Positions 1-64,000 of a stretch of 64,000 bases of DNA are shown piece after piece. Source of the stretch: Pirellulales bacterium. GTDB lineage: Bacteria > Planctomycetota > Planctomycetia > Pirellulales > JALHPA01. The position numbers were made by a program, and so were the translations under genes. The notes under the pieces are model-generated. The model made no database searches, was not told the DNA's origin, and saw nothing but the letters and a program-made list of their open reading frames with translations. Within the stretch, counting starts at the first letter, position 1. Each line of letters opens with the position of its first letter. The stretch is taken from positions 124,001 through 188,000 of the forward strand of contig JANRLT010000065.1 in assembly GCA_033762255.1 (NCBI GenBank), written 5' to 3'.

Positions 1-70
1 TGTCCACTCCCCACCGCCCACTACCCACTCCCCACTATCCACCGCCCACTGTCCACTATTCAATATCCAC
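1..70. repeat. heptanucleotide tandem repeat
   Basis: The stretch divides into ten 7-bp units of the form NNNCCAC: tgtccac, tccccac, cgcccac, tacccac, tccccac, tatccac, cgcccac, tgtccac, then one degenerate unit (tattcaa) and tatccac. It ends two bases before the smpB stop codon and probably continues beyond the window edge. The complementary strand is G-rich (GTGG every 7 bases). It is a simple-sequence repeat with no coding signal. Confidence 0.85.
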
Positions 71-71
71 T

Positions 72-725
72 CTACTTACCCCGGCGCAGCGCCCGCTGCA
101 TATCGCGCTGGGCGTCGGCTTTTTTGAGCGAATCCCGCTTGTCATGTTTTTGTTTACCCCGGCAAACGCCGAGCAGCACCTTGGCCCGGCCCCCTTTGAA
201 GTACATTTTGAGCGGGACCAGGGTAAAGCCCTTTTGATCCGACTTGGCGGCGAATTTTTGAAGTTCGCGTTTATGAAGCAGAAGTTTGCGGGGGCGTTTG
301 GGCTCGTGGTTCCAATGGTTTCCCTGGCGATATTCCTTGATCTCGACATTCACCAGCCAGACTTCGCCCCCCTTAATCCGGGCAAATCCATCCTCGATCG
401 TGACATGCCCCGCGCGCAGGCTTTTGACCTCGGTGCCGACCAGGACGATGCCGCATTCCAGCGTGTCCAGCACAAAATATTCAAAGCGGGCCTTGCGGTT
501 CTCGGTGATGGTCCGTTCGTTGTCTTTTTGCTTCTCTTCGGAAAGCTGCCGCTCCGCTTTTCCCGTGGACTTGGCACCGCCAGATTTGCCGCCGGTATCC
601 TTGGTTGAAGCTTTGCCAGCGTCCCCTTTGCCAGCATTCCCCTTCCCCGGGGGCGCGGCCTTGCCCGGTGCGGGAGCCCCTTTGGTGGGGGATTTGCCGG
701 ATTGTGGGAGTTTTTTTGCGGCCAT
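72..725 (-). CDS. smpB: SsrA-binding protein SmpB with long basic N-terminal extension
   Basis: SmpB binds tmRNA and brings it to stalled ribosomes for trans-translation. The core begins near residue 68 and carries family motifs: TENRKARFEYFVLDTLECGI, then GTEVKSLRAG, then the basic C-terminal tail ending RDMQRALRRGK that enters the vacant mRNA channel. Start chosen at the ATG at 723-725 (MAAKK); an in-frame extension ten codons upstream is less likely. The protein has 217 residues against about 150-160 in most bacteria. The excess is an N-terminal segment (residues 1-65) made almost only of K, G, P, A, S and T, which looks disordered. It is divergent from lipA. No tmRNA gene was found in the window. 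Confidence 0.95.
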   Translation of the reverse strand: MAAKKLPQSGKSPTKGAPAPGKAAPPGKGNAGKGDAGKASTKDTGGKSGGAKSTGKAERQLSEEKQKDNERTITENRKARFEYFVLDTLECGIVLVGTEVKSLRAGHVTIEDGFARIKGGEVWLVNVEIKEYRQGNHWNHEPKRPRKLLLHKRELQKFAAKSDQKGFTLVPLKMYFKGGRAKVLLGVCRGKQKHDKRDSLKKADAQRDMQRALRRGK

Positions 726-779
726 GGGACAGGGGGGAAACGGTACCGCCCACAATCCACTTAATTCTACGGGGCGGTT

Positions 780-808
780 TTGTTACACTTAAAAGCTGTT
801 CGTAACAT
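780..808 (+). promoter_or_regulatory. putative sigma70-type promoter upstream of lipA
   Basis: TTGTTA (780-785) and TAACAT (803-808) are separated by exactly 17 bp in the smpB-lipA divergent gap, an acceptable match to -35/-10 elements. A start near 815 would leave a leader of about 68 nt before the ATG at 883. This is pattern matching only; planctomycete promoters are poorly characterised. Confidence 0.25.
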
Positions 809-882
809 TAGCATAACATTCGGCAGTGGCCCCCGGTAAGGGCGTCCCTGACCGTCTGCAAATTATCCCCCTGCTCTTTCCG

Positions 883-1833
883 ATGCAATTTCCCCTGACC
901 ATCGTGCAGGCTCCCTCCCCTGCCTCCCAACAGTCGGATCAGACTGTCGCCTGTGGATCGGCCAGTCCCCTTACCACAAGTGGCCCCCGCCTTCCTTCGT
1001 GGCTCAGGCGCAACCTTCCCCCAGCCAGCGCTTTTGGCTATACGGCAAATTTGATCGCCGATCTGCGGCTAGAGACCGTGTGCGAAAGCGCCAAGTGCCC
1101 CAATCGGCTGGAATGTTGGTCTAGCAAAACCGCGACATTCATGATTCTAGGGAATGTCTGCACGCGCCCTTGTGGTTTTTGCTCGGTCCCCAAAGGAAAA
1201 ACCGAGGAACTGGAACTGGACGAACCGGACCGCGTGGCGGAAGCGGCCGAGCGACTGGGCCTGCGGCATGTGGTGATCACGTCGGTCACGCGGGACGATC
1301 TACCCGACGGCGGGGGGGAGCATTTTTATCAGTCCGTGCTGGCGGTCCGGCGACGCACGGGAGCCACCGTCGAGGTCCTCACACCGGACTTTATTGGCAA
1401 ACCCCACGGCCTGGCGCGGGTGGTCGAATCCGCCCCCGAAGTCTTTAATCATAATACCGAAACCGTCCCTCGGTTGTACCGCTCCGTCCGGGGGCGTAAA
1501 AGCGATTACGCCTGGACGCTCGAACTGCTGCGGCGGGTCAAACGCCAAAATCCCGCCATCCAGACCAAAAGCGGTCTGATGCTGGGTCTGGGTGAAACGC
1601 GCGAGGAGTTGCTGGATGTGCTGGCCGACCTGCGCGATGCCGATTGCGACTTTTTGACCTTGGGGCAGTATTTGCAGCCGACACTGGAACACCTGCCGGT
1701 GGTGCGGTACGTGCCGCCTGCGGAATTTGATGAAATTGGCGAACAGGCAAAAAAAATGGGCTTTAAGCAAGTGGCCAGCGGTCCATTTGTGCGCAGCAGT
1801 TACCACGCGGCGGAAATGGCGCAGACGGTGTAG
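883..1833 (+). CDS. lipA: lipoyl synthase
   Basis: Radical SAM enzyme that inserts two sulfur atoms into octanoyl groups on lipoyl-dependent enzymes (pyruvate and 2-oxoglutarate dehydrogenases, glycine cleavage H protein). The auxiliary-cluster ligands are C67, C72 and C78 (CESAKCPNRLEC) and the radical SAM cluster is C93-x3-C97-x2-C100 (CTRPCGFC). The C-terminal RSSYHA motif supplies the serine ligand to the auxiliary cluster. With the ATG at 883 the protein has 316 residues, close to the 321 of E. coli LipA. A GTG at 826 in the same frame would add 19 poorly conserved residues; neither start has a clear Shine-Dalgarno sequence. No lipB is adjacent. Confidence 0.95.
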   Translation: MQFPLTIVQAPSPASQQSDQTVACGSASPLTTSGPRLPSWLRRNLPPASAFGYTANLIADLRLETVCESAKCPNRLECWSSKTATFMILGNVCTRPCGFCSVPKGKTEELELDEPDRVAEAAERLGLRHVVITSVTRDDLPDGGGEHFYQSVLAVRRRTGATVEVLTPDFIGKPHGLARVVESAPEVFNHNTETVPRLYRSVRGRKSDYAWTLELLRRVKRQNPAIQTKSGLMLGLGETREELLDVLADLRDADCDFLTLGQYLQPTLEHLPVVRYVPPAEFDEIGEQAKKMGFKQVASGPFVRSSYHAAEMAQTV

Positions 1834-2056
1834 TTTCAGCCCGCAGCGTCACTCAGCCCGCAGCGTCACTCAGCCCGCAGCGTTAGCAAGGGAACAACCT
1901 CAACCCGCCGCGTCAGCCAGGGAGCACGCGTTCGAACATAGATTTGACAGATTACGCAGATTTTCTCAAATCTGTCATGTAGCGGAATTCGCCAGAATTC
2001 CGTTTCCCCCAGCCCGCAGCGGGCTACAATTCCCTGGCTAACGCGGCGGGCTGAAA
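1834..2056. repeat. direct and inverted repeats between lipA and serC
   Basis: The gap between the convergent lipA and serC genes is repetitive. A 17-bp unit (cagcccgcagcgtcact) occurs twice in tandem plus a third partial copy from about 1838 to 1885. The ends form an 11-bp perfect inverted repeat, TTTCAGCCCGC (1834-1844) and GCGGGCTGAAA (2046-2056). Inside lie smaller dyads: gatttga/tcaaatc around 1942-1975 and ggaattc/gaattcc around 1983-2000. The transcripts of both genes would end in this structured region, so it may act as a bidirectional terminator or be a palindromic intergenic repeat element. Confidence 0.6.
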
Positions 2057-2066
2057 TGCAGTTGCG

Positions 2067-3155
2067 CTACGCGTGTTGCCCGCGAAATTCGACCATCCAG
2101 TCACGCAGCAGACGCACGCCCTCGAGCGGCATGGCGTTGTAAATGGAGGCCCGCATCCCGCCAACCGAACGATGCCCCTTGAGTTCAAACAGTTGCCGCG
2201 CTTCGGCCCCCTTGATAAACGCTTTTTCTAGTTCCTCGCTGGGCAGGCGAAAGGTCACATTCATGAGCGAACGGCAGTCGGTGGCGGCATGCCCCTCATA
2301 AAATTTGCCGTCTAGCACTTCATAGAGCAACTGACACTTTTCAACGTTGCGGGATTGCATCTTGGCCAAGCCTCCAATGTCATTTTTTAGCCATTGCAGG
2401 ACCAATTGAAACACATAAATGGCAAAAACGGGGGGTGTATTAAAGACCGAATCATTTTTGCTAAAGGTCCGGTAGTCCAGCATTGTCGGTAGACCAGCGG
2501 GAATACGTTCCAGTAGATCGTCGCGGATGATGGCGATGGTCACCCCCGCGATCCCGGCGTTTTTCTGCGCGCAGGCGTAGATCAGGGCGTATTTGCTGAC
2601 ATCCAGCGGACGGCACAAAAAGTCGCTGCTCATGTCGGCAATGAGCGGGGCAGCGCCAAAGTCGGGATTGGCCGGAAATTGCACCCCTTGGATCGTCTCG
2701 TTGGTGGTGATGTGCGTGTAAGCGGCTTGCGGGCTAAGACGGACTTCCGCCGCCGGGGGGAGGTGGTTGTAATTGGACTTTTTACCATCCCAGGCCACAT
2801 TGACCGTCCCTTCGCGCTGGGCCTCGGCCACGGCTTTGCTGCCCCAGGTCCCCGTCACCACATAATCCGCTGGCAAATTTGTCCCGCGTAAAAAATTCAT
2901 CGGCAGCATGCTAAACTGCAGATTTGACCCCCCCTGCATAAACACAATTTGATAATTCGCGGGTATGCCCAATAATTCCCGCATCAGGCTTTTTGTCGTG
3001 GCGAGGACGCCATCAAACCATTTGTGCCGGTGGCTGATTTCCAGCGGGGATATTCCGATTCCCGGCAAGCCCAACATGTCCCGTTGGGCCTGCTCCAAGA
3101 CCGACAAGGGCAAAACGGCCGGACCCGGGGAAAAATTGAACACGCGGGGGGTCAT
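2067..3155 (-). CDS. serC: phosphoserine aminotransferase
   Basis: PLP-dependent class V aminotransferase that makes 3-phosphoserine from 3-phosphohydroxypyruvate (serine synthesis) and acts in the pyridoxine branch. It opens with the family signature RVFNFSPGPAVLP; the PLP lysine is in the segment YACAQKNAGIAGV, and the C-terminus has GHRSVGGMRASIYNA. Start set at the ATG at 3153-3155, giving 362 residues as in E. coli SerC. The frame stays open upstream through the tRNA-Leu gene, but that extension is the translated tRNA and should be ignored. The tRNA gene ends 87 bp upstream on the same strand, so co-transcription is possible. SerA and SerB are not nearby. Confidence 0.95.
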   Translation of the reverse strand: MTPRVFNFSPGPAVLPLSVLEQAQRDMLGLPGIGISPLEISHRHKWFDGVLATTKSLMRELLGIPANYQIVFMQGGSNLQFSMLPMNFLRGTNLPADYVVTGTWGSKAVAEAQREGTVNVAWDGKKSNYNHLPPAAEVRLSPQAAYTHITTNETIQGVQFPANPDFGAAPLIADMSSDFLCRPLDVSKYALIYACAQKNAGIAGVTIAIIRDDLLERIPAGLPTMLDYRTFSKNDSVFNTPPVFAIYVFQLVLQWLKNDIGGLAKMQSRNVEKCQLLYEVLDGKFYEGHAATDCRSLMNVTFRLPSEELEKAFIKGAEARQLFELKGHRSVGGMRASIYNAMPLEGVRLLRDWMVEFRGQHA

Positions 3156-3242
3156 GGGTGAGGCTCCTGGCGGGCGGAAAAATACGCGCAAATTAGCAAA
3201 AAAAGCCGCAATTCCCGCGTTTTGCGGGGAACTGCGGCCTAG

Positions 3243-3326
3243 TGCGGATGAGAGGAGTTGAACCTCCACGTCATTTCTGACACAAGAGCCTGAATCTTGC
3301 GCGTCTGCCAATTCCGCCACATCCGC
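3243..3326 (-). tRNA. tRNA-Leu (anticodon CAG)
   Basis: Read on the minus strand, the acceptor stem is GCGGATG paired with CATCCGC plus discriminator A at 3243. The D-arm region is TGGCGGAATTGGCAGACGCG. The anticodon stem CAAGA/TCTTG encloses the loop TTCAGGC with anticodon CAG. A long variable arm and the T-arm GGTTCAACTCC follow, as expected for a class II tRNA. Length is 84 nt. The 3' CCA is not encoded (the next bases are CT) and must be added by the nucleotidyltransferase. Confidence 0.93.
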
Positions 3327-3696
3327 GGGAAATGCACTTCCTAAAAGAATAAATCAGTCGCCGCAGGTTCGCAAGCGGGGTGCCCCGGGGAAGATTTTTT
3401 GCCAGTGCGGCGATATTGTCCCTGGAGGCAATACTTGTTGGATCAATGGTGCCAGCCGCGCGGTGGTTTCCCCCGCGGCCTGGTACTGTTCATCGCCGTT
3501 TTAAAGGGGTGGCCACTATACGTTGCCGCCAAAATCCAGTTAAATAAGAAATTCTTTGGCCAAAGCCGCCGATCTGGGATTTTTTTGCCAGTTTTAGAGA
3601 AAAAAAGCCTTTCCGCCAGCCGCCGCTGCGAATAATTGTTATCCAGCGGGTGAATACTTTGCACACCTACTCTTTTCTGCCGGAGAACCAGCCGAC
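3327..3696. other. intergenic region between tRNA-Leu and speA
   Basis: No gene recognised in 370 bp. It should hold the divergent promoters of tRNA-Leu and speA. A GC-rich dyad (gccgcg/cgcggc at about 3455-3479) lies in what would be the speA leader. The nearest Shine-Dalgarno-like sequence for speA is ggaga, about 12 bases before the ATG. Confidence 0.5.
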
Positions 3697-5616
3697 ATGA
3701 TCGATCTCGAGGTCAAACCTTGGACCGTGGCGGACGCCAAAGAACTTTATGACATCGCCCGCTGGGGGAATGGCTATTTTTCCATTAACGAGCTGGGGCA
3801 CGTCACGGTCCTGCCAAATAAGGACCCCGCCCGCGCGATCGATCTCAAGCAACTGGTCGACCATCTGCAATTGCGGGGGATCGATCTGCCGATTTTGATT
3901 CGCTTTGCCGAGATTCTCAAGCACCGCTTAGGGGAGATTCACGGCGCGTTCCAGTCCGCCATGCAAGAGCACAAGTACCAAGGCTCTTACTGCTGCGTGT
4001 ACCCGATCAAAGTCAACCAGCAACGCCAAGTGGTGGAGGAAGTGCTGCAGTTTGGCCGCCCCTACAACTTTGGCGTCGAGGCGGGGAGCAAGCCGGAACT
4101 ATTGGCCGTGGTCGCCATGACGGACAACACCACCCCGATCATCTGCAACGGCTTTAAGGACGCCGAATTCATCGAAACGGCCATGCTGGCCCACAAAATC
4201 GGTCGGCGGATCATTCCCGTGGTCGAGAAGTACACCGAACTCTTGATGATTTTGGAATACGCCGAAAAAATCGGCGTGCGGCCCAACTTTGGCATGCGCG
4301 TCAAGCTGGCCGCGCGCGGCAGCGGGCGCTGGCAGTCCAGCGGCGGCTACCGCAGCAAATTTGGCCTGACGGTCAGCGAAATTGTCAAAGGACTGGAAGA
4401 ACTCAAATCCCGCGGAATGGAAGACTGCTTTAAACTGCTGCATTTCCATCTGGGGAGTCAAATCACCAATATCCGCTATATCAAGGGAGCTCTCAACGAA
4501 GCCGCCCGCATCTATACCGAACTCAAACGCCTGGGAGCGGGCCTGGAATACATGGACGTCGGCGGCGGGTTGGGTGTCGATTACGACGGCTCACAAACGA
4601 ACTTTGAATCGAGTGTGAACTACACGCTGCAGGAATACGCCAACGACGTGGTGTACCACATTCAACGCGTTTGCGACGAAACCGGCGTGCCGCATCCCAC
4701 CATCGTCAGCGAAAGCGGCCGCGCCGTCGTGGCCTACCATAGCGCGCTGGTTTTTGGCATTTTGGGCGTGTCGGAGCAAGGGGAAAATGGTTACACGCCC
4801 AAGCTGCCCGACGAACCCGAACAGCCGCTGGTCGACCTGATGGAGGCGTACCAGGGGGTGACCGTCCGCAATTTGCTGGAAAGCTACCACGACGCGCAGC
4901 AGGCGCTGGATATGTCGATGAACCTGTTCACCGGCGGGTATCTGCCGCTGGAACAGCGCTGCATTGCCGAAGGGCTGTATTGGGCGATTTGCCACAAGAT
5001 CAAACGCCTGACCGCACAACTGGACTTTATCCCCGAGGAACTCGAAGGGCTGGATTCGCTCCTGAGCGATACTTACTTTTGCAATTTTTCGCTCTTTCAG
5101 TCGATCCCCGACAGTTGGGCGATCAAGCAGCTCTTTCCCGTGATTCCCATTCACCGCCATAATGAGCGGCCCATGCGCAATGCCGTCCTGGGTGACATTA
5201 CCTGCGATTCCGATGGTAAAATCGATCAGTTTATCGACCGCCGCGATGTCAAGCGGACGCTGCCGCTACACAATTACGTGGGCCAGCCCTATTACCTGGG
5301 AGCCTTTATGATCGGGGCGTACCAGGAGATATTGGGCGATCTGCACAACTTGTACGGCGACACCAACGCCGTGCATGTCAGCCTGGGGGATGACGGCCAG
5401 GTGGTGCTGGAGCACGTGATCAAGGGGGACACTGTCCGCGAGGTGCTGGATTATGTCGAATACGACCCCAACCATCTGGTGCGGCAATTACGGGACTCGG
5501 TCGAATGCGCTGTGCGCGAAGGTAAAATCAGCTACGAGCTAGCGGGGAAGTTCCTGAAATACTACGAAGAAGGCTTGCAGGGCTATACGTACCTGGAAGA
5601 GCCGGAAACGAAGTAA
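3697..5616 (+). CDS. speA: biosynthetic arginine decarboxylase
   Basis: Fold-type III PLP enzyme that converts arginine to agmatine, the first step of the agmatine route to putrescine and spermidine. The PLP lysine is K105 in VYPIKVNQQRQ. Further family motifs are KFGLTVSEI, LLHFHLGSQITNIR, the glycine-rich phosphate-binding segment MDVGGGLGVDYDGS, and SESGRAVVAYHS. At 639 residues it matches the long SpeA family (E. coli 658) and not the short pyruvoyl-dependent enzymes. No agmatinase or agmatine deiminase gene is adjacent, so the next step must be encoded elsewhere. REP hairpins begin only a few bases after its stop codon. Confidence 0.96.
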   Translation: MIDLEVKPWTVADAKELYDIARWGNGYFSINELGHVTVLPNKDPARAIDLKQLVDHLQLRGIDLPILIRFAEILKHRLGEIHGAFQSAMQEHKYQGSYCCVYPIKVNQQRQVVEEVLQFGRPYNFGVEAGSKPELLAVVAMTDNTTPIICNGFKDAEFIETAMLAHKIGRRIIPVVEKYTELLMILEYAEKIGVRPNFGMRVKLAARGSGRWQSSGGYRSKFGLTVSEIVKGLEELKSRGMEDCFKLLHFHLGSQITNIRYIKGALNEAARIYTELKRLGAGLEYMDVGGGLGVDYDGSQTNFESSVNYTLQEYANDVVYHIQRVCDETGVPHPTIVSESGRAVVAYHSALVFGILGVSEQGENGYTPKLPDEPEQPLVDLMEAYQGVTVRNLLESYHDAQQALDMSMNLFTGGYLPLEQRCIAEGLYWAICHKIKRLTAQLDFIPEELEGLDSLLSDTYFCNFSLFQSIPDSWAIKQLFPVIPIHRHNERPMRNAVLGDITCDSDGKIDQFIDRRDVKRTLPLHNYVGQPYYLGAFMIGAYQEILGDLHNLYGDTNAVHVSLGDDGQVVLEHVIKGDTVREVLDYVEYDPNHLVRQLRDSVECAVREGKISYELAGKFLKYYEEGLQGYTYLEEPETK

Positions 5617-5620
5617 GCTG

Positions 5621-5800
5621 GTAGCGACTTTGAGTCGCCAGTGGCCCGTAGTGGCGACTTTTAGTCGCCAAAGCGTTATTACCGGGTTAGCTCAGCCGCT
5701 TTCGTTTGGTTATTTTCTTCCGCATCGCGACCATTCCACGCACTTCACGGCGAGGGAACCTCGCCGCTACGTAGTGGCGACTTTCAGTCGCCAAAGCGTT
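5621..5800. repeat. left arm of tandem REP hairpin array
   Basis: Two units of a repeat with a period of about 123 bp. The complete unit has a hairpin CGGCGAGGGAACCTCGCCG (5748-5766), an 8-bp palindromic spacer CTACGTAG (5767-5774) and a second hairpin TGGCGACTTTCAGTCGCCA (5775-5793). An earlier copy of the second hairpin is at 5652-5670 and a degenerate half (gcgactttgagtcgc) at 5624-5638. Between hairpins runs a conserved linker containing gttagctcag and ttcgtttggttattttcttc. The same units recur right of the neighbouring transposase gene, so the gene sits within the array. Confidence 0.9.
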
Positions 5801-5830
5801 TCGCTGCGTAACTTTTACCAGATTATCATT

Positions 5831-6523
5831 TCACTCTCTAAAGGATGTATTGGCAACTTGATAAAGGCTAGTCTTATGAATGTATTCATTTTGTCGTAAC
5901 TTTGCCTTCTTTGGGTTTTGCGCAATATAATTTTGAAAAGCGATCAATTGATCAATATCCCGCACAATATGATCATAACTTTCTTTTTGCCAAAATTTTC
6001 CGGATTGCCCGAGGAAAGAGTTTGCGAATTTAGCCGTATGGGTTTTAATCGATTGCAACAACCTCTCTAATGCAACTCCCTCCATAGGCGTCATTAACGC
6101 GTGGACATGATTAGGCATGATCACATAATCACCTGTTAGAACTCTCTGATTCTGAAAATAGGTTAATGCATTTGCTACGCTTTTCGCAATTTCCGGCTGC
6201 CGCAGTGCGCACGAGCCATAATTCATGTCAAGTGAATCATTAATGAAGACACCCAGCATTCTTTCGAAAGCGCGTTTTTCGGCGGAGGATAAACGCGCGA
6301 ATCTATCTTTCCAAGAGGGATCCGTTGGATCGATTTTTCGGGCAAGCAGCCATGTCTCCCGTCGGCATTTTAATTCTTGTTGAAGTTTAAGAGGCAGAGC
6401 ATCTGCCAATCGAAATGTAACAAAATATGTGCATTTATCTTGACGCCAATGAGGTAATATCCCATGCCGATAAATAGTAACTTTTCCTGACTCATTAAAA
6501 CCATAAAATAGAATGGGAGTCAT
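5831..6523 (-). CDS. REP-associated tyrosine transposase (RAYT, Y1/HUH family)
   Basis: Single-strand-specific HUH endonuclease of the IS200/IS605-like TnpA_REP family, which in other bacteria is linked to the spread of REP palindromes. The HUH pair is H139-V-H141 in VIMPNHVHALM; the catalytic tyrosine is probably Y183 in FWQKESYDHIVRD, followed by the family pattern FQNYIAQNPKKAKL. Length is 230 residues, with no frameshift or internal stop, so it appears intact. Unlike an insertion sequence it lacks terminal inverted repeats of its own and is bounded on both sides by REP double hairpins (nearest at 5775-5793 and 6576-6594). Its DNA is noticeably more AT-rich than the flanking genes, consistent with acquisition. 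Start chosen at the first ATG; no other is better supported. Confidence 0.88.
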   Translation of the reverse strand: MTPILFYGFNESGKVTIYRHGILPHWRQDKCTYFVTFRLADALPLKLQQELKCRRETWLLARKIDPTDPSWKDRFARLSSAEKRAFERMLGVFINDSLDMNYGSCALRQPEIAKSVANALTYFQNQRVLTGDYVIMPNHVHALMTPMEGVALERLLQSIKTHTAKFANSFLGQSGKFWQKESYDHIVRDIDQLIAFQNYIAQNPKKAKLRQNEYIHKTSLYQVANTSFRE

Positions 6524-6575
6524 GTGAATACTCTTTGCTAAATCTGATGATTAATCTCGAGATTAAGGATTTCCC

Positions 6576-6835
6576 CGGCGAGGGAACCTCGCCGCTACGT
6601 AGTGGCGACTTTCAGTCGCCAAAGCTTTTTTTACCGAGTTAGCTCAGGCGCTTTCGTTTCGTTATTTTCTTCCACATCGCCACCCGTTTCCACACTTCAC
6701 GGCGAGGAAACCTCGCCGCTACGTAGTGGCGACTTTTAGTCGCCAAAGCGTTTTTACCGAGTTAGCTCAGACGCTTTCGTTTGGTTATTTTCTTCCGCAT
6801 TGCGACCATTTCCCCGCTCTCCGGCGACGGGATTC
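6576..6835. repeat. right arm of tandem REP hairpin array
   Basis: Two complete double-hairpin units 124 bp apart. Unit one: CGGCGAGGGAACCTCGCCG at 6576-6594, CTACGTAG at 6595-6602, TGGCGACTTTCAGTCGCCA at 6603-6621. Unit two: CGGCGAGGAAACCTCGCCG at 6700-6718, CTACGTAG at 6719-6726, TGGCGACTTTTAGTCGCCA at 6727-6745. Each is followed by the linker with gttagctcag and the ttattttcttcc segment; the last linker runs to a degenerate first hairpin (tccggcgacgggattcccttgc) ending beside the DUF1501 stop codon. Loop bases vary while stems are conserved, suggesting selection on structure. This fills the gap between the transposase and DUF1501 genes. Confidence 0.9.
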
Positions 6836-6840
6836 CCTTG

Positions 6841-8334
6841 CTACACAATCTCCTCAATCACTCGCGCCGGTTCCACGCCCGTCAGTTTGGCGTCTAGTCC
6901 CTGGAATTTAAAGCTCAGCTTGCGGTGGTCGATTCCCATCTGCCGCAAGAGCGTGGCATGCAGGTCCCGCACATGAATGGGTTGCACCGAACGATAGCCC
7001 AATTCGTCTGTTTCCCCAAACGAAACTCCCGGTTTGATCCCGCCCCCCGCCAGAAACACGCTAAACGCCAAGATGTGATGGTCCCGCCCATCCCCCTGCG
7101 CCATGGGCGTGCGGCCAAATTCGCCTCCCCATAGGATGAGGGTGTCTTCCAGCATTCCCCGCTGTTTCAGGTCGAGGATCAGCGCCGCCGTCGCCCGATC
7201 CACGTCTTGCGCGGCGTCCGTGTGGTTTCCTTTGATATTGCCATGCGCGTCCCAGGCCCGGTGATACACCTGGATCATCCGCACGCCCCGTTCGGCCATC
7301 CGCCGGGCCAACAGCACATTCGAGGCGAATGTGCCATCCCCCGGTTGCTTCACGCCATACAGATCCAAAATGTGTTTTGGCTCTTGCGTCATATCGGTCA
7401 GTTCCGGCACCGAGGCTTGCATTTTGAACGCCAGTTCATACTGCGCAATGCGCGTTTCGACCTCCGGGTCCAGGGTTTCCGCCGCCAGCAACCCATTGAG
7501 CCGCTGCACTTCCTCCACGACCTGCCGCTGCGTGCTTTGGCAAATGCCCGCCGGATTACCCAGGTAATGGACCGGCTCTCCTTTGGCTTGAAAGGAGATT
7601 CCCTGAAACTTGCTGGGTAAAAAGCCCGCCGACCATTGCCGCGCGCTAATCGGTTGCTGGCCCGATCGTCCCTGCGACGTCAGCACCACAAACCCCGGCA
7701 AATTGTCCGTCTCCGCCCCCAACCCATACAAGAGCCACGACCCCATACTGGGCCGCCCTTTGATGATCGAGCCGGAATTCATAAACGCGTGGGCGGTATC
7801 ATGATTGATCTGTTCGGTCCGCATTCCGCGCAAGATGCAAATATCGTCGGCGATTTTGCGGATTTCCGGAAAAATCTCGGCGATCATTTGCCCCGACTGT
7901 CCCGCGGGCGAAAACGGCGCAAAGCTCCCCCGTGCGACTAGCTTGGTGTTTTGCAGTTGGGCCAATTGCTGGCCCGCCGTGAAAGATTCGGGAAAGGGCT
8001 GACCGTCCAGTTTGTTTAACACGGGTTTGTGATCCAGGGTATCCACGTGCGAAGGTCCCCCGGCCATGTACAGGTGAATGATCCGCTTGGCCCGAATGGG
8101 AAAGTGCGGCTCGGTAATGACACCCATCCAGCGGCCTGCGGGAGCAGGGGCTGGCATGCTGGCGGCGTGATCAGTCATGGGAATGCTTTCTGTCGCGGGA
8201 TCCGCGCCCCGCGCTGTGCGTAATAACGCCGGATTCAGCAGGCAATTGAGCGCGGCCAACCCTAGCCCATAGGCCCCTTGGTGCAAAAAGGAGCGGCGCT
8301 GCAGTCGATGCACGATTTTATTCTCTGGTTTCAT
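6841..8334 (-). CDS. DUF1501 family secreted protein
   Basis: DUF1501 proteins are abundant in planctomycetes, belong to the alkaline-phosphatase/sulfatase-like fold and are usually exported; their reaction is not established. The N-terminus has a twin-arginine type signal (QRRSFLHQGAYGLGLAALNCLL). Typical motifs follow: IIHLYMAGGPSHVDTLDHKP, FPEIRKIADDICILRGMRT, LPGFVVLTSQG, MIQVYHRAWDAHGN, and near the end LILWGGEFGRTPMAQGDGRDH with GETDELGYRSV. Start placed at the ATG at 8332-8334 (MKPENK), 497 residues. In most planctomycetes the gene is paired with a DUF1549/DUF1553 cytochrome-type gene directly upstream; here the upstream neighbour is a PEP-CTERM gene behind a terminator, so this copy stands alone. 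Confidence 0.92.
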   Translation of the reverse strand: MKPENKIVHRLQRRSFLHQGAYGLGLAALNCLLNPALLRTARGADPATESIPMTDHAASMPAPAPAGRWMGVITEPHFPIRAKRIIHLYMAGGPSHVDTLDHKPVLNKLDGQPFPESFTAGQQLAQLQNTKLVARGSFAPFSPAGQSGQMIAEIFPEIRKIADDICILRGMRTEQINHDTAHAFMNSGSIIKGRPSMGSWLLYGLGAETDNLPGFVVLTSQGRSGQQPISARQWSAGFLPSKFQGISFQAKGEPVHYLGNPAGICQSTQRQVVEEVQRLNGLLAAETLDPEVETRIAQYELAFKMQASVPELTDMTQEPKHILDLYGVKQPGDGTFASNVLLARRMAERGVRMIQVYHRAWDAHGNIKGNHTDAAQDVDRATAALILDLKQRGMLEDTLILWGGEFGRTPMAQGDGRDHHILAFSVFLAGGGIKPGVSFGETDELGYRSVQPIHVRDLHATLLRQMGIDHRKLSFKFQGLDAKLTGVEPARVIEEIV

Positions 8335-8453
8335 GGGTAGAGCGTGAAAATACAATGAGTGGTCAACAAGCAAATTTATGGCAATGCCAGCAATTGATAT
8401 TTGCGTTGCAGGCTGGTGAACCTTATTTAAGCATACGCAAGGTACCAGGCCAA

Positions 8454-8493
8454 TAAAAAAAGGCCGCAGCCAGATTGTTTCTGACGACGGCCT
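8454..8493 (-). terminator. intrinsic terminator after the PEP-CTERM gene
   Basis: On the minus strand an AGGCCG/CGGCCT stem (8461-8466 with 8488-8493) is followed by a run of seven T residues (8454-8460 read as A on the plus strand). It lies 33 bp past the stop codon of the PEP-CTERM gene and upstream of DUF1501, separating the two transcripts. Confidence 0.65.
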
Positions 8494-8526
8494 AGCTTTG
8501 CACTTTCTGTCATTCTGACAGCGAAT

Positions 8527-9537
8527 TTAGCCCCGACGACGACGCCAGATCAATCCCCCGAGCGCCGCCATTGCCAACATGGCGTAAGTTGATGGTTCGG
8601 GAATTGTAAAGCTAAAATCATCAAAAAAGTTTTTCCCGCCTAAACCCGCAAAGAGTCCATCCTCAAGCTGCCATTGCAACTTGGTAAAATTTTGCATCGG
8701 TTGACCCATGGGCGTACCCGCGGGGACCATGGTGCTCCAGGTGTTGGTGTTGACCACATAATAATCCACGCCAAAAGTATCAGTATTCAAGTCCAGGCTG
8801 ATCCGCATCCCGTCATAGTTCAGTTGGTTGGCCACGATCGATGTCGGCACCCAGGGATTTGAAGAACTATCCCGCCAATAGACCGAGTTATCGCGGGCGT
8901 AACCCCACTGCATGCCAACATTCCCCACGCTATCCACCAAGGACATGGTGAATTTTTCGCGGGGGACGGTTCCAGGAACCGGGGTGTCCCCCGGATTGGG
9001 GCAAAAATAAAACTGCATCAGAACAATACCGCTGTTCACGCTGGCTGGTGTAGGCCCGCCAAAATCATAGGTATCCAACGAATAATCATATATCATTGCC
9101 CCGGTCCCCAGGGGGGTGTCATTGCGTAGGGCCAGAGCCACGCCATCTGTTGGGCGGCCCATAAAGTGGTCCCCGACGATATAGGCGGCGACGGCAGTGG
9201 CAGGATTGGTGGGATAAGGAGGCCCGCCAGACACGACGGCGTTGCGGTTAGCCGCTGTGGCAAAATACCCACCAACCGGGCCGACAACTTTCCATAAGCC
9301 GGTATCCGCGTTAATTGAGGCAAATCCCCCGCCACCGGCGTTAATTCCTGATGCCCCGGCATTGTAGATTGACACATCCCCTAGGATGGTGCCGCTGTTC
9401 AAATGATAGCCGTCATTCTGATTAAAGCTTCCCAAATAGGCCTCAGCCGTCGTGATTCCCCCGTCAATGACATGCCAAGCCAAAGCGCAACCAAGCGCCA
9501 ATTTGCAAAGAGACCGCCAAAATGTTGTCCGTTGCAC
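8527..9537 (-). CDS. PEP-CTERM sorting domain protein
   Basis: Exported protein with a C-terminal PEP-CTERM tag: PEPSTYAMLAMAALGGLIW followed by RRRRG, that is the PEP motif, a membrane-spanning segment and an arginine cluster recognised by the exosortase system. The N-terminus has a signal peptide (residues about 6-30, ending near TTAEA). The start is the GTG at 9535-9537: a strong GGGAGGA sequence lies six bases upstream, whereas an in-frame TTG at 9552 overlaps that ribosome site. The mature part is rich in G, N, D, T and Y and resembles extracellular autotransported-repeat style proteins; its function is unknown. The exosortase itself is not in the window. Confidence 0.85.
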   Translation of the reverse strand: MQRTTFWRSLCKLALGCALAWHVIDGGITTAEAYLGSFNQNDGYHLNSGTILGDVSIYNAGASGINAGGGGFASINADTGLWKVVGPVGGYFATAANRNAVVSGGPPYPTNPATAVAAYIVGDHFMGRPTDGVALALRNDTPLGTGAMIYDYSLDTYDFGGPTPASVNSGIVLMQFYFCPNPGDTPVPGTVPREKFTMSLVDSVGNVGMQWGYARDNSVYWRDSSSNPWVPTSIVANQLNYDGMRISLDLNTDTFGVDYYVVNTNTWSTMVPAGTPMGQPMQNFTKLQWQLEDGLFAGLGGKNFFDDFSFTIPEPSTYAMLAMAALGGLIWRRRRG

Positions 9538-10024
9538 GAGCGTTCCTCCCAAGATGATAAGAAAAAAAGCGAAACCTTCAACTGTTGCAATCTTAATGAA
9601 ACTTTAACTTTACCGCAACGATTTGGTAAGAATCGTAAACAACTGATTATTGCGGCTAAATATGGTAAAAAACGGAATTCCGCCAACACAGGGTTTAATA
9701 TTAGACTCATAATATATATTGACGATGTACGATCTATCCCGGAATTCAAAAATTCCAAAATCAAGACAGCATATTTGCCACCTAGCTACTGGTGATTAAT
9801 GCTCCCCTACGTCAATATCACACTCTATTTCCTCGGCAGATAATGCCAGCCGTGCTCCCGGGCAACCCTTGTGAGCAGTCGCTCTAACTCATAAAATACG
9901 TTGTTTTGGGCGTGTTCCGGGCTTTTCACTGAATGTGGCGACAGAAGTTTCCGGGCATGGAAACCCCCTTTTTCAACAGATTTTCCCCCATTTATCCCGT
10001 TTTTCCCCGAAAGGTGGCTCTCTC
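9538..10024. other. divergent intergenic region, PEP-CTERM gene / purA
   Basis: Nearly 490 bp with an AT-rich centre (about 9590-9790) and small dyads such as ggaatt-caaa-aattcc near 9741-9756. It must contain the promoters of both flanking genes. The frame upstream of purA is open from 9935, but no family similarity is visible there. No RNA gene recognised. Confidence 0.5.
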
Positions 10025-11311
10025 GTGCCCGCGACGTGTGTGATTGGTTTGCAGTGGGGCGATGAAGCCAAGGGAAAATTGGTCGATCTGCTGACCGAAC
10101 AGCATGACATTGTCGTTCGCTATCAAGGTGGGGCCAATGCCGGCCATACCGTGGTGGCGGGGGATCAAACCTACAAACTCTCCCTGATCCCCAGTGGTAT
10201 TCTTAATCCCCGGGTCATCTCGGTTGTCACAGGGGGCGTTGTTCTCAACCCGCCCAGCTTATTGGGCGAGATTGACCAACTCGTTGCCCGGGGCGTGCAG
10301 GTCGGCACCAATCTCAAGTTGAGCGACCGTGCCCATGTTATTTTTCCGTGGCACATGGCCGAAGATCGGGCGATGGATGCCAGTGTTTCGGGGGGCGAAG
10401 CGATCGGCACAACCCAGCGTGGCATTGGGCCGTGCTACCGTGATAAAGTGGGTCGATCACACGCGATTCGCCTGGGGGATTTGTACCGAGCGGATTTTCG
10501 TGACAAGGTGGAGCATATTGCCTTAGCGAAAAACCGATTTTTGCCCCTTTGGAGCGGACCCGAGACGGAACCTCTCGATCCCGCAAAAATTCACGCCGAA
10601 TACCTGGGCTATGCCGAACGACTGCGACCCTATGTGGCCGACACCACCACATTTTTACTGAATGCGGTGGAAGCGGGGCAGCGACTGCTGTTTGAGGGAG
10701 CCCAGGGGGCGTTGCTGGACATTGACCATGGCACGTTTCCGTATGTGACCAGCAGCAATAGCTCGGGCGTGGGCGTGTCCAGCGGCTCTGGTGTCCCCGG
10801 AAAATGGATCAACAAAATTCTGGGCGTGGTCAAGGCGTACAACACCCGTGTGGGGGGGGGACCGTTTCCCACCGAGCAAAATAACGAAATTGGCCAACAT
10901 ATCCGCGACAAGGGGAACGAATATGGCACGGTTACGCGCCGTCCCCGTCGCTGCGGGTGGTTTGATGTGGTCGCCGCGCGCTACACCGCGCGATTGAGCG
11001 GGGTGGACGCCCTGGCAGTGATGCTGCTTGACGTCCTGAGCGAGTTGGGCGAATTGAGGGTTTGCACGGCCTACGAGATTAACGGCCAACGAGTAACGGA
11101 TTTTCCCAGCCAACTCGAAGATTTGCGACTGGCCAAACCAATTTACGAGACCTTGCCCGGTTGGCAAAAGGAGATTACCGGGGTGCGGCGGTATGAGGAT
11201 TTGCCAGCCAATGCGCAGGGATATTTACAGCGTTTGAGCGAGTTGGTGGGCCAGCCGGTGGAGGTGGTCTCCGTCGGTCCCGATCGGGAACAAACAATCT
11301 GGCGGCAATAA
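10025..11311 (+). CDS. purA: adenylosuccinate synthetase
   Basis: GTP-dependent ligase that joins IMP and aspartate to adenylosuccinate in AMP synthesis. The GTG at 10025 is chosen: AAAGGTGG lies about seven bases upstream and the protein then begins [17 protein letters not shown], with the catalytic aspartate at D13. The P-loop reads GDEAKGK, where most bacteria have GDEGKGK. The catalytic histidine is in GANAGHTVV; the IMP-binding segment is [18 protein letters not shown], and the C-terminal [11 protein letters not shown] motif is present. Length 428 residues against 432 in E. coli. It stands alone; purB is not nearby. A small perfect hairpin follows the stop codon. Confidence 0.95.
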
Positions 11312-11318
11312 AAGGATG

Positions 11319-11337
11319 CCTCTCACTCCGTGAGAGG
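11319..11337 (+). terminator. hairpin after purA
   Basis: CCTCTCAC-TCC-GTGAGAGG is a perfect 8-bp stem with a 3-base loop starting eight bases after the purA stop codon. There is no T tract after it, so it may stabilise the mRNA end or be a weak terminator. Confidence 0.4.
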
Positions 11338-11473
11338 GACTGTTATTGGCGGCCAACCTCCCTTACCAACCAATTTACTTTTTCAAATACACCTTCAAAG
11401 TTTGCACTTTTCACGCAGGACTGCGTCCTTATTTCATCGCACGGGAGTGTGATGATACCTTCCTAACATCATT

Positions 11474-12220
11474 ATGACCGCGACTGATTCCGCCGCCACA
11501 CTGGAAATACCGCGTGATCGACTGCCGCGGCATGTGGCGATCATCATGGATGGCAATGGCCGCTGGGCGCAGCGGCAGGGCTTGCCGCGGATTGAAGGGC
11601 ACCGGCGCGGGGTGGCCAGCGTCCGCCGCATCACCGAGGAGGCCACCCGCATCGGGTTAGAGCAAATCACCCTGTACTGTTTATCCAGCGAAAATTGGAA
11701 ACGTCCCCGGCATGAACTGGACTTTCTGATGCATCTGCTCGAACAGTACATGATTGAAGAGCGGGCCACGATCCTGGCGCAAAATATCCAAGTCGCGGTG
11801 ATCGGTCGCCGCGAAGGCCTGCCGGAAAGCACCCTGCGGGAAATTGATAAGACAATTGAACTGTCCGGGGCCAATACCGGCCTGCGGCTGTGTCTGGCGA
11901 TCAATTATGGGGGACGAGCGGAAGTCCTGGACGCCGTGCGCCGCATCGCCGCCGACTGTCTGGCCGGAGAACTGCAACCCGCTCTCTTGCAAGAAGATGA
12001 TTTTGCCCGTTATTTATATACCGCTGGCATGCCCGATCCGGACTTATTGATCCGTACGGCGGGAGAACGACGTATCAGCAATTTTTTGCTTTGGCAAATT
12101 AGTTATGCCGAGATTTGGGTGACCGAGCGTTGCTGGCCTGAATTTGCCGAAGCCGACCTGCATTCGGCCCTGGCGGACTTTGCCAGTCGCGACCGCAGAT
12201 TCGGAGGATTAAACACGTGA
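11474..12220 (+). CDS. uppS: undecaprenyl diphosphate synthase (cis-prenyltransferase)
   Basis: Condenses isopentenyl diphosphate onto farnesyl diphosphate to make the C55 lipid carrier for cell-wall and glycan synthesis. The catalytic aspartate is D26 in HVAIIMDGNGRWA, at the same position as in E. coli. Other signatures are GHRRGV, LYCLSSENWKRP, INYGGRAEV and the C-terminal PDPDLLIRTAGERRISNFLLWQ...ELYF-like segment (here SYAEIWVTERCWPEF). Length 248 residues is standard. It precedes cdsA, as in the common uppS-cdsA-dxr order, but 313 bp of REP sequence now separate the two, so a shared transcript is uncertain. Confidence 0.96.
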   Translation: MTATDSAATLEIPRDRLPRHVAIIMDGNGRWAQRQGLPRIEGHRRGVASVRRITEEATRIGLEQITLYCLSSENWKRPRHELDFLMHLLEQYMIEERATILAQNIQVAVIGRREGLPESTLREIDKTIELSGANTGLRLCLAINYGGRAEVLDAVRRIAADCLAGELQPALLQEDDFARYLYTAGMPDPDLLIRTAGERRISNFLLWQISYAEIWVTERCWPEFAEADLHSALADFASRDRRFGGLNT

Positions 12221-12289
12221 TGGCGTGGCGACATGATGTTCACGACGAGCAGCTTGGCATTTTGAGCTTTAACTGTTGAACTGCGTGAT

Positions 12290-12475
12290 TGAAATCCGCA
12301 TCGGCGACTACAAGTCGCCGCTACGCAGCGGCGAAGTTCCCTCGCCGATAAAAGCGAGAAAGAGTGGCGAGCCTACAATTGTTTGGGATTGAGTAAACCC
12401 TAACCAATGAAATCCGCGTCGGTGACTACAAGTCGCCGCTACGAACCCCCACGGCGACTAAAATTCACCGCTACG
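12290..12475. repeat. REP elements between uppS and cdsA
   Basis: At 12302-12348 lies a unit in the orientation opposite to the array near 5.7-6.8 kb: CGGCGACTACAAGTCGCCG, spacer CTACGCAG, then CGGCGAAGTTCCCTCGCCG. A second, degenerate copy starts at about 12409 (gaaatccgcgtcggtgactacaag...) and shares the same 9-bp lead-in gaaatccgc with the first; a third half-unit (cggcgactaaaattcaccg) follows at about 12452-12470. These are dispersed relatives of the RAYT-linked repeats. The rest of the 313-bp gap shows no gene. Confidence 0.8.
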
Positions 12476-12533
12476 TAATACTGGCCGCGACGGAAAATAA
12501 CTTGCCCCCTACGCCTCATAGGAGCGTCATTTC

Positions 12534-13487
12534 GTGTTGTACTGGCGTTTGCTACTGGGCGGATTCCTGATCGTCGGATTTGGGGCTTTGTTTTGGCTGG
12601 ATGGCACACAAGCCGGGGGCGCGCCCCCGGCGGCATGGCTCTTTCCCCTGGTCCTGGTCGGGGCGATTCTGGGGACCAACGATCTGTTGTGGCTCTTTCA
12701 GGCCCGTGGCTGGGATCCTTCGCCGCGGGTGATGCTGTTCGGCAATCTGGCCATCGTCTCCAGCAACGCCGTCCCGCTTTTTTGGCCCGATTACCCCGTT
12801 GATTTTCCCCTGGGACGCTGGGGGTGGCCGGGACTCACAGGCATGGTCATGCTGCTGGTCGCCTTTGTCGCCGAAATGCGCCGCTATCACGAACCAGGCA
12901 AGCCCGTCTTGCATCTGGCGCTTAATTGCCTGGCGTGGTGCTACCTGGGTTTTTTGCTCAGCGTACTGGTGCAACTGCGGGCGTTCGACCTGCATGCCCG
13001 GGGACTCTTGGCCATTGCCAGCCTGGTCATTGTGACCAAGGCGGGGGACATCGGAGCCTTTACCGTGGGCCGTATCCTGGGACGCACCCAAATGACCCCC
13101 ATCCTTAGCCCGGGAAAAACGTGGGAAGGGGCCGCCGGCGCGGTCCTCTTTGCCTGCCTGGCGGCGATCGCCCTGGGATATTGGTGGGCCCCCTTTTTGC
13201 CACCGGGCGATACCTCGACCGGTAACTGGGGAGAGCTTTCCTGGCCGCGGGATAGTCTGTGGGAGTCAACGACGGGAAAGTTGATTCGCTGGGCGATTTA
13301 TGGCGCGATTTTGGCCGTGGCGGGAATGATCGGCGACTTGGCTGAATCCCTCATCAAACGGGACGTCGGGCGCAAGGATTCCGGCAACTGGCTCCCGGGA
13401 TTTGGCGGCGTGCTAGATTTGCTGGATTCCGTGTTGTACGCCGGCCCGGTGGCCTACATTTGCTGGCTGGTTCGCCTGGTCCCGTAA
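12534..13487 (+). CDS. cdsA: phosphatidate cytidylyltransferase
   Basis: Integral membrane enzyme that makes CDP-diacylglycerol from phosphatidic acid and CTP. The C-terminal family signature is present as SLIKRDVGRKDSGNWLPGFG (consensus S-x-x-K-R-x4-K-D-x-G...PGHGG, with F in place of the usual H). About eight hydrophobic segments are visible, the first at residues 3-22. The GTG start at 12534 has AGGAG ten bases upstream. Length 317 residues, slightly longer than E. coli CdsA (285). It follows uppS but with a REP-filled gap; the next gene downstream is convergent. Confidence 0.92.
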   Translation: MLYWRLLLGGFLIVGFGALFWLDGTQAGGAPPAAWLFPLVLVGAILGTNDLLWLFQARGWDPSPRVMLFGNLAIVSSNAVPLFWPDYPVDFPLGRWGWPGLTGMVMLLVAFVAEMRRYHEPGKPVLHLALNCLAWCYLGFLLSVLVQLRAFDLHARGLLAIASLVIVTKAGDIGAFTVGRILGRTQMTPILSPGKTWEGAAGAVLFACLAAIALGYWWAPFLPPGDTSTGNWGELSWPRDSLWESTTGKLIRWAIYGAILAVAGMIGDLAESLIKRDVGRKDSGNWLPGFGGVLDLLDSVLYAGPVAYICWLVRLVP

Positions 13488-13622
13488 AGAATCAATCCCC
13501 CGCATCCGTCACGGAGATCCGCCCGCAAGAATGCCATTTTTGTCCCGTGCTGGCGCTGTCATTGCGGCGCCACGGCGGGACGTTTATTCCACTCGATGGA
13601 TTGAATCCGCGGGGGGCTATGC

Positions 13623-15698
13623 TTACATAAAGCTTTCTTGCACGTCCGCCGGCGCGGGACCATACCGCAGCGGTTCCATGGTAAAGCTGGCCCGCCCCTG
13701 GCTAAGGCTGCGAACCGCCATCGAGTAGCCAAACATGGCCGAAAGTGGAGCTTCGGCGTCCAAGACCGTATTCGGCCCGCGCAGTTGCGACCCCGTGATC
13801 ATCGCCCTTCGCTGCTGCAAGTCGTTAATCACATCCCCCACATGGTCCTCCGGCGTGGTAACCTCGACCTTCATGATCGGTTCCAGCAATGTGACGGTCG
13901 CGGATTTTAATACCCGGTCAAAAGCGTCCGCCGCCGCGATCCGCAGCGCGACCTCGTTGGGGAGCGGTTCCGGCAGCGTGGTGGGGAGTAATTCTAAATG
14001 ACAGTTGTATAGCGGGCAGCCGTACAATCCCCCCCCTTCGGCATGTTCCCGCAAGGCGGTCTGCAGGATGTACACGCATTGCTTTTGGTGTGAATCCTCG
14101 GCGATCCACTGCGTGCTGACCGTGGCCGGTTTGTCATCGCTGGCGGGGGTGATGCGCACCCGGCACTCGGCGAACAGACTTTGACCATTGACCACACGTT
14201 GGCATTTGCCCGTTTCTTCCGCCGCGGCGTTCACGGTTTCCTTGTAACTCACGCGCGGCTTATGCACCTTGACATCCAGCTTAAAATCCCGCAGCAAGCG
14301 GTGCTTGATGACTTCCAGGTGAAGTTCGCCCATCCCGCTGATGATCGTCTGGCCGGTTTCCTCGTTTTCCAGCGCGCGAAAGGTCGGATCTTGCCGCTTT
14401 AGCATTTCCAAAACTTCGCCCAGTTTTTTGCGTTCGAGCGAGCTTTCCGGCTCGATGGCCATGCTGATGACCGTATCGGGAAAGGCGATCGATTCCAATA
14501 AGATCGGGGCTTGCGTCTCGCAAAAGGTATCCCCGGTGATACTAAACCGAGGACCGATCACGCCCACGATATCCCCGGCCCCGGCGGTGGGGACCTGCTC
14601 GCGGCGGTCGGCCTGAATATGCCACAACTGCGCCGCGTTTTCTTTTTTATCCTTGCCGGGATTGTACACGCGGCTGTTGGCCTTTAGCTCTCCCGAATAA
14701 ATTCGCACAAAATGCAAATCCCCATGCTTATCTGCCAAAATCTTAAACACCAACCCACAGAATGGCTCGTCCTCTTTGGCCGCGCGGGTCAGTTGTTTGT
14801 CGGGGTTTTTGGGATCGACGCCCACCACCGGCGGCAGATCGGCGGGGCTGGGCAGATAATCGGCCACCGCGTCCAACAGCGGCTGAATCCCCACATAATG
14901 CAGCGCGGACCCGCAGAGCACCGGCACAATCTGACGGTCAATCGTGGCTTGGCGCAGCACTTGTTTGACTAATGGTTCCGGCACCGGCTGATCGGCCAGG
15001 ACCAGCTCGGCCAGTTCGTTGGAAAAGTTAAATAGCTCGCCCAACAGTTGCTCGCGGTAGAGCGAGGCTTCGTCGCGAAGGTCTTCGGGGAGTTCCTGGG
15101 AAATCACCTCGGCCCCTAGTTTTTCGCCAGTAAAGGTGAGTAGCCGCATGGCGACCAGATCGATGACGCCGCGAAAGGGATTGTTGACATGCGGCGGGCC
15201 GATGCCGACGGGAATTTGCACCAACAGGGGATGGCTTCCCAGGCGTTTGCGAATTTGTTCAAGCGTGGCATAAAAGTCGGCCCCTTCGCGGTCGCATTTG
15301 TTGATAAACGCCAGCCGCGGCACGCCATATTTATCCGCCTGCCGCCACACGGTTTCGCTTTGGGCCTCGACCCCTTCCCGCGCGCTAAAGACGACCACCC
15401 CGCCATCCAGCACCCGCAACGAGCGCTCGACCTCGGCGGTAAAGTCCACGTGCCCCGGCGTATCGATCAGGTTGAAATCGCACCCCCGCCACTGAAAGCT
15501 GACACAGGCGGAGTAAATCGTGATTCCCCGCTGCTGTTCCTCGGGGTCAAAGTCCGTCGTGGTGGTTCCCTTATCGACTTCCCCCATTTTGTGGGTGGCC
15601 TTGGCATAATACAACATGCGCTCGGTGACGGTGGTTTTGCCGGCATCGATATGGGCAATGATGCCGATATTTCGCAGGGTCTGGATATTGCGGGGCAT
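13623..15698 (-). CDS. fusA: elongation factor G family GTPase, EF-G2-like (domain IV tip motifs lost)
   Basis: Ribosomal translocation/recycling GTPase by family. The G domain is intact: AHIDAGKTT (residues 15-23), RGITI, DTPGHVD, NKCDREGAD and GSALHYVG. Domains II, III and V align well, ending RSLSQGRASFTMEPLRYGPAP. Domain IV is unusual. Where canonical EF-G has SGGRGQYGHV this protein reads QRVVNGQSLFAECRV, and where E. coli has HFGSYHDVDSSELAF it reads ELLPTTLPEPLPNEVAL. Both tip loops that reach the decoding centre are thus replaced, as in mitochondrial EF-G2 and spirochaete-type spdEFG2, which recycle ribosomes rather than translocate. It lies after rpsL-rpsG as in the str operon, but tuf is absent and a terminator stands in between. 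Length 691 residues. A recycling role is inference. Confidence 0.88.
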   Translation of the reverse strand: MPRNIQTLRNIGIIAHIDAGKTTVTERMLYYAKATHKMGEVDKGTTTTDFDPEEQQRGITIYSACVSFQWRGCDFNLIDTPGHVDFTAEVERSLRVLDGGVVVFSAREGVEAQSETVWRQADKYGVPRLAFINKCDREGADFYATLEQIRKRLGSHPLLVQIPVGIGPPHVNNPFRGVIDLVAMRLLTFTGEKLGAEVISQELPEDLRDEASLYREQLLGELFNFSNELAELVLADQPVPEPLVKQVLRQATIDRQIVPVLCGSALHYVGIQPLLDAVADYLPSPADLPPVVGVDPKNPDKQLTRAAKEDEPFCGLVFKILADKHGDLHFVRIYSGELKANSRVYNPGKDKKENAAQLWHIQADRREQVPTAGAGDIVGVIGPRFSITGDTFCETQAPILLESIAFPDTVISMAIEPESSLERKKLGEVLEMLKRQDPTFRALENEETGQTIISGMGELHLEVIKHRLLRDFKLDVKVHKPRVSYKETVNAAAEETGKCQRVVNGQSLFAECRVRITPASDDKPATVSTQWIAEDSHQKQCVYILQTALREHAEGGGLYGCPLYNCHLELLPTTLPEPLPNEVALRIAAADAFDRVLKSATVTLLEPIMKVEVTTPEDHVGDVINDLQQRRAMITGSQLRGPNTVLDAEAPLSAMFGYSMAVRSLSQGRASFTMEPLRYGPAPADVQESFM

Positions 15699-15801
15699 GC
15701 GGTACGGCCAGGATACAGGAAATAATGCGGATGCTTGATGAAATGTCTCGGTGGGAGCGAGCTGGCTCCAGGCGGCGACGGCGCGGCGGACTGATCATTT
15801 T

Positions 15802-15864
15802 ATAAAAAAACACGGGGGTTGAAACAACCGGCTCGGGCGGAGTCCGGCGGGTTCAACCCCCGTG
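15802..15864 (-). terminator. strong intrinsic terminator between rpsG and EF-G gene
   Basis: On the minus strand CACGGGGGTTGAA (complement of 15852-15864) pairs perfectly over 13 bp with TTCAACCCCCGTG (complement of 15811-15823), followed directly by TTTTTTTATAAAA (15810-15798). The inner loop holds a further CCGG/CCGG pairing. It begins 33 bp after the rpsG stop codon and should end the rpsL-rpsG transcript before the EF-G gene. Confidence 0.9.
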
Positions 15865-15897
15865 CGATCTGCGTGTCAAATAATGGAAGAAAGTGGC

Positions 15898-16368
15898 TTA
15901 CCAGGCAAAGTGGGCGAACGCCTTATTCGCATCGGCCATGCGATGGACGTTTTCCCGCTTGGTAATGGCGGCCCCTTCCCGCTTGTAGGCGGCGATAAAT
16001 TCCTCCGCCAGTTTTTCAAACATGGGACGCCCTTTTTTCTCGCGGGCGGCGGCCAGCAACCAACGAATCGCCAGCGATTGCTGACGATTGCGGTTAACCT
16101 GCATCGGCACCTGATACGCGGCTCCGCCAACGCGCTTGCTGCGCACCTCGATGGCTGGTTTGACGTTCTCGACCGCGGTGGTAAACACCTCCAGCGGGTC
16201 GGCGTCCGGCAGCTTTTGCTGAATGATGTCCATCGCATCGTAAAAAATGCCCTGGGCAATGTTTTTCTTGCCGCTGTGCATCAAACAATTGATGAATTTG
16301 CTGACCAATAAAGAGCCGTATTTGGCGTCTTTGTGAAGCGACGTGCGACTGGCGGTAATGCGACCCAT
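15898..16368 (-). CDS. rpsG: 30S ribosomal protein S7
   Basis: Primary 16S rRNA-binding protein that nucleates the head of the small subunit. Start at the ATG at 16366-16368 ([11 protein letters not shown]) gives 156 residues, the usual length. Family motifs: [58 protein letters not shown] and the C-terminal [15 protein letters not shown]. It follows rpsL by about 100 bp on the same strand, the conserved str order, and is followed by a strong terminator. Confidence 0.97.
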
Positions 16369-16467
16369 AACAACCGGCGATAGGGAAAAGTAATGTTTGG
16401 TAAAGCGATGCAACATACTGGCGGGTCAACCGCCAAACAATAAAGCTCCCGCAACAAAGCAGGGGAA

Positions 16468-16872
16468 CTACTTTTTCTTGGCGGGGGTGCCCCCCTTGGC
16501 GGGAGCGGCCTTTTTTGCGCCATATAAACTGCGGGAACGCTTGCGGTCGGCCACGCCCTGCGTGTCGAGCGCGCCCCGGATAATGTGATAACGCACACCC
16601 GGCAGATCCCGCACGCGGCCGCCACGCACCAGTACGATCGAGTGTTCCTGCAGGTTGTGACCCTCGCCAGGAATATACACGGTCACTTCCTTGCCATTGC
16701 TCAGACGGACCCGCGCGATCTTGCGCAACGCCGAATTCGGCTTCTTGGGGGTCATCGTCTTAACCTGCAAGCACACCCCGCGCTTTTGCGGACATTTGTC
16801 CAACACCGGTGACTTGGTAATCCGACGCTGTACCTTGCGACCGCTCTTAATTAATTGATTGATTGTGGGCAT
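16468..16872 (-). CDS. rpsL: 30S ribosomal protein S12
   Basis: Decoding-centre protein of the small subunit. Start at the ATG at 16870-16872 ([12 protein letters not shown]), 134 residues. The streptomycin-related loops are readable: [11 protein letters not shown] keeps the lysine equivalent to E. coli K42/K43, but the second loop reads [15 protein letters not shown] (codon CGG), with arginine at the position of the lysine known as K87/K88. Replacement of that lysine by arginine gives streptomycin resistance in E. coli and Mycobacterium. The C-terminus has an extra A/K/G/P-rich tail ([15 protein letters not shown]). First gene of the local rpsL-rpsG unit. Confidence 0.97.
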
Positions 16873-17118
16873 GAAAATTCCAAACAGGGCTACTGCCAAT
16901 AACCGGCGTAAACAGGCAAATGATTCTGATCGACGGCAAATGCCAGGAGGGATCAGGAATCCTTTAATTTAGCGGTCTTTGGTGGGGTGTCAAGGCTGGG
17001 CGGGGCCCGGCAAATCAGAAAATCCCCGGAGACGAGAGAGCACGTCCGCCAAACAGTATTTTTTGGCCTAGATTGCCTGATCCACCTATTTCACCGCTAT
17101 TTTAAGGGGAAATGGGAG

Positions 17119-17141
17119 GTAGCCCGCCTCCAGCGGGTTAC
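17119..17141 (-). terminator. hairpin after the 17.2-kb hypothetical gene
   Basis: TAGCCCGC (17120-17127) pairs with GCGGGTTA (17133-17140) about 15 bp past the stop codon of the minus-strand gene. The following transcript is CCTCCCATTTCCCC without a clear T run, so termination is uncertain. Confidence 0.35.
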
Positions 17142-17155
17142 GCCTACATCATGGA

Positions 17156-17623
17156 TTACAAGTACATGCCCATGTAACCGCCGGATTCGTCGGCCTTGGC
17201 CTGGAGTTGTTCCGCCCGTTGTTTTGCCTTGTTAAGGTCGCCGGATTGGATATAGAGGTCAAATTCGGCTTGGACGGCGTGATTAACGGTTTCGTGAAAC
17301 CATTCAACAATCGGTTGCCGCAGCCAATCACATGTTTCCCGCAGCAATTCGACCCGCAGATCGGTGGCAATGGTCTGGGCGTCGGATTGATCGGTAAGAA
17401 CGGTCCCTTCAAATTTAAATTCCAACAGACCCTGACCGGGGTGATTGGTCAGTTGAAACGCACAAATGGCGTCATAAAGGTAATAGCTATTAAAGGATCC
17501 ATGCTTTTCCAGGGCGTTTTTGATCCGCTGGCAGCGTTCTTGATATTTGGGAGAGGCGTCCAGCGGTATATCCAACCGGCCAATCGTGCGCAGCGGAAGA
17601 CAAGAAAATGTAATATCTACCAT
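17156..17623 (-). CDS. conserved hypothetical protein
   Basis: Unrecognised soluble protein of 155 residues from the ATG at 17621-17623 (MVDITFSCLPLRTIGRLDIP); an upstream in-frame start would add nine residues. The first 90 residues look mixed alpha/beta, with KYQERCQRIKNALEKHGSFNSYYLYDAICAFQLTNHPGQGLLEFKFEG, and the C-terminal third is helical and charged (DLYIQSGDLNKAKQRAEQLQAKADESGGYMGMYL). No signal peptide or membrane segment. The good codon bias and ordered sequence argue that it is real. It stands alone between rpsL and the small basic protein gene on the same strand. Confidence 0.75.
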   Translation of the reverse strand: MVDITFSCLPLRTIGRLDIPLDASPKYQERCQRIKNALEKHGSFNSYYLYDAICAFQLTNHPGQGLLEFKFEGTVLTDQSDAQTIATDLRVELLRETCDWLRQPIVEWFHETVNHAVQAEFDLYIQSGDLNKAKQRAEQLQAKADESGGYMGMYL

Positions 17624-17896
17624 AGGGCACGCGGGGAAAAAGCGGTGCAAAAATCTGGATCTGCCGCGACGCGCGGCCAGTTACCACCCTTAGCCCCCCA
17701 CCCAGCGGGAGGCCAATATCCAAGCCTGAGACCAGATGCCAGTAACATCCCTGTGATGCCGCAAATTTGACCGCCAAAAAAGATGCAACCTCATGACGGA
17801 GAGTAACCCCCTGGCTAAAGCCCCCAGACGCCACGCGGAGGGGCACAACGGGGATAATCCAGAGCGGCGTTTTTCCGCGGTAGCGCTGCGGCAAGG

Positions 17897-18127
17897 CTAT
17901 TTTTTGCCCCCCTTGGCGGCGGGAGCGGCGGCATCCCCTTCTTCCTTGGCTTTTTTCTTTTTCTTCATGGCCAATTTATACACCCGGACCTTGGGCAGAC
18001 CAAAGGGACTTTGGCCGTCTTGCCATTTTTCCTCGGTTTTGAGCCGGGTAATGCGTTCGGCCCGATTGAGGACGCTTCGCGCACTGGAAGTTCCCCGTTT
18101 AATTTTTAAGCTTTTGTCCATCGTCAT
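17897..18127 (-). CDS. PVC-group small basic protein
   Basis: A 76-residue, very basic protein matching the small basic protein family (TIGR04137) shared by Chlamydiae, Verrucomicrobia and Planctomycetes: MDKSLKIKRG, SVLNRAERITRLKTEEKWQ and SPFGLPKVRVYKL, then a lysine-rich tail (MKKKKKAKEEG). Its function is not established; size and charge suggest RNA or ribosome association. GGAG lies eight bases before the ATG at 18125-18127; a second ATG two codons on is possible. It is one of the better phylum-level markers in the window. Confidence 0.9.
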   Translation of the reverse strand: MTMDKSLKIKRGTSSARSVLNRAERITRLKTEEKWQDGQSPFGLPKVRVYKLAMKKKKKAKEEGDAAAPAAKGGKK

Positions 18128-18400
18128 GGCGGGAACTCCACACTAAAAAATGTCGTAAACAGCAATAGAAATGGCGCGGGGCCAATCAACAGGCCGTAAA
18201 TTTGGGAATTTATCCCCAATGCACGCAAAAATTGGGTAATTCACTAATATAAGAACTACCCGCGGGCGTTTCAAGCCGGTCAACGCCCTGGCCACGGGCG
18301 ACAAAGCGGATTTGAGGCCCTCTCCCAAGATTGCGAGTTCTAATTCATCCGGTTAAGAAAACCTTAGGCACGAATATTAACCCGAGAGCGATTTGTCTGG

Positions 18401-20389
18401 CTATTTGGGATTTGCCGCAGGGGTGTCAGGCGTGGCTGGCACAGGCTCGGAGGTGGCTGGCACAGATTCCGTAGTCGCAGGGGTGGAGTTGGCCGGTTGA
18501 TCAGCCGTTGGGGTGCTTTCGTCGGCACTCTTTTCAGCGGGTTGCTGGTCGGCAGGCAATGTATCTGTAGGTTGTGCGGGCGGGGAGACGCTGTCCGGGG
18601 TTGGGTCCGCGGATTGAGGGGCGGGGGTGGGACCCTCGGGAGGAGCTGATTCTGTGGCGGCTTTGGCGGGATTTGCTTTTTCCGGACTCGTCTGGTCGCT
18701 ACCGGCTGTGGCCGGGTCGGATTTTGCGGGAGCGTCGCCAGCGGGACTGGCGGGGTCAACGGCGGGAGCCGCAGTGGTTGGCTCTGGGGCGGGCTGGCCA
18801 TCGATGCAGTCCGGGGGGAACGGGACCGTGCCGCCATACAATCCCTTTTCCGCGATATCCACCACATCCTGCAACACAAAATTTTCGGGAAATTTTAATT
18901 GCGCGGTTTGCAGGCTTTTGCGGTAAAGCTGGATATCGTCGTTGATTTCCTCGGGGGTGATCGAATCATTCCGCAATAACGGAAAGCGGTTTAAGATACC
19001 GCGCCACAGACACCAGGCTTTTTCATATTCGGCCACGGATTCGTGGGGCTTGCCTGCCTTAAACAGTTGCTTGGCGTCATAAATATGTTGATGCGTGGCC
19101 CGCATGTCCGGCTCGTTCTCGACGATGACGCGGGTCTTCCAATAGTTGTAATTGAGCGGCCCGCGCATGCTATCGACTTCAAATTGCCGCTCTTCCTGGC
19201 GGATAATCTCGTTTGCCAGGTTTTTTGCTTGGGTGCGCACGGCGGGATCCACAGCCTGGTCGGCCAGTTCATGCCAGGTAACCTTGACCTCGTGTTCATG
19301 TTCGCCGGCCAATTGGTATTCCTCGACGGTGCGCTGCAATTTGGGCTTTAACAGGGCGGCGCGGGCCTGGGGATCCGAGACCGCCGCGATTTTTTCCGCG
19401 GTGAGCCGCTCGCGCTCTCCGGGGACCAGATTGTCCAACTGTTTGGACAACTCGGCGATTTTTTCGTCGATAGCCTCCAGCTCCCCCACGGTCGCGACCA
19501 CGCGGGTGTTTTCGATTTCGAACTTGCGATTGGAAAATTCATCCAAATCCTGTTTGGCTTGTTCCCAGGCGGGACGGCCTTTTTCTAATTGGCCTTCCTC
19601 CATCAGCGCCTCGGCATAGCTAATCTGCGACCAGGCGGTTTCCTTATAAAAGAGGTATGGCGTGGTGGTTTTGAGGGGAATCCCGCGATCAATCAGGGCG
19701 TCCGCCTGGTTGGTGGCTTCAATGAATTTATCCTTGGCCACCAGCCAATTGTCGCGTTTTTCCAGGGGGCGGTCGGGGTCGTCCTTGGCATGAAAGAGGT
19801 TCATCCAGTCTTGTTGAAACAACCGCCGATACAGGCGTTTTTCGTCGGCGCGGCCGATTTTGTGGCCGATGTACCAGGCCAGCTTGTGGGGCAGGCGGGC
19901 CTCCGTCTTATTCAGTAAAATGCCTTCCTTTAAAAAATTAAAGCCGACGGTCACTTGCTTGTACCGCGCGCGGTAATCGTCATATTCGACCGAGAGGTTG
20001 TAAGACAGATTATGCGCCTGAAAGTCCCAGACTTTCCAATAATTCGGCTGTAATTTGAGTATCTGCTCCAAGGTGGCGCGCAGGTTCTCCCAGTCTTCCT
20101 TTTTTTGATACTCGTGCGCCTGGCTGGAAAGCTGCGACACGGCCCAGCAGTTCATGCCAAACAACAGTTGCTGCATGGTGGCCCCGGCGGGATCGATCTC
20201 CCCCAGGTTGGCCGTGCTCAGGTTGTATTCATTGCGCAGTTGGGCCAGTTTGCCCGCGTAACCGCCGCCATTGCCGGCGGCGTCGCTAGCCTTGCCGGCG
20301 GGCTGGCCCAAATAAGCCAGGGGCAATAGCAATAGGATAATCCCGCCCAAATAAAGCAATTTACGTTGCCAGCCGCGATCAAAATTCAT
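18401..20389 (-). CDS. membrane-anchored TPR-like protein linked to ABC-2 exporter
   Basis: A 662-residue protein with one N-terminal membrane segment (residues about 11-27, LYLGGIILLLLPLAYLG) and a large helical body. Repeated tryptophan- and aromatic-rich helices (YQKKEDWENLRATLEQILKL, NYWKVWDFQAHNLSYNLSVE) recall TPR-like solenoids. Roughly the last 130 residues are a P/A/T/S/E-rich low-complexity tail (for example APEPTTAAPAVDPASPAGDA). The start codon overlaps the last 4 bp of the upstream permease gene, so the two are translationally coupled. It probably acts on the outer face of the cytoplasmic membrane with the exporter. No enzymatic motif was found. Confidence 0.8.
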   Translation of the reverse strand: MNFDRGWQRKLLYLGGIILLLLPLAYLGQPAGKASDAAGNGGGYAGKLAQLRNEYNLSTANLGEIDPAGATMQQLLFGMNCWAVSQLSSQAHEYQKKEDWENLRATLEQILKLQPNYWKVWDFQAHNLSYNLSVEYDDYRARYKQVTVGFNFLKEGILLNKTEARLPHKLAWYIGHKIGRADEKRLYRRLFQQDWMNLFHAKDDPDRPLEKRDNWLVAKDKFIEATNQADALIDRGIPLKTTTPYLFYKETAWSQISYAEALMEEGQLEKGRPAWEQAKQDLDEFSNRKFEIENTRVVATVGELEAIDEKIAELSKQLDNLVPGERERLTAEKIAAVSDPQARAALLKPKLQRTVEEYQLAGEHEHEVKVTWHELADQAVDPAVRTQAKNLANEIIRQEERQFEVDSMRGPLNYNYWKTRVIVENEPDMRATHQHIYDAKQLFKAGKPHESVAEYEKAWCLWRGILNRFPLLRNDSITPEEINDDIQLYRKSLQTAQLKFPENFVLQDVVDIAEKGLYGGTVPFPPDCIDGQPAPEPTTAAPAVDPASPAGDAPAKSDPATAGSDQTSPEKANPAKAATESAPPEGPTPAPQSADPTPDSVSPPAQPTDTLPADQQPAEKSADESTPTADQPANSTPATTESVPATSEPVPATPDTPAANPK

Positions 20390-22248
20390 GATGCCACCTC
20401 GCGCAGGCGCAGCAGGGCCACGCCAAGCAGAAACGCCGTAAAGGCAAAGAAAAACGCTTGAAAAGCCAATTGGGCCACCAGTTCGCCGGGGATATTAAAT
20501 CCCTGCTGCAATATTGATACGGTGTTGAACTGGTCAAAGTTGGGTATGAGCAGGCGGGTAAAATACATGGTCCACAAAATGGGGCGGTCGACGGACTTGA
20601 TGACGGCGCTTAAGGGGGTTTTCTCGAGGGGCATGATGACATTCATGCCGGTAAATATGCGATACGTGGCCTCCAGCGGACCGCCGCCATAATACTTTTT
20701 GAGCCGGGCCCCTTCTTCCATAAAGAGTTCGCTGGTGGTGATATCGTTGATGAACTGTAAATTCATCCCAAAAATTAAAAATCCAACCGTGCATAAGAGC
20801 GCGACCGGCGCGCTGACCACCGTGCTAAAGAACACGCCGCAACTGACGATGATGAGCATTTGCAGCCACATGCAAAACAGCGCCTTGACCAGATTCCACT
20901 CAAAGGGGATATCGGCCCCCTTGATGTACAAATCACGCTGCGCCATGCCAAAGTATTGTTGGGGGGCGGAACACTGCACGAGAATTTGCAGTTCATGGTC
21001 CGCGCTGACAAAGTCTTCAAATAAATTCCCCTGTCGCAAATTTCCCTCCTTGTCCTGGACCTCGACTAGCAGGGGAATCTCAAACGTGTCGATCTCGTTA
21101 TCCTTGCACAAAAATTCAATCGGACGGCTTTCCACCCGGGTTTGCGGATTGCGCAGCGTAATGGTCCCCGAGAGCGGCCGGTCAATCACCCCCTGCGACG
21201 TGCGAAACACACGAATCGTGCGCTCCAATCGCAACCCCCGCGGAAACCGTTCGGGCGTGATATCCTTAAATGTCCAAATCGCCGCCATCGGGCTGCTCCC
21301 CTCGATGAACGACCGGTACGACCATTCCTTGCCCACGCTGACGCCGCGGTCCTTGGTCTCGTCGTTGTATTCGTCGCGAATTTTTAGGGTCCCCAGTTGC
21401 TGGACCCGCGCCCGCAACAGTTCCTCCGGTTCGCGCAGCGTGTAACTGCCATCGGGATTTTTTATAATTTCATGCCGATGCCCAAACTGAAATTCCGTCC
21501 ACATTTCCTCCACTTTGGGGTCATGCCGCAAAAGGTGAAAATGATCCTGCGCAAGCGTCGTTTTGCCGTTGACCAGCCCCGCTTTTTGACTATTCAGGGC
21601 GGACACCGTTTCCGCGTCCAGGTCATGGGTGTGTTGCAGGCTTAAGACCAAGTAAAAGTAGCTAACGGTCCCCATCACCACCAGCAAAAACGTTCCCAGG
21701 GCCATAAACCCGCATATACGACCCAAAATCAACTCGGATGTGCGAACCGGCTTGGTGGCGACGGTAAAAATGGTTTTGTTTTTGAAGTCCTGGGGAATGC
21801 TAAACACACTGAGAATCAACAGCAAAAACAGCGCTAAGTAGCGCGTGGTAAAACCCAAGGAAAACGTAGTGTATAATTTGCCCGGATCATCGGAATTGGC
21901 GGTTAAGAACAAATTGGAAAAGATCAAAATCGCGGCAAAAATCACCAGCACAAACCAAACTCTCCGCCGCCACGCCTCCAGGATGACCAGCTTTGACAGG
22001 GCGTACACCCGCCGGGGAGAGATACCTATGATGTCAAAAAAAGTGCCCGTTAAGAGATTATAAGTCGCCTCCAGGCTGGCCGCGGGCCCCAACCTCACCA
22101 GCGCGACCAACGCCCCGATTACGGACAATCCCACCAAACCTAAAAACAGGGCAAAGAAGTACCACGTCGGACCTTTTCCCAACAGGATGTCGGTCAGCCA
22201 GTCGTAAAACGGCAGATATTCGTATTCGTAAACCATGCGTATCTTCAA
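20386..22248 (-). CDS. ABC-2 type transporter permease
   Basis: Membrane component of an ABC exporter. Hydrophobic segments lie near residues 30-55, 88-115, 130-150 and 165-200, then a soluble domain of roughly 240 residues (about 210-450) including GTITLRNPQTRVESRPIEFL, and a second membrane block from about 455 to the end. This split arrangement with a large extracytoplasmic insertion fits ABC-2/GldF-like permeases. 620 residues. The ATPase gene is 117 bp upstream on the same strand and the TPR-like gene overlaps its 3' end, so the three form an operon. Cargo unknown. Confidence 0.87.
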   Translation of the reverse strand: MKIRMVYEYEYLPFYDWLTDILLGKGPTWYFFALFLGLVGLSVIGALVALVRLGPAASLEATYNLLTGTFFDIIGISPRRVYALSKLVILEAWRRRVWFVLVIFAAILIFSNLFLTANSDDPGKLYTTFSLGFTTRYLALFLLLILSVFSIPQDFKNKTIFTVATKPVRTSELILGRICGFMALGTFLLVVMGTVSYFYLVLSLQHTHDLDAETVSALNSQKAGLVNGKTTLAQDHFHLLRHDPKVEEMWTEFQFGHRHEIIKNPDGSYTLREPEELLRARVQQLGTLKIRDEYNDETKDRGVSVGKEWSYRSFIEGSSPMAAIWTFKDITPERFPRGLRLERTIRVFRTSQGVIDRPLSGTITLRNPQTRVESRPIEFLCKDNEIDTFEIPLLVEVQDKEGNLRQGNLFEDFVSADHELQILVQCSAPQQYFGMAQRDLYIKGADIPFEWNLVKALFCMWLQMLIIVSCGVFFSTVVSAPVALLCTVGFLIFGMNLQFINDITTSELFMEEGARLKKYYGGGPLEATYRIFTGMNVIMPLEKTPLSAVIKSVDRPILWTMYFTRLLIPNFDQFNTVSILQQGFNIPGELVAQLAFQAFFFAFTAFLLGVALLRLREVAS

Positions 22249-22364
22249 AAAATTGAGCTAGCTATTCGCAACATCAGCCCGCTGGCGTTTGGCCTATTAC
22301 TGGAAAAAATCCTACACACCGCCAGTCCGGTAATAATCCCCCCGGCAGGCGCGAGAATGCGTGA

Positions 22365-23324
22365 TCAACCCTCATCAATCGAGCGGCGGCCGGGTCGGGC
22401 CTCGCTATCGCGCACAATGGCCAAAAAAAGCTCTTCCAGGGTCGTAGTTGGATGATCTAGCCGTTCGACCCGGACGTCATGCCTGGCTAGAACCTGCCGG
22501 ATTTCCGCTTCGCAGGCGGCGGACATGGAAGAGGTGCGCAGCTCGGTCTGGTCGCGCACCTTTAATAGCGAATCCACCCGCCCCAGTTCTTTCAATTCTC
22601 CCTGGTGCAGTATCGCGATTCGGTCGCATACGTCCTGGACATCGGCCAACAAATGGCTGCTCATGAGCACGGTTTTTCCGCGGGCTTTGAGCTTGAGGAT
22701 CAGATCCTTCATCCACCGCGTCCCCAACGGATCCAGCCCGCTGGTAGGTTCGTCCAAGACGATAAGTTCGGGGTCGTTAATCAGCGCCTGCGCTAAGCCA
22801 ATCCGCCGGGTCATCCCCTTGGAATATTCCCGCAGCGGCCGCCGGCGGTCGCGGGCCAGGCCGACTTCTTCGATTAACTGATTGATCCGCTCCCGCCGCA
22901 CATCCGCCGGAATGTTAAACAAGCGCCCGTAAAAATCCAGCGTCTCATCCGCGTTCAAAAATTTGTATAAATACGATTCCTCGGGCAAGTACCCCAAACG
23001 CTCGTTTTTTTCCACGTCGGTCGCCTCGCGGTCAAAGACGAGCGCCTTGCCCGAAGTGGGAAATAACAGCCCCAACAGCAGTTTAATAGTGGTGGTTTTT
23101 CCCGAACCATTTGGCCCCAAGAGACCAAACACCTCCCCCCGCAAGATATTGAGATCCAGCGCTTTTAACGCCCAGACTTTTTGCCTTCCCCAAAAATCGC
23201 GATAGATTTTACTCAGATTGCGGGCCTCGGCGACAATTTCCCGTTTGGGGGGCTGCCCTGGCGAAATAGGTAGGGAAGAGCCGTTTGGGTCGGCAAGCTC
23301 GGCGGTGGCAATAGGACTAGCCAT
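22365..23324 (-). CDS. ABC transporter ATP-binding protein
   Basis: ATPase of the ABC-2 exporter. Walker A is GPNGSGKT (residues 70-77), the Q-loop is in [11 protein letters not shown], the signature is the ABC-2 variant [15 protein letters not shown], Walker B is [12 protein letters not shown] and the switch histidine is in [12 protein letters not shown]. Start placed at the ATG at 23322-23324 (MASPIAT), 319 residues; a TTG eight codons upstream is weaker. The C-terminal 80 residues form the usual extension of drug/Nod-type exporters ([13 protein letters not shown]). First gene of the three-gene operon. Confidence 0.93.
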
Positions 23325-23539
23325 GTTGATTCCGGTAAAAAACGTCAAAACCTAGCAAAACTGCGCCACAGACGCGCGCGGAGGAGGAGTTTATGCCAAA
23401 AATTGCCAAGCTACCCGTAGTTACGCCTCAAATTGCGGGCTAGTTCAGGCGGAGCAGCCGCCCCGGCACTTCGCCCTTCGCTGGCCCCTCCACCCCAGCC
23501 GGCGCACTCCCTGGGCAATCGGCAAAATCTTATCATAAA

Positions 23540-25180
23540 ATGCTTTTGCCCCGGGAACAAGTTCGCGCCCGGGGGATTTGCCCTTTCCTCCCCAGGCGGA
23601 TTCATTTTTTAGCGCGCTTGCGCGCGGGTTGTGGCGTGGCCGGAAGATACAGCAAAGCGATCGATTATCTGCTGGGACGCATCAATTATGAGCGGATCCC
23701 CATGCAGCCGTACCAGCGGGGAGAGTTTCGCCTGGATCGGATGCGGCTGTTGCTGCGGTTGCTGGGAAACCCCCAGGATGAGTACGGGATTGTGCATATT
23801 ACCGGTACCAAGGGAAAAGGCTCGACCGCGGCGCTCTTAAGTGCCATTTTGTCCCGTGAATATCTCACCGGATTGTACACTTCTCCCCATTTAGAACGCT
23901 TTGAAGAGCGGATCCAGATCAACGGCACCCCCTGTGAACCCGCCGAATTTGTCGAGTTAGTCAACCTGGTACGCCACCCAGCCGACCAAATCGACACCGA
24001 TTGTGCCCAGGCCCGGAATTACCGCTTTGACTCCGGACCAACCTATTTTGAATTGACGACCGCCATGGCCCTGCTGCACTTTGCCCGGCGGGGTTGCCAG
24101 CTTGCCGTGGTCGAGGTTGGCCTGGGGGGACGGCTGGACTCTACGAATGTTGTCAAACCGTTGGTGAGTGTGATCACCAATATTAGTTTTGATCATACAA
24201 AACAATTAGGCCGCACCCTGGCGCAGATTGCCTATGAAAAGGGTGGAATCATCAAACCCAACACCCCGATTGTTAGCGGCGTGTTAGCAAATGAACCACG
24301 TCAAGTCATTACGAACATTGCCCTTCGGCAAAATGCCCCATTATCCCAGTTGGGCCAGGACTTTGACTTTTGTTACTTACCGAGTCCCGAAATTGGCACG
24401 CCGGCCCGGGTTGATTATTTTTCCCGAAATTCCGCACAAAGTAACCAGGCTAGTTCCTTAGTTCCCCAGTTCCAAAAGCTAGACCTGGGTTTGTCTGGCA
24501 GACATCAAGCGGCGAATGCTGCCCTGGCCTTGGCAACGATTAGCCGATTGCAAGCCGCCGGTTGGAATGTCTCCACTGCGGCAATCGAAGCTGGATTGGC
24601 AAATTGCCGCTGGCCCGCGCGGATCGAGGTAGTCCGCCAGAACCCGTTGACGATTTTGGATGCGGCCCACAATGAAGCCTCGATTGCCGCCTTATTGGAA
24701 ACCTTGCGCGAGAATTATCCCGGTCGGCAGAAATGGCTGATTTTTGCCACAACCCGCGAAAAGCCCGTTCAACAAATGCTCACCCAGGTGGCGGGGGCCT
24801 TTGACGGCGTGATCTTGACCCAATATGCCCATAACCCGCGAGCCTACCCGCTGCAACAATTGCAGGCGGATTTTTCAGAAATTGTGCAGCGTCGCGCGGG
24901 AAAGAAGGGAGCCACCCCGCAATCCCAGCTTCTGGGAACCGCCGAGGGGTGGGAGATGACCGGTTACCCTGACCGTGGATCGATTCGCCCCTCAACTTCC
25001 CGCTTTACTTTTCGTCGTAAACCGCTTCACGCGCCACGCGCGCTGGCCGTCGCCGACCCCGCGACCGCCTGGGAACTCGCGCAAAATTGGGCCGCAAATG
25101 ATGACGTGATCTGTATTACCGGCTCATTCTTTTTAGCGGCGGAATTGCGCAGTCTGGTGGTCGATTCGCATTCCCGGTGA
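23540..25180 (+). CDS. folC: folylpolyglutamate synthase / dihydrofolate synthase
   Basis: Mur-ligase-like ATP enzyme that adds glutamate to dihydropteroate and to reduced folates. The P-loop is GTKGKGS (residues 89-95), followed by TSPHLERFEERIQING, VEVGLGGRLDSTNV and the FDHTKQLG segment; the second domain has LDAAHNEASI. Family conservation starts near SKAIDYLLGRINYERIP (residue 38). The start is therefore uncertain: the ATG at 23540 has no ribosome-binding sequence, and a GTG at 23636 would begin MAGRYSKAIDYLL and give 514 residues. Even so the protein is longer than usual (about 430) because of a low-similarity stretch near residues 450-505. Convergent with the CHAT gene. Confidence 0.92.
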   Translation: MLLPREQVRARGICPFLPRRIHFLARLRAGCGVAGRYSKAIDYLLGRINYERIPMQPYQRGEFRLDRMRLLLRLLGNPQDEYGIVHITGTKGKGSTAALLSAILSREYLTGLYTSPHLERFEERIQINGTPCEPAEFVELVNLVRHPADQIDTDCAQARNYRFDSGPTYFELTTAMALLHFARRGCQLAVVEVGLGGRLDSTNVVKPLVSVITNISFDHTKQLGRTLAQIAYEKGGIIKPNTPIVSGVLANEPRQVITNIALRQNAPLSQLGQDFDFCYLPSPEIGTPARVDYFSRNSAQSNQASSLVPQFQKLDLGLSGRHQAANAALALATISRLQAAGWNVSTAAIEAGLANCRWPARIEVVRQNPLTILDAAHNEASIAALLETLRENYPGRQKWLIFATTREKPVQQMLTQVAGAFDGVILTQYAHNPRAYPLQQLQADFSEIVQRRAGKKGATPQSQLLGTAEGWEMTGYPDRGSIRPSTSRFTFRRKPLHAPRALAVADPATAWELAQNWAANDDVICITGSFFLAAELRSLVVDSHSR

Positions 25181-25273
25181 ACCGGGCATTTGATGTCTGG
25201 TAATTTTTTCTTGGGGGATACTGGAGAAATATCATGCTCTACGACTCTATTACGCCATGACTCTTATGCGTGA

Positions 25274-28200
25274 TTACTCCTTGCTGTCCTTTGGCGGAGT
25301 TGGCTGCTCTGCTTGCGCTGGATCAGCCGGCGGCAATGGGGGGAGTTCTTTAGGAGCATCGGCCGCGGGATCAGCCGGCGGCAATGGGGGGAGTTGTTTG
25401 GGAGGATCAGCCGCAGGATCGGCCGCGGGAGGGACCTCGGGGGGGGGATCGTCCAGGCCGGGCAGACCGGTATCTATCAAAATGTAACCCGCCCACCAAA
25501 AGGGGTGGCTAGCGATGAGTTCCTCAGCCTTGGGCGGGGTTTTTAAGCGCGGCTCCAGCGTGGGTTCGATGGGCCAGGACTTGATGAGTTCCACGCTCCG
25601 TTGCCAGGCCTGTGGAGCGCTCATCTGGGGGAGTTCCGCGACAAAATTGCGAATGAGTTCATACGCCACCCCGCCGCCGGTCCGCCAACGTGAAATCAGG
25701 ACCGTTCTGGCTCCATGCGACATCATGCCGCACGCGGTCAAAAACATGTCCTGGCCATTCCCTAGTTTGGTATTGCGCACGGCGTCCTCGGCAACGGTGT
25801 GAAAGCCGGGCAAAATCACAATATCGATCCGTTTCCAGGGAAGGATCAGCCAATTGGCGACCGCCCCGATACCCACGCCCTTGTCTAAATTTAAAGGAGC
25901 CCAGTCCCAGGCCCCTTTGCCCATGACCGCCAAATCATCCAAGACAATCAATTGTTCGATAAATCCGCCAAATAGCGGGGAGGGGACATTTAGCCCCGCT
26001 TTCAGTGGTTGGCTCTTGGGGAGTTTGTCGGCCAGTTTGGCCTGCGCGTCAAGGGTGTGGCTCGCCTCGCCGCGGGGATGAAATTTTCCCGCCACGATTC
26101 CTGTTTCTAACTGGGCCGGGCGGGGAGTAGTCCGCCCCAGCGCCAGCCCCATGGTCGGCGCGTAGCGAATGCGCGTTTTAGATAAGAAAGAAACGGGGGC
26201 CTGGGGATCTCCCACCTGGACCGCTTCCCAGGGGAGATACCACAGCAGTCCGTCGGGAATAATGACAAGCTCGGCAAAGGAGTGGCCAAAATTTACCTTT
26301 GAGCCGGCCAAAAACGTGTCAATGCATTCCTTGCCCGCCAGCTTCCAGGCATCCTCTTTCAATTGCGCCACACCCAGGTCCCGATTGGGGTCGATATTTC
26401 CCAGGGACCGCAAAAACGCCACGGTCTTTTTCTCTAGCAGCGCCGGATCGGCCACCCGCCACTGGGCGTATTTGTTTTTAGAAATTAGCATGGCATAAAT
26501 GTGCCGCGATGTGGCATACGTCAATAGCGCGACCTGGCCCTGGGGGAGCCGTTGCTGCAAATCGTTAAACGCGATCTTGGGGGGAAAAACCAAATTGGTC
26601 GCTTCCCGCCGTAGCGTCATCTGGCGAATGAGCAACTCTTGCGCGTTGCAAACTTGCAGCCATTCGTTCATCAGATCGGCCTGCTTGCGGGCATCTTCGG
26701 GCTTGGTGGTGGCCAGAGGAAGCTGGGCGATGGCGGCTTTCAGCTTGGCGGATTGCTGGGCCAGCTCGGCATATTGGGGGTATTTAACCACCAAATCCTG
26801 GCGTTGCAGTTGGGCCGTTTGATCGAGCGACTCGGCGGGGCCTTCGAGGATCCAACGAATCGACAAAGCCCGCCCGCCAAACGGAAGCGAATTGAACAGT
26901 CGGTGCCGCTTGGCCAGATCGGCAATTTCAAACGCCCGCTCCGGGGACTTGGGCAAGGTTAATTCAAACCACTGTTCGAATAACGGTTGATGCGAATTGG
27001 AAAGCGTTAACAACGAATCCAGCGGGCGTTTGGCCCAATCGGCGGAAGAGGGATCGCCGGCCAATTGCTCAAAAATGAGCAGCGCATTCCGTTCGCTGAG
27101 ATTGTTATTTGCCAAACGGGCCGCGGTCACCAGCAAGTGGTACAGCCATTTGCTATGGTTTTTGCCTAGCTCCTGGCATTTCATCCAGGCGGCGTCGCCG
27201 GTCGCTAGTTTGCCCGCCTGATATTCGGTGAGCGCGGTGATGTAATTCAACCGGACCCCCACCTCGCCAATCAACAACTGGCTGCGGCCAATCTTGGCTC
27301 GGGCGTCGGTCAGCAGCGCGCTGGCTAATTTTGTTTGATCATTGAGCGCGGCACTTTCCGCGGCCAGGATGGTAAGCGACGCCCAGAGTTCCTTGTAGCC
27401 CCCTTTTTTTGCCCAGGCGGAGGCGGGTTCTAGCTCTTTAAAGACCCCTTTTTGATTGCGGAGGGTGTGGACCAGGTAGCTATAGCGAAAGGCTTCTTCC
27501 AGAATGGTTAAATCGCCAAACTCGGCGGCGGCGCAGGTCGCCTGCGCAAAGAGGACGTTCGCTTCGTCAAATTTATTATCCTCGAGATAGATATGCCCCA
27601 AGCCGACCAAGGCGTAGCAGGTCAGGGGGTGGTCCAGTTCGCCATTAAGGGCGATTCCGCGTTTAAGAAACGCGATGGCCTGCCCCTTGTCCCCCGTGGC
27701 GGCAAGCGCGGTGCCCACCTGCACATCGTGCCAGGCCTGCGACCAGCTATTGGGGGGGCCGGGATTTTTTTGCAGGCTATCCAGCATTTGTGTGAGCAAC
27801 GTGTCATGCTTGGCCACGGGGCCTAACAACTCCGCCCGCCGCTTGATCGCCAGGATCGTGCAGCGCACGATTTCCTGAACCGGGACCGAGACTTGCTTCG
27901 GCGGATTGATCACGCCCCCTTTTTGCAGGGTCGCCTCGGTCACGGGCGCTCCCTGGGACATGAGGATCGTCGCGGGAAACTTTCCCATTTTGGTCTCGGG
28001 CGAGCGGGTCCCCCACGGAAACACCACATGATTTTGCGAGTTGATCTGCCCGGGAAAATTGATCGACTGCAACCAGTTGGCATACTGCATGGATAGCGCC
28101 AGGGCCGCGCCGTAATTTTCCACCGCCCGTTCAAAGTTTCCCAGCCGATAATAGCTCTCGCCGATCATCGTGTAATAACAAATCGCGTCTATCCAGCGAT

Positions 28201-28504
28201 TGGTGCCAAACTTGATGCTGCCGCGCAGTTCGTCATTAAACGCATTCAACGCGGCCTGATAGCTCCCCTCGTGCAAGCCCGCCACCGCGCTATAGTACGT
28301 TGGACTCAGGACGGTCCCCATTTGGGCGTGACAATCCCGCGCGGGCCACACTAGCCCCAAAGCCAGACAGATCCAAGGGACGATCGCCAGCCAGCCGCGG
28401 CGTTGATGAAGCGGGTGGTTTGTTTGCCATGCGGCAGTCCGGGTCGCCAGGAAAAAAGAGTCGGCAAGCGCGCCGTGAGCAACCAGCCCTGGTGATGGTT
28501 TCAT
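25274..28504 (-). CDS. exported TPR-CHAT domain protein
   Basis: CHAT is a caspase-like peptidase fold usually following TPR repeats. Residues about 42-60 (IVPWICLALGLVWPARDCHAQ) look like a signal peptide or membrane anchor. TPR-like helices cover about 70-560 (for example YSAVAGLHEGSYQAALNAF, CYYTMIGESYYRLGNFERAV). The C-terminal CHAT region shows VILPGFHTVAED with the candidate catalytic H902 and MFLTACGMMSHGARTVLISRW with the candidate C925, then the expected GGGVAYELIRNF. ELVIIPDGLLWYLPWEAV marks the start of the fold. The tail has proline-rich repeats of 16 residues. 1076 residues; start at the ATG at 28504. Substrate and function are unknown, and no gasdermin-like partner is adjacent. 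Confidence 0.85.
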   Translation of the reverse strand: MKPSPGLVAHGALADSFFLATRTAAWQTNHPLHQRRGWLAIVPWICLALGLVWPARDCHAQMGTVLSPTYYSAVAGLHEGSYQAALNAFNDELRGSIKFGTNRWIDAICYYTMIGESYYRLGNFERAVENYGAALALSMQYANWLQSINFPGQINSQNHVVFPWGTRSPETKMGKFPATILMSQGAPVTEATLQKGGVINPPKQVSVPVQEIVRCTILAIKRRAELLGPVAKHDTLLTQMLDSLQKNPGPPNSWSQAWHDVQVGTALAATGDKGQAIAFLKRGIALNGELDHPLTCYALVGLGHIYLEDNKFDEANVLFAQATCAAAEFGDLTILEEAFRYSYLVHTLRNQKGVFKELEPASAWAKKGGYKELWASLTILAAESAALNDQTKLASALLTDARAKIGRSQLLIGEVGVRLNYITALTEYQAGKLATGDAAWMKCQELGKNHSKWLYHLLVTAARLANNNLSERNALLIFEQLAGDPSSADWAKRPLDSLLTLSNSHQPLFEQWFELTLPKSPERAFEIADLAKRHRLFNSLPFGGRALSIRWILEGPAESLDQTAQLQRQDLVVKYPQYAELAQQSAKLKAAIAQLPLATTKPEDARKQADLMNEWLQVCNAQELLIRQMTLRREATNLVFPPKIAFNDLQQRLPQGQVALLTYATSRHIYAMLISKNKYAQWRVADPALLEKKTVAFLRSLGNIDPNRDLGVAQLKEDAWKLAGKECIDTFLAGSKVNFGHSFAELVIIPDGLLWYLPWEAVQVGDPQAPVSFLSKTRIRYAPTMGLALGRTTPRPAQLETGIVAGKFHPRGEASHTLDAQAKLADKLPKSQPLKAGLNVPSPLFGGFIEQLIVLDDLAVMGKGAWDWAPLNLDKGVGIGAVANWLILPWKRIDIVILPGFHTVAEDAVRNTKLGNGQDMFLTACGMMSHGARTVLISRWRTGGGVAYELIRNFVAELPQMSAPQAWQRSVELIKSWPIEPTLEPRLKTPPKAEELIASHPFWWAGYILIDTGLPGLDDPPPEVPPAADPAADPPKQLPPLPPADPAADAPKELPPLPPADPAQAEQPTPPKDSKE
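25320..25440. repeat. 48-bp tandem repeat in the 3' end of the CHAT gene
   Basis: A near-identical segment beginning ggatcagccggcggcaatg starts at 25320 and again at 25368, a period of 48 bp (16 codons), with a partial third copy from about 25403. It encodes the proline-rich tail units of the form DPAADxPKxLPPLPPA. Such repeats change copy number easily. Confidence 0.85.
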
Positions 28505-28846
28505 GATTTGCCTCGGACAGGCGGGGAAAACTGACGGGAAAATATCATCCCGTCAAATGTTGGGTAACAAAGGGAAAACCGCGGACCGCGCGTGCTAGCG
28601 GTACTTAACGTTTCATTTTATCCGGTTTGGCCGGGGAATGCGAAATAACAGCGATCAGAAAATCCAGCGGCTGCCGCCCCCTGGGGTATACAGCCGCTAG
28701 CAAGTTAACGGATATTCGCTGGCATTTTGTCAAAAATGTTAAATTTTGCCGACTATGCCGACGATAACTTTTGTGCCGACTTTTCCATGCGGAAAAAGCG
28801 GTCATTATGTCTCGGGTTCGTGGCTTTTGATCGGAGAATTCCATTT
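28505..28846. other. divergent intergenic region, CHAT gene / lipoprotein gene
   Basis: 342 bp without a recognised gene. A perfect 7-bp hairpin GACGGGA (28533-28539) / TCCCGTC (28548-28554) lies in the CHAT gene leader, and cagcggctg...cagccgctag forms a dyad near 28659-28700. An open frame running into the lipoprotein from 28727 has no family support. Confidence 0.45.
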
Positions 28847-29095
28847 ATGCCGGCCCACTCTCGTCAGGTTTGGCTCTCGCGCACCATTGGATGCACCCTC
28901 ATGTGTGGTACGCTGGCGGCATTTACCGGTTGCCAGGTGGACGTGGGGGGGCAAACCCTTCCCAGCGGCTACTACCTGAAGGACGACATTCAATATTTCC
29001 CCACCGGCCCGAAATTTAAGCTTGCCCAAGAAGCCGCCGCGATGAAGGCCTACAACGAACAACAGGCTCTGCAAACGCAGCCGTCGGTTCAATAA
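28847..29095 (+). CDS. small planctomycete lipoprotein
   Basis: An 82-residue protein with a signal peptide and probable lipobox (residues 16-29, CTLMCGTLAAFTGC; modified cysteine C29). The short mature part reads QVDVGGQTLPSGYYLKDDIQ then YFPTGPKFKLAQEAAAMKAY. This SGYYL-DD-QYFP-GP-F-L-EAAA pattern recurs in planctomycete lipoproteins, to my recollection, without known function. Start set at the ATG at 28847 with GGAG about 11 bases upstream; upstream in-frame starts precede no sensible signal sequence. Confidence 0.75.
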   Translation: MPAHSRQVWLSRTIGCTLMCGTLAAFTGCQVDVGGQTLPSGYYLKDDIQYFPTGPKFKLAQEAAAMKAYNEQQALQTQPSVQ

Positions 29096-29284
29096 CCGGC
29101 CTGGCGACGCGCTTTTGTTCCAATCACAACGTTCTTCCGCCAAGACCCCGGGGAGAGGCGCTGGATGGCACTCCTCGGAACGGGCGTCCCAAGACGTTAT
29201 TTCTCGCTTTTGCCGGCCATGGCGCAGGTCAATGGCAGATCACGACCCGCCGCCATGGCTATCGGGGGACCGGCACCCCATGCT

Positions 29285-29339
29285 CCAACGCTCGGAATAG
29301 GGGGATTTCCCGTGTGGGGTTCTCTGTTCCGAGCGTTGG
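29285..29339. repeat. 13-bp inverted repeat in a 467-bp gene-free gap
   Basis: CCAACGCTCGGAA (29285-29297) pairs perfectly with TTCCGAGCGTTGG (29327-29339); the 29-base loop contains a further gggga/tcccc pairing. No T run follows. The whole gap 29096-29562 between the lipoprotein gene and rph has no recognisable gene; the part after 29345 is AT-rich and probably holds the rph promoter. The hairpin might end the lipoprotein transcript or belong to a small RNA. Confidence 0.6.
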
Positions 29340-29562
29340 CAGCCGGGGAAACCGGAAAGAATGCAATCAATAAAATGAAAATTCATAAATAAAAATTGAT
29401 CTAACTTGGCAAATGAGCAGTAACAAAGAATTCTAAAATAGCGTAATATCTGAAGTAGATCACGGCGATTTTGGCTCTATGGTCCTGTCCAGAAACTTTC
29501 CGGCGCGCTAATAATCCGCCCCCCGCGATACACAATACGTCACCTACAGAAAAGCAATTTTC

Positions 29563-30282
29563 ATGCGCTCCGATGGCCGCCAACCCGCCGATTTACGCCC
29601 CCATACTGCTTTGCGGCGGTTCACGCGCACCGCTCCCGGAAGTGTGCTGGTCAAATTTGGCGGCACGACGGTACTCTGCACCGCCGCCGTCGAGCCCAAA
29701 GTCCCCGAATGGATGATTGGCCGGGGGACCGGCTGGCTCACCGCCGAATACAACATGCTCCCCTCGTCCACCGCTCCCCGCAAAAAACGGGAACGCGACG
29801 GCAAAGTCGATGGCCGCACCACCGAAATTCAACGCCTTATCGGCCGAGCGTTGCGGGCGATTGTCGATCTGGACGCCCTGGGCGAACGGACGATCGTTTG
29901 CGATTGCGAAGTGCTCGAGGCGGATGGCGGCACCCGCACAACCAGCATTAACGGAGCCTACCTGGCCCTCTGCGATGCCCTGGGGGCGATCTCTTCCCAA
30001 TTAGACCCCGCCCGGCCGGTCTTGCTGGATAGTATTGCCGCCATTAGCGTGGGGATCGTTGATGGCCGACCGCTACTAGACCTAAATTATGTCGAGGATG
30101 TCGCCGCCGCCGTGGATATGAACGTGGTCATGACGGGACGGGGCAAATTTGTGGAAATTCAAGGAACCGGCGAAGAAGCGACTTTTGATGATGCCGAACT
30201 ACAGGCCCTGCTAACACTCGCCAGGGAGGGAATTACCAAAATTACCGCCTGGCAGCGGTCCCTCCTGGCCGACACCCGCTAA
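29563..30282 (+). CDS. rph: ribonuclease PH
   Basis: Phosphorolytic 3'-5' exoribonuclease that trims tRNA precursor ends; acts as a hexamer of RNase PH-fold subunits. Starts MRSDGRQPADLRP, the typical family opening, followed by GSVLVKFGGTTVLCTA, GRGTGWLTAEYNMLP, the substrate loop with RDGKVDGRTTEIQRLIGRAL, the catalytic acidic segment CDCEVLEADGGTRTTSINGA, and LDLNYVEDVAAAVDMN. 239 residues, the standard length. It is convergent with yraN, with only 26 bp between the stop codons. Confidence 0.96.
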   Translation: MRSDGRQPADLRPHTALRRFTRTAPGSVLVKFGGTTVLCTAAVEPKVPEWMIGRGTGWLTAEYNMLPSSTAPRKKRERDGKVDGRTTEIQRLIGRALRAIVDLDALGERTIVCDCEVLEADGGTRTTSINGAYLALCDALGAISSQLDPARPVLLDSIAAISVGIVDGRPLLDLNYVEDVAAAVDMNVVMTGRGKFVEIQGTGEEATFDDAELQALLTLAREGITKITAWQRSLLADTR

Positions 30283-30308
30283 TCTGCCACCTTGACGCCA
30301 TTCTTAGC

Positions 30309-30734
30309 TCAAAAACTCGCCTCAAAGGCGTGCCGGATGTGTTGAATGATGGGCTGGCCCCCTTGTTCTGGCCAGATCACGCCGCATACGTCAAATCTCG
30401 CTCGTTCCGTCAGCAAGTGGTACCGCCGCAAATACGCCAGCGCCACTCGGCTGAGTTGCCGCTGCTTTTCGACGTCCACGGCGGAAAGCGCTGCTTCCGC
30501 GCTTTCGTCCTTGCGGGTTTTGACCTCGACAAAGACTATCGTCCGCCCATCCAGGGCCACAATATCCAGCTCCCCACCTAATATCTCATAATTGACGTGT
30601 AATATGCGATACCCCCGGGCTTGCAGGTAGCGTCTCGCGGCGTATTCCCCCCGTTGGCCTAGCGTGCGCGGTCCCGCCCAAGCGCGCCAGTATCGAAGGA
30701 GCCGCTCGTGAATGTACCGCCACCACCCCCACAT
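30309..30734 (-). CDS. YraN/UPF0102 family endonuclease-like protein
   Basis: PD-(D/E)xK-fold protein of the UPF0102 family, whose role is not settled (links to DNA uptake and Holliday-junction type nucleases have been suggested). Motifs: GQRGEYAARRYLQARGYRIL, GGELDIVALDGRTIVFVEVK (the D...E-x-K core) and KQRQLSRVALAYL. 141 residues with ATG at 30732-30734; the first 20 residues are aromatic and basic and less conserved. It is usually next to rnhB or rsmI in other bacteria; here its upstream neighbour is, interestingly, an RNase H-like gene in divergent orientation. Confidence 0.9.
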   Translation of the reverse strand: MWGWWRYIHERLLRYWRAWAGPRTLGQRGEYAARRYLQARGYRILHVNYEILGGELDIVALDGRTIVFVEVKTRKDESAEAALSAVDVEKQRQLSRVALAYLRRYHLLTERARFDVCGVIWPEQGGQPIIQHIRHAFEASF

Positions 30735-31123
30735 GCCAATTCACCCGTTGAAAAGCTGATTTTTGTGATCTAATTACATCCGCGGCGTCGGATTGCAGCA
30801 ACACTTCGCAAAACAGGATTCGGGACTATCTTAGCAAACTCAACGGTTGTATGGGCGGGTCCCAAAAAGAGTGCCGAAAAGCGAGACTTTAACATCCGGG
30901 TAATTTGCAGAGTCTAGCTTAGCTTTGACGATAGGCAAATTAGTTCCCGAAATTGCCTCCTGAACAGTTTTGGGCAACAGTCCGTGTTGGATGCCTGTGC
31001 CCCGGTGTTTCCCGATCGTCCGCGGCGGTTGAGTCAAGGTTGATTCCGACAACCTTGGATTCCCGCTGGATCCGCGCAAACCCAGGGGCCAGGCGGCTCG
31101 CCCTTCCACCCGCCAGGTATGCC
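30735..31123. other. divergent intergenic region, yraN / RNase H-like gene
   Basis: About 390 bp with no supported gene. The frame of the RNase H-like protein is open from 30953, but the extra 57 residues have no recognisable family content and the ATG at 31124 fits the conserved start. Promoters of both genes are expected here. Confidence 0.45.
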
Positions 31124-32065
31124 ATGCGCACGCAGCGCCCGCACTATTTATTGCACACCCAGACTTCGCTGGCGGGCGCGCGGGGCAATTGGCAATTTAC
31201 CCTGCGAGGGACTAACGGGGGGGGCCAACTGGAAGTTTCAGAGACAGAGGAAATCCCTTCGCGAGAACGGCTAGAGTTGTTGGCCGTGGTGCGCGGATTA
31301 GAGTCCGTCCCCCAACCCGCCCGTGTTACCCTGGTCACGGATAGCCAATACGTGCGGCAGGGGATTCGCCACGGCCTAGAGGAATGGCGTGCCAATCAAT
31401 GGCACTGGGAGGCGTTTGGCGAGTTGGTTCCTATCAAGAATCTCGATTTATGGCGGCGGGTCGACCGGGCGCTGCAGTGTCATCAAGTCGAATTCAAATA
31501 TTGGCGAATTGATGCGGCCCATGAATCTTTTGATGATGCCTCTCGTCAAACAGCCGGGGCAAATGCCACCATCTCCGTCGTCATGGGGCAGCATTCCCCC
31601 AGGCCAAGGCACGAACTGGTGACCCAGCCAGAACAAGAACCAGTGCTCCCCACGCTGGGGCGATGTCGTACCGCGCATGGTCTCCCTTCTCCGACCGAGC
31701 AAGACGAATTTGCCGAATATGAAGCTGGTTATCAAATATGGCAGCCGACGGAGGGCGTGGAAGAACGCTTAACGCCATCTAACCAAAGCCACCGTGTCGG
31801 TGGACGCCAACATGCGAAAAATCGCAACTACGACGGTTTGGCCTCATTGGCGTTTAGAACGCCCAAACGACCCTCGACAGTTCATTGGCGTACATTGTGT
31901 CCGAGCGTGTTGCGCCGCCGGGTCTGGTTAATCTGGGGTCGAACAGGGCGGCGAATCCAGGAACTTGGCGATAGTCTGGTGTGGTTTTTGCATCACTGCG
32001 GAGTAAAACAGGTCTGGGCGGACCTCTGCGGCTTTCCGCAACACCACTTATCTCAACATCGGTAA
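31124..32065 (+). CDS. RNase HI-like protein, first catalytic Asp substituted
   Basis: The first 150 residues align with RNase HI. E. coli IFTDGSC corresponds to LLHTQTSL, so catalytic D10 is replaced by Q. The E48 region is ERLELLAVVRGLE, the D70 region is LVTDSQYVRQGI and the D134 helix is HESFDDASRQTA, so those three acids are kept. The segment PIKNLDLWRRVDRAL matches the E. coli PVKNVDLWQRLDAAL substrate handle. Residues about 155-313 are an extension without recognisable domain, hydrophilic then basic and tryptophan-rich (RRRVWLIWGRTGRRIQEL). A nucleic-acid binding role without full RNase H activity is plausible but unproven. 313 residues from the ATG at 31124. glgB follows after 161 bp. 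Confidence 0.82.
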   Translation: MRTQRPHYLLHTQTSLAGARGNWQFTLRGTNGGGQLEVSETEEIPSRERLELLAVVRGLESVPQPARVTLVTDSQYVRQGIRHGLEEWRANQWHWEAFGELVPIKNLDLWRRVDRALQCHQVEFKYWRIDAAHESFDDASRQTAGANATISVVMGQHSPRPRHELVTQPEQEPVLPTLGRCRTAHGLPSPTEQDEFAEYEAGYQIWQPTEGVEERLTPSNQSHRVGGRQHAKNRNYDGLASLAFRTPKRPSTVHWRTLCPSVLRRRVWLIWGRTGRRIQELGDSLVWFLHHCGVKQVWADLCGFPQHHLSQHR

Positions 32066-32226
32066 TCAAAAGAATGACTGAAAAGTAGATGCCAACTAAT
32101 GTATAGTTGCTATCTAGCATATCCCCGCCATAAGCAAAAAGAATTACCTATTTCACCCAAATTGACGCCGTCAACTGGACACAACATCAAGTTGGCGACA
32201 GAATTTCCTTAGCAAGAGGCTACAGC

Positions 32227-34437
32227 GTGCGAACTTACGTCGAATTGGATCAAATTTCCGCCTTGGCCGAGGGGCGTCATCAACAACCGTTTGATATCCT
32301 TGGTCCCCACGAAATTAAAGACCAGAACCGCAGCTTGTTGGCGGTGCGGGCATTTGTGCCTACAGGTAGCCAAGTCTGGTTGTTGGACCCGCGTCAACAA
32401 CGCTCGCAACCGATGCGGCGGATTCATCCCGCGGGATTGTTCGAAGCCTTGTGCCCAATCAACGAGCAGCAGCCGCTGAATGAATATTTGTTGCGCGTCA
32501 CGAATCAACGGGGCGAGCAAGTCACACTTCATGACCCTTACGCTTACAAAAATACCTTGAGCGATTTTGACTTACATTTGTTGAGCGAGGGAACGCACTG
32601 GCGTAGTTATGAGCATTTGGGAGCGCAAATCCGCACCCGCCAAGGTGTGGCGGGGGTCAATTTTGCCGTCTGGGCGCCCAATGCACAGGGCGTCAGCGTG
32701 GTGGGGGATTTTAATGAATGGAACGGCCGCCGCCATCCCATGCGCAAGCACGCGAACGGTTTTTGGGAACTATTTATACCGGGACTGGCCGCCGGGACAA
32801 TTTATAAGTACCGGGTAAAAACCGCGCACGACGAAAGCGATCGCTGCGACCCCTATGGCTTTGCCGCCGAGGTGCCGCCACTCACCGCGTCCAAGGTGGC
32901 CGATCTGAACACCTACCAGTGGAACGACAGCCGTTGGCTAGCCGAACGCGAACGCCGACAGGGCCTGGACGCCCCGATGAACATTTACGAAGTCCATTTG
33001 GGAAGCTGGAAACGCCCCGGCGAAAATCCCACTGGCTACCTGGATTATCGCGAATTGGCGCGGCAATTAGTGGAGTATTGCAATGAAATGCATTACACCC
33101 ATATCGAGTTGCTTCCCGTGAGCGAGCATCCGTTTAGCGGCTCGTGGGGATACCAGACGGTAGGTTATTACGCGGCGACCAGCCGATACGGCTCGCCGGC
33201 GGACTTTATGTATTTTGTGGATCTTTGCCATCAGCATAATATTGGTGTGATCCTGGATTGGGTTCCCGCGCATTTTCCGCGGGACGGGCATGGCTTGCGG
33301 CGGTTTGACGGCACCGCGCTCTACGAGCATGACGATCCCCGACTGGGGGAACACCCCGACTGGGGAACGATGATCTTTAATTATGGGCGGAACGAAGTTC
33401 GCAACTTTTTAATCAGCAACGCCCTGTTTTGGCTGGATAAATATCATATTGACGGCTTGCGGGTCGATGCCGTCGCCTCCATGCTGTACCTGGACTATAG
33501 CCGCAAAGCGGGGGAATGGCTGCCCAACCAATACGGGGGTCGGGAAAATCTGGAAGCGATTAGCTTGTTGAAGAAATTCAATGAAGAAGTCCACGCGCAA
33601 TTTCCCGGCGTGCTGACCATTGCCGAGGAATCGACCGCCTGGCCGGGCGTGTCGCGGCCCACCTATCTGGGCGGCTTGGGCTTTAGCTTAAAGTGGAACA
33701 TGGGTTGGATGAACGACACGCTGCGGTATTTTCGGCATGAGCCGATCCACCGCCAATATCACCATGACGAGTTGACATTCAGTTTGATTTACGCCTTTCA
33801 CGAAAATTTTGTGCTTCCCTTGTCGCACGACGAGGTGGTGCACGGCAAGCGATCGCTGTTGGATCAAATGCCCGGCGACCTGTGGCAAAAATTCGCGAAC
33901 TTGCGCTTATTGTATAGCTATATGTGGACGCACCCGGGCAAGAATTTGTTATTTATGGGGGGAGATATCGGCCAGTGGCAGGAATGGAACAACGAATCCA
34001 GCCTGGATTGGCATTTGCTCCAATGGGAATCCCACCAGGGACTGCAACACTGCGTGCGCGATCTCAATAAATTGGTTTGCGATTATCCCGCGCTGCACCA
34101 GATGGACTTTGATTATCACGGCTTTGAATGGGTTGACTGCCACAATTACCAGGACAGCATCCTGGCTTATCTGCGCAAAGGCAAAAACCCCGACGATTTT
34201 GTGCTGGTGATTTGCAACTTTACACCGGTGCCGCGGCATAATTATCGAATGGGCGTGTCGCGTGGCGGCTGGTACCGGGAAATCTTTAACAGCGATTCCC
34301 AATACTACGGCGGCGGCAATGTCGGCAACTTTCCGGGCCTGATGGCGGAGGAACAGGGAAGCCACGGCCGTAGCCATTCGCTGTTATTGACCTTGCCCCC
34401 GTTAGGCGTCATTGTCCTGCAACCGGAATACCATTAG
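32227..34437 (+). CDS. glgB: 1,4-alpha-glucan branching enzyme
   Basis: GH13 enzyme that introduces alpha-1,6 branches in glycogen. Domain order: N1 CBM48-like module (about 15-105), second CBM48 (about 120-225, [20 protein letters not shown]), catalytic barrel (about 260-620) and C-terminal beta domain. Nucleophile D414 in [16 protein letters not shown], acid/base E467 in TIAEES, transition-state Asp in [12 protein letters not shown]. 736 residues against 728 in E. coli. GTG start with AAGAGG nine bases upstream. It is a stand-alone glycogen gene here; no glgA, glgC or glgP is adjacent. Confidence 0.96.
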
Positions 34438-34471
34438 TCAAAGACGGTCGAAAATCTATAGCCTTATTGAG

Positions 34472-34501
34472 CACTCCCGCGGTCGTCATGCCGCGGGAGT
34501 G
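34472..34501. terminator. perfect hairpin between convergent glgB and rsfS
   Basis: CACTCCCGCGG (34472-34482) and CCGCGGGAGTG (34491-34501) form an 11-bp perfect GC-rich stem with an 8-base loop, 34 bp after the glgB stop codon and 43 bp from the rsfS stop. No T run is present on either side, so it may be a rho-assisted or structure-only terminator serving both genes. Confidence 0.5.
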
Positions 34502-34544
34502 TGATCGACCCGGGATTCCAAGGGGAGGAATCGCCGCCAAAAAC

Positions 34545-34973
34545 TCAAGAACCAACCACGTTTAAAGAGCCAAATTCCAACCGCCGCGCGTTGCCCCATA
34601 ATTCTTCCAGGCCGTAATATTCGCGGGACGCATCATCAAACAGATGCACCACCACATCGCCAAAGTCGATCAGGCACCAGCCGCCGGTGGAGTACCCTTC
34701 GATTCCCAGTTTTTTTTCGCCTAGCGTCTCCGCGACCCCTTTTTCTATATCGTCGGCGATGGCGTGCAGTTGGCGAATACTGGAACCGCTGGCGATGACA
34801 AAAAAGTCAAAGACACTGGTGACCTCGCGCAGATCCAAAATCAAGATCTCCCGGGCACGATTATCATCGGCGATTTTAGCGGCCAGGAGCGCCAGTTGTC
34901 GGCTATGATCGGCCAAACCGACGCTCTGTTCTGGGTGTGAAGATAACGACAAGGCGCGTGTTGGTGCAGTCAT
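34545..34973 (-). CDS. rsfS: ribosomal silencing factor RsfS
   Basis: RsfS (YbeB/Iojap) binds ribosomal protein L14 and blocks subunit joining under poor nutrition. Motifs: AAKIADDNRAREILILDLREVTSVFDFFVI, GSSIRQLHAIADDIEKGV, EGYSTGGWCLIDFGDVVVHLFDDASREYYGLEELW. Start at the ATG at 34971-34973 (MTAPTRALS), 142 residues including about 30 non-conserved at the N-terminus. Usually next to nadD; here it stands alone. The 376 bp from here to bcp contain no recognised gene. Confidence 0.93.
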   Translation of the reverse strand: MTAPTRALSLSSHPEQSVGLADHSRQLALLAAKIADDNRAREILILDLREVTSVFDFFVIASGSSIRQLHAIADDIEKGVAETLGEKKLGIEGYSTGGWCLIDFGDVVVHLFDDASREYYGLEELWGNARRLEFGSLNVVGS

Positions 34974-35349
34974 GCGTATAAAGCGGCAGACCCCCCGCTG
35001 GGCAAAAGATTGAACAAAAGGGGGCAAGAGGAAATCCCCTTGCCAGGTAATTTCAATAATTATTCTAAGGTCCGGGGGGGCTTCTTGCCACGGATTTTTG
35101 ATTTTACCGCGCTAATTGCCTTTTTTTTGGGGATTTTTCGCCAGGGACAACTGGGAAAACTTTGTGTCGATCTGGTTAGAATGTCCGGGCAAGCATCCTT
35201 TTGGACCCAGTTCATTTTCCTGGCAATCCTTCCCTTCACACGCCCCCTCTGGTCAAAGACTTGTTAGTCGCTAGGGTATTGGCAGGTTTTGCGGTTGTGC
35301 GCCGCAAATAATGGCTTTTTTCCCTTCTGAAATACAAATAGGAATAAAC

Positions 35350-35832
35350 ATGTCCGATTGGTTGGAACCTGGCGTCAAAGCCCCCGATTTTACCCTGGCC
35401 GCGGATGACGGCTCCAAAGTCAAACTTAGCAGTTTCAAGGGACAGCCCGTGGTCCTTTATTTTTACCCCAAAGACGACACCCCCGGCTGTACCGTCGAAG
35501 CCTGCGCTTTTCGTGATCGCAAAAAAGAACTGGCCAAGGCCGGCGCCGTGGTGCTGGGGGTTAGCCCCGACGATACGGCCTCTCACGGCAAATTTCGCGA
35601 TAAGTATCAGCTCAATTTTCCCCTCTTGGCTGATCCTGACCACAAAGTGGCTGAAAAATACGGCGCCTGGCGGGAAAAAAACATGTACGGCAAAAAAAGC
35701 ATGGGTATTGCCCGATCGACGTATTTGATCGGTCCGGATGGCAAAATTGCCAAAGTCTGGAAAGCGGTCAAGGTGGACGGCCATGATCAACAAGTTTTGA
35801 CGGCCCTGGCGGAGTTAGCAGCCGAAACTTAG
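35350..35832 (+). CDS. bcp: peroxiredoxin (Bcp/PrxQ type)
   Basis: Thiol peroxidase that reduces hydrogen and organic peroxides. The peroxidatic cysteine is C47 and the resolving cysteine C52 in [13 protein letters not shown], the atypical 2-Cys pattern of Bcp. Start at the ATG at 35350 ([14 protein letters not shown]), 160 residues. The sequence [22 protein letters not shown] closes the thioredoxin fold. No signal peptide, so cytoplasmic. Single gene between rsfS (divergent) and a secreted glycine-rich protein. Confidence 0.94.
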
Positions 35833-36206
35833 GCCAAATTCGCGTAAATTTAACCAAGTGATCTCTTTTCCCCGCACGGGACAGCTCCGCCAGGGGCGGG
35901 TATTGGCTGTTTCCCGGTTTTACCCGGCTGGATCAGGAACCCCCAAAAAGGGATAAGTTTTGCTGGTGAAATCCCGGAGGAACATCGTTTTTTGCTTGGT
36001 TTTTGCGTTTTGGTGAATTATTCTAAAGAAATTACCGCACCGCTGTCCGCCCTGGCGTTTGGCTTTCGCTGAGTGTGATGCGCGGCACGATAGCCACGGC
36101 CGTTAGGCCCGTGGAGTAGTGCGGCAACTTTTCTTTTTTGGAACAGAACGGTTCGTTTATTTTTCGCTGGCTCACAGTTGCCCGGCGAGCTTTTGGGAGA
36201 GTTTCG
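35833..36206. other. intergenic region bcp / glycine-rich protein gene
   Basis: 374 bp without a supported gene. It contains no strong terminator after bcp. GGGAGA about six bases before the ATG at 36207 is a good ribosome-binding site for the next gene. Confidence 0.45.
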
Positions 36207-37049
36207 ATGCGCGTATTCCCTATCTTTTTGAGTATGGCCCTGTGTGGGCTGCCAGCGTGGCTTTGCCAAGGTGCCAGCCCCGCAACATCCCCCTCGAACG
36301 CGACCAAGCCCGCGGCGACAACCCCCGCCGTCGAGGTGGAGTTGTTTAGCGGCATGTCGAACGGTCAGTTGGATGTGCAGATCATCCACACCGATCAATC
36401 GCGCGAAGCAAAAATTCGCATCAAGAACAATGGCAAGGACCCAGTCGCGGTCAGGCTGCCAGCCGTTTTTGGCGCGGTCCCTGTTCTGGCCCAGGGGGGG
36501 TTGGGGGGTGGCGGCATCGGTGGCGGCGGCGGTAACAATGGGGGTAATAACCAAAACCAAAATAGCGGCGGCGGAATCGGGGGGGGTGGCGGCATCGGTG
36601 GTGGCGGGGGTGGTGGCGGTATCTTTAATATCGCCCCTGAAAAAGTGGGAGAATTAAAAGTCGCCATGGTTTGCCTGAACCACGGGCTACGCGAGCCAAA
36701 TGCTTACATCAAGTATGAAATGAAGCCCCTGGCCGAAGTTAATTCCGATCCGCATTTAGAAAAAGTCTTGATCGCGCTTGCAAATGACAAAGTCAGTCAA
36801 CGCGTGGCGCAGGCCGCTACCTGGCATTTTGCCAATGACATGAGCTGGGAAGAACTGAACGCAAAGAAGATCAATCGCCTGGGCCGAGCGGATGACCCTT
36901 ACTACAAGCAGGGTGAATTGCAGGCCGCCGTGGCCTTTGCCAAAATCATCGAAAAAGCCGTCGCGGAAGAAGCCAAAACCCGCGCTAAAACCAAGTCCGC
37001 GGAATCCACCGACGAATCCACGACGGACGCCTCTATCAGTAAAAAGTAA
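36207..37049 (+). CDS. secreted protein with poly-glycine/asparagine linker
   Basis: 280 residues, unrecognised. A signal peptide covers residues 1-23 (MRVFPIFLSMALCGLPAWLC then QG). A short domain (about 40-95) with VEVELFSGMSNGQLDVQIIH and IRIKNNGKDPVAVRLPAVFG looks like an immunoglobulin-type beta sandwich. Residues about 97-140 are a linker of G, N and Q (GGGGIGGGGGNNGGNNQNQN). The C-terminal domain (VCLNHGLREPNAYIKYEMKP) is helical and ends in a K/A/E/S/T-rich tail. The start has GGGAGA six bases upstream. It is terminated by a strong hairpin at 37.1 kb. Probably located outside the cytoplasmic membrane. Confidence 0.8.
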   Translation: MRVFPIFLSMALCGLPAWLCQGASPATSPSNATKPAATTPAVEVELFSGMSNGQLDVQIIHTDQSREAKIRIKNNGKDPVAVRLPAVFGAVPVLAQGGLGGGGIGGGGGNNGGNNQNQNSGGGIGGGGGIGGGGGGGGIFNIAPEKVGELKVAMVCLNHGLREPNAYIKYEMKPLAEVNSDPHLEKVLIALANDKVSQRVAQAATWHFANDMSWEELNAKKINRLGRADDPYYKQGELQAAVAFAKIIEKAVAEEAKTRAKTKSAESTDESTTDASISKK

Positions 37050-37102
37050 ACGCCGCGCAACGCACGGCAAAGTGTTGCAGGAAACTGACGCACTAATCAA
37101 AC

Positions 37103-37137
37103 AAAAACGCCCCGGAGACATCCGGGGCGTTTTTTTA
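37103..37137 (+). terminator. intrinsic terminator after the glycine-rich protein gene
   Basis: AACGCCCCGGA (37106-37116), loop gaca, TCCGGGGCGTT (37121-37131) then a run of T to 37136. Perfect 11-bp stem, 57 bp after the stop codon. The A run before the stem means it can also work on the minus strand. Confidence 0.92.
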
Positions 37138-37226
37138 TGGGCCTGATAAGCAACGCACTGCTGAAATTGGACCAAAGTCAATTATTTGATCTTGCTATCG
37201 CCAAACTCGGCTGCCACGTCCCACCA

Positions 37227-38330
37227 TTAGGCTACCGCCTGCCCGGGGAATGGCTTTGTCACTGATTCCCTTACTCCAGGCGTGGTTAGTTTTCCCACGC
37301 ACATCCCGCAACCCAAGGCGACGACGGAACTCCATTGGGCACCCCAATATTGATTGATCGGCATACCAATGCAGCCAAAAGCCAGCAAATAGATGACCCC
37401 CGTGGCCGCCACCCGTAGTTCCCACGACTCCCGCGCCAGCGACCACCCCCGGGCGGCAACGGTCAGCACGACCGCGCTCAACCATTGCGGCTGGACCAAC
37501 AACCAAACATTCATTTGCACCAGGGAAATCACAAACGCCGCCCCGCCAAACGCCAGCCAGCCTTGGCTATGGGCCGTGGCATGGGGTGTTATTCTCGGCA
37601 GCACCATTTGTAAATGCGCCGCATAAAACAACACATACAAAATCAAAATCGTGACCCATGCGGCTAATTCTCCGCGGCGGCGTTCTTTGGCGGCAAAAAA
37701 CAGACAAACGAGCACGTACGGGGCGGCCAGTTCACGAAAAAACAGGGCCATTCCCCCCGCCGCCACTGCTGTGACAGGCCGCTGGCAACCATAAGCCGCC
37801 AAGGATAAGCCGACTAAGATTCCTGACCAAACTTCAGGAAGCAAGTATGCGGTTTCCAGCATCACGGGTAAGACGCAACCGATTAAAAGGCCCAGACCCG
37901 TTCCCGCCGCCAGCAATCCTCCTCGTTGATATAACGCCTGGCCGGCAAAGCTCAATAGCAATACGCCCAGGCAAACTAGCAATAACCTTCCCCCTGTTTG
38001 TCCCACCAGGGCAATCACCGCCATGGGAAAAGGGGTGCGCCAGTTGAACACACTTTTTGTGGGATAACCACGGGAGACAAGTTCGGCGGCGGCGGCATCG
38101 TAGAAATTTTCTCCAGCTTGCATACGGGCGATTTCCGCAGCGTACAGGGCTGGATCTCCTTCGCCGGAACGCGTCACCGTGGCAAAACCACTGGCCCAGG
38201 GAGATACCGTAATCAACACCAAAAGCAAACCCAGGATCATCCAACACCACTCGTGGCACCATTCGGGGGAGCAGGTGAACTGCATCTGCAAAAGAGTTGC
38301 AGTCGGAGTTGTGGCGGAGCGGGAATTCAT
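37227..38330 (-). CDS. polytopic membrane protein, GT-C-like
   Basis: 367 residues with about nine hydrophobic segments (first at about 30-48, GLLLVLITVSPW). The first loop holds GDPALYAAEIARMQAGENFY and GYPTKSVFNWRTPFPM, a pattern like the first external loop of GT-C glycosyltransferases (acidic motif, then FNWRTP). No clear catalytic assignment can be made. Single gene between two convergent/divergent neighbours; the ATG at 38328-38330 is the only reasonable start. A role in cell-surface glycan synthesis is a guess from topology. Confidence 0.75.
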   Translation of the reverse strand: MNSRSATTPTATLLQMQFTCSPEWCHEWCWMILGLLLVLITVSPWASGFATVTRSGEGDPALYAAEIARMQAGENFYDAAAAELVSRGYPTKSVFNWRTPFPMAVIALVGQTGGRLLLVCLGVLLLSFAGQALYQRGGLLAAGTGLGLLIGCVLPVMLETAYLLPEVWSGILVGLSLAAYGCQRPVTAVAAGGMALFFRELAAPYVLVCLFFAAKERRRGELAAWVTILILYVLFYAAHLQMVLPRITPHATAHSQGWLAFGGAAFVISLVQMNVWLLVQPQWLSAVVLTVAARGWSLARESWELRVAATGVIYLLAFGCIGMPINQYWGAQWSSVVALGCGMCVGKLTTPGVRESVTKPFPGQAVA

Positions 38331-38661
38331 ATTTAGTCAACAGGAAAGCTTGGTTTATGGCCACTCAAGTGTAGCTTATGCCGGGAACCGCATGATTTTG
38401 GCGGGTAGCCAGCTAGAGAGAGCCAGAGTTGGCCCCAGTTGCAGCACATTTGTGGAAAAAAACGGGTTAACCGAGTTTGCGGGAATTTATGGAAAGGCAT
38501 TGGCAAAGAGCGCAGCACACCTGCGGGCATCCGCATAAACTAACTAGCGTCAAGGGGTATTCCGCAATATTTACTAGGCGCATTAACAGGTGATTCAACC
38601 GAGACGATAAAAACGGAGCTAGCACTCTTTTTTTGTCTTGCCGAGTCGCGCCTTGCGTTCT
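38331..38661. other. intergenic region upstream of the hybrid kinase gene
   Basis: About 330 bp with no gene recognised. A small dyad tgcgg-gcat-ccgca is at about 38521-38534. Promoters for the divergent membrane protein and kinase genes are expected here. Confidence 0.45.
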
Positions 38662-41598
38662 ATGTCAACAATATTTGCTCGTGCAATATCCTATGCAAAA
38701 GCAGATCCCGTCCCCTGGCTATGCCTGGCGGTGCTTTTATCAATTGGTGGCTATGCGTTGTGGGATTGGCGACTGTTGGCCGGTGATGCCATCCCGTTGT
38801 TAATTATGGTTGGGGGAGCGGTGGTAGTGGGATGGATGGCCATTACCGCTAGCGTGAGTCGCATTTCCGGCTATGCGCGACAAACCCACGCCAATTTCGA
38901 GCGGTTGCAATCACAATTGAGTTCCCTCATCACCGCCGTGCCAAATGGAATGTTGTTGATTGACGAGTGGCAAATAATCTGCCATGCCAATCCCGCGGCT
39001 GAACGAATTTTTGGGTATCAAACAGGCGAAATGTTGGGGCTAAAAGCTCGGGAGCTATTTTTGGTGCCGCCGTGGCAAGAAGGAGCGGTGAAATTCCCGG
39101 CACGCAAAGATCAAACCCCGCTGGGAACATTATGCCAAGAACGGGATGTGCGGGGGGTGCGCCAAGATGGCGGAATCCTCTTGCTGGATGTTTCGCTAAC
39201 GGCAGTTCCCACGCCCGGTCCGGCACGCTTGTTGATGACCGTCACGGATATAAGCTATCGTACGACGATGGAGCGAGAACTGACGTCCCACGCGCAAGAA
39301 TTAGCAAGACAAAACCGGATACTCGAGGAAAGCGGCGAACGGATGCGAACGTTGCTGGAAGGGACGGATGTAATCGTCTGGGAATATGATCCCGCCAACG
39401 AATGCTTTTTGTATGTGTCGCCGCAAGCGGAAAAATGGGGGTATCCCCTGTCCAACTGGCTGAAACCTGGCTTTTGGGCCAAGACCCTGCATCCCGCCGA
39501 TCGCGAGGATGCCATGAATAGTTGTAAAAAAGAGACCCTGGCCGGCCGGGACCATCGCATTCAGTATCGCATGCTATCCGCCCGGGACGAAATCATCTGG
39601 ATTGATGATATCATCTCGGTAAAGCGGCAAGCCAATGGCAAATTGATCTTGCGGGGTGTCATGATTGACATCACGGAACGACGCAACTTAGAAGAACGGC
39701 TGGTGGAACAAACAGCGCAATTGCAAACCCTTTCGCGCGTGAAAGTAAATTTTATCCAAGGCGGGGATCCGATCGCGGTCTTTAGCGAGTTATTAAACGA
39801 GACCTTGCGCGAAACCCTCAGTGAATATGGGTTTATTACCGAAGTGCGGTACTCCCCTGATAATCAGCCGTATCTGTCTACCATTGCCTTTGCGGATATC
39901 TCGTGGAATCAGGCCGCTGCCGCATTCCTGCGCTCGCGCGGGAACCAAGAGTTGGAATTAAAGAATCTGCGAACGCTGTTTGGCGTGGTGCTGACCACGC
40001 GCGAGGTAGTATTAAGCAACCATCCCCAGACGGATCCACGGCGGGGAGGATTACCACCAGGCCATCCCGTGTTGGACTCATTTTTGGGGATTCCGCTCTT
40101 AAACGGGGATGAATTGGTGGGAATGATCGGGTTGGCGAATCGGCCCGGAGGCTACACGCTGGATCTCCTGGCGGGGCTAGAGCCGTTATTAGTCACCAGC
40201 GCGCAATTAATTAGCGCCTGGAAAATTGAATGCCAACGACGCGAAGCCGAGGAACAGCTTCGCCAGACCTTGCAAGATTTGCACGCCCAACAATCCCGCG
40301 TGGAAGAATACGCGCGCCAGTTGCAGCGTAATAACCAATTGCTAGAAGAAGCCCGCGACGCGGCCGAGTCCGCCAATCGCAGCAAAAGCGAATTTTTAGC
40401 TAATATGAGCCACGAAATCCGCACACCAATGACCGCCATTGTGGGGTTCGCGGACTTACTGTTGGAAGAAGGGGATTTGCGAAGAGCGCCGGAACTGCGC
40501 ATCAATGCCGTGCGCACCATTCAGCGCAATTGCGACCATTTGCTGGGAATTATCAACGATATCTTAGACTTGTCAAAAATCGAATCCGGCAAAATGGCGG
40601 TGGAAATGTTGAGTTGCGCGCCCGTGGACATTATCGAGGAAGTACTCTCCACGATGCGCGTGCGGGCCAATTCCAAACAGATCAACCTGGTTTTGCAGTA
40701 CCAATCTAAAATTCCCGCCCGGATTACAACCGATCCCATGCGTTTGCGGCAAATTCTAGTCAATTTGGTGGGTAATGCCATTAAATTCACCAACCAAGGA
40801 AGTGTCACCTTGTCCGTGCGATTGTTGGACCAGATTCCTCCCGCCCTACAGTTTGATGTCGTGGATACCGGCATCGGCATGAGTATGGAGCAGCAAGCGG
40901 AAGTCTTTAAACCTTTTTCGCAGGGGGATACATCCGTAACGCGCCGCTTTGGAGGCACGGGACTGGGGTTATGTATCAGCAAACGGCTGGCCCAATGCCT
41001 GCAGGGAGACATCACCATCGTGGAATCCGAGCCGGGAAAAGGGACGCGTTTTCGGGCTATCATTGGCACCGGTCCATTAGAACAGACATGGTTGATATGG
41101 CCGCCCCATGCGAATGAAGAATTAGAGACGGATAATGTCTTTATACCCGCCAAGGAAGCCGACTTGCCCCTGGCGAATCGCTTTATTTTGTTAGCGGAGG
41201 ACGGCCCCGACAATCAACGGTTGATTTCGTTTTTGTTACGCAAAGCGGGAGCCACGGTCACGGTGGTGGAAAACGGGGAAATGGCCGTACAGTCGGCCTT
41301 GGAAGCGCGTGACAGAGGCACACCCTACGATGTAATTCTAATGGATATGCAGATGCCCCTGCTGGATGGCTACGGAGCGGCGGCCCTGCTGCGGGCCAAG
41401 GAATATACTGGCAAAATTATCGCCTTAACCGCTCATGCCATGGCCGGCGACCGCGAAAAATGCTTGGCGGCCGGCTGCGATAGTTACACCACTAAGCCTG
41501 TTAATCGCGAACGACTTATTTCGGAAATTATGTCGCAGCTATCCCTTCAACCCGATTCCGCCAGTTGGGACGCGGCCAACCCATCCCTCGCGCACTAA
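38662..41598 (+). CDS. hybrid sensor histidine kinase (PAS-PAS-GAF-HisKA-HATPase-REC)
   Basis: Membrane-bound phosphorelay sensor of 978 residues. Two membrane segments near residues 19-38 and 46-66, then PAS (about 80-200, [20 protein letters not shown]), PAS with PAC (about 225-345), a GAF domain (about 360-520), a short coiled coil, HisKA with H584 in [13 protein letters not shown], HATPase with [15 protein letters not shown] and GGTGLGL, and a receiver with phospho-acceptor D895 in VILMDMQMP and KPVN. No Hpt domain or output partner is adjacent. Start: the ATG at 38662 is preferred over a TTG at 38638; neither has a Shine-Dalgarno sequence. Its stop codon overlaps that of the convergent next gene. 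Confidence 0.92.
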
Positions 41599-42104
41599 GG
41601 CCGCGGGCCGACCGCCGCCTGGCGAATCGCTTTTTGCAATTGTCGCCGCCAACGGCTGCCGACCATTCCACAGGCATACGCTAAAAAAAGGGTGAGGACC
41701 ACCATTCCGCCACACCAAGGAAGCGCGGAACCTCGAATCTCCGTCAAATCCCAAAAGAGCTGCTTCTCGGCGGGAGTCACCAGGCAAACGGCAAAGATCG
41801 CTCCATACGCGGTCGCCAAGATGGCATAAGCGACCATCGAGATTCTCAGAGTCGTCCAGTCGGGAATAGTCAACTGCCAAATGGCCAACCCCAACTGCCA
41901 CAAACCCACCAACATCACAACCCGGGCATACTGCGGGGCAAACCCGCTGCCGGTATGAACCAAGCCCGGTAATAGTGACAACAACCCCAGGCTGCACATT
42001 CCCGCGACGAGCCACAGAACGGCACGTTCTTGGCGGGGCGTGGTGAACGCTCCGCCGGAATGAAACGGCGCAAGTTTGGGGGAATTAGCCATGATGTGTC
42101 TCAT
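41595..42104 (-). CDS. small four-helix membrane protein
   Basis: 169 residues with four hydrophobic segments (about 29-49, 60-80, 88-108 and 127-147) and a basic C-terminus ([13 protein letters not shown]). Unrecognised; the sequence [20 protein letters not shown] resembles uncharacterised planctomycete membrane proteins. Two starts possible, ATG at 42104 or 42092 (MANSPKL). Its last 4 bp overlap the 3' end of the hybrid kinase gene on the other strand. Confidence 0.7.
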
Positions 42105-42417
42105 ACAGGCGCGTCGGATATTGGCAGGCTAAAACAATTTTTTCGGGTGTTCTTTGGGAACGGCGTTCTAACTGGCCAGACCAGCAAGTTCCAACACGCG
42201 AGCTTGGGTTGTTTTCGCCGCTGCCAAGTGTTAGTCTGCATGCACGACTTCGCGCGGTCAAGCTGGCCCCGTCGCCCGACCCGACGTCAATTTCGCTGGA
42301 TTTCGGCCAAATTTCCGGGTTTTTACCGGGGATGCCTAACGACCGGATATTGCCTCATCATTTTCTCACAATTTATGGCTAAAATCCACATTTTGCCGCT
42401 AACCCTGTTGTAAAGAT
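42105..42417. other. intergenic region upstream of pstS
   Basis: 313 bp, no gene recognised. It should carry the promoter of the pst operon. I looked for a PhoB-type box (CTGTCAT repeats with 4-bp spacing) and a PhoP-type TTAACA pair and saw no convincing copy. Confidence 0.45.
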
Positions 42418-43479
42418 ATGCCATATCCGTTGAACACAATACATCGGCTGACACGGTTGATGCTGGCTTCGCTGGGATTTTGCCTGCTGGCCGGTTGCTC
42501 TCCCTCCCCGCCCGTTGGAACCGGGACCGCCCCTACCCAGTCCACCCCCGCGACCACCGCCGAACATGCGTCCCAATTGGAAGAACTTGCTCCCTATAAA
42601 AAAGGGACCGAAGAACTGTCCGGCGATTTTATTAGCAAAGGCTCGGACAGCATGTCCCAATTGATGGGATTTTGGACGGAAGAATTTCGCAAAATCCATC
42701 CTGGCATTCGAGTTCAATTGGAACACAAGGGGTCCAGCGACACGCCCAAGGCCCTCGCGCTCAATCAGGCGACCTTTGGTTCGATGAGCCGCGATTGGAA
42801 GCCAGAGGAAATCACCGCTTTTGAAAAAGCGCATGGCTATCAGCCCACCACCATCAAGACCAGCATTGATATGCTGTCGGTCTTTGTGCATCCCGATAAT
42901 CCCCTGACCGGCCTAAGCCTGCCCGAACTGGACGCCATTTTTTCCAGCGAACGCAAAGGTGGCTTTCCCACCGATGTGAAGACCTGGGGCGATCTGGGCG
43001 TCACCGGCGAATACGCCGACAAACCGATTAAGCTGTATTCCCGGGATTCGGCGTCGGGAACGTATTTGTTTTTTAAGGAACGGGCCTTGTTTAACGGCAC
43101 GTACAAGTCCTCCACCAACGAAAACGTGGGGAGCGCCGCCGTCATTCAGTCCGTGGCGGAGGACCGCTATGGGATCGGGTATTGCGGCGTGGGCTACACC
43201 CAAAACGCCGCGGTCAAGGTGCTGCCGCTGAGCATGGAACCAGGGGGCAAAAAAATCCCCCCGAACGTGGATCACGCCTATGACAATTCCTACCCCCTCT
43301 GCCGATTTTTGTATCTCAGCATCAACCAAGAACCGGGCAAGCCCGTGGTTCCGCTCAAACGCGAGTTTTTAAAGTTTGTTTTATCCCGCGATGGCCAAGC
43401 ACTGGTGGGGAAGGAAGGCTACATCCCCCTCAATGCCGACCAGGTCCAGGAAGAACTCACGAAGCTGCAACTCCCTTAA
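42418..43479 (+). CDS. pstS: phosphate-binding lipoprotein of the Pst transporter
   Basis: Periplasmic-side phosphate receptor. Signal peptide with lipobox LLAGC, lipid-modified C27, then a flexible P/T/A linker to about residue 60. Phosphate-binding segments: SKGSDSMSQLM, FGSMSRDWKPEE (TGDSSRxxxxxE-like), LYSRDSASGTYLFFKE. 353 residues. First gene of a pstSCAB-phoU operon on the plus strand. The ATG at 42418 lacks a clear ribosome site; an internal ATG at 42460 would shorten the signal peptide. Confidence 0.93.
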   Translation: MPYPLNTIHRLTRLMLASLGFCLLAGCSPSPPVGTGTAPTQSTPATTAEHASQLEELAPYKKGTEELSGDFISKGSDSMSQLMGFWTEEFRKIHPGIRVQLEHKGSSDTPKALALNQATFGSMSRDWKPEEITAFEKAHGYQPTTIKTSIDMLSVFVHPDNPLTGLSLPELDAIFSSERKGGFPTDVKTWGDLGVTGEYADKPIKLYSRDSASGTYLFFKERALFNGTYKSSTNENVGSAAVIQSVAEDRYGIGYCGVGYTQNAAVKVLPLSMEPGGKKIPPNVDHAYDNSYPLCRFLYLSINQEPGKPVVPLKREFLKFVLSRDGQALVGKEGYIPLNADQVQEELTKLQLP

Positions 43480-43548
43480 TTTGATCTTATCCGGGTTTGC
43501 CGGGACTGTCCGCGTGTTGGACATGAGTCACTCGCCGCCGCTTGTTGT

Positions 43549-46323
43549 ATGAATGCCCCCGCTAAATTCACTGGACATCAACGCCGGTTGGTCACCAGCC
43601 CCTGGGTCAAGTGGTCCGACAGTCTAGCGCGGACTTTGATCACGGTGGGGGGCATTGGCACGATCATCGTGGTTTTGCTCATTTGCGTGTTTTTGGTCGT
43701 GGTGGTGCTACCGCTGGGAAGTTCCCCGCGATTGACCACGGGTGCAGAGCTTTCGGCCTTACCAGCGCAGGGTGCCCCATTGCTGGCGATCCGCTTGTCG
43801 GCCAATGGCAAGCTCGCCTGGCAAATCGATCAATCCGGCGCTTGGAGCGTGTGGGAGACCACGCGGGGACGCACACTGTCCACGCTCTCATCCGATCAAA
43901 CGGGGCTTTCCGGGATCACTCTGCTTAGCGTGCTGCCCGATGGTCGACTACTGGCAGCCAACGCCAGCGGGGAATTTCACTATGGGCGAGTAGCCAACGT
44001 AACCACGTTCCACAATCAGCCCCCCAAAATACCTGCCAATAACGCCGAAGAAGGCCAAGCTTCCTCAAGCACGACTACCGCTGTTCCCATAGCCGGAGCC
44101 GACCCATCCCCGCCAGCGGGGAACGAACCCCTCATTCTGGGAGAAAAGCTGTGGTCCCAACTCCCCTCCGGCAAGTGGCGGGCGGATACGCTGGAACTGG
44201 TCTGGGAAAGGTATTTTCCCTGGCAATTAAGTGGCCCCCCCCGCGCGTTGGCTCTGGCCAACAATAACCCCACCGCGTTGGTTGCGGCGGCACTTCGCGA
44301 CGATGGCGCCTGCCAAGTCATGCGCATGCCGCTAGTGGGGGGGGCGTTGCAGCCTACCCAGGGAAAATTGATCGCGGATTTCCCTGTATTAAATGAGCAA
44401 GGTCAGGCTCCCCGGTTTATCGGTCTGTCGGGGCTAGGTGATTTATTGTATTGCCTGTGGGAAGATGGGACGCTGGAGTGGTATCGGCTGGGGACGGAAG
44501 TGGCCCAACCCGGAAAGCGGCCGCTGGCCTACACCCCGGTGAAGGTGCTTTCAAACCTCTCTTCCACATTGCCTAGCGGCACAAAAGTAACCACCCTGGA
44601 AATGCTGCTCGGTGGAACAACCCTTTTAATAGGCGATAGCGCTGGGTTGGTGCAGGCGTGGTTTCCGGTGAACCCTTCTCCGGGAATGACGCCCAACGAA
44701 CCTTCGTTGGTTCGTGCCCACCAGTTTCTCGGCCAGGGGGGGCCTATCCGCCAACTGATCGCCACCGAACGCAACCGTACTGTTATTTCGCTGGCTGAAT
44801 CAGGCTCACTCCGCTTATTGTATATCACCCTGGACCGAATTCTGGCGGAGATCCCCGCCGCCAAAGAGGGGCGGAAATCGCCTATCACCCACGCCGCGCT
44901 CAATGCCGAACAGACGCGGTTGGTGACGCTTTCCCAGGTAACGGAAGCCGCGACATCCGCCCCCACGGGGAGGATTGCTACCCGCGCGGCGCAGGCGTGG
45001 GACTACGAGGCACTGCATCCCGATATTACCCTGGCTGGCATCTTTTTGCCTGTCTGGTACGAAGGATCACGCCAGCCCGTCTTTCAGTGGCAAACCTCTG
45101 GCAGCGAAAGCGCGGAGTTGCGGTTTAGCCTGATCCCGCTGATTTTTGGCACGCTGAAGGCCACGTTTTATAGTTTGCTGTTTGGAGCTCCCCTCGCTTT
45201 TTTAGCGGCTATTTTTACCAGCGAATTTTTGCATCCTTCCACCAAGGCCCGCGTCAAGCCCCTGATCGAGATGATGGCCAGCCTGCCTAGCGTCGTCCTG
45301 GGCTATTTTGCGGGAATGCTCTTTGCCCCATTTTTGGAACATCACTTGGGACAGGTCTTTGCAGCGCTGGGACTGGTACCCCTGGGCTTGATTTTAGCGG
45401 CGTATTTGTGGGAACTCCTCCCCCAGCGGATCACCCTGCAGGCTGGCTCCTGGCGGTTGGTTGTAATCGCGCTCGCGATTATTCCCGGAGTACTCTTGGG
45501 CGTGTGGTCGGGACAGACGTTGGAACAGTGGATCTTCGGCAAATCTATCATGGATTGGCTTAACGAGTCCCCGACCAACCCGCTGGGGAGATCCTCTCCG
45601 TGGGGGGGCTGGTTTTTATTGCTGTTGCCCTTGGTGGGAATTTTTATCTCCATCAGCGGGGGCCGATGGGGGGATGTCTGGCTGCGGAGAAAGTCCCAAG
45701 GCTGGTCCCGCCCCCGCGCGGCGCTTTTAAATATTGTCAGGTTTTTTGCCCTGATTGCCGCCACCGTGCTGGTGACCGCCCTCATGGCGGCGCTCTTAAC
45801 ACAAGTCGGGCTGATGCTGGGGTTTGACATTCGGGGAGGGGCGGACTCGGTGGGCTTTGAGCGACGGAACGCCCTGGTTGTGGGCATTACCATGGGCTTT
45901 GCCATTATTCCCCTGATCTACACCATTGCCGATGACGCGCTTTCCACCGTGCCTAATCATCTACGGTCGGCCTCACTGGGGGCCGGGGCGACTCCCTGGC
46001 AAACGGCGGTGCGGATCGTGATACCGATGGCCATGAGCGGCCTGTTTTCGGCGTTGATGATTGGCCTGGGACGCGCCGTGGGTGAGACGATGATTGTGCT
46101 CATGGCGGCGGGCAACACGCCGATAATGGAATTCAGCATATTTAACGGGTTTAAGACGCTTTCGGCGGGGATTGCGTCGGAGATGTCCGAAACGCCCGCC
46201 GGCAGTACGCATTACCGGGTGTTGTTTTTGGCCGCGTTGGTGCTGTTTATGATGACCTTTGTGATAAACACCCTTGCGGAGGTCGTGCGGCAGCGATTCC
46301 GCCGGAGGGCGTATGAGCTCTGA
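43549..46323 (+). CDS. pstC: phosphate transporter permease PstC with large inserted domain
   Basis: Membrane channel subunit. The 924 residues are nearly three times E. coli PstC (319). A first membrane segment (about 28-56) is followed by an insertion to about residue 520 with beta-propeller-like repeats (LLAIRLSANGKLAWQIDQSG, LSVLPDGRLLAANASGEFHY, LLYCLWEDGTLEWYRLG). The permease core follows: LIFGTLKATFYSLLFGAPLA, the EAA-type loop LRSASLGAGATPWQTAVRIV, and GLGRAVGETMIVLMAAGN. A long PstC form exists in proteobacteria, but this one is larger. It overlaps pstA by 11 bp. By topology the insertion probably lies outside the cytoplasm. Confidence 0.9.
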   Translation: MNAPAKFTGHQRRLVTSPWVKWSDSLARTLITVGGIGTIIVVLLICVFLVVVVLPLGSSPRLTTGAELSALPAQGAPLLAIRLSANGKLAWQIDQSGAWSVWETTRGRTLSTLSSDQTGLSGITLLSVLPDGRLLAANASGEFHYGRVANVTTFHNQPPKIPANNAEEGQASSSTTTAVPIAGADPSPPAGNEPLILGEKLWSQLPSGKWRADTLELVWERYFPWQLSGPPRALALANNNPTALVAAALRDDGACQVMRMPLVGGALQPTQGKLIADFPVLNEQGQAPRFIGLSGLGDLLYCLWEDGTLEWYRLGTEVAQPGKRPLAYTPVKVLSNLSSTLPSGTKVTTLEMLLGGTTLLIGDSAGLVQAWFPVNPSPGMTPNEPSLVRAHQFLGQGGPIRQLIATERNRTVISLAESGSLRLLYITLDRILAEIPAAKEGRKSPITHAALNAEQTRLVTLSQVTEAATSAPTGRIATRAAQAWDYEALHPDITLAGIFLPVWYEGSRQPVFQWQTSGSESAELRFSLIPLIFGTLKATFYSLLFGAPLAFLAAIFTSEFLHPSTKARVKPLIEMMASLPSVVLGYFAGMLFAPFLEHHLGQVFAALGLVPLGLILAAYLWELLPQRITLQAGSWRLVVIALAIIPGVLLGVWSGQTLEQWIFGKSIMDWLNESPTNPLGRSSPWGGWFLLLLPLVGIFISISGGRWGDVWLRRKSQGWSRPRAALLNIVRFFALIAATVLVTALMAALLTQVGLMLGFDIRGGADSVGFERRNALVVGITMGFAIIPLIYTIADDALSTVPNHLRSASLGAGATPWQTAVRIVIPMAMSGLFSALMIGLGRAVGETMIVLMAAGNTPIMEFSIFNGFKTLSAGIASEMSETPAGSTHYRVLFLAALVLFMMTFVINTLAEVVRQRFRRRAYEL

Positions 46324-47896
46324 CGAATCCCCCTCCAGCGCGGCTGTCGCGGATACTCCGCGCCGTCGGCGGGGCTATCGCCGCCAGCCATCCAACTACT
46401 TTTTATTAAAAGCGCAGGGCGAGCCCCTGATCTGGCTGACCGGGGGGGCATTATTTATCGCGCTGGCGATGATTTTTGGCCTGATCGGCTACATAGTCAT
46501 TCAGGGGGGGAGCACGTTTTGGCCCGCCCCGATCCAAGCGCTCAAGCTAGCGGCGGGAGGGGTGTTTGTCGGGGAACTGCAAGCCACCGACACCTCTGAC
46601 GCCGCAGCCACCCGCTGGCGTTTCCAGGGGAGCAATCAACTGAATGGCGGCCGCATGGACAAATGGGTGCGGGGGAATGATCTCTTATCCGCCGAGGCAC
46701 TCTCTCCCGCGGCGCTGGCGGCCTTTCCCCCCGCGGTGCGGGAGCCTTTTCCCCGCGATGCCGTGGTGGTGGAACGATTGAGCGATGGCAAATTGATCGG
46801 CATCTTGGCCGCGTTTGTCCCAGCGGAGGGACCTTCTATCACGGATCCAGCCCTGGCCCTGGCGGAATTTGAAAAATGGCATCGCGAATCGCAACAACAG
46901 CAGGCTTCTCGGTTAAAACAAAAACAGGACGAGGAAGAGAATGCGGCCATCCTGGTGCGGGTCTTTAGCCGTACGAACGAGGGGGTCGAAATCCGCGTCC
47001 CTTTGCCAGAAATTGTCCGCCTGGTCACGCCCAATCAACTGGGCTGGTTCGGCAAGCTGGGCGTGTACGCCAGTCGCTGGTGGGAATTTGTAAGCTCTTC
47101 CCCGCGCGAGGCCAATCTGGCTGGGGGGGTGTTTCCCTGTATTTGGGGAACGGTGGCCATGACACTCTTTATGTCGATCCTGGTGACGCCCTTTGGCGTG
47201 CTGGCCGCGCTCTATTTGCGGGAATACGCCCAACCGGGATTAATCGTCAGCATGATCCGCATCGCCATTAATAATCTGGCGGGCGTTCCCAGCATTGTCT
47301 TTGGGGCGTTTGGGCTGTTTTTCTTTTGCACATGGCTGGGGGGCGGGATCGACCGGTTATTTTATCCTGCGGCCGTGGCCGAGGGTCAGGCCGTCTTTGG
47401 CAAGGGGGGTCTGCTGTGGGCGTCGCTGACCATGTCGTTATTGACCTTGCCGGTGGTGATTGTCGCAACCGAAGAAGCGCTGGCCGCGGTGCCGAACTCC
47501 ATGCGCGAGGGATCTTACGCCTGCGGCGCCAGCAAGTGGCAGACGATCCGCCGCATTGTGCTGCCCCGCGCGTTGCCGGGGATCATGACCGGGTTGATCT
47601 TGGCCATGGCCCGCGGCGCGGGAGAAGTCGCCCCGCTGATGCTGGTGGGGGTGGTCAAGCAGGCCCCGGACCTGCCATTAGACTGGAATTTTCCGTTTTT
47701 GCATTTAGAACGAAGTTTCATGCATCTGTCGTATCACGTGTTTAACGTGGGATTCCTTAGCCCAAATAGCGCCGCCGCCATGCCCCTGGTCATGACCTCC
47801 ACGTTGCTTCTGATTGCCATCATCACCATACTAAATGTTACCGCCATTTGGCTGCGAAATTACCTGCGGCGCAAATATCAGTCCAGCCAGTTTTAA
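46313..47896 (+). CDS. pstA: phosphate transporter permease PstA, long form
   Basis: Partner channel subunit to PstC. Start at the ATG at 46313, overlapping the end of pstC, with GGAGG six bases upstream; 527 residues. TM1 is about 38-66 (LTGGALFIALAMIFGLIGYI). About 200 residues of insertion follow, with a charged helix (EKWHRESQQQQASRLKQKQD). The permease core begins at about FPCIWGTVAMTLFMSILVTP and includes the loop SMREGSYACGASKWQTIRRI and ARGAGEVAPLMLVGV. E. coli PstA has 296 residues. The matching enlargement of both permeases suggests the inserts contact each other or the lipoprotein. Confidence 0.92.
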   Translation: MSSDESPSSAAVADTPRRRRGYRRQPSNYFLLKAQGEPLIWLTGGALFIALAMIFGLIGYIVIQGGSTFWPAPIQALKLAAGGVFVGELQATDTSDAAATRWRFQGSNQLNGGRMDKWVRGNDLLSAEALSPAALAAFPPAVREPFPRDAVVVERLSDGKLIGILAAFVPAEGPSITDPALALAEFEKWHRESQQQQASRLKQKQDEEENAAILVRVFSRTNEGVEIRVPLPEIVRLVTPNQLGWFGKLGVYASRWWEFVSSSPREANLAGGVFPCIWGTVAMTLFMSILVTPFGVLAALYLREYAQPGLIVSMIRIAINNLAGVPSIVFGAFGLFFFCTWLGGGIDRLFYPAAVAEGQAVFGKGGLLWASLTMSLLTLPVVIVATEEALAAVPNSMREGSYACGASKWQTIRRIVLPRALPGIMTGLILAMARGAGEVAPLMLVGVVKQAPDLPLDWNFPFLHLERSFMHLSYHVFNVGFLSPNSAAAMPLVMTSTLLLIAIITILNVTAIWLRNYLRRKYQSSQF

Positions 47897-47964
47897 TGCG
47901 GCGCGGGGCGGGCGGTTTATCGGTCTTTTAATCATTTCCTGTTTTCTTTCAAGCGCGATCAATC

Positions 47965-48810
47965 ATGGCCGAGGCTGTTATCACCGAAAACCGGCTTACC
48001 CGTGTCACCCGGGGGGAAGTGATTCCCACCGAAACGCACGCCCAGGTGGCCAAGGAGCAGCCGGTGCTGGAGATTGATAATTTTCAGTTATGGTATGGGT
48101 CAAAGAAAGCCCTGCATGGGATCAGCATGGCCATCCCCAAAAATAAAGTGACGGCGCTGGTGGGGCCTTCGGGCTGTGGCAAATCCACGTTACTGCGATC
48201 CGTGAATCGCCTGAATGATCTGCTAACCAATGTCAAGATCGACGGCGACATGCGGCTGAACGGCGATTCGATCTACCACACCGCCACCAACGTCATCGAC
48301 CTGCGCAAGCGAATGGGTATGGTCTTTCAAAAGCCCAATCCCTTTCCCATGAGCATTTATGAAAACGTGATCTATTCGCTGCGAATTGATGGGGAGCGCA
48401 ATCGGGGCGTCCTGGACGAGGTTTGCGAACGGAGCCTGCGCGGCGCCGCCCTGTGGGACGAGGTAAAGGACCGCCTGCACGAAAGCGGCCTGGGCCTGTC
48501 GGGCGGGCAACAGCAGCGGTTGTGCATTGCCCGCGCGATTGCCGCCGAGCCGGAGGTGCTGCTCTTGGACGAGCCTTGCTCGGCGCTCGACCCCATTGCC
48601 ACCGGCAAAATCGAAGATTTGATTAGCGAATTGCAGGGATCGTATTCGGTGCTAATGGTCACGCACAACATGCAACAGGCTAGCCGCAGCAGCGATTATA
48701 CGGCGTTTATGTACCTGGGCCGCTTGATCGAGTACGGCCCCACGACCGACATTTTTACCAAACCACTGCTAAAGGAGACGGAGGATTACGTGACAGGGCG
48801 ATTCGGATAA
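47965..48810 (+). CDS. pstB: phosphate transporter ATP-binding protein
   Basis: ATPase of the Pst complex on the cytoplasmic face. Walker [11 protein letters not shown]-loop in [19 protein letters not shown], signature [17 protein letters not shown], Walker [14 protein letters not shown], switch histidine in MVTHNMQQA. The Pst-specific C-terminus [24 protein letters not shown] is present. 281 residues, with about 30 extra non-conserved at the N-terminus. It follows pstA by 68 bp in the operon. Confidence 0.96.
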
Positions 48811-48948
48811 TCCTGGCACGCCATTTGCCTGAGGGGATGTAAAAGATGTTAACAACCGGGGCTGGCCGAGTGTTGGTAAACAAATTGCCGCGTGGACGAT
48901 AATTTTTTATTGTTATAAAATTGAGGGAGATTGCCGGGAATCATTGTC

Positions 48949-49605
48949 ATGAAGCATACCGAACGCCAAATACAACTGTTAAAGCAAAAAATCCTAAACG
49001 AAGGGGGATTGGTCGAAGAGGCCATTGCCAACGCCATCGCCGCGCTGGTTAACCGGGACGCCAACTTGGCTCAAAAAGTGATCAACGAGGACCAGATCAT
49101 CGACCAAATGGAAGTTGAAGTGGAAGAGGACTGCCTAAAAATTTTGGCCCTGTATCAGCCGGTGGCCGCCGACTTGCGTTTTGTGGTGGCGATCCTTAAA
49201 ATCAATAACGACTTGGAACGGATCGGCGACCTGGCCAAAAATATCGCCAAACGGGCCAGTTATTTGGCCAAGCGCGACCCGCAGGATTTGCGCATTAACC
49301 TGCGGGAAATGGCGACCAAGGTCCAGGCCATGGTTAAATTATCGCTCGATTCGCTGGTCAACGGTAGCCCGGCGCTCGCGCGGCAAGTCCGCGCCGAAGA
49401 CGACGAAGTCGATCGCCACCGGGAAGTCATCCGCGATGTGATCATGCGTGAAATTCGCAATTCTCCCGCGCAAGTGGAAAGCCTGTTAAAGCTCAACTCG
49501 GTATCCAAACACCTCGAACGAATCGCCGACATGGCCACCAACGTGGCGGAAGACGTCATTTACATGGTCGAAGGGGAAATTGTCCGGCATAAACTGCACG
49601 ATTAA
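48949..49605 (+). CDS. phoU: phosphate transport regulator PhoU
   Basis: Negative regulator of Pst and of PhoR/PhoB-type signalling; binds metal clusters in a double three-helix bundle. Two repeated motifs are visible: [20 protein letters not shown] with [20 protein letters not shown], and [20 protein letters not shown] with [20 protein letters not shown]. 218 residues from the ATG at 48949, which has GGGA nine bases upstream; a TTG at 48931 lies too close to the GAGGGAG before it. Last gene of the pst operon. No phoR or phoB lies next to it. Confidence 0.94.
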
Positions 49606-49648
49606 ATGGTCAGGCGGATTACTTTCGTTCTCTTTTTTTAGCATCACC

Positions 49649-50320
49649 ATGCAGAAACTTCTTGAGGGGATTCACCGGTTTCAACAAGAAAACTTTCGCC
49701 CGTTGCAAGGGTTGTTTGAGCAGTTATCCCGGGGGCAAAATCCCGAGACACTGTTTATTACATGCTCGGATTCGCGCATCGACCCCAATTTACTGACCCG
49801 ATCGCGTCCCGGGGAATTGTTTATCCTGCGCAACGCCGGCAATATCGTTCCCCCGCATGGCGCGGCCAACGGCGGCGAAGCGGCGACGATTGAATTTGCC
49901 GTTGCGGGATTGGGGGTCAAAGACATCATTATTTGCGGGCATTCGCACTGCGGTGCCATGCAAGGCTTGTTGCGGCCCGAAAATGTCTCCACCCTGCCCG
50001 CGGTCGCCAGTTGGTTGGAACACGCCGCCACGACCCGCCGCATTGTGCAGGATAATTACGGCCACTTGGACGGGGAGAAACTGCTCACCGCCACGATCGA
50101 GGAAAACGTCCTGGTGCAACTGGAAAACCTGCGCACGCTCCCTTCCGTGGCGTCCCGCCTGGTCCGCGGCGACCTGCACTTGCATGGTTGGGTTTATAAG
50201 ATCGAAACCGGCGAGGTGTTTGCCTTTGACGCGACGTCCGGGCAATTTGTTTCTTTGGCCCAATATCAATACCCCGTGAGCGAGGAACCCCTCCGTCGCC
50301 GCCAGGAAGGCAACATTTAA
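49649..50320 (+). CDS. beta-class carbonic anhydrase
   Basis: Zinc enzyme interconverting CO2 and bicarbonate. Zinc ligands C39 (in [10 protein letters not shown]), H98 and C101 (in CGHSHCGAM), with the D41-R43 dyad in place. [11 protein letters not shown] and [14 protein letters not shown] complete the family pattern. Start at the ATG at 49649, 223 residues; the open frame further upstream overlaps phoU and is not needed. No signal peptide, so cytoplasmic. It lies 43 bp after phoU on the same strand and may share the pst transcript, though no functional link is obvious. It is the plant/Can-like type rather than gamma. Confidence 0.94.
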
Positions 50321-50390
50321 TTACAGACCGCCGCACTAATCGATGTTTCCCTTTTCGTGGTGGGGGAGCAGCGCATGCTTGCCGGGTTTT

Positions 50391-51362
50391 TTATCGCCGC
50401 ACCCCTTCCACATCCAAAATCCAGGCGATGGCCAGACTATTGCCAAAATTCTGAAAATCCCGAAACTGCCACACGACCTCCTTGTCGCGGTTGACTTCGA
50501 TTAATTGCGGTTGATCCGGTCCGGCGTGGCAGTTGCTAATGATCACATTTCCATTCGGCAGTTGTTGCACCGCGGTCACCCAGGCTAGGGTAATGCCCGG
50601 CAGGTCGTTTTGCTCGATGCTCCAGACAATTTTTCCCTGCGGATCGACCTCCAGCACGCGATGGCTGTTCCCCCCGCCGATCAGGGTATTGCCATTTTCC
50701 AGCCGCACCGCGCTATACAGCGCGTTGCCGTATCCTTCCGGTCCATGCCCTCCGGCGGGCTGGCGGTCCCCCAGTTCCAGCGTGTAGCTCCACACCACCT
50801 TACCCGTCGGGTCATATTCGCGCACTTTGCCGTCCCCTTCGTGGCAGACCAGGTAGTTGCCATTTTCCAATTTGCGGACCAACCGCGTGTCGCGATGCGC
50901 GTCGGGACGGTCCACCGTCAGCGGAACCTCGTGCGTGATTTTACCGTCGGCGTCGACTTCGATGATCCGCGCATTGCCGCTCTCGGCGATCATCGTGCGG
51001 CCGTCGGCCAATCGTTGAAACGCATGCACCTCGATTTTGCCCTCATACCCGGCCCGTGGCCGCGACTCATACTTCCAGACAACTTTCTTTTCCGGTGTAA
51101 GTTCCACAATCGTCGTGTCGCTGATCGGCATTAAAATATTGCCCCCCGGCAATAACTGCAAATCATGCGCGGTCAGCGGACAATCCGCCTGCCACAGGAC
51201 TTTTCCCGCGGCGCTCAGGATGGTCACTTTGCCATTGTCGCAGCCCAGGATTTTGTAACCCGGATGGGCAGCGGGGGCATTATCGGCGGCCGGGACCGCC
51301 GCGCATTGTAAAAGAATTCCGACCAAGCCCAATAACCAAACATTTCGCGCGAGTGGACGCAT
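50391..51362 (-). CDS. secreted beta-propeller protein (PQQ/arylsulfotransferase-like repeats)
   Basis: 323 residues from the ATG at 51360-51362. Signal peptide at residues 1-25 (LLGLVGILLQCAAVPAA). The rest is made of repeats of about 45-50 residues, each of the form GKVLW-x-L-x-GNILM, for example GKVTILSAAGKVLWQADCPL, RLENGNTLIGGGNSHRVLEV and QQLPNGNVIISNCHAGPDQP. This is a six- or seven-bladed propeller of the kind found in many planctomycete exported proteins. No catalytic motif. Its start lies about 80 bp from the divergent YidR-like gene. Confidence 0.82.
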   Translation of the reverse strand: MRPLARNVWLLGLVGILLQCAAVPAADNAPAAHPGYKILGCDNGKVTILSAAGKVLWQADCPLTAHDLQLLPGGNILMPISDTTIVELTPEKKVVWKYESRPRAGYEGKIEVHAFQRLADGRTMIAESGNARIIEVDADGKITHEVPLTVDRPDAHRDTRLVRKLENGNYLVCHEGDGKVREYDPTGKVVWSYTLELGDRQPAGGHGPEGYGNALYSAVRLENGNTLIGGGNSHRVLEVDPQGKIVWSIEQNDLPGITLAWVTAVQQLPNGNVIISNCHAGPDQPQLIEVNRDKEVVWQFRDFQNFGNSLAIAWILDVEGVRR

Positions 51363-51441
51363 GATAAATAATCCTGATGGGGGGGATCGAGACAAAAAAC
51401 CTCCCTTGCCAATGTAGGGGATGGGGGTCTATTTTGCAGCC

Positions 51442-52797
51442 ATGTCCAGCGAAAAATTTTCCACACCCCGCCAGCTCACCCATGCCCCGTATGGTCACAT
51501 CCTGACCAACTGCCGCGTCTGGTCGCCGGACGGACGCTGGATCGTCTATGATGTGCGCGGCGACCAATTGGGGGCGGCCTTTGATGGTAACCGCATTGAA
51601 CGGGTTGAGGTCGCCACCGGAAAAATTGAGATCCTTTACGAAAGTGGACGTGGCGCGCATGTCGGCGTGGCCACCTATCATCCCCGGCTGGACCAGGTCG
51701 TCTTTATTCATGGGCCGGAAAACCCCACCCCCGATTGGAGTTATGCCCCCTGGCAACGACGGGGAGTCATCGTAAAGTCGGACCAGCCACGCGTCGCGGT
51801 CACCCTGGATGCCTGCAATGTGGCGCCCCCCTTTGTGCCTGGAGCGTTACGCGGTGGAAGCCATGTCCATGTCTGGGATGGCGCTGGCGAATGGCTCTCT
51901 TTTACTTATGAAGATCACCTGTTGGCCCGGCAAGCTCATTGTCACCCTAACATCCCAGCGCAAGCCAATCACCGACAGCTGGGCGTGGCCTTACCATATT
52001 CACCGGGGATTGCGGTGAATCACAACCATCCCCGCAACCACGCTGGCAGCCATTTTTGTGTGATTGTGACCGAAACGCACGATCAGCCGTTGCCAGGCAG
52101 CGACCAGATTGATCGTGCCTGTGAGGAAGCCTGGGTGGGGACGAATGGGTACATTCGCCTGGATGGCACGCAGCAAGAGCGGGCGTTAGCCTTTCAGGGG
52201 CGCGTTCTTGACTCGACTGGCCAACCTTGTTGGGAAGTGTTTATCGTCGATTTGCCCGCACACTTGCTGGAGTGCGCGCAGCTGGAAAGCGAGCATGCGC
52301 GGGTTTGCGGCGCACCGACCACCCGACCCGCTCCCCCCCGGGGTCCGAGTGGCCTAGTCTGCGCGCAGCGGCGACTGACATTGACGGCGTCAGAGCCGTA
52401 TCCTGGAATTGCCGGCCCGCGGCATTGGCTGCAAAGTTCGCCCGACGGCGCGCAAATCGCCTTTTTGCGGCGGGATGCGGCCGGGGTGGTGCAACTCTGG
52501 ACAGTCAGTCCGTTGGGGGGGCCGCCACGCCAGGTCACGCACAACGCGGCGGATATTGGATCGGCGTTTACCTGGAGCCCCGATGGCCGACTCATCGCCC
52601 ACGTCCTGGCGGGGCGGGTCTGTGTGACAGAGGTGGCGACGGGAAAAACGCGTTTTCTGACGGAACCGGCAGAACTGGCGGCCCGTCCGCTCGCGTGCGT
52701 GTTTTCACCCCGAGGAGATCAAATCGCTTATGTGCAACCGGTGCGGGACGCGGGGGGAAAAATCTGGAATCAGATCTGGGTGGTGGGGGTGAAATAA
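51442..52797 (+). CDS. YidR-like DUF3748 beta-propeller protein
   Basis: Matches the DUF3748 family of E. coli YidR: HAPYGHILTNCRVWSPDGRW, IVYDVRGDQLGAAFDGNRIE, GAHVGVATYHPRLDQVVFIH, GPENPTPDW, RRGVIVKS, APPFVPGALRGGSHVHVWDG and the acidic EEAWVGTNGYIR are all shared. The fold is a TolB-like propeller; the C-terminal blades carry WSPDGRLIAHV and FSPRGDQIAYV repeats. No signal peptide is visible. Function unknown. ATG at 51442 is used; an ATG at 51421 adds seven residues. The family is best known from enterobacteria, so its phylogeny here is worth a look. It sits convergent with dnaE, 35 bp away. Confidence 0.85.
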   Translation: MSSEKFSTPRQLTHAPYGHILTNCRVWSPDGRWIVYDVRGDQLGAAFDGNRIERVEVATGKIEILYESGRGAHVGVATYHPRLDQVVFIHGPENPTPDWSYAPWQRRGVIVKSDQPRVAVTLDACNVAPPFVPGALRGGSHVHVWDGAGEWLSFTYEDHLLARQAHCHPNIPAQANHRQLGVALPYSPGIAVNHNHPRNHAGSHFCVIVTETHDQPLPGSDQIDRACEEAWVGTNGYIRLDGTQQERALAFQGRVLDSTGQPCWEVFIVDLPAHLLECAQLESEHARVCGAPTTRPAPPRGPSGLVCAQRRLTLTASEPYPGIAGPRHWLQSSPDGAQIAFLRRDAAGVVQLWTVSPLGGPPRQVTHNAADIGSAFTWSPDGRLIAHVLAGRVCVTEVATGKTRFLTEPAELAARPLACVFSPRGDQIAYVQPVRDAGGKIWNQIWVVGVK

Positions 52798-52832
52798 GAA
52801 ATGGTCATCAAATGATTTAATAAAGCCCCAAT

Positions 52833-55800
52833 TTATCTCCGCCCATAGCCCCCGGCACCTCGTGGCTGGCCGTTTCCATACCCATTTCCATTCCTGCCAT
52901 TGCGGGAGGGGGCGGGTTGGCTCTTGGGCTGGCTGGCCAAGAGGCGGTAGTTTCCCGGACCGAGCAGGTCTTCGAGGCGTTGTTTGAGTTCGTTGTTCCA
53001 TAAAATGCGCACCTGCTCGCTGCGCAGGTGGACCCGCGCGCCATCTGCTAGCCAGAGGGAGAGTTCCACTTCGCTGGTCCCGGGATATCCGCGCAATATC
53101 TCGTACAGCGATTGCAGCTTTTTTGGGCCATGCTGGTCTTCCAAGAGTCTTATCCGCACGCCGCGCGTCATACGCGTGGCCAGTTCGTCGAGCGGTATTA
53201 GTTCATTGACAATGATATTCGCCTCGTCGCTACCGACCCGGCGTTCCAGACTGCCCCGCACCGCCAAAATCGCCTCCGGCTGCACCATGTGCCCAAAGTT
53301 GACAAACTCGCTAGGCCACAAAATACAGCGCACCAGGCCATCGACATCCTCCAGATCAAACATGGCGTATTTCGTATTGGTTTCGCCGGCGCGGGGGTTT
53401 TTCGTCTGAGAAAACTTGATCGAACCGAGCATCCCCCCCAACAACACCTCGGTCCGACTTTCCAGTTGGGGGATGGCCGCGGTGGTGTGGCTGCAGTAAG
53501 CGCTTAAAGTTTCGGCGTAGGCGGCAAGCGGATGGCTGCTGAGATAAAAGCCCAACACTTCTTTTTCGCACATGAGGCGTTGTTTATCGTCCCATTCGGG
53601 CAAATCCGGCAAATGGAGCGGTTGTGCGGCTGGGCCTTCGTCAGGATCATCGCCAAACAGGCCCAGTTGGCCCACTTTGCGGTCGGCGGCGGCGGCGGCG
53701 CCGGTCTGGATGGCGCGGTCCAGGACGGCCATATATTGCGAGCGGCGCGCTCCCAGGCTGTCAAAGGCGCCCGCTTTGATCAGGGCCTCGAGCGTGGCGC
53801 GACTGCACGCGCCGGGATCGACCCGTTCACAAAAGTCAAACAGATCCTTAAAGGGGCCGCGCTTGTGGCGCTCGGCCACGATGGCCTCGCTGGCCTGGCC
53901 GCCGCACCCCTTGATGGCCGACAGGCCAAAGGTAATTTGCCCCCCCAACACGCCAAACTCCACATTGCTGGTGTTCACATTCGGGGGCAAAACCGTGACA
54001 TTCAGGCGGCGGCAGTCTTCCAGGTGCTCGACCAGTTTGTCCTTGGTCTTGAAATTGCGGCTGCTGATATCGCCGCACAACAGCGCGGCCATGAATTCGA
54101 TCGGGTAATGCGCCTTGAGATACGCCGTCATGTAGGCGATCAGCGCGTAGGCCGTGCTGTGCGATTTGTTAAAGCCGTAGCCGGCAAATTTGATAATCAA
54201 ATTCCAAAAGTCTTGCGCCTGCGCCTTGGAAACGCCGTTGGCCTGCGCGCCCGCGACAAATTGCTCGCGGTTTTTGGCGATGGTGTCTTCTTTCTTCTTG
54301 CTGATGGCCTTGATGCAGGTGTAAGCGGCGGCCAGTTCGATTCCCCCTAATTCATTCAGGATTCGCATGACCTGTTCCTGGTACACCATGACGCCGTGCG
54401 TCTCGCTGAGGATCTTTTCGCATATGGGATGAATGTATTCAGCTTTCTGCTGGCCATGCTTGACCTTGACATAATCCTCCACCATTCCCCCTTCCAGCGG
54501 TCCAGGCCGATACAGGGCGTTGGTCGCGATAATATCGCGAAAGTGGTCCGGCTTCATCTTTTGCAATAAATCGCGAATCCCCCCGCTTTCCAACTGAAAA
54601 ATCCCCTTGGTCTCGCCGCGACATAACAGCGCGAATGTTTGCTTGTCGTCCAAGGGGAACTTATGCGGATCAATTTTTTTCCCCGTCGTCTGCTCGATCA
54701 ACTCCACCGCGCGGCTCAGGATCGTCAAATTTCGCAAACCCAAAAAATCCATCTTCAACAGCCCCGCCGTCTCCACATCCCCCATCGACCATTGCGTGAT
54801 GACTTCGGCCTTGTCCTTGACCCGGCACAGCGGCACATACTCGTCCAGGGGCCGGTCGGCAATGACCACCGCCGCCGCGTGGGTGCCGACATTGCGGGCC
54901 AGCCCCTCGATTTTTTGCGCCAGGTCCAGCAGTTCGTGGATTTGGGGGTCGCGTTCGTAGGCAGCGCGCAGGTCGGCGCTTTTGGTCAGGGCTTCGCCTA
55001 GTTCGATCCCCAGTTCCTCGGGGACCATCGCCACGATTTTATCAACTTCGGGAATCGGCATGCCCAGCGCCCGTCCGACATCGCGAATGGCCGCCCGCGC
55101 GGCCAGCGTGCCAAACGTGCCGATCTGCGCCACATTGGCCGAGCCGTATTTGGACTTTACATAATCGATGACCAATTGCCGCCGATCCTGGCAAAAGTCG
55201 ATGTCGATATCGGGCGCTTCCTTGCGGTTAAGATCCAAAAACCGCTCAAAGAGCAGGTCATATTCCAAGGGACAGACATGGCTGAGGTACAGCGAATAAG
55301 AAACAATCGCCCCCACGCCGGAACCGCGCGCCGTGGCGGGAATGCCCTGTTGTCGGGCGTAATTCACAAAATCCCAGACGATCAAAAAATAGTTGGGGAA
55401 GCCCAGCTTTTCGATGACATCGAGTTCGCGGTCCAGCCGGTCGCGCACCTCGGCGCTCAGTTGATAAGCGGGATTGGCGTGGTCCACGCCGGGGGCCTTT
55501 TCCCCTTCCCAGCGGTGGGGGTGGTCGGCATACCGCTCGCGGCACCCTTGTTCGCATAGCGCGCGCAGAAATTCGCCGGGGGTTTTTTCGTCCGGCGGGG
55601 TGTAAACGGGAAAATGCCGCTTTCCCAACTCTAGATCGATCTGCACCGTGTCCGCAATCAACTGCGACTGTTTGACCGCCTCTTCCAAACCGGGAAAATG
55701 CGCGTACATTTCCGCTGGCCCGCGCAAATAAAACTGGTCCCCCTCCATCCGCATGCGGTTGGTGTCCGTCCGAAATTTGCCCGTGTTGATACAGAGCAGC

Positions 55801-56480
55801 ACATCCTGCGCGACCGCGTCCTCCTGGTTCACATAATGGGCGTCGCTGGTCGCCACCAGCGGCAAACCCATTCGCCGCGCGACCTCCACCGCCCCTTCCA
55901 TTTGCATCCGTTGAATATCCAAGCCGTTATTTTGAATCTCCACAAAATAGCGCTCGCCAAATAATTTTTGAAACCAAGCCGCCACGGCCTGCGCTTCGGT
56001 ATAATCCTGCTGGCTGGGCTGGCCGCCGCGCATGACCAATTTGCTAAACTCGCTCGAAACGCAGCCACTGAGGCAAATGATCCCCTCGCTATGCGCGGCC
56101 AACAGTTCCTTATCGATCCGCGGCTTAAAGTAAAAACCCTCCAAGTAAGCCGCGCTGGCCATTTTGATTAGATTTTTAAAACCAACCCGATTTTGCGCTA
56201 GTAGCGTCAGGTGGTAACTGGCTTCCTTAAGCGTGCCGGCGTCTTTTTGAAAACGACTGCCTGGCGAGATGTACGCCTCGTACCCCAGGATGGGGTTGAT
56301 CCCCTCTTTGCGGCAGGTGTTGTAAAATTCCAGCGCGCCGTGCAAATTACCATGATCCGTAAGCGCCAGCGCGTTCATGCCCAGTGATTTGGCGCGCTTG
56401 ACCAGTTTGGGTATCGGGCTGGCCCCATCCAAAAGGGAATAATGGCTATGGCAATGCAGATGCACAAAGGGAGCAGACAT
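52833..56480 (-). CDS. dnaE: DNA polymerase III alpha subunit
   Basis: Catalytic subunit of the replicative polymerase. The N-terminal PHP domain keeps metal-binding residues (HLHCHSHYSLLDGA at 7-20, LALTDHGNLHG at 38-48), unlike the degenerate PHP of E. coli. The active-site acids are in APDIDIDFCQDRR, followed by QIGTFGTLAARAAIRDVGRA, FQLESGGIRDLLQKM and GYGFNKSHSTAYALIAYMTA. Then come the helix-hairpin-helix region, an OB-fold (YAMFDLEDVDGLVRCILWPS) and a short G/N/R-rich C-terminal tail (RNGNGYGNGQPRGAGGYGRR). 1215 residues; AGGAGG five bases before the ATG at 56478-56480. Complete DnaE1-type enzyme. Confidence 0.97.
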   Translation of the reverse strand: MSAPFVHLHCHSHYSLLDGASPIPKLVKRAKSLGMNALALTDHGNLHGALEFYNTCRKEGINPILGYEAYISPGSRFQKDAGTLKEASYHLTLLAQNRVGFKNLIKMASAAYLEGFYFKPRIDKELLAAHSEGIICLSGCVSSEFSKLVMRGGQPSQQDYTEAQAVAAWFQKLFGERYFVEIQNNGLDIQRMQMEGAVEVARRMGLPLVATSDAHYVNQEDAVAQDVLLCINTGKFRTDTNRMRMEGDQFYLRGPAEMYAHFPGLEEAVKQSQLIADTVQIDLELGKRHFPVYTPPDEKTPGEFLRALCEQGCRERYADHPHRWEGEKAPGVDHANPAYQLSAEVRDRLDRELDVIEKLGFPNYFLIVWDFVNYARQQGIPATARGSGVGAIVSYSLYLSHVCPLEYDLLFERFLDLNRKEAPDIDIDFCQDRRQLVIDYVKSKYGSANVAQIGTFGTLAARAAIRDVGRALGMPIPEVDKIVAMVPEELGIELGEALTKSADLRAAYERDPQIHELLDLAQKIEGLARNVGTHAAAVVIADRPLDEYVPLCRVKDKAEVITQWSMGDVETAGLLKMDFLGLRNLTILSRAVELIEQTTGKKIDPHKFPLDDKQTFALLCRGETKGIFQLESGGIRDLLQKMKPDHFRDIIATNALYRPGPLEGGMVEDYVKVKHGQQKAEYIHPICEKILSETHGVMVYQEQVMRILNELGGIELAAAYTCIKAISKKKEDTIAKNREQFVAGAQANGVSKAQAQDFWNLIIKFAGYGFNKSHSTAYALIAYMTAYLKAHYPIEFMAALLCGDISSRNFKTKDKLVEHLEDCRRLNVTVLPPNVNTSNVEFGVLGGQITFGLSAIKGCGGQASEAIVAERHKRGPFKDLFDFCERVDPGACSRATLEALIKAGAFDSLGARRSQYMAVLDRAIQTGAAAAADRKVGQLGLFGDDPDEGPAAQPLHLPDLPEWDDKQRLMCEKEVLGFYLSSHPLAAYAETLSAYCSHTTAAIPQLESRTEVLLGGMLGSIKFSQTKNPRAGETNTKYAMFDLEDVDGLVRCILWPSEFVNFGHMVQPEAILAVRGSLERRVGSDEANIIVNELIPLDELATRMTRGVRIRLLEDQHGPKKLQSLYEILRGYPGTSEVELSLWLADGARVHLRSEQVRILWNNELKQRLEDLLGPGNYRLLASQPKSQPAPSRNGRNGNGYGNGQPRGAGGYGRR

Positions 56481-56765
56481 CGGTCCTCCTGACGGATGAG
56501 CCAGCCGGGATAGCCATCGCGGAAAGCCGCAAGGATTGTCACGGCAATCGCTAGCATGTTAAAGACCCCTTATTTTAACCCCTCTGCTGGCCACCGCTAG
56601 GACTGGCTCGAAATGTTCCGCATGTAGATCGATATGAGAAATAGTTTTTAACGTACCGTGGAGTATCAATTATTCTAAGTAAAAGCCAGATCAGCTTTTA
56701 GGAAGATGTGACAAAGAACGATGAGTGGTGGTTGGGTAACTCCCTTTGGAGGGGGACACAGGTGT

Positions 56766-56837
56766 AAAATAAAAAACTGAGCGGGCCAGCAGATTGAGAG
56801 GCACCATTTTCTCAAGCCCTGGTCTGACCACGCTCAG
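56766..56837 (-). terminator. terminator-like hairpin upstream of dnaE
   Basis: On the minus strand CTGAGCG (complement of 56831-56837) pairs with CGCTCAG (complement of 56777-56783), reinforced by an inner GACCAG/CTGGCC pairing, and is followed by TTTTTTATTTT (56776-56766). It would end a minus-strand transcript before dnaE, although no gene on that strand lies between it and the sulfatase start. The gap 56481-57079 otherwise shows no gene; it is AT-rich from about 56840. Confidence 0.5.
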
Positions 56838-57079
56838 ATTCTGTGATTTAGTATGGTAACAAATTGCAAATTTGTCTCGTTTTTTGAGACGGGATTTTTG
56901 TAAAATATGGATTAAACTTTTAACTGACAGAGCTTTACAACACGTTAATTCCTTATTTGCCAATCTCATTAAGCGGGATTTTCCCCCTCCCTCCATGACT
57001 GATAAGCTTATTGGGCAATAATTCCCGTTTTTTTGCTTTTAGAGCAAAAACTACCCCTTTTGCCGTACTTTCCTCTTTG

Positions 57080-58528
57080 ATGATTCCTAAAATTCAAATG
57101 CATCCCCGCCACTGGCAATTATTTTTGATCGGTTGGAGTTTATTAGGGTTACTAGCAGGGGGGGGAGCTGTGGCGGCCAGCGGGGAACAACCGCGGCCGG
57201 CTCCGGTCGCGCTCCCACGCAACATTTTACTTTTTGTCGCGGACGACCTGGGTTTGCAGTTGGGGTGTTATGGTGATCAGCAGGCAGTGACGCCCCACAT
57301 CGATGCCTTTGCCCAAAGTGGCACCCGCTTTACGCACGCTTTTTGCAATACCGCGAGTTGCAGCCCCAGCCGCGCAACCATTTTGACCGGTCAGCATAGC
57401 CACACGCACGGCATGTATGGCTTGGCGCACAATGAGCATCATTTTCGCCTGCGGGAGGGAGTCTCTACACTACCGGCATTGTTACGCGAGACTGGCTATT
57501 ACACGGGAGTGGTGGGAAAGTTTCATGTCGAACCGGCGGAGGTGGTGCGATTTAACATGATCAACCCCGTGACCGGTGGAAATAACGACCCGGTCGGATT
57601 AACCAACGGATTTAAGAAAGTTATGAGTAACGCGGCGGGCAAACCATTCTTGGCCTATGTTTGCACGACCGACCCGCATCGTCCTTTTGCCAACCAGCGC
57701 GAATATGATCAGGTTATCCCCCGAAAATTTGACCCCGTAAAATTGATGGTGCCGCGCTTTTTACCCGATCGCCAGGAAACGCGCGCGGATCTGGCCGAAT
57801 ACTATGCCGCTATCTCCCGAATGGACGCCGCCTTTGGCATGATCGTGGATGCCCTTACGGCCGCGGGACACGCGGAGGATACCTTAATCCTCTTTCTCAG
57901 TGATAACGGCATGCCCTGGCCCGGGGCCAAGACCACCCTTTATGACGCCGGCACGCATTTGCCGCTTATTATCCGACAACCAGGACACAAATTGCCCGGC
58001 GGCACCAACAACGCCCTGGTGTCTTGGGTGGACTTGCTACCCACAATTCTGGAGTATGCCCAAGTCGCCGACCTAGGCCGCAAACTACCGCCAAATTTAG
58101 CGGGGCGGTCGTTTTTCAAAATTTTAGAAGAATCCGCACCCGTGGGTTGGGATGAATGGTATGGCAGTCATACCTTTCACGAAGTAACCATGTATTATCC
58201 AATGCGCGGCATGCGCACCCGCCAATATAAGTACATTCGCAATCTGGCGCACCAACTGCCGTTTCCCACCGCGCAAGACTTGTACGGCTCTCCCACGTGG
58301 CAAGCGGCATTGCGGGAGGAAAAGTCATTGTATGGGGAGCGCGGTTTAGGGGAGTTTTTGCAGCGGCCCGCGGAAGAGTTGTATGATTTGCAGTCCGATC
58401 CCCACGAGGCTCGCAATCTGGCGGGTGAACCCGGTCAAGCGCCGCGGTTGCGGGAAATGAGGCAAAAAGTCCATGCCTGGCAAACTGCCACGGGCGATCC
58501 GTGGCTCATCAAAGACCAGCACGAATAA
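57080..58528 (+). CDS. exported formylglycine-dependent sulfatase
   Basis: Type I sulfatase that hydrolyses sulfate esters. The maturation signature C-x-P-S-R is C94 in NTASCSPSRATILTGQ, converted to formylglycine by an FGE enzyme encoded elsewhere. Metal ligands are in LLFVADDLGLQLG and LILFLSDNGMPWPGAK. The N-terminus (LFLIGWSLLGLLAGGGAVAA) is a signal peptide. ATG at 57080 used, 482 residues; an upstream TTG frame adds nothing recognisable. The substrate is unknown; planctomycetes carry many such enzymes for algal polysaccharides. The convergent comF ends eight bases downstream. Confidence 0.92.
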   Translation: MIPKIQMHPRHWQLFLIGWSLLGLLAGGGAVAASGEQPRPAPVALPRNILLFVADDLGLQLGCYGDQQAVTPHIDAFAQSGTRFTHAFCNTASCSPSRATILTGQHSHTHGMYGLAHNEHHFRLREGVSTLPALLRETGYYTGVVGKFHVEPAEVVRFNMINPVTGGNNDPVGLTNGFKKVMSNAAGKPFLAYVCTTDPHRPFANQREYDQVIPRKFDPVKLMVPRFLPDRQETRADLAEYYAAISRMDAAFGMIVDALTAAGHAEDTLILFLSDNGMPWPGAKTTLYDAGTHLPLIIRQPGHKLPGGTNNALVSWVDLLPTILEYAQVADLGRKLPPNLAGRSFFKILEESAPVGWDEWYGSHTFHEVTMYYPMRGMRTRQYKYIRNLAHQLPFPTAQDLYGSPTWQAALREEKSLYGERGLGEFLQRPAEELYDLQSDPHEARNLAGEPGQAPRLREMRQKVHAWQTATGDPWLIKDQHE

Positions 58529-58535
58529 GCCAGTG

Positions 58536-59297
58536 TTAGGTTTGAGAAAAAAACGCGCGCGCGAGCACCGCCACATCCACCCGGGCCGCTCCTCCCGCCA
58601 GCAGTAATTTGGCCGCTTGGTGGCAGGTACTGCCGCTAGTCAAAATATCATCCACCAGCAAGACCGTGGCTCCGGCATAGTTGACTCCCCGGGCAAAGGC
58701 AAACGCCCCGCGCAAATTCAATCGCCGCTGTCGGGCCGAAAGTTCCCCCTGGGGTTTGGTGGGACGCTTGCGCACCAACCCGTGGCCCACGGGTGCCTGA
58801 ACCACGGCTGCCAGGGCCTGAGCCAAATGTTCCGGGGCGTTGATTCCCCTTCGCCAACGTCGCCACCAGTGCATGGGGATAGGCACAACCACCTGATAGG
58901 GAATCGCGCGAAGTTCCTCACGGCGGGAATCCACGAAAAGTTGCCCCAGCGCATGCACCAGGGGGAATTCGTGGGCGGACTTGCAGCGTAAAATGGCGTC
59001 GCGCAGCAAGCCCTCATAAGATCCTAGGGCCACTACGCGTTCAAAGGCAAACTTGGCATCCCGACAATCGCGACAGTCCACCCCGTCGAAAAGTGGCACC
59101 TCTAAGTACGCGCCGCACCGCGGACAAGACGCTTTTCCCGTGGGTACTAACCGTCGCGCGCAAGGCTCGCAAATCAGCCGCGATACGGGAGGGGAAAGCT
59201 CTACCTGGCAGGTTAAACAGACTGGCGGAAAGATCAAATCCCGGGCAATTTGCCAGGCGGCCCAGCTACCGTGCCAAAAATTTTGCAGTAAAGCCAT
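58536..59297 (-). CDS. ComF family phosphoribosyltransferase-like protein
   Basis: 253 residues. N-terminal zinc-finger-like cysteines (CLTC, CEPC, CPRC, CRDC between about 27 and 80) precede a type I phosphoribosyltransferase domain with VPIPMHWWRRWRRGINAPEH, KRPTKPQGELSARQRRLNLRGAF, and the PRPP loop VLLVDDILTSGSTCHQAAK. In competent bacteria ComF acts in uptake of transforming DNA; in most others its role is unproven. Single gene, ATG at 59295-59297. Confidence 0.92.
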   Translation of the reverse strand: MALLQNFWHGSWAAWQIARDLIFPPVCLTCQVELSPPVSRLICEPCARRLVPTGKASCPRCGAYLEVPLFDGVDCRDCRDAKFAFERVVALGSYEGLLRDAILRCKSAHEFPLVHALGQLFVDSRREELRAIPYQVVVPIPMHWWRRWRRGINAPEHLAQALAAVVQAPVGHGLVRKRPTKPQGELSARQRRLNLRGAFAFARGVNYAGATVLLVDDILTSGSTCHQAAKLLLAGGAARVDVAVLARAFFSQT

Positions 59298-59624
59298 GCC
59301 AGGCTCTAGTTGAAATGGGGGGGCTAACTGTCCTCAATGCCGATGATTGTATCCCGAAAAATTGATAAATCCGCTTTTTCCCCGGTTATGATAACAATTA
59401 AATATCGTTTTTTTGTTTTTCGGGGGTTTTTACTAGCAAAGAGTCGGTTTTCCAGGCATGTTACAAGTAGTTTTCAGTTGCGGAAGTGCGCAGTCTTGCT
59501 TGAATCACTTGCGGGTTGTCGCAATTTTTACTGAAAAACGGACCCAATAGACCTAAAATATCGGTACTGCTTTTTCGGTAATGCGCAAAAACTACTATTT
59601 CAGGGCACTCCCCATCCGATTCAT
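59298..59624. other. divergent intergenic region comF / sensor kinase gene
   Basis: 327 bp, AT-rich in its centre, no gene recognised. A short open frame at 59337-59534 has no ribosome-binding site or family match. Confidence 0.45.
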
Positions 59625-61643
59625 ATGTCCGGGAATCTGTTACTCCTTGACGTGGCGGAAAATCATAATCTTGCTTCCTTGCCGAAGCTGGAGCTAAAAA
59701 TTGTTTGGCTTGGCACGGTCCCCGCTGTGGCAGGTCCCATTGCGGCGCGGGTGCGCGAACGGGGAGGAACCTGGCAGGCTTTTGCGGATCTCAAAGAATA
59801 CCACTCGAGGACGGGGGCTCACTCTGCCCCCCCGCCGGAAATCTGCATGGTGGATCAGGATGTAGCGCAAGCCGCCGGTGGGCAAACCCCGGATCCCCTT
59901 TGGAAAGAGCTATTTGAAAATCACTCGCAGCGAGTCTGGGTGGTAGTGGCCCCGCAGGCAAATTTGTCGGAGGTGGAGCGGTATTATTCCCTGGGAGCCG
60001 CGGGAGTGGTACGCGCAACCACGATCGAGGATTTTTGGGGCGTTATCCTGCAATGTCAAAGAGTATTGCATTCCCAAATAAGCATGTCGAACAATCACCC
60101 CGCCGGTATGGGGGAATTAACTGGCTTATGGGAGCAGGCGTTTTCCGCTTGTCGGGTTGCGGCCTGGAGTTGGGAAGTAGGAGGCATCCGCGGGCAGTTT
60201 TCCCGGAATTTGCCCGAGTTGATGGGCTTTCAGGCCGGCGATTACGAGCGGCTGTCACGGGGAGATTTGGAAATTTGGCTGGAACACATTCATCCGGAGG
60301 ACCACGAACAGTTTTCCCAAACAATTTTGCGTTGCCTCAACAGCCACGAGCCTTATTCCGTGGAATATCGCGTGCGCAATGCCCAGGGAAAATCGCGGTG
60401 GTTGATGTCGCGGGGAGGGTTTGTTAGCGATGCGCTGGGACAGTCGCGGTTACAGGGTATCACCGCCGACATTAGCGATCGCAAGCAGGCCCAAATCGCG
60501 CTAGCCGATAGTGAGCAGCGGTTTCGCGAATTTATGGATAACAGCCAGTGCGTGGCATTTATCAAGAATCGCGAAGGGTACTATGTCTATGTCAATCGTA
60601 ATTTTCGCGAATTGCTCTTTGCCAACCCTCCGCCCATCATTGGTCAACATGACCGGGAGATTTATCCCCCGGAAGTCGCCAACAGGCTGCGCGAGCAGGA
60701 TTTAAAAATCTGGCATAGCCGCGCCCCCTGGTCCGGCATGGAAGACGTGCCGATCGCCACGGGCGAATTACGGCATTGGTGGTCCGTTAAGTTCATTTTG
60801 AAAAATTCGTACGGCGACGAATTTTTGGGGGGGATGGCGATCGATATCACCCCCCAACTACAGGCGGAGGATCAGACCCGCACCTTGCTCGAGGAACTAT
60901 CGCATTTGTCGCGGCTGGCCACGATGGGCCAACTAGTGGCCGAACTGGCGCATGAGCTTAACCAGCCGCTGTATGCCGCCAGCAACTACACCGAAGCCAG
61001 CCTTAACCAATTACGCCAGACGGGCCGCGCCTCCGCCGAGTTGCTGGGCTGGATGACCGAAGTCTCCGTGCAAATCCGCCGCATGAACGAGATCATTCGT
61101 CGTGTCAGCGGATTTGGCAGCCGCGGCCCCGAATCTCCCCAGATTTGCCAGTTGAACGAACTGATCATGGAGTGCCACAATCTCCTCCAGGTCCGGCTAC
61201 GCAAGGCTCCCATCCGGTTAATATACAATCTTGATCCAAACTTGCCGCAAATCCTGGCACAGCCTTTGCAGCTACAGCAAGTATTGATCAACCTGGTCAC
61301 AAATGCCTTGGATGCTTTATTGACCGTTGCCGTTGACAATCCGCAAATCTCCATCCGCACCTGGAAAAATGAGGGCCAGAGTGTGGGCCTGGAAGTGGCT
61401 GATAACGGCCCCGGCGTCTCCGCTGAACGGATGGCACGGATTTTCGAGCCCTTTTACACGACCAAACCCGAGGGAGTCGGGTTGGGATTGTCCATTAGCA
61501 AATCAATTGTCGAAGCGCATGGGGGCAAGTTAACTGCCCTACCCAACCAACCCCGGGGGCTCAAATTTCAAATGGAGTTCCCGGTGGAACATAAGGCTTA
61601 TTATTATGCACCTATCAGCACTGGAGTCGGCGATGGCACTTGA
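59625..61643 (+). CDS. FixL-like PAS sensor histidine kinase with pseudo-receiver
   Basis: Soluble kinase of 672 residues, no membrane segment. Residues about 20-150 resemble a receiver fold (KLELKIVWLG...VWVVVAPQANLSEVERYYSLGA) but the usual phospho-acceptor aspartate is not evident. Two PAS domains follow (about 175-295, ending LQGITADISDRKQ; about 300-425, QCVAFIKNREGYYVYVNRNF). HisKA has H443 in LAELAHELNQPLYAASNY, typical of the FixL/DctB group, and HATPase has NLVTNALDAL, VADNGPGVS and GVGLGLSISKSIVEAHGG. The downstream regulator overlaps by 11 bp, so they form a coupled pair. The input signal is unknown; no haem-binding histidine pocket could be identified. Confidence 0.92.
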   Translation: MSGNLLLLDVAENHNLASLPKLELKIVWLGTVPAVAGPIAARVRERGGTWQAFADLKEYHSRTGAHSAPPPEICMVDQDVAQAAGGQTPDPLWKELFENHSQRVWVVVAPQANLSEVERYYSLGAAGVVRATTIEDFWGVILQCQRVLHSQISMSNNHPAGMGELTGLWEQAFSACRVAAWSWEVGGIRGQFSRNLPELMGFQAGDYERLSRGDLEIWLEHIHPEDHEQFSQTILRCLNSHEPYSVEYRVRNAQGKSRWLMSRGGFVSDALGQSRLQGITADISDRKQAQIALADSEQRFREFMDNSQCVAFIKNREGYYVYVNRNFRELLFANPPPIIGQHDREIYPPEVANRLREQDLKIWHSRAPWSGMEDVPIATGELRHWWSVKFILKNSYGDEFLGGMAIDITPQLQAEDQTRTLLEELSHLSRLATMGQLVAELAHELNQPLYAASNYTEASLNQLRQTGRASAELLGWMTEVSVQIRRMNEIIRRVSGFGSRGPESPQICQLNELIMECHNLLQVRLRKAPIRLIYNLDPNLPQILAQPLQLQQVLINLVTNALDALLTVAVDNPQISIRTWKNEGQSVGLEVADNGPGVSAERMARIFEPFYTTKPEGVGLGLSISKSIVEAHGGKLTALPNQPRGLKFQMEFPVEHKAYYYAPISTGVGDGT

Positions 61644-62253
61644 AAATCCACGGGAACGAATGGTTTATGTGGTGGATGACGACCCCGCGGCCCGCCAATC
61701 GGTGGCAGCGCTCGCGCAGTCCCATGGGCTACCCGTGCAAACGTTTAACAGCGCGGAGGATTTTTTAGCCCACTACCAACCACAAATGCGCGGGTGTCTG
61801 GTGCTGGATGTCCGGATGAACCAAATGAGCGGTTTGGACTTGCAGGAGGAACTGAAACAGCGGGGGTCCACCTTGCCGGTTATTATGATCACCGGTTATG
61901 CCGATATCCCCATGGCGGTGCGGGCCATGTACAATGGGGCGGTCACTTTTTTGGAAAAACCGGCTGGCGATCAGGAATTATGGAGATACATCCAAATCGC
62001 CCTGGACCAAGAGCAACATCTAGCCACTATCCAAGCCCAGAAAAATGAAATTGAGGCTAACTTTAACAGCCTCTCCACCGGTGAAAAACAAGTCCTGGAA
62101 AAATTGCTGGCCGGTCTCCCAAACAAAGCCATCGCCGTCGATCTGGATATGGGCCTGCGCACCGTGGAAATGCGCCGCGCGATCATCATGAAAAAGATGC
62201 AAGCGGGCTCGCTGGCGGAATTAGTGCGTTTGATAATTATGATCCGGCCCTAA
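61633..62253 (+). CDS. FixJ/NarL-type response regulator
   Basis: Partner of the preceding kinase. Receiver domain with acidic pocket VVDDDPAAR, phospho-acceptor D59 in LVLDVRMNQMSGLDL, T/S in MITGYAD and K in LEKPAG. A C-terminal LuxR-type helix-turn-helix follows (residues about 145-205): LSTGEKQVLEKLLAGLPNKA and DLDMGLRTVEMRRAIIMKKM. The recognition helix has VEMRRA where FixJ has VEVHRA. ATG at 61633 with GGAG eight bases upstream; 206 residues. It is a DNA-binding activator by family. The next gene, 331 bp on, encodes a pilin-like protein and is a candidate target. Confidence 0.93.
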   Translation: MALENPRERMVYVVDDDPAARQSVAALAQSHGLPVQTFNSAEDFLAHYQPQMRGCLVLDVRMNQMSGLDLQEELKQRGSTLPVIMITGYADIPMAVRAMYNGAVTFLEKPAGDQELWRYIQIALDQEQHLATIQAQKNEIEANFNSLSTGEKQVLEKLLAGLPNKAIAVDLDMGLRTVEMRRAIIMKKMQAGSLAELVRLIIMIRP

Positions 62254-62532
62254 CCATCAAGCGAAAGCAAATGCAGGATCTTTTTGCTATTTTCCGGCAC
62301 ACGCCTTTTGGCTTGCGGACAAAAAGGGAGAGAGACAGTTAAGCCTACGATTGCGCATTTTCTAGGGCGCTCATGACGGGCATCCATCGTTTGGCCCCCA
62401 CATACGCTCCCGGGGGACACACTTCTATTTTTGACGATAGCCCCATCTCTTAGGCTGATTTTTGCCCGGGAGGGGGGAGCGGGGGTTCCTCCACCTGCTG
62501 AAAAAATTTTTTCTAACCCCTTGATTTGGCCA
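62254..62532. other. intergenic region upstream of the DUF1559 gene
   Basis: No gene recognised between the response regulator and the operator-like motif. The last third is AT-rich; a run gaaaaaattttttc forms a short dyad near 62501-62514. Confidence 0.45.
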
Positions 62533-62582
62533 TTAGAATCTATTATTTTGATTAATCAAAACTATTATTTTCTGGATTCTAA
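62533..62582. promoter_or_regulatory. palindromic operator-like element before the DUF1559 gene
   Basis: A perfect 16-bp palindrome TTTTGATTAATCAAAA (62546-62561) overlaps two direct repeats CTATTATTTT (62540-62549 and 62562-62571) spaced 22 bp, two helical turns. These are enclosed by an outer inverted repeat TTAGAATC (62533-62540) and GATTCTAA (62575-62582). The block ends two bases before the ATG at 62585. It looks like a dimeric repressor or activator site, or a leader hairpin that controls start-codon access. Confidence 0.45.
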
Positions 62583-62584
62583 AA

Positions 62585-63586
62585 ATGGGTTGTGTCATGA
62601 TTTTGCGGTCAGTATGTTTTCCTCGCCCCTATGTGCGGCATTGCGCGCGGGGTTTTACCCTAGTGGAGTTACTAGTGGTGGTGGCGATCATGGGAATTCT
62701 GATTTCACTCTTATTGCCCGCGGTGCAACAAGCGCGAATTGCCGCGCTGCGCCTGCATAGTGTGAACAACTTACGGCAACAGGGAATCGCCCTGCAAAAT
62801 TTCCACGACGCTCGCAAGCGGTTTCCCGCAGGGTATCTGTCTGAAACGGGAGGACCCGGCACAGATAGCGGTACATTGGATGCGCCCCCGGGCTGGGCTT
62901 GGGGGACGCAACTATTGCCTTATCTCGAGGAAGAAGCCTTATACAAGCAGCTCGACCTCAAGCTGGCATGCGACCATCCGCGCAATGCCCCCTTAGTCCA
63001 AAAAGAATTATCGGTCTTTATCAATCCCGCCGCGCCTAATCAAGGGCCTACTATTCCCATTCGCACCGAATCCGGGGCAGTATTGGCCCAGTTTGGCCGC
63101 TCCCATTACGTGGGGAACGCTGGCCAGGATGAAGCCTGGGGGTATGATCCCCCGTTAGCGGATTGGGCGCCGGTTTCAACCGGTCCGCTGTATCGCAATT
63201 CCAAAATTCGGGCCGCGCAGATCACCGACGGCCTCAGCAAAACCGTGTTTGTGGGGGAGCACACCACTGTCAGCGATAAGACCTGGGTGGGCGTGGTGCC
63301 AGGCACGGCCAGTTGTCCGATTGATCCAAACTTATACCCGTTTACCACCTGCGATGCCGCGGCAACGTATGTGCTATGCCACAGTGGTCCGGCGGCGGAT
63401 GAGCCGGGGATCGTGCATCCGCCGGGATTTCCCACTTGCCATGTCTGCCAAATGTATTCCCCCTGGGACGGGGGAAATGTGCTGTTTGGCGATGCCAATG
63501 TCAGATTCATCGGCGTGGATATCCACTTGACCACCTGGGCGGCGCTGAGCAGTTGCGCCGCGGGAGATCGCCCCGGTGAATACTAG
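62585..63586 (+). CDS. DUF1559 protein with prepilin-type N-terminus
   Basis: One of the large planctomycete family of pilin-like proteins. The type IV prepilin signal is ARG|FTLVELLVVVAIMGILIS: cleavage after G23, methylated F24, glutamate E28 at +5, then the hydrophobic helix. The DUF1559 body has SLLLPAVQQAR, NNLRQQGIALQNFHD, RFPAGYLSETGG, WGTQLLPYLEEEALYKQ, RAAQITDGLSKTVFVGEH and the closing HPGGAN-like segment, here DGGNVLFGDANVRFI. 333 residues; an ATG four codons later is possible. No ribosome-binding sequence, but a striking palindrome lies just upstream. Exact function of the family is unknown. Confidence 0.92.
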   Translation: MGCVMILRSVCFPRPYVRHCARGFTLVELLVVVAIMGILISLLLPAVQQARIAALRLHSVNNLRQQGIALQNFHDARKRFPAGYLSETGGPGTDSGTLDAPPGWAWGTQLLPYLEEEALYKQLDLKLACDHPRNAPLVQKELSVFINPAAPNQGPTIPIRTESGAVLAQFGRSHYVGNAGQDEAWGYDPPLADWAPVSTGPLYRNSKIRAAQITDGLSKTVFVGEHTTVSDKTWVGVVPGTASCPIDPNLYPFTTCDAAATYVLCHSGPAADEPGIVHPPGFPTCHVCQMYSPWDGGNVLFGDANVRFIGVDIHLTTWAALSSCAAGDRPGEY

Positions 63587-63935
63587 ACAAAGAACCACGA
63601 CTGACCCGTGGCGGTTGCGGGTGTTAATGGCCTGTTTGGGGATGACAATCTTATGCGCGGCGGCGGTCTGGTGGTCCCAGCGGCGCATCTACCCCCCCGC
63701 CAGCAGTCCCGAAAGCATGACCCTGATTAAACAACTGTATACGGCCTGCAATACCCAAAGTACGGCACTACTGGAAAAGACCCTACTCCGCATGCAAACC
63801 GCGTTGCAGCGCGGAGAACTTACCGCCATGGAGCACAATTCAATGGAATTAATAGCTAATCGCGCAAAGGCGGGTGAATGGGAGTCCGCCACCCGCGCTA
63901 TGCTAAAATATGCCCAAGATCAACGGCGGGATTAG
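63576..63935 (+). CDS. small single-pass membrane protein coupled to the DUF1559 gene
   Basis: 119 residues from a GTG at 63576 that overlaps the last 11 bp of the DUF1559 gene, so translation is probably coupled. One membrane segment at about 14-34 (RLRVLMACLGMTILCAAAVWW), basic on the N-terminal side, then a helical external domain (LIKQLYTACNTQSTALLEKT, LRMQTALQRGELTAMEHNSM). Similar short genes follow DUF1559 genes in other planctomycetes, from memory. Function unknown. Its stop overlaps the stop of a minus-strand gene entering the window. Confidence 0.75.
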   Translation: MNTRQRTTTDPWRLRVLMACLGMTILCAAAVWWSQRRIYPPASSPESMTLIKQLYTACNTQSTALLEKTLLRMQTALQRGELTAMEHNSMELIANRAKAGEWESATRAMLKYAQDQRRD

Positions 63936-64000
63936 CGTTGCTTGGCTTTGGATTTGCCGGGTGGACGCTTTAGCATTTTTTGGACTTGGGACCAGGGGCG
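63932..64000 (-). CDS. C-terminal end of a protein running off the window
   Basis: On the minus strand an open frame enters at 64000 and ends in TAA at 63932-63934: RPWSQVQKMLKRPPGKSKAKQR. The lysine/arginine-rich ending suits an RNA- or ribosome-associated protein, but 22 residues are too few to name the family. Its stop overlaps the plus-strand gene's stop by 4 bp. Confidence 0.4.
   Translation of the reverse strand, partial: RPWSQVQKMLKRPPGKSKAKQR

Follow-up and report, generated by a model that had tools for sequence, protein, structure and literature searches.

REPtrons are a known kind of element (PMC2817692, PMC3116915, PMC6006769, PMC8266576), but the origin and spread of REPs and REPINs remain an open question (PMC3116915, PMC8266576). 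In the E. coli REPtron (tnpA-REP/yafM/rayT with BIME-2), the RAYT gene stands between regular arrays in which two REP types alternate in orientation (PMC2817692, PMC6006769), and about one third of RAYTs are directly associated with BIME-2-type arrays (PMC2817692). The TnpA-REP of Stenotrophomonas maltophilia REPtron Sm cleaves, at C|T, a REP of 23 nt made up of a GTAG tag, a perfect 8-bp stem and a 3-nt loop (PMC8266576). REPINs, defined structurally as two inverted REPs with a spacer, form tandem clusters that adjoin each RAYT of Pseudomonas fluorescens SBW25 (PMC3116915). Opitutus terrae (Verrucomicrobia) contains GTAG-19 tail-to-tail dimers whose facing REPs lie 1-2 bp apart (PMC3733652).

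The window described here (the whole stretch of DNA analysed, 64 kb from a Pirellulales bacterium, its gene content also pointing to a planctomycete) contains a locus that is very probably a REPtron: a single-copy RAYT with cognate GTAG REPs, arranged as head-to-tail REPIN-type units, one of which carries the transposase gene. It resembles the E. coli system in its regular arrays of two alternately oriented REP types on both sides of the gene and in its protein, for which E. coli TnpA-REP (4er8) is the best structural match. The E. coli REPs, however, are longer and have bulged stems, unlike the perfect hairpins of the window (8-bp stem, 3-nt loop; 8/3 hereafter); the window also differs in its zero-bp CTAC|GTAG junctions and in protein motifs that are 2.4-like rather than of subclass 2.2. 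The REP format of REPtron Sm is the same as that of the window, but its protein has the motifs of group 3/subclass 2.5, and tag-to-tag abutment is a feature of the window. Tandem units in SBW25 share the inverted REP pair but take in flanking DNA, whereas those of the window abut exactly at their tags. The facing GTAG REPs of O. terrae are likewise comparable, except that in the window they are 0 bp apart and in phase with the RAYT unit. Two traits are less usual among such systems: the gene forms one repeat of an array whose units abut exactly tag to tag, and direct 31-bp arrays occur genome-wide. The features of the locus and of the related repeats at 12.3 kb are:

5622 to 5640, plus strand: decayed REP (GTAGCGACTTTGAGTCGCC) at the left array edge, seen in the sequence
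5648 to 5770, plus strand: REPIN-type unit A, GTAG-H2 (5648-5670), 77-bp spacer, H1-CTAC (5748-5770)
5771 to 6598, minus strand: RAYT-bearing unit, 828 bp, GTAG-H2 (5771-5793, plus), RAYT gene, H1-CTAC (6576-6598, minus)
5831 to 6523, minus strand: RAYT (TnpA-REP) gene, 693 bp with stop, 230 aa
6599 to 6722, plus strand: REPIN-type unit C, 124 bp
6723 to 6842, plus strand: REPIN-type unit D, with an intact left hairpin (6723-6745) and a decayed right one (about 6821-6842)
5767 to 5774, 6595 to 6602 and 6719 to 6726, no strand: CTACGTAG inter-unit junction, seen in the sequence; putative C|T cut-and-join site
12302 to 12347, minus strand: tail-to-tail doublet in mirror orientation, partly decayed, joined at CTACGCAG
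12420 to 12476, minus strand: two direct REPs at 32-bp spacing, of the genome-wide head-to-tail type

Between 5648 and 6745 stand seven perfect GTAG-footed 8/3 hairpins, six of which form three tail-to-tail pairs. In each pair, H1, a minus-strand REP (GTAGCGGCGAGGTTYCCTCGCCG), meets H2, a plus-strand REP (GTAGTGGCGACTTTYAGTCGCCA), and the two tags join as CTAC|GTAG with 0 bases between them. An earlier note had placed the second hairpins at 5652, 5775, 6603 and 6727, with spacings of 123, 828 and 124 bp, and had described perfect stems and two different hairpins set around a palindrome; these observations hold, the palindrome being CTACGTAG at 5767, 6595 and 6719. Its four doublets reduce to three complete tail-to-tail ones, because the leftmost unit is preceded by the decayed GTAGCGACTTTGAGTCGCC and the first hairpin of the rightmost (about 6821-6842) has decayed. 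The loops do vary between TTC and TTT, but the variability had been overstated because doublet partners were read on opposite strands: from GTAG onward, both partners have TTC or TTT. An eighth GTAG-tagged perfect 8/3 hairpin lies at 12302-12324, within the mirrored pair (12302-12347) that bears out the related units in opposite orientation reported at 12.3 kb. Such hairpins number 8 per 64 kb (7 within 1.1 kb) in the window against 0 in 100 mononucleotide-shuffled windows, and the doublet has a folding z of -6.5 relative to dinucleotide shuffles, which together rule out a chance origin. A CRISPR reading of the array was rejected as well. A DUF1501 gene with many paralogues adjoins the locus.

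Delimited by their outer tags, the repeats form a head-to-tail series of GTAG-H2-spacer-H1-CTAC units of 123-124 bp that abut exactly at CTAC|GTAG. Units A, C and D satisfy the structural definition of a REPIN and are similar to one another, spacer included (A and C are 89% alike across 126 nt). One unit of this array holds the transposase gene in place of the spacer and has a hairpin-to-hairpin interior of 782 bp, compared with 77-78 bp in the others. Its H2 end is shared with them over 30-31 bp and its H1 end over 23 bp; the interiors are unrelated. Two marks of a REPtron are present: inverted GTAG REPs flank the gene at 5771-5793 (plus) and 6576-6598 (minus), and the cognate REPs are repeated in the host at no fewer than 132 places and absent from 29 relatives.

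Assignment of the protein as a RAYT rests on its motifs, fold and REP flanks. Its match to the REP_Tyr_transpos model (NCBIfam NF047646) is significant at E=6.5e-18 but, at 65 bits, falls under the curated cutoff of 80. Pfam Y1_Tnp scores barely above its gathering score, a sequence search of the PDB gave no relevant match, and PHROGs gave none. The HUH motif is N138-H-V-H141 (H139-V-H141), and the catalytic Y199 lies in Y199-I-A-Q-N-P, a YIxxNP context. In an alignment of 26 homologues, H139, H141, W178, D184, R188 and Y199 are invariant, with Q179 and H185 nearly so. W178, Q179, D184, H185 and R188 are the predicted GTAG-contact residues, spaced as their counterparts in E. coli TnpA-REP (W94, Q95, E100, H101 and R104; PMC6006769), and in both proteins the catalytic tyrosine follows 21 residues past the tryptophan. 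The AlphaFold model (pLDDT 90.5) finds its best PDB match in 4er8, the complex of E. coli TnpA-REP with REP hairpin DNA (E=3e-5, probability 1.00), at modest TM-scores of 0.39/0.53. TnpA-Y1 subclass 2.4 (Bertels group 4) is characterised by NH[IFV]H, WQ and YIxNNP motifs and long GTAG REPs (PMC6006769); by motif alone, NHVH and WQ agree with this subclass and YIAQNP nearly does. The protein is probably a domesticated transposase, an HUH single-strand nuclease predicted to recognise the hairpins of the array. An IS200/IS605 insertion sequence would be expected to show multiple near-identical transposase copies; the genome holds one intact RAYT, its other RAYT-like matches being fragments of 29-55% identity or distant proteins. 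The protein is closest to RAYTs from a Verrucomicrobiales MAG (53%) and from a single genome within the order (52%) (L044, L183), a similarity that may hint at horizontal transfer.

The distribution of the REP class in the 5.47-Mb assembly was mapped with a covariance model that combined the GTAG tag and the hairpin. This search gave 136 matches, 132 of which were kept, in 56 clusters; these are lower bounds because 150 of 6490 candidates were scored. The earlier note had held that an absence of further copies would argue against a RAYT-driven system; the hairpin class is in fact present in at least 132 copies. In 29 relatives, the same class returned no match at E<=0.001, compared with 85 at home. 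Across the genome the class recurs as a single GTAG hairpin, mostly in direct 31-bp arrays, with same-strand neighbours exactly 31 bp apart in 36 cases; such head-to-tail REP arrays (e.g. L024, L034, L043) have been reported as rare. Among copies chosen by their 5' half and TCGCC core, the apex pair is complementary in 40 of 45 (14.6 expected) and occurs as four pair types: REP stems are maintained by compensatory change. The loops, read in REP orientation, are TYY in 52 of 53 copies. A C|T stands at one fixed position in 7 of 13 spacers of the 31-bp arrays, and 16 of 52 tails have a C|T; its conservation in the spacers is suggestive only. Among the matches scored, the 21-bp tail-to-tail arrangement is restricted to the RAYT array and 12.3 kb, and neither the 124-bp unit nor its spacer has a second place in the assembly. 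The earlier proposal of a REPIN-like mobile unit with its transposase, amplified in tandem, is therefore sustained for the RAYT identity, the doublets and the tandem amplification, and falls short for mobility in its own genome, where dispersal of the 124-bp unit is not supported; because the unit is confined to the array locus, "REPIN-type" is used here in a structural sense.

Other repeats accompany this class. A second family of REPs, comprising GTAGCAGGCACSGTCCCSGTGCC and its variants, occupies 98 places. It borders remnants of RAYT genes on contigs C61 and C30, where a second RAYT has decayed to N-terminal and C-terminal fragments (L010 and L011, respectively on those contigs), each with second-family REP arrays. 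Further intergenic repeats adjoin REPs in the same genome, for example GCGCTCCGCTGCGCGTCGCGGCT and GTAGGAGGCGACTCCGTCGCC (L019, L021, L022, L030). The REP GTAGCAGGCACGGTCCCCGTGCC of this genome recurs identically at a locus in another family of the order (L109, genome G039), where it adjoins a RAYT.

Of 297 genomes in the order, 61 have RAYT homologues at E<=1e-25. Many of the loci inspected are bordered by GTAG hairpins to either side of the gene. They follow two layouts, with the gene either within a REPIN-type unit (the window, L107, L112, L191, L198 and L202) or flanked by two REPINs (L108, L109, L111, L113, L115, L123, L190, L193 and L196). The CTACGTAG junction recurs at five further RAYT loci in four genomes (L106, L107, L127, L110 and L188). 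At L110, L118 and L185, REP-like repeats lie within or overlap the reading frames of RAYTs, a feature already described for subclass 2.4.

One relative, G017, contains a dispersed equivalent of the unit. Its RAYT unit (L107) is 751 bp long with an ORF at 50-709, and is accompanied by REPINs of 187-189 bp that agree with it over its first 85-93 bp (92-94%) and over its last 66 bp (93-95%). The start codon and first 12-15 codons of the RAYT gene are therefore retained in these REPINs, as are its last 7 codons and the stop region. In the copies read in detail, the RAYT unit is represented by both of its ends, which identifies the REPINs as internal-deletion derivatives of that unit. The encoded start, MPFELFD, is similar to other RAYT starts, so the REPIN derives from the gene and not the reverse. 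Among the matches listed, 28 are full length, most of them abutting a neighbour exactly; the dispersed copies with RAYT gene ends (L107, 1224-2539, and L163-L182) form exactly abutting arrays. No earlier report of REPINs with both RAYT gene ends appeared in the literature searched, which covered subscription papers in part. The G017 REPINs support the old hypothesis that REPINs originated from a transposase-bearing element. In the window, unlike G017, the RAYT unit has its hairpin ends alone in common with its neighbours, and interior similarity between the array spacer and its own RAYT is no better than that of shuffles.

These comparisons suggest a mechanism. TnpA-REP cleaves at C|T near GTAG hairpins (PMC8266576), and every CTACGTAG junction presents C|T on both strands; the junction is therefore proposed as the cut-and-join point. 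The RAYT would bind the GTAG hairpin on single-stranded DNA and cut at C|T, and could both cut and join at the C|T inside CTACGTAG. Because the CTAC of one unit abuts the GTAG of the next, every unit end would be a cut site, and cuts at two successive junctions would thereby release exactly one unit. Rejoining would result in gain or loss of exactly one unit, with the spacer-bearing units acting as putative non-autonomous passengers of the RAYT. Extended to the order, the RAYT unit and the REPINs may form a working autonomous/non-autonomous pair, the REPINs arising by internal deletion and being multiplied in abutting arrays by the RAYT at CTAC|GTAG, and the array in the window may represent this system with a spacer that is older or has been replaced. 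This broader proposal is tentative.

A serious rival accepts the REPtron but attributes growth of the array to passive processes, slippage during replication or unequal RecA-dependent exchange among the 124-bp repeats, and not to the RAYT; it is a real, if minority, possibility. The likeness of units A, C and D, spacer included, is what slippage predicts, and the tandem REPIN clusters of P. fluorescens take in flanking DNA, which points to a second way in which clusters form (PMC3116915). Slippage also predicts arbitrary breakpoints, however, although an existing tandem would hold its period, and both here and at many G017 loci the unit limits fall exactly at the GTAG tags without flanking DNA. 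It is improbable that a pre-existing REPIN array received the RAYT gene, moving as a unit, into its spacer: the gene fills one repeat in phase with its neighbours, as such an insertion would, but no half-spacers flank it, the spacer being replaced entirely, and the spacer-bearing units of G017 are deletion products of a RAYT unit. That the hairpins serve neighbouring genes as terminators of transcription or as RNA-stability elements, linked incidentally to the RAYT, is very hard to credit: they are intergenic, some H2 hairpins have a T-run about 5 nt downstream and REPs can function at the RNA level (PMC3733652), but the GTAG feet are strict, the loops are of one strand sense, no T-run lies directly at any hairpin foot or past H1, and such hairpins are recurrently paired with RAYT genes in many genomes.

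Read as a REPtron, the locus has a layout that is testable, since a CTACGTAG site stands at every unit end. The related loci offer an unusually clear clue to the origin of hairpin repeats: with G017 REPINs that retain both ends of the transposase gene, the descent of REPINs from a transposase-bearing element becomes directly checkable.

Follow-up and report, generated by a model that had tools for sequence, protein, structure and literature searches.

The gene on the minus strand between positions 25274 and 28504 of the 64,000-nucleotide stretch analysed here (the window) encodes a large TPR and CHAT-fold protein in which the His-Cys site appears, from alignments and the predicted model, to have been lost across the whole family. 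On balance we consider it likely that the product is an exported pseudoprotease which, instead of acting as a protease, most likely serves the cell envelope of its order as an adaptor or binding scaffold, perhaps with a lipoprotein as its partner. CHAT proteins have mostly been discussed as defence and cell-death proteases.

Gene, domains and predicted fold

The gene and the parts of its product are the following:

25274..28504, minus strand: TPR and CHAT-fold protein of 1076 aa (uninterrupted ORF; PF12770 and TPR families)
26585..28315, minus strand: TPR-type helical superhelix, residues ~64–640 (AlphaFold2 model, Pfam TPR matches)
26135..26584, minus strand: CHAT1-like first half of the protease-like region, ~641–790, limits approximate (model strands 657–684 and 745–781; hhalign)
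25460..26122, minus strand: CHAT2-like second half, a caspase fold without catalytic residues, ~795–1015 (hhalign, model, residue counts)

The ORF and its TPR and CHAT matches are as placed by the initial annotation. PF12770 matches the protein with 36.3 bits in two stretches (cut-off 24), TPR families also match it, and a DNA-level scan for CHAT gave 21.1 bits, below the cut-off. A GAGG is present upstream, its end lying six bases ahead of the ATG. The window's own genome holds a single CHAT match and a single family match, that is, one gene copy was found. Membership of the CHAT superfamily (PF12770) by homology follows from the bit score and from hhalign against canonical CHATs (probability 98.6, E 6e-16, columns 670–1015, the alignment starting from residue 666); members of the family mostly match only the two ends of the PF12770 profile.

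In the AlphaFold2 model (pLDDT 87, pTM 0.86), a TPR superhelix is followed by a separase/Csx29-like domain, and both the model and the PDB matches to TPR-CHAT and separase point to a caspase/separase-type fold after the TPRs. The solved structure with the top Z is TPR-CHAT (Z 25.8, rmsd 15.9 over 519), and the separases of C. elegans (5mz6, Z 23.2, rmsd 3.9 over 393) and Chaetomium (5fc2, Z 21.9, rmsd 3.5 over 308) also match. When the family profile was searched against PDB sequences, it matched designed and other TPR proteins, none of them a CHAT protein. Separase, a eukaryotic protease whose substrate is cohesin, shares the fold of the protease domain but has an active His-Cys dyad, which is lost here.

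The Csx29/TPR-CHAT protein of Craspase (type III-E CRISPR) has, as here, TPRs followed by a two-part CHAT region, and the division into CHAT1 and CHAT2 given above is an assignment by analogy with Csx29 as described in PMC10028731. According to PMC10028731 and PMC9729208, the CRISPR-linked protein keeps H615/C658 (or H585/C627), whereas in the present protein both catalytic positions are replaced and an export signal is found. The window proteins that were scanned included no type III-E CRISPR effector and no Csx30, and PADLOC gave no match for the CHAT-fold protein. Among open PMC papers, no publication linking Pirellulales with the CHAT domain was found.

Export signal and proline-rich tail

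28325..28504, minus strand: signal peptide, residues 1–60, predicted cut CHA/Q (hydrophobic segment 37–55; family-wide N-termini)
25277..25459, minus strand: proline-rich tail, residues ~1016–1076, low confidence (low pLDDT at the end; 35% P)

Residues 37–55 are hydrophobic and are followed by ARDCHA/Q at 55–61, the N-terminal segment and cleavage site from which action outside the cytoplasmic membrane had been suggested. All 115 family members that could be tested have signal-peptide-like N-termini, compatible with Sec export and an A-x-A-type cut; among internal windows used as a control the figure was 160 of 1180, so that the result is beyond chance. Four of the 119 members had no testable N-terminus, and the call was made by a home-made rule on the frame preceding the conserved region, with start codons not fixed. 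Gln directly follows the predicted cut in 88 of the 115. A hydrophobicity scan found no segment of equal strength after the signal peptide; the best later 19-mer, at 844 with a mean KD of 1.41, coincides in part with a strand in the core of the model. The sequence-based prediction that the protein is exported is thus well supported, and a site of action beyond the cytoplasmic membrane gains support from the same observations.

The proline-rich tail noted earlier is likewise present, with 35% P over the last 65 residues. Since at least 15% P is reached in 65 of 91 family tails (those of at least 20 residues), it is a loose property of the family.

The initial annotation had also held that the CHAT peptidases characterised so far act in the cytosol. 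For characterised CHAT proteins as a whole this is doubtful, because DdvA of Myxococcus (8rot, 8rw5), which has a CHAT domain near its C-terminal end, is a transmembrane anti-sigma factor by its PDB title, the side of the membrane being inferred. DdvA is the anti-sigma factor of DdvS, according to PMC4374960. It is quite unlikely, in our estimate, that the present protein is a DdvA-like sensor feeding membrane signalling, with the lipoprotein described below or another membrane protein as relay. The fold match to DdvA (8rw5, Z 16.0) and the action of Csx29, too, on a sigma-factor inhibitor (PMC10028731) speak for such a role, but DdvA aligns only loosely (rmsd 16.0 over 482), and Csx29 and separase rank above it. 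Instead of an N-terminal anti-sigma domain and a transmembrane anchor, the protein has a signal peptide followed by TPR helices, and that peptide is its only strongly hydrophobic segment; DdvA keeps ATHG and AACE motifs, whereas the family is without the catalytic His and Cys; and none of the 28 neighbour clusters listed was recognised as a sigma or anti-sigma gene, although these clusters carry no search-based annotation.

The catalytic positions and the remodelled CHAT region

25934..25936, minus strand: D857 codon, canonical HG-motif catalytic His position (column counts, canonical controls)
25802..25804, minus strand: F901 codon, canonical catalytic Cys position (column counts, canonical controls)
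25799..25801, minus strand: H902 codon, proposed catalytic His, variable (H 89, R 20, Q 5 of 119)
25730..25732, minus strand: C925 codon, proposed catalytic Cys, variable, in helix 918–929 (C 83, T 15, M 11 of 119; model)

The family set comprises 119 members, the window's included, after dropping early-ending or late-starting fragments and duplicates of one locus. When the family was aligned to the canonical CHAT HMM with hmmalign, gaps fell on the active-site region, and the equivalence of columns was therefore taken from the strands of the model and from motif resemblance. The canonical His position, after strand 851–855, corresponds to D857. Strand 895–898 is followed by P899-G900-F901-H902 where canonical members have strand-S-A-C-E, so that H902 adjoins the lost Cys position, which is occupied by F901. 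Column 857 holds D in 84 members, E in 28 and His in none, and column 901 holds F in 85, Y in 17 and Cys in one. If the gap is set four residues later, as hhalign does, A905 falls opposite the Cys, and this column likewise holds Cys in just 1/119. A Cys lies somewhere in 893–912 in eight of the 119 and a His somewhere in 848–866 in 14, none at the expected places; one member (L176) has both, again off these places.

Canonical PF12770 CHATs of the same order, which carry a homologous domain, differ in this respect from the family: a strong match occurs in 30 of 57 of the same genomes, and the 30 loci fetched as controls (164–250 bits; not every strong match) keep both the HG His and the Cys in 30/30. 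A regular expression for canonical His/Cys pairs picked 8, then 18 of these loci, and the 18 built the canonical profile; only the remaining 12 are independent of that choice. The window's own genome yielded no canonical CHAT in a genome scan. An active CHAT cysteine peptidase would have an HG His and an (S/A)C Cys, where this protein has D857 and F901.

H902 and C925, which the initial annotation proposed as candidate catalytic residues, are indeed present and 23 residues apart, but a catalytic role for them does not follow. The reading of the protein as an exported CHAT cysteine peptidase with these two residues as a close-spaced dyad is highly improbable. They occur together in 65 of the 119 members, but each is variable in the family, and C925 lies in the model inside helix 918–929, ahead of the strand that should precede the Cys of a caspase fold. 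The structure prediction, named earlier as a check on the dyad, goes against it by the placing of residues, with D857 and F901 at the canonical positions; the dyad is rejected on conservation, on the helix position of C925 and on the canonical controls. The close spacing, also remarked on, was dropped as an argument: by PMC9729208, H2003 and C2029 of human separase are 26 apart and H585 and C627 of TPR-CHAT 42, so that a spacing of 23 alone would not exclude a dyad.

A recent or local inactivation is also rejected. The site is missing across the family, and among 24 outlying genomes with mostly weaker-scoring members, where the region is readable in 23, Cys901 or an HG His was seen by eye in 0/23.

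Other residues are under constraint, some W, G, R and P residues being invariant in the family alignments. In the CHAT2-like half, W940 and G944 occur in 119/119 members and R939 in 115/119, and neither E984, P1001 nor W1004 varies in the alignments of 45 and 78 sequences (the first family alignment used 44 of 48 listed homologues; the later set was the best 80 of 135 relatives, 78 of them full-length and 77 aligned, one near-duplicate being left out). Such conservation would also be expected of a repurposed enzyme or ligand-binding domain with a new, non-proteolytic CHAT2 site built from SRWxxGG, EPR and HPFFW, a proposal that we judge unlikely. The canonical CHATs have SLW..D where the family has SRWxxGG, and RWxxGG is kept in 23/23 readable outlying members, both of which fit a new site; against it, the W of SLW and PxYWA are common to the family and the canonical CHATs and may be structural, and R941 varies in the outlying members.

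Distribution and the divergent lipoprotein gene

Of the 297 genomes sampled from the order, 283 contain the family (120 of 123 genera), usually in one copy; the other 14 genomes gave no family match. Homologues are mostly 30–43% identical to the window protein. Most named family records bear the label Pirellulales or Planctomycetaceae, and the culturable relatives Lacipirellula limnantheis and Adhaeretor mobilis are among the carriers of the gene. That the gene is young or was transferred horizontally is unlikely given the near-universal, usually single-copy presence, and a defence gene was rejected on the same grounds and on the lack of a match in PADLOC and PHROGs. The one full-length relative outside the order (G240) lies, together with the lipoprotein gene, on a contig of 6.3 kb, in a genome with a contamination value of 6, and is a probable contamination. 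A further 58 of 294 genomes gave partial, weaker matches (best 62 bits), two of them in another lineage of the class.

28847..29095, plus strand: small lipoprotein of 82 aa, lipobox FTG/C (conserved GGQTLPS..YYL.DD.QYF..GP.FKL..EAAA)
28505..28846, no strand: intergenic region of 342 bases between the divergent genes (gene positions)

The initial annotation had seen no toxin substrate beside the gene. In the adjoining positions no toxin was indeed recognised, but the conserved divergent lipoprotein gene had been overlooked. Its product has the signal peptide, lipobox and invariant Cys of a bacterial lipoprotein and no match in Pfam, PHROGs or NCBIfam. GCQ is invariant in 52 aligned lipoproteins (the alignment used 51 of 54 listed sequences), a few of 87 having GCM or GCA instead, and the model, which at pTM 0.29 tells little, has an extended part and a single helix after the signal helix.

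Conservation of the gene neighbourhood, which the initial annotation had named as a check, was found in part: the lipoprotein gene adjoins the CHAT gene in 43 of 55 genomes holding both, in all 43 divergently, whereas in the remaining 12 the two are on different contigs, a few perhaps by assembly breaks. In the neighbour survey (122 nonredundant loci, window excluded), 35 loci were without the lipoprotein, several of these lacking upstream sequence. It is a substantial possibility, if somewhat short of even, that the pairing is inherited gene order only and that the products are functionally unrelated. In 23 of the 92 loci with 1.5 kb upstream a GlsB-like neighbour is likewise retained, but the lipoprotein gene is adjacent about three times as often (68 of the 92, and 60 against 20 of the 76 loci with 4 kb upstream), and this among CHAT-fold proteins as little alike as stated above. 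The pairs on separate contigs favour mere gene order, as does the occurrence of the lipoprotein without the CHAT gene. It is present in 6/6 order genomes tested out of the 14 without the CHAT gene, so that the lipoprotein is not dependent on the CHAT protein, and in 16/16 genomes sampled from the other lineage just mentioned, where no family member stood beside it in 16 loci.

A candidate role in the envelope

Under the scaffold or adaptor reading that we prefer, the signal peptide, predicted family-wide, would direct the protein out of the cytoplasm, and the TPR superhelix together with the remodelled CHAT groove, with its conserved RWxxGG, would bind a ligand, peptide or protein, and leave it uncut. 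The lipoprotein, with its short conserved and probably unfolded segment, is the best candidate for a partner or membrane tether, although this step is weaker than the others; the partnership would apply to genomes having both genes. Protease folds with non-proteolytic functions have reported precedents in MamO, which has a serine-protease fold, and in protease-dead roles of separase.

A more specific joint claim, which we hold to be rather unlikely, is that the protein is a near-universal, order-specific exported pseudo-separase, turned into a receptor that captures the lipoprotein segment GGQTLPSPYYLxDDVQYFPPGPEFKL in its dead groove within an envelope-organising or sensing complex. The captured lipoprotein would then be older and more widespread than the pseudo-separase, and the complex peculiar to these planctomycetes.

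For the broader adaptor reading, we infer from the retention of an apparently dead, exported member in 283 of the 297 genomes that phage defence would not readily account for it and that a housekeeping role in the envelope is indicated. The envelope organisation of this group is unusual, and the CHAT gene and the lipoprotein gene offer, in such a group, two definable genes whose function is to be tested.

Family membership and distribution

The initial annotation was right to single out the TPR-CHAT gene, which is here considered together with a divergent neighbor that it had overlooked.

25274-28504 (-): CHAT-family gene, intact open reading frame, 1076 aa
28847-29095 (+): gene of a small lipoprotein, 342 bases from the CHAT-family start

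The protein matches TPR families and CHAT PF12770 (36.3 bits vs a cut-off of 24), the best CHAT stretch being residues 926-1010 against profile positions 217-287. In a DNA scan of its own genome, the gene is the sole PF12770 match, at 21.1 bits, below the cut-off. By sequence homology, the protein is a member of the CHAT superfamily, and it fails to show the defining feature of CHAT peptidases. A literature search of open papers returned none on this family.

At the protein level, 56 of the 57 genomes searched, the window's own among them, have a homologue. A profile search of 297 genomes of the order, each at least 90% complete, gave a match in 283 (120 of 123 genera). Eight of the 14 genomes without a match belong to genus g281, other members of which carry the gene; assembly gaps can cause missing matches. 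Of 294 genomes sampled across the phylum, all five from the order and G240 have long matches, and 58 others have partial matches of at most 62 bits. In G240, which is filed outside the class, both the CHAT-family and the lipoprotein genes lie divergently on a short contig (C61, locus L236), probably a contaminant (genome contamination 6). Among the best 80 of 135 named records, most bear planctomycete names, e.g., Pirellulales and Planctomycetaceae, and they include Lacipirellula limnantheis and Adhaeretor mobilis. One record is titled Candidatus Nealsonbacteria (L107) and is taken for a mislabelled bin, and another 'bacterium' only (L139).

The large family f16 of the order has strongly diverged members, namely L035 (ca. 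25% identity) and its relatives. L035 belongs to G052, an order genome of the phylum sample, in which the match is split in two and the lipoprotein gene lies on a different contig. G033 has two CHAT-family genes. In G006 (C1:1494385-1497296) and G356 (C14:562670-565571), the gene is matched as two segments that differ in frame or open frame, reflecting either a sequencing-error frameshift or a decaying gene.

Export signal and divergent lipoprotein

The window protein has the N-terminal hydrophobic segment and the ARDCHAQ sequence described in the initial annotation. A simple rule (a hydrophobic 12-mer followed by small-x-small), used in place of SignalP, is satisfied by 115 of 115 testable members vs 160 of 1180 random internal windows, which bears out the export claim. 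Gln directly follows the predicted cut in 88 of the 115.

When neighboring ORFs of 90 aa or more were clustered across 83 wide loci (the window among them), a single neighbor proved conserved in place, a small opposite-strand ORF (48/83). With a sensitive search, this lipoprotein is found in 87 of 122 nonredundant loci, on the opposite strand in 86; in L113, it lies on the same strand, 3.7 kb off. Its lipobox, mostly TGCQ, is followed by GGQTLPSPYYLxDDVQYF.PGPEFKL..EAAA, and it has no match in Pfam, PHROGs or NCBIfam. In loci with at least 1.5 kb upstream, the lipoprotein is adjacent in 68 of 92, vs 23 for a GlsB-like and 10 for an acetyltransferase-like protein; with 4 kb upstream, the numbers are 60, 20 (GlsB-like membrane protein), and 12 of 76, the latter two names coming from sequence appearance rather than from a search. 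All but two of 57 genomes (55, counting the window's own) have the lipoprotein; of the 55 that hold both genes, 43 have them side by side in divergent orientation and 12 have them on different contigs.

What speaks against a strict partnership of the two is that the lipoprotein also occurs apart from the CHAT-family gene: in 6 of 6 examined of the 14 order genomes without a match (G412, G431, G483, G520, G404, and G447, four being of genus g281, which suggests loss of the gene in that genus), and in all 16 genomes sampled from a different lineage of the class, where no CHAT-family gene lies near it. The lipoprotein is therefore probably older than and independent of the CHAT-family protein, which may be a later addition to it.

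In L052 (G033), a second, diverged copy with 44% identity to that of the window lies directly behind the first.

11883-12185 (+): lipoprotein ORF in L052
12004-12456 (+): lipoprotein ORF in L052

Two further regions of the window are recorded here.

18401-23348 (-): ABC ATPase, ABC-2-like permease (weak match), and 662-aa protein in a row
43549-47896 (+): adjoining 924-aa and 540-aa proteins, each with a C-terminal BPD_transp_1 permease domain

The former row is on the strand of the CHAT-family gene, with folC on the opposite strand in between; its 662-aa protein carries a hydrophobic segment at the N-terminus and a long tail rich in Pro and Ala.

Predicted fold and lost active site

The AlphaFold2 model of the window protein, built with 77 homologues, has a pLDDT of 87 and a pTM of 0.86. 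Foldseek ranks Craspase TPR-CHAT and separase entries highest, ciliary central-pair proteins being interspersed with them.

VIA-align comparison of the model with known structures
Structure; Z; rmsd; aligned residues
TPR-CHAT 7y84_C; 25.8; 15.9; 519
Separase 5mz6_1; 23.2; 3.9; 393
Separase 5fc2_B; 21.9; 3.5; 308
DdvA 8rw5; 16.0; 16.0; 482

The superposition on 7y84_C is globally loose, given its rmsd, and since TPR-rich models reach middling Z easily, the low-rmsd separase rows, which cover the protease half, weigh most.

Eighteen canonical CHATs of the order, selected by motif, align at the HG His and the Cys, and with the profile built on these 18, both residues were located in all 30 loci examined, of which 12 had not been selected by motif. 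In the window protein, the strand expected to end in the HG His (851-855, QLIVL) is followed by D856-D857, and that preceding the expected Cys (895-898, IVIL) by P899-G900-F901-H902. Among 119 members, column 857 contains 84 Asp, 28 Glu, and no His, column 901 contains 85 Phe, 17 Tyr, 5 Met, 4 Leu, and one Cys, and the alternative Cys position given by hhalign, column 905, contains 97 Ala and one Cys. Any Cys within 893-912 is found in 8 of 119 and any His within 848-866 in 14, both in one member (L176). In 24 outlying genomes, picked mostly for weak scores, the region is readable in 23; inspection by eye found no Cys at 901 and no HG His in these, and D857 is mostly lost. Sequence and model together argue strongly that the CHAT site of the family is dead.

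The initial annotation had proposed H902 and C925 as a candidate catalytic dyad. This pairing is not supported: the canonical positions are D857 and F901, column 902 varies (89 His, 20 Arg, 5 Gln) as does column 925 (83 Cys, 15 Thr, 11 Met), and the two residues co-occur in 65 of 119 members. C925 is moreover modeled inside helix 918-929, and it is unlike a caspase-fold Cys because the next strand (934-938) follows it, the wrong order.

Constraint and proposed role

W940 and G944 are invariant in the 119 members and R939 is present in 115, while E984, P1001, and W1004 do not vary in either of the two family alignments (45 and 78 sequences); RWxxGG is retained in all 23 readable outlying genomes. 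The Trp of SRW and the P-FW motif have canonical CHAT counterparts, whereas R939, G944, and the EPR motif have none and may constitute a new putative binding site.

A membrane-associated CHAT protein has precedent in DdvA, which retains the catalytic motifs that the present family lacks. In Csx29, a pseudo-caspase half (CHAT1) lies next to an active half (PMC10028731); in the present family, unlike Csx29, both halves would be inactive.

On the basis of the export signal by rule, the predicted fold, the lost site, the constraint, and the gene pairing, the most likely role of the protein is that of an exported scaffold or adaptor that does not cut, in which the TPR helices and the remodeled CHAT groove would hold a peptide or protein ligand, with the lipoprotein as its putative partner. 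Non-proteolytic work by protease folds has precedents in MamO and protease-dead separase. We infer such a function for what is apparently a new variant, namely a conserved, exported, apparently dead CHAT protein.
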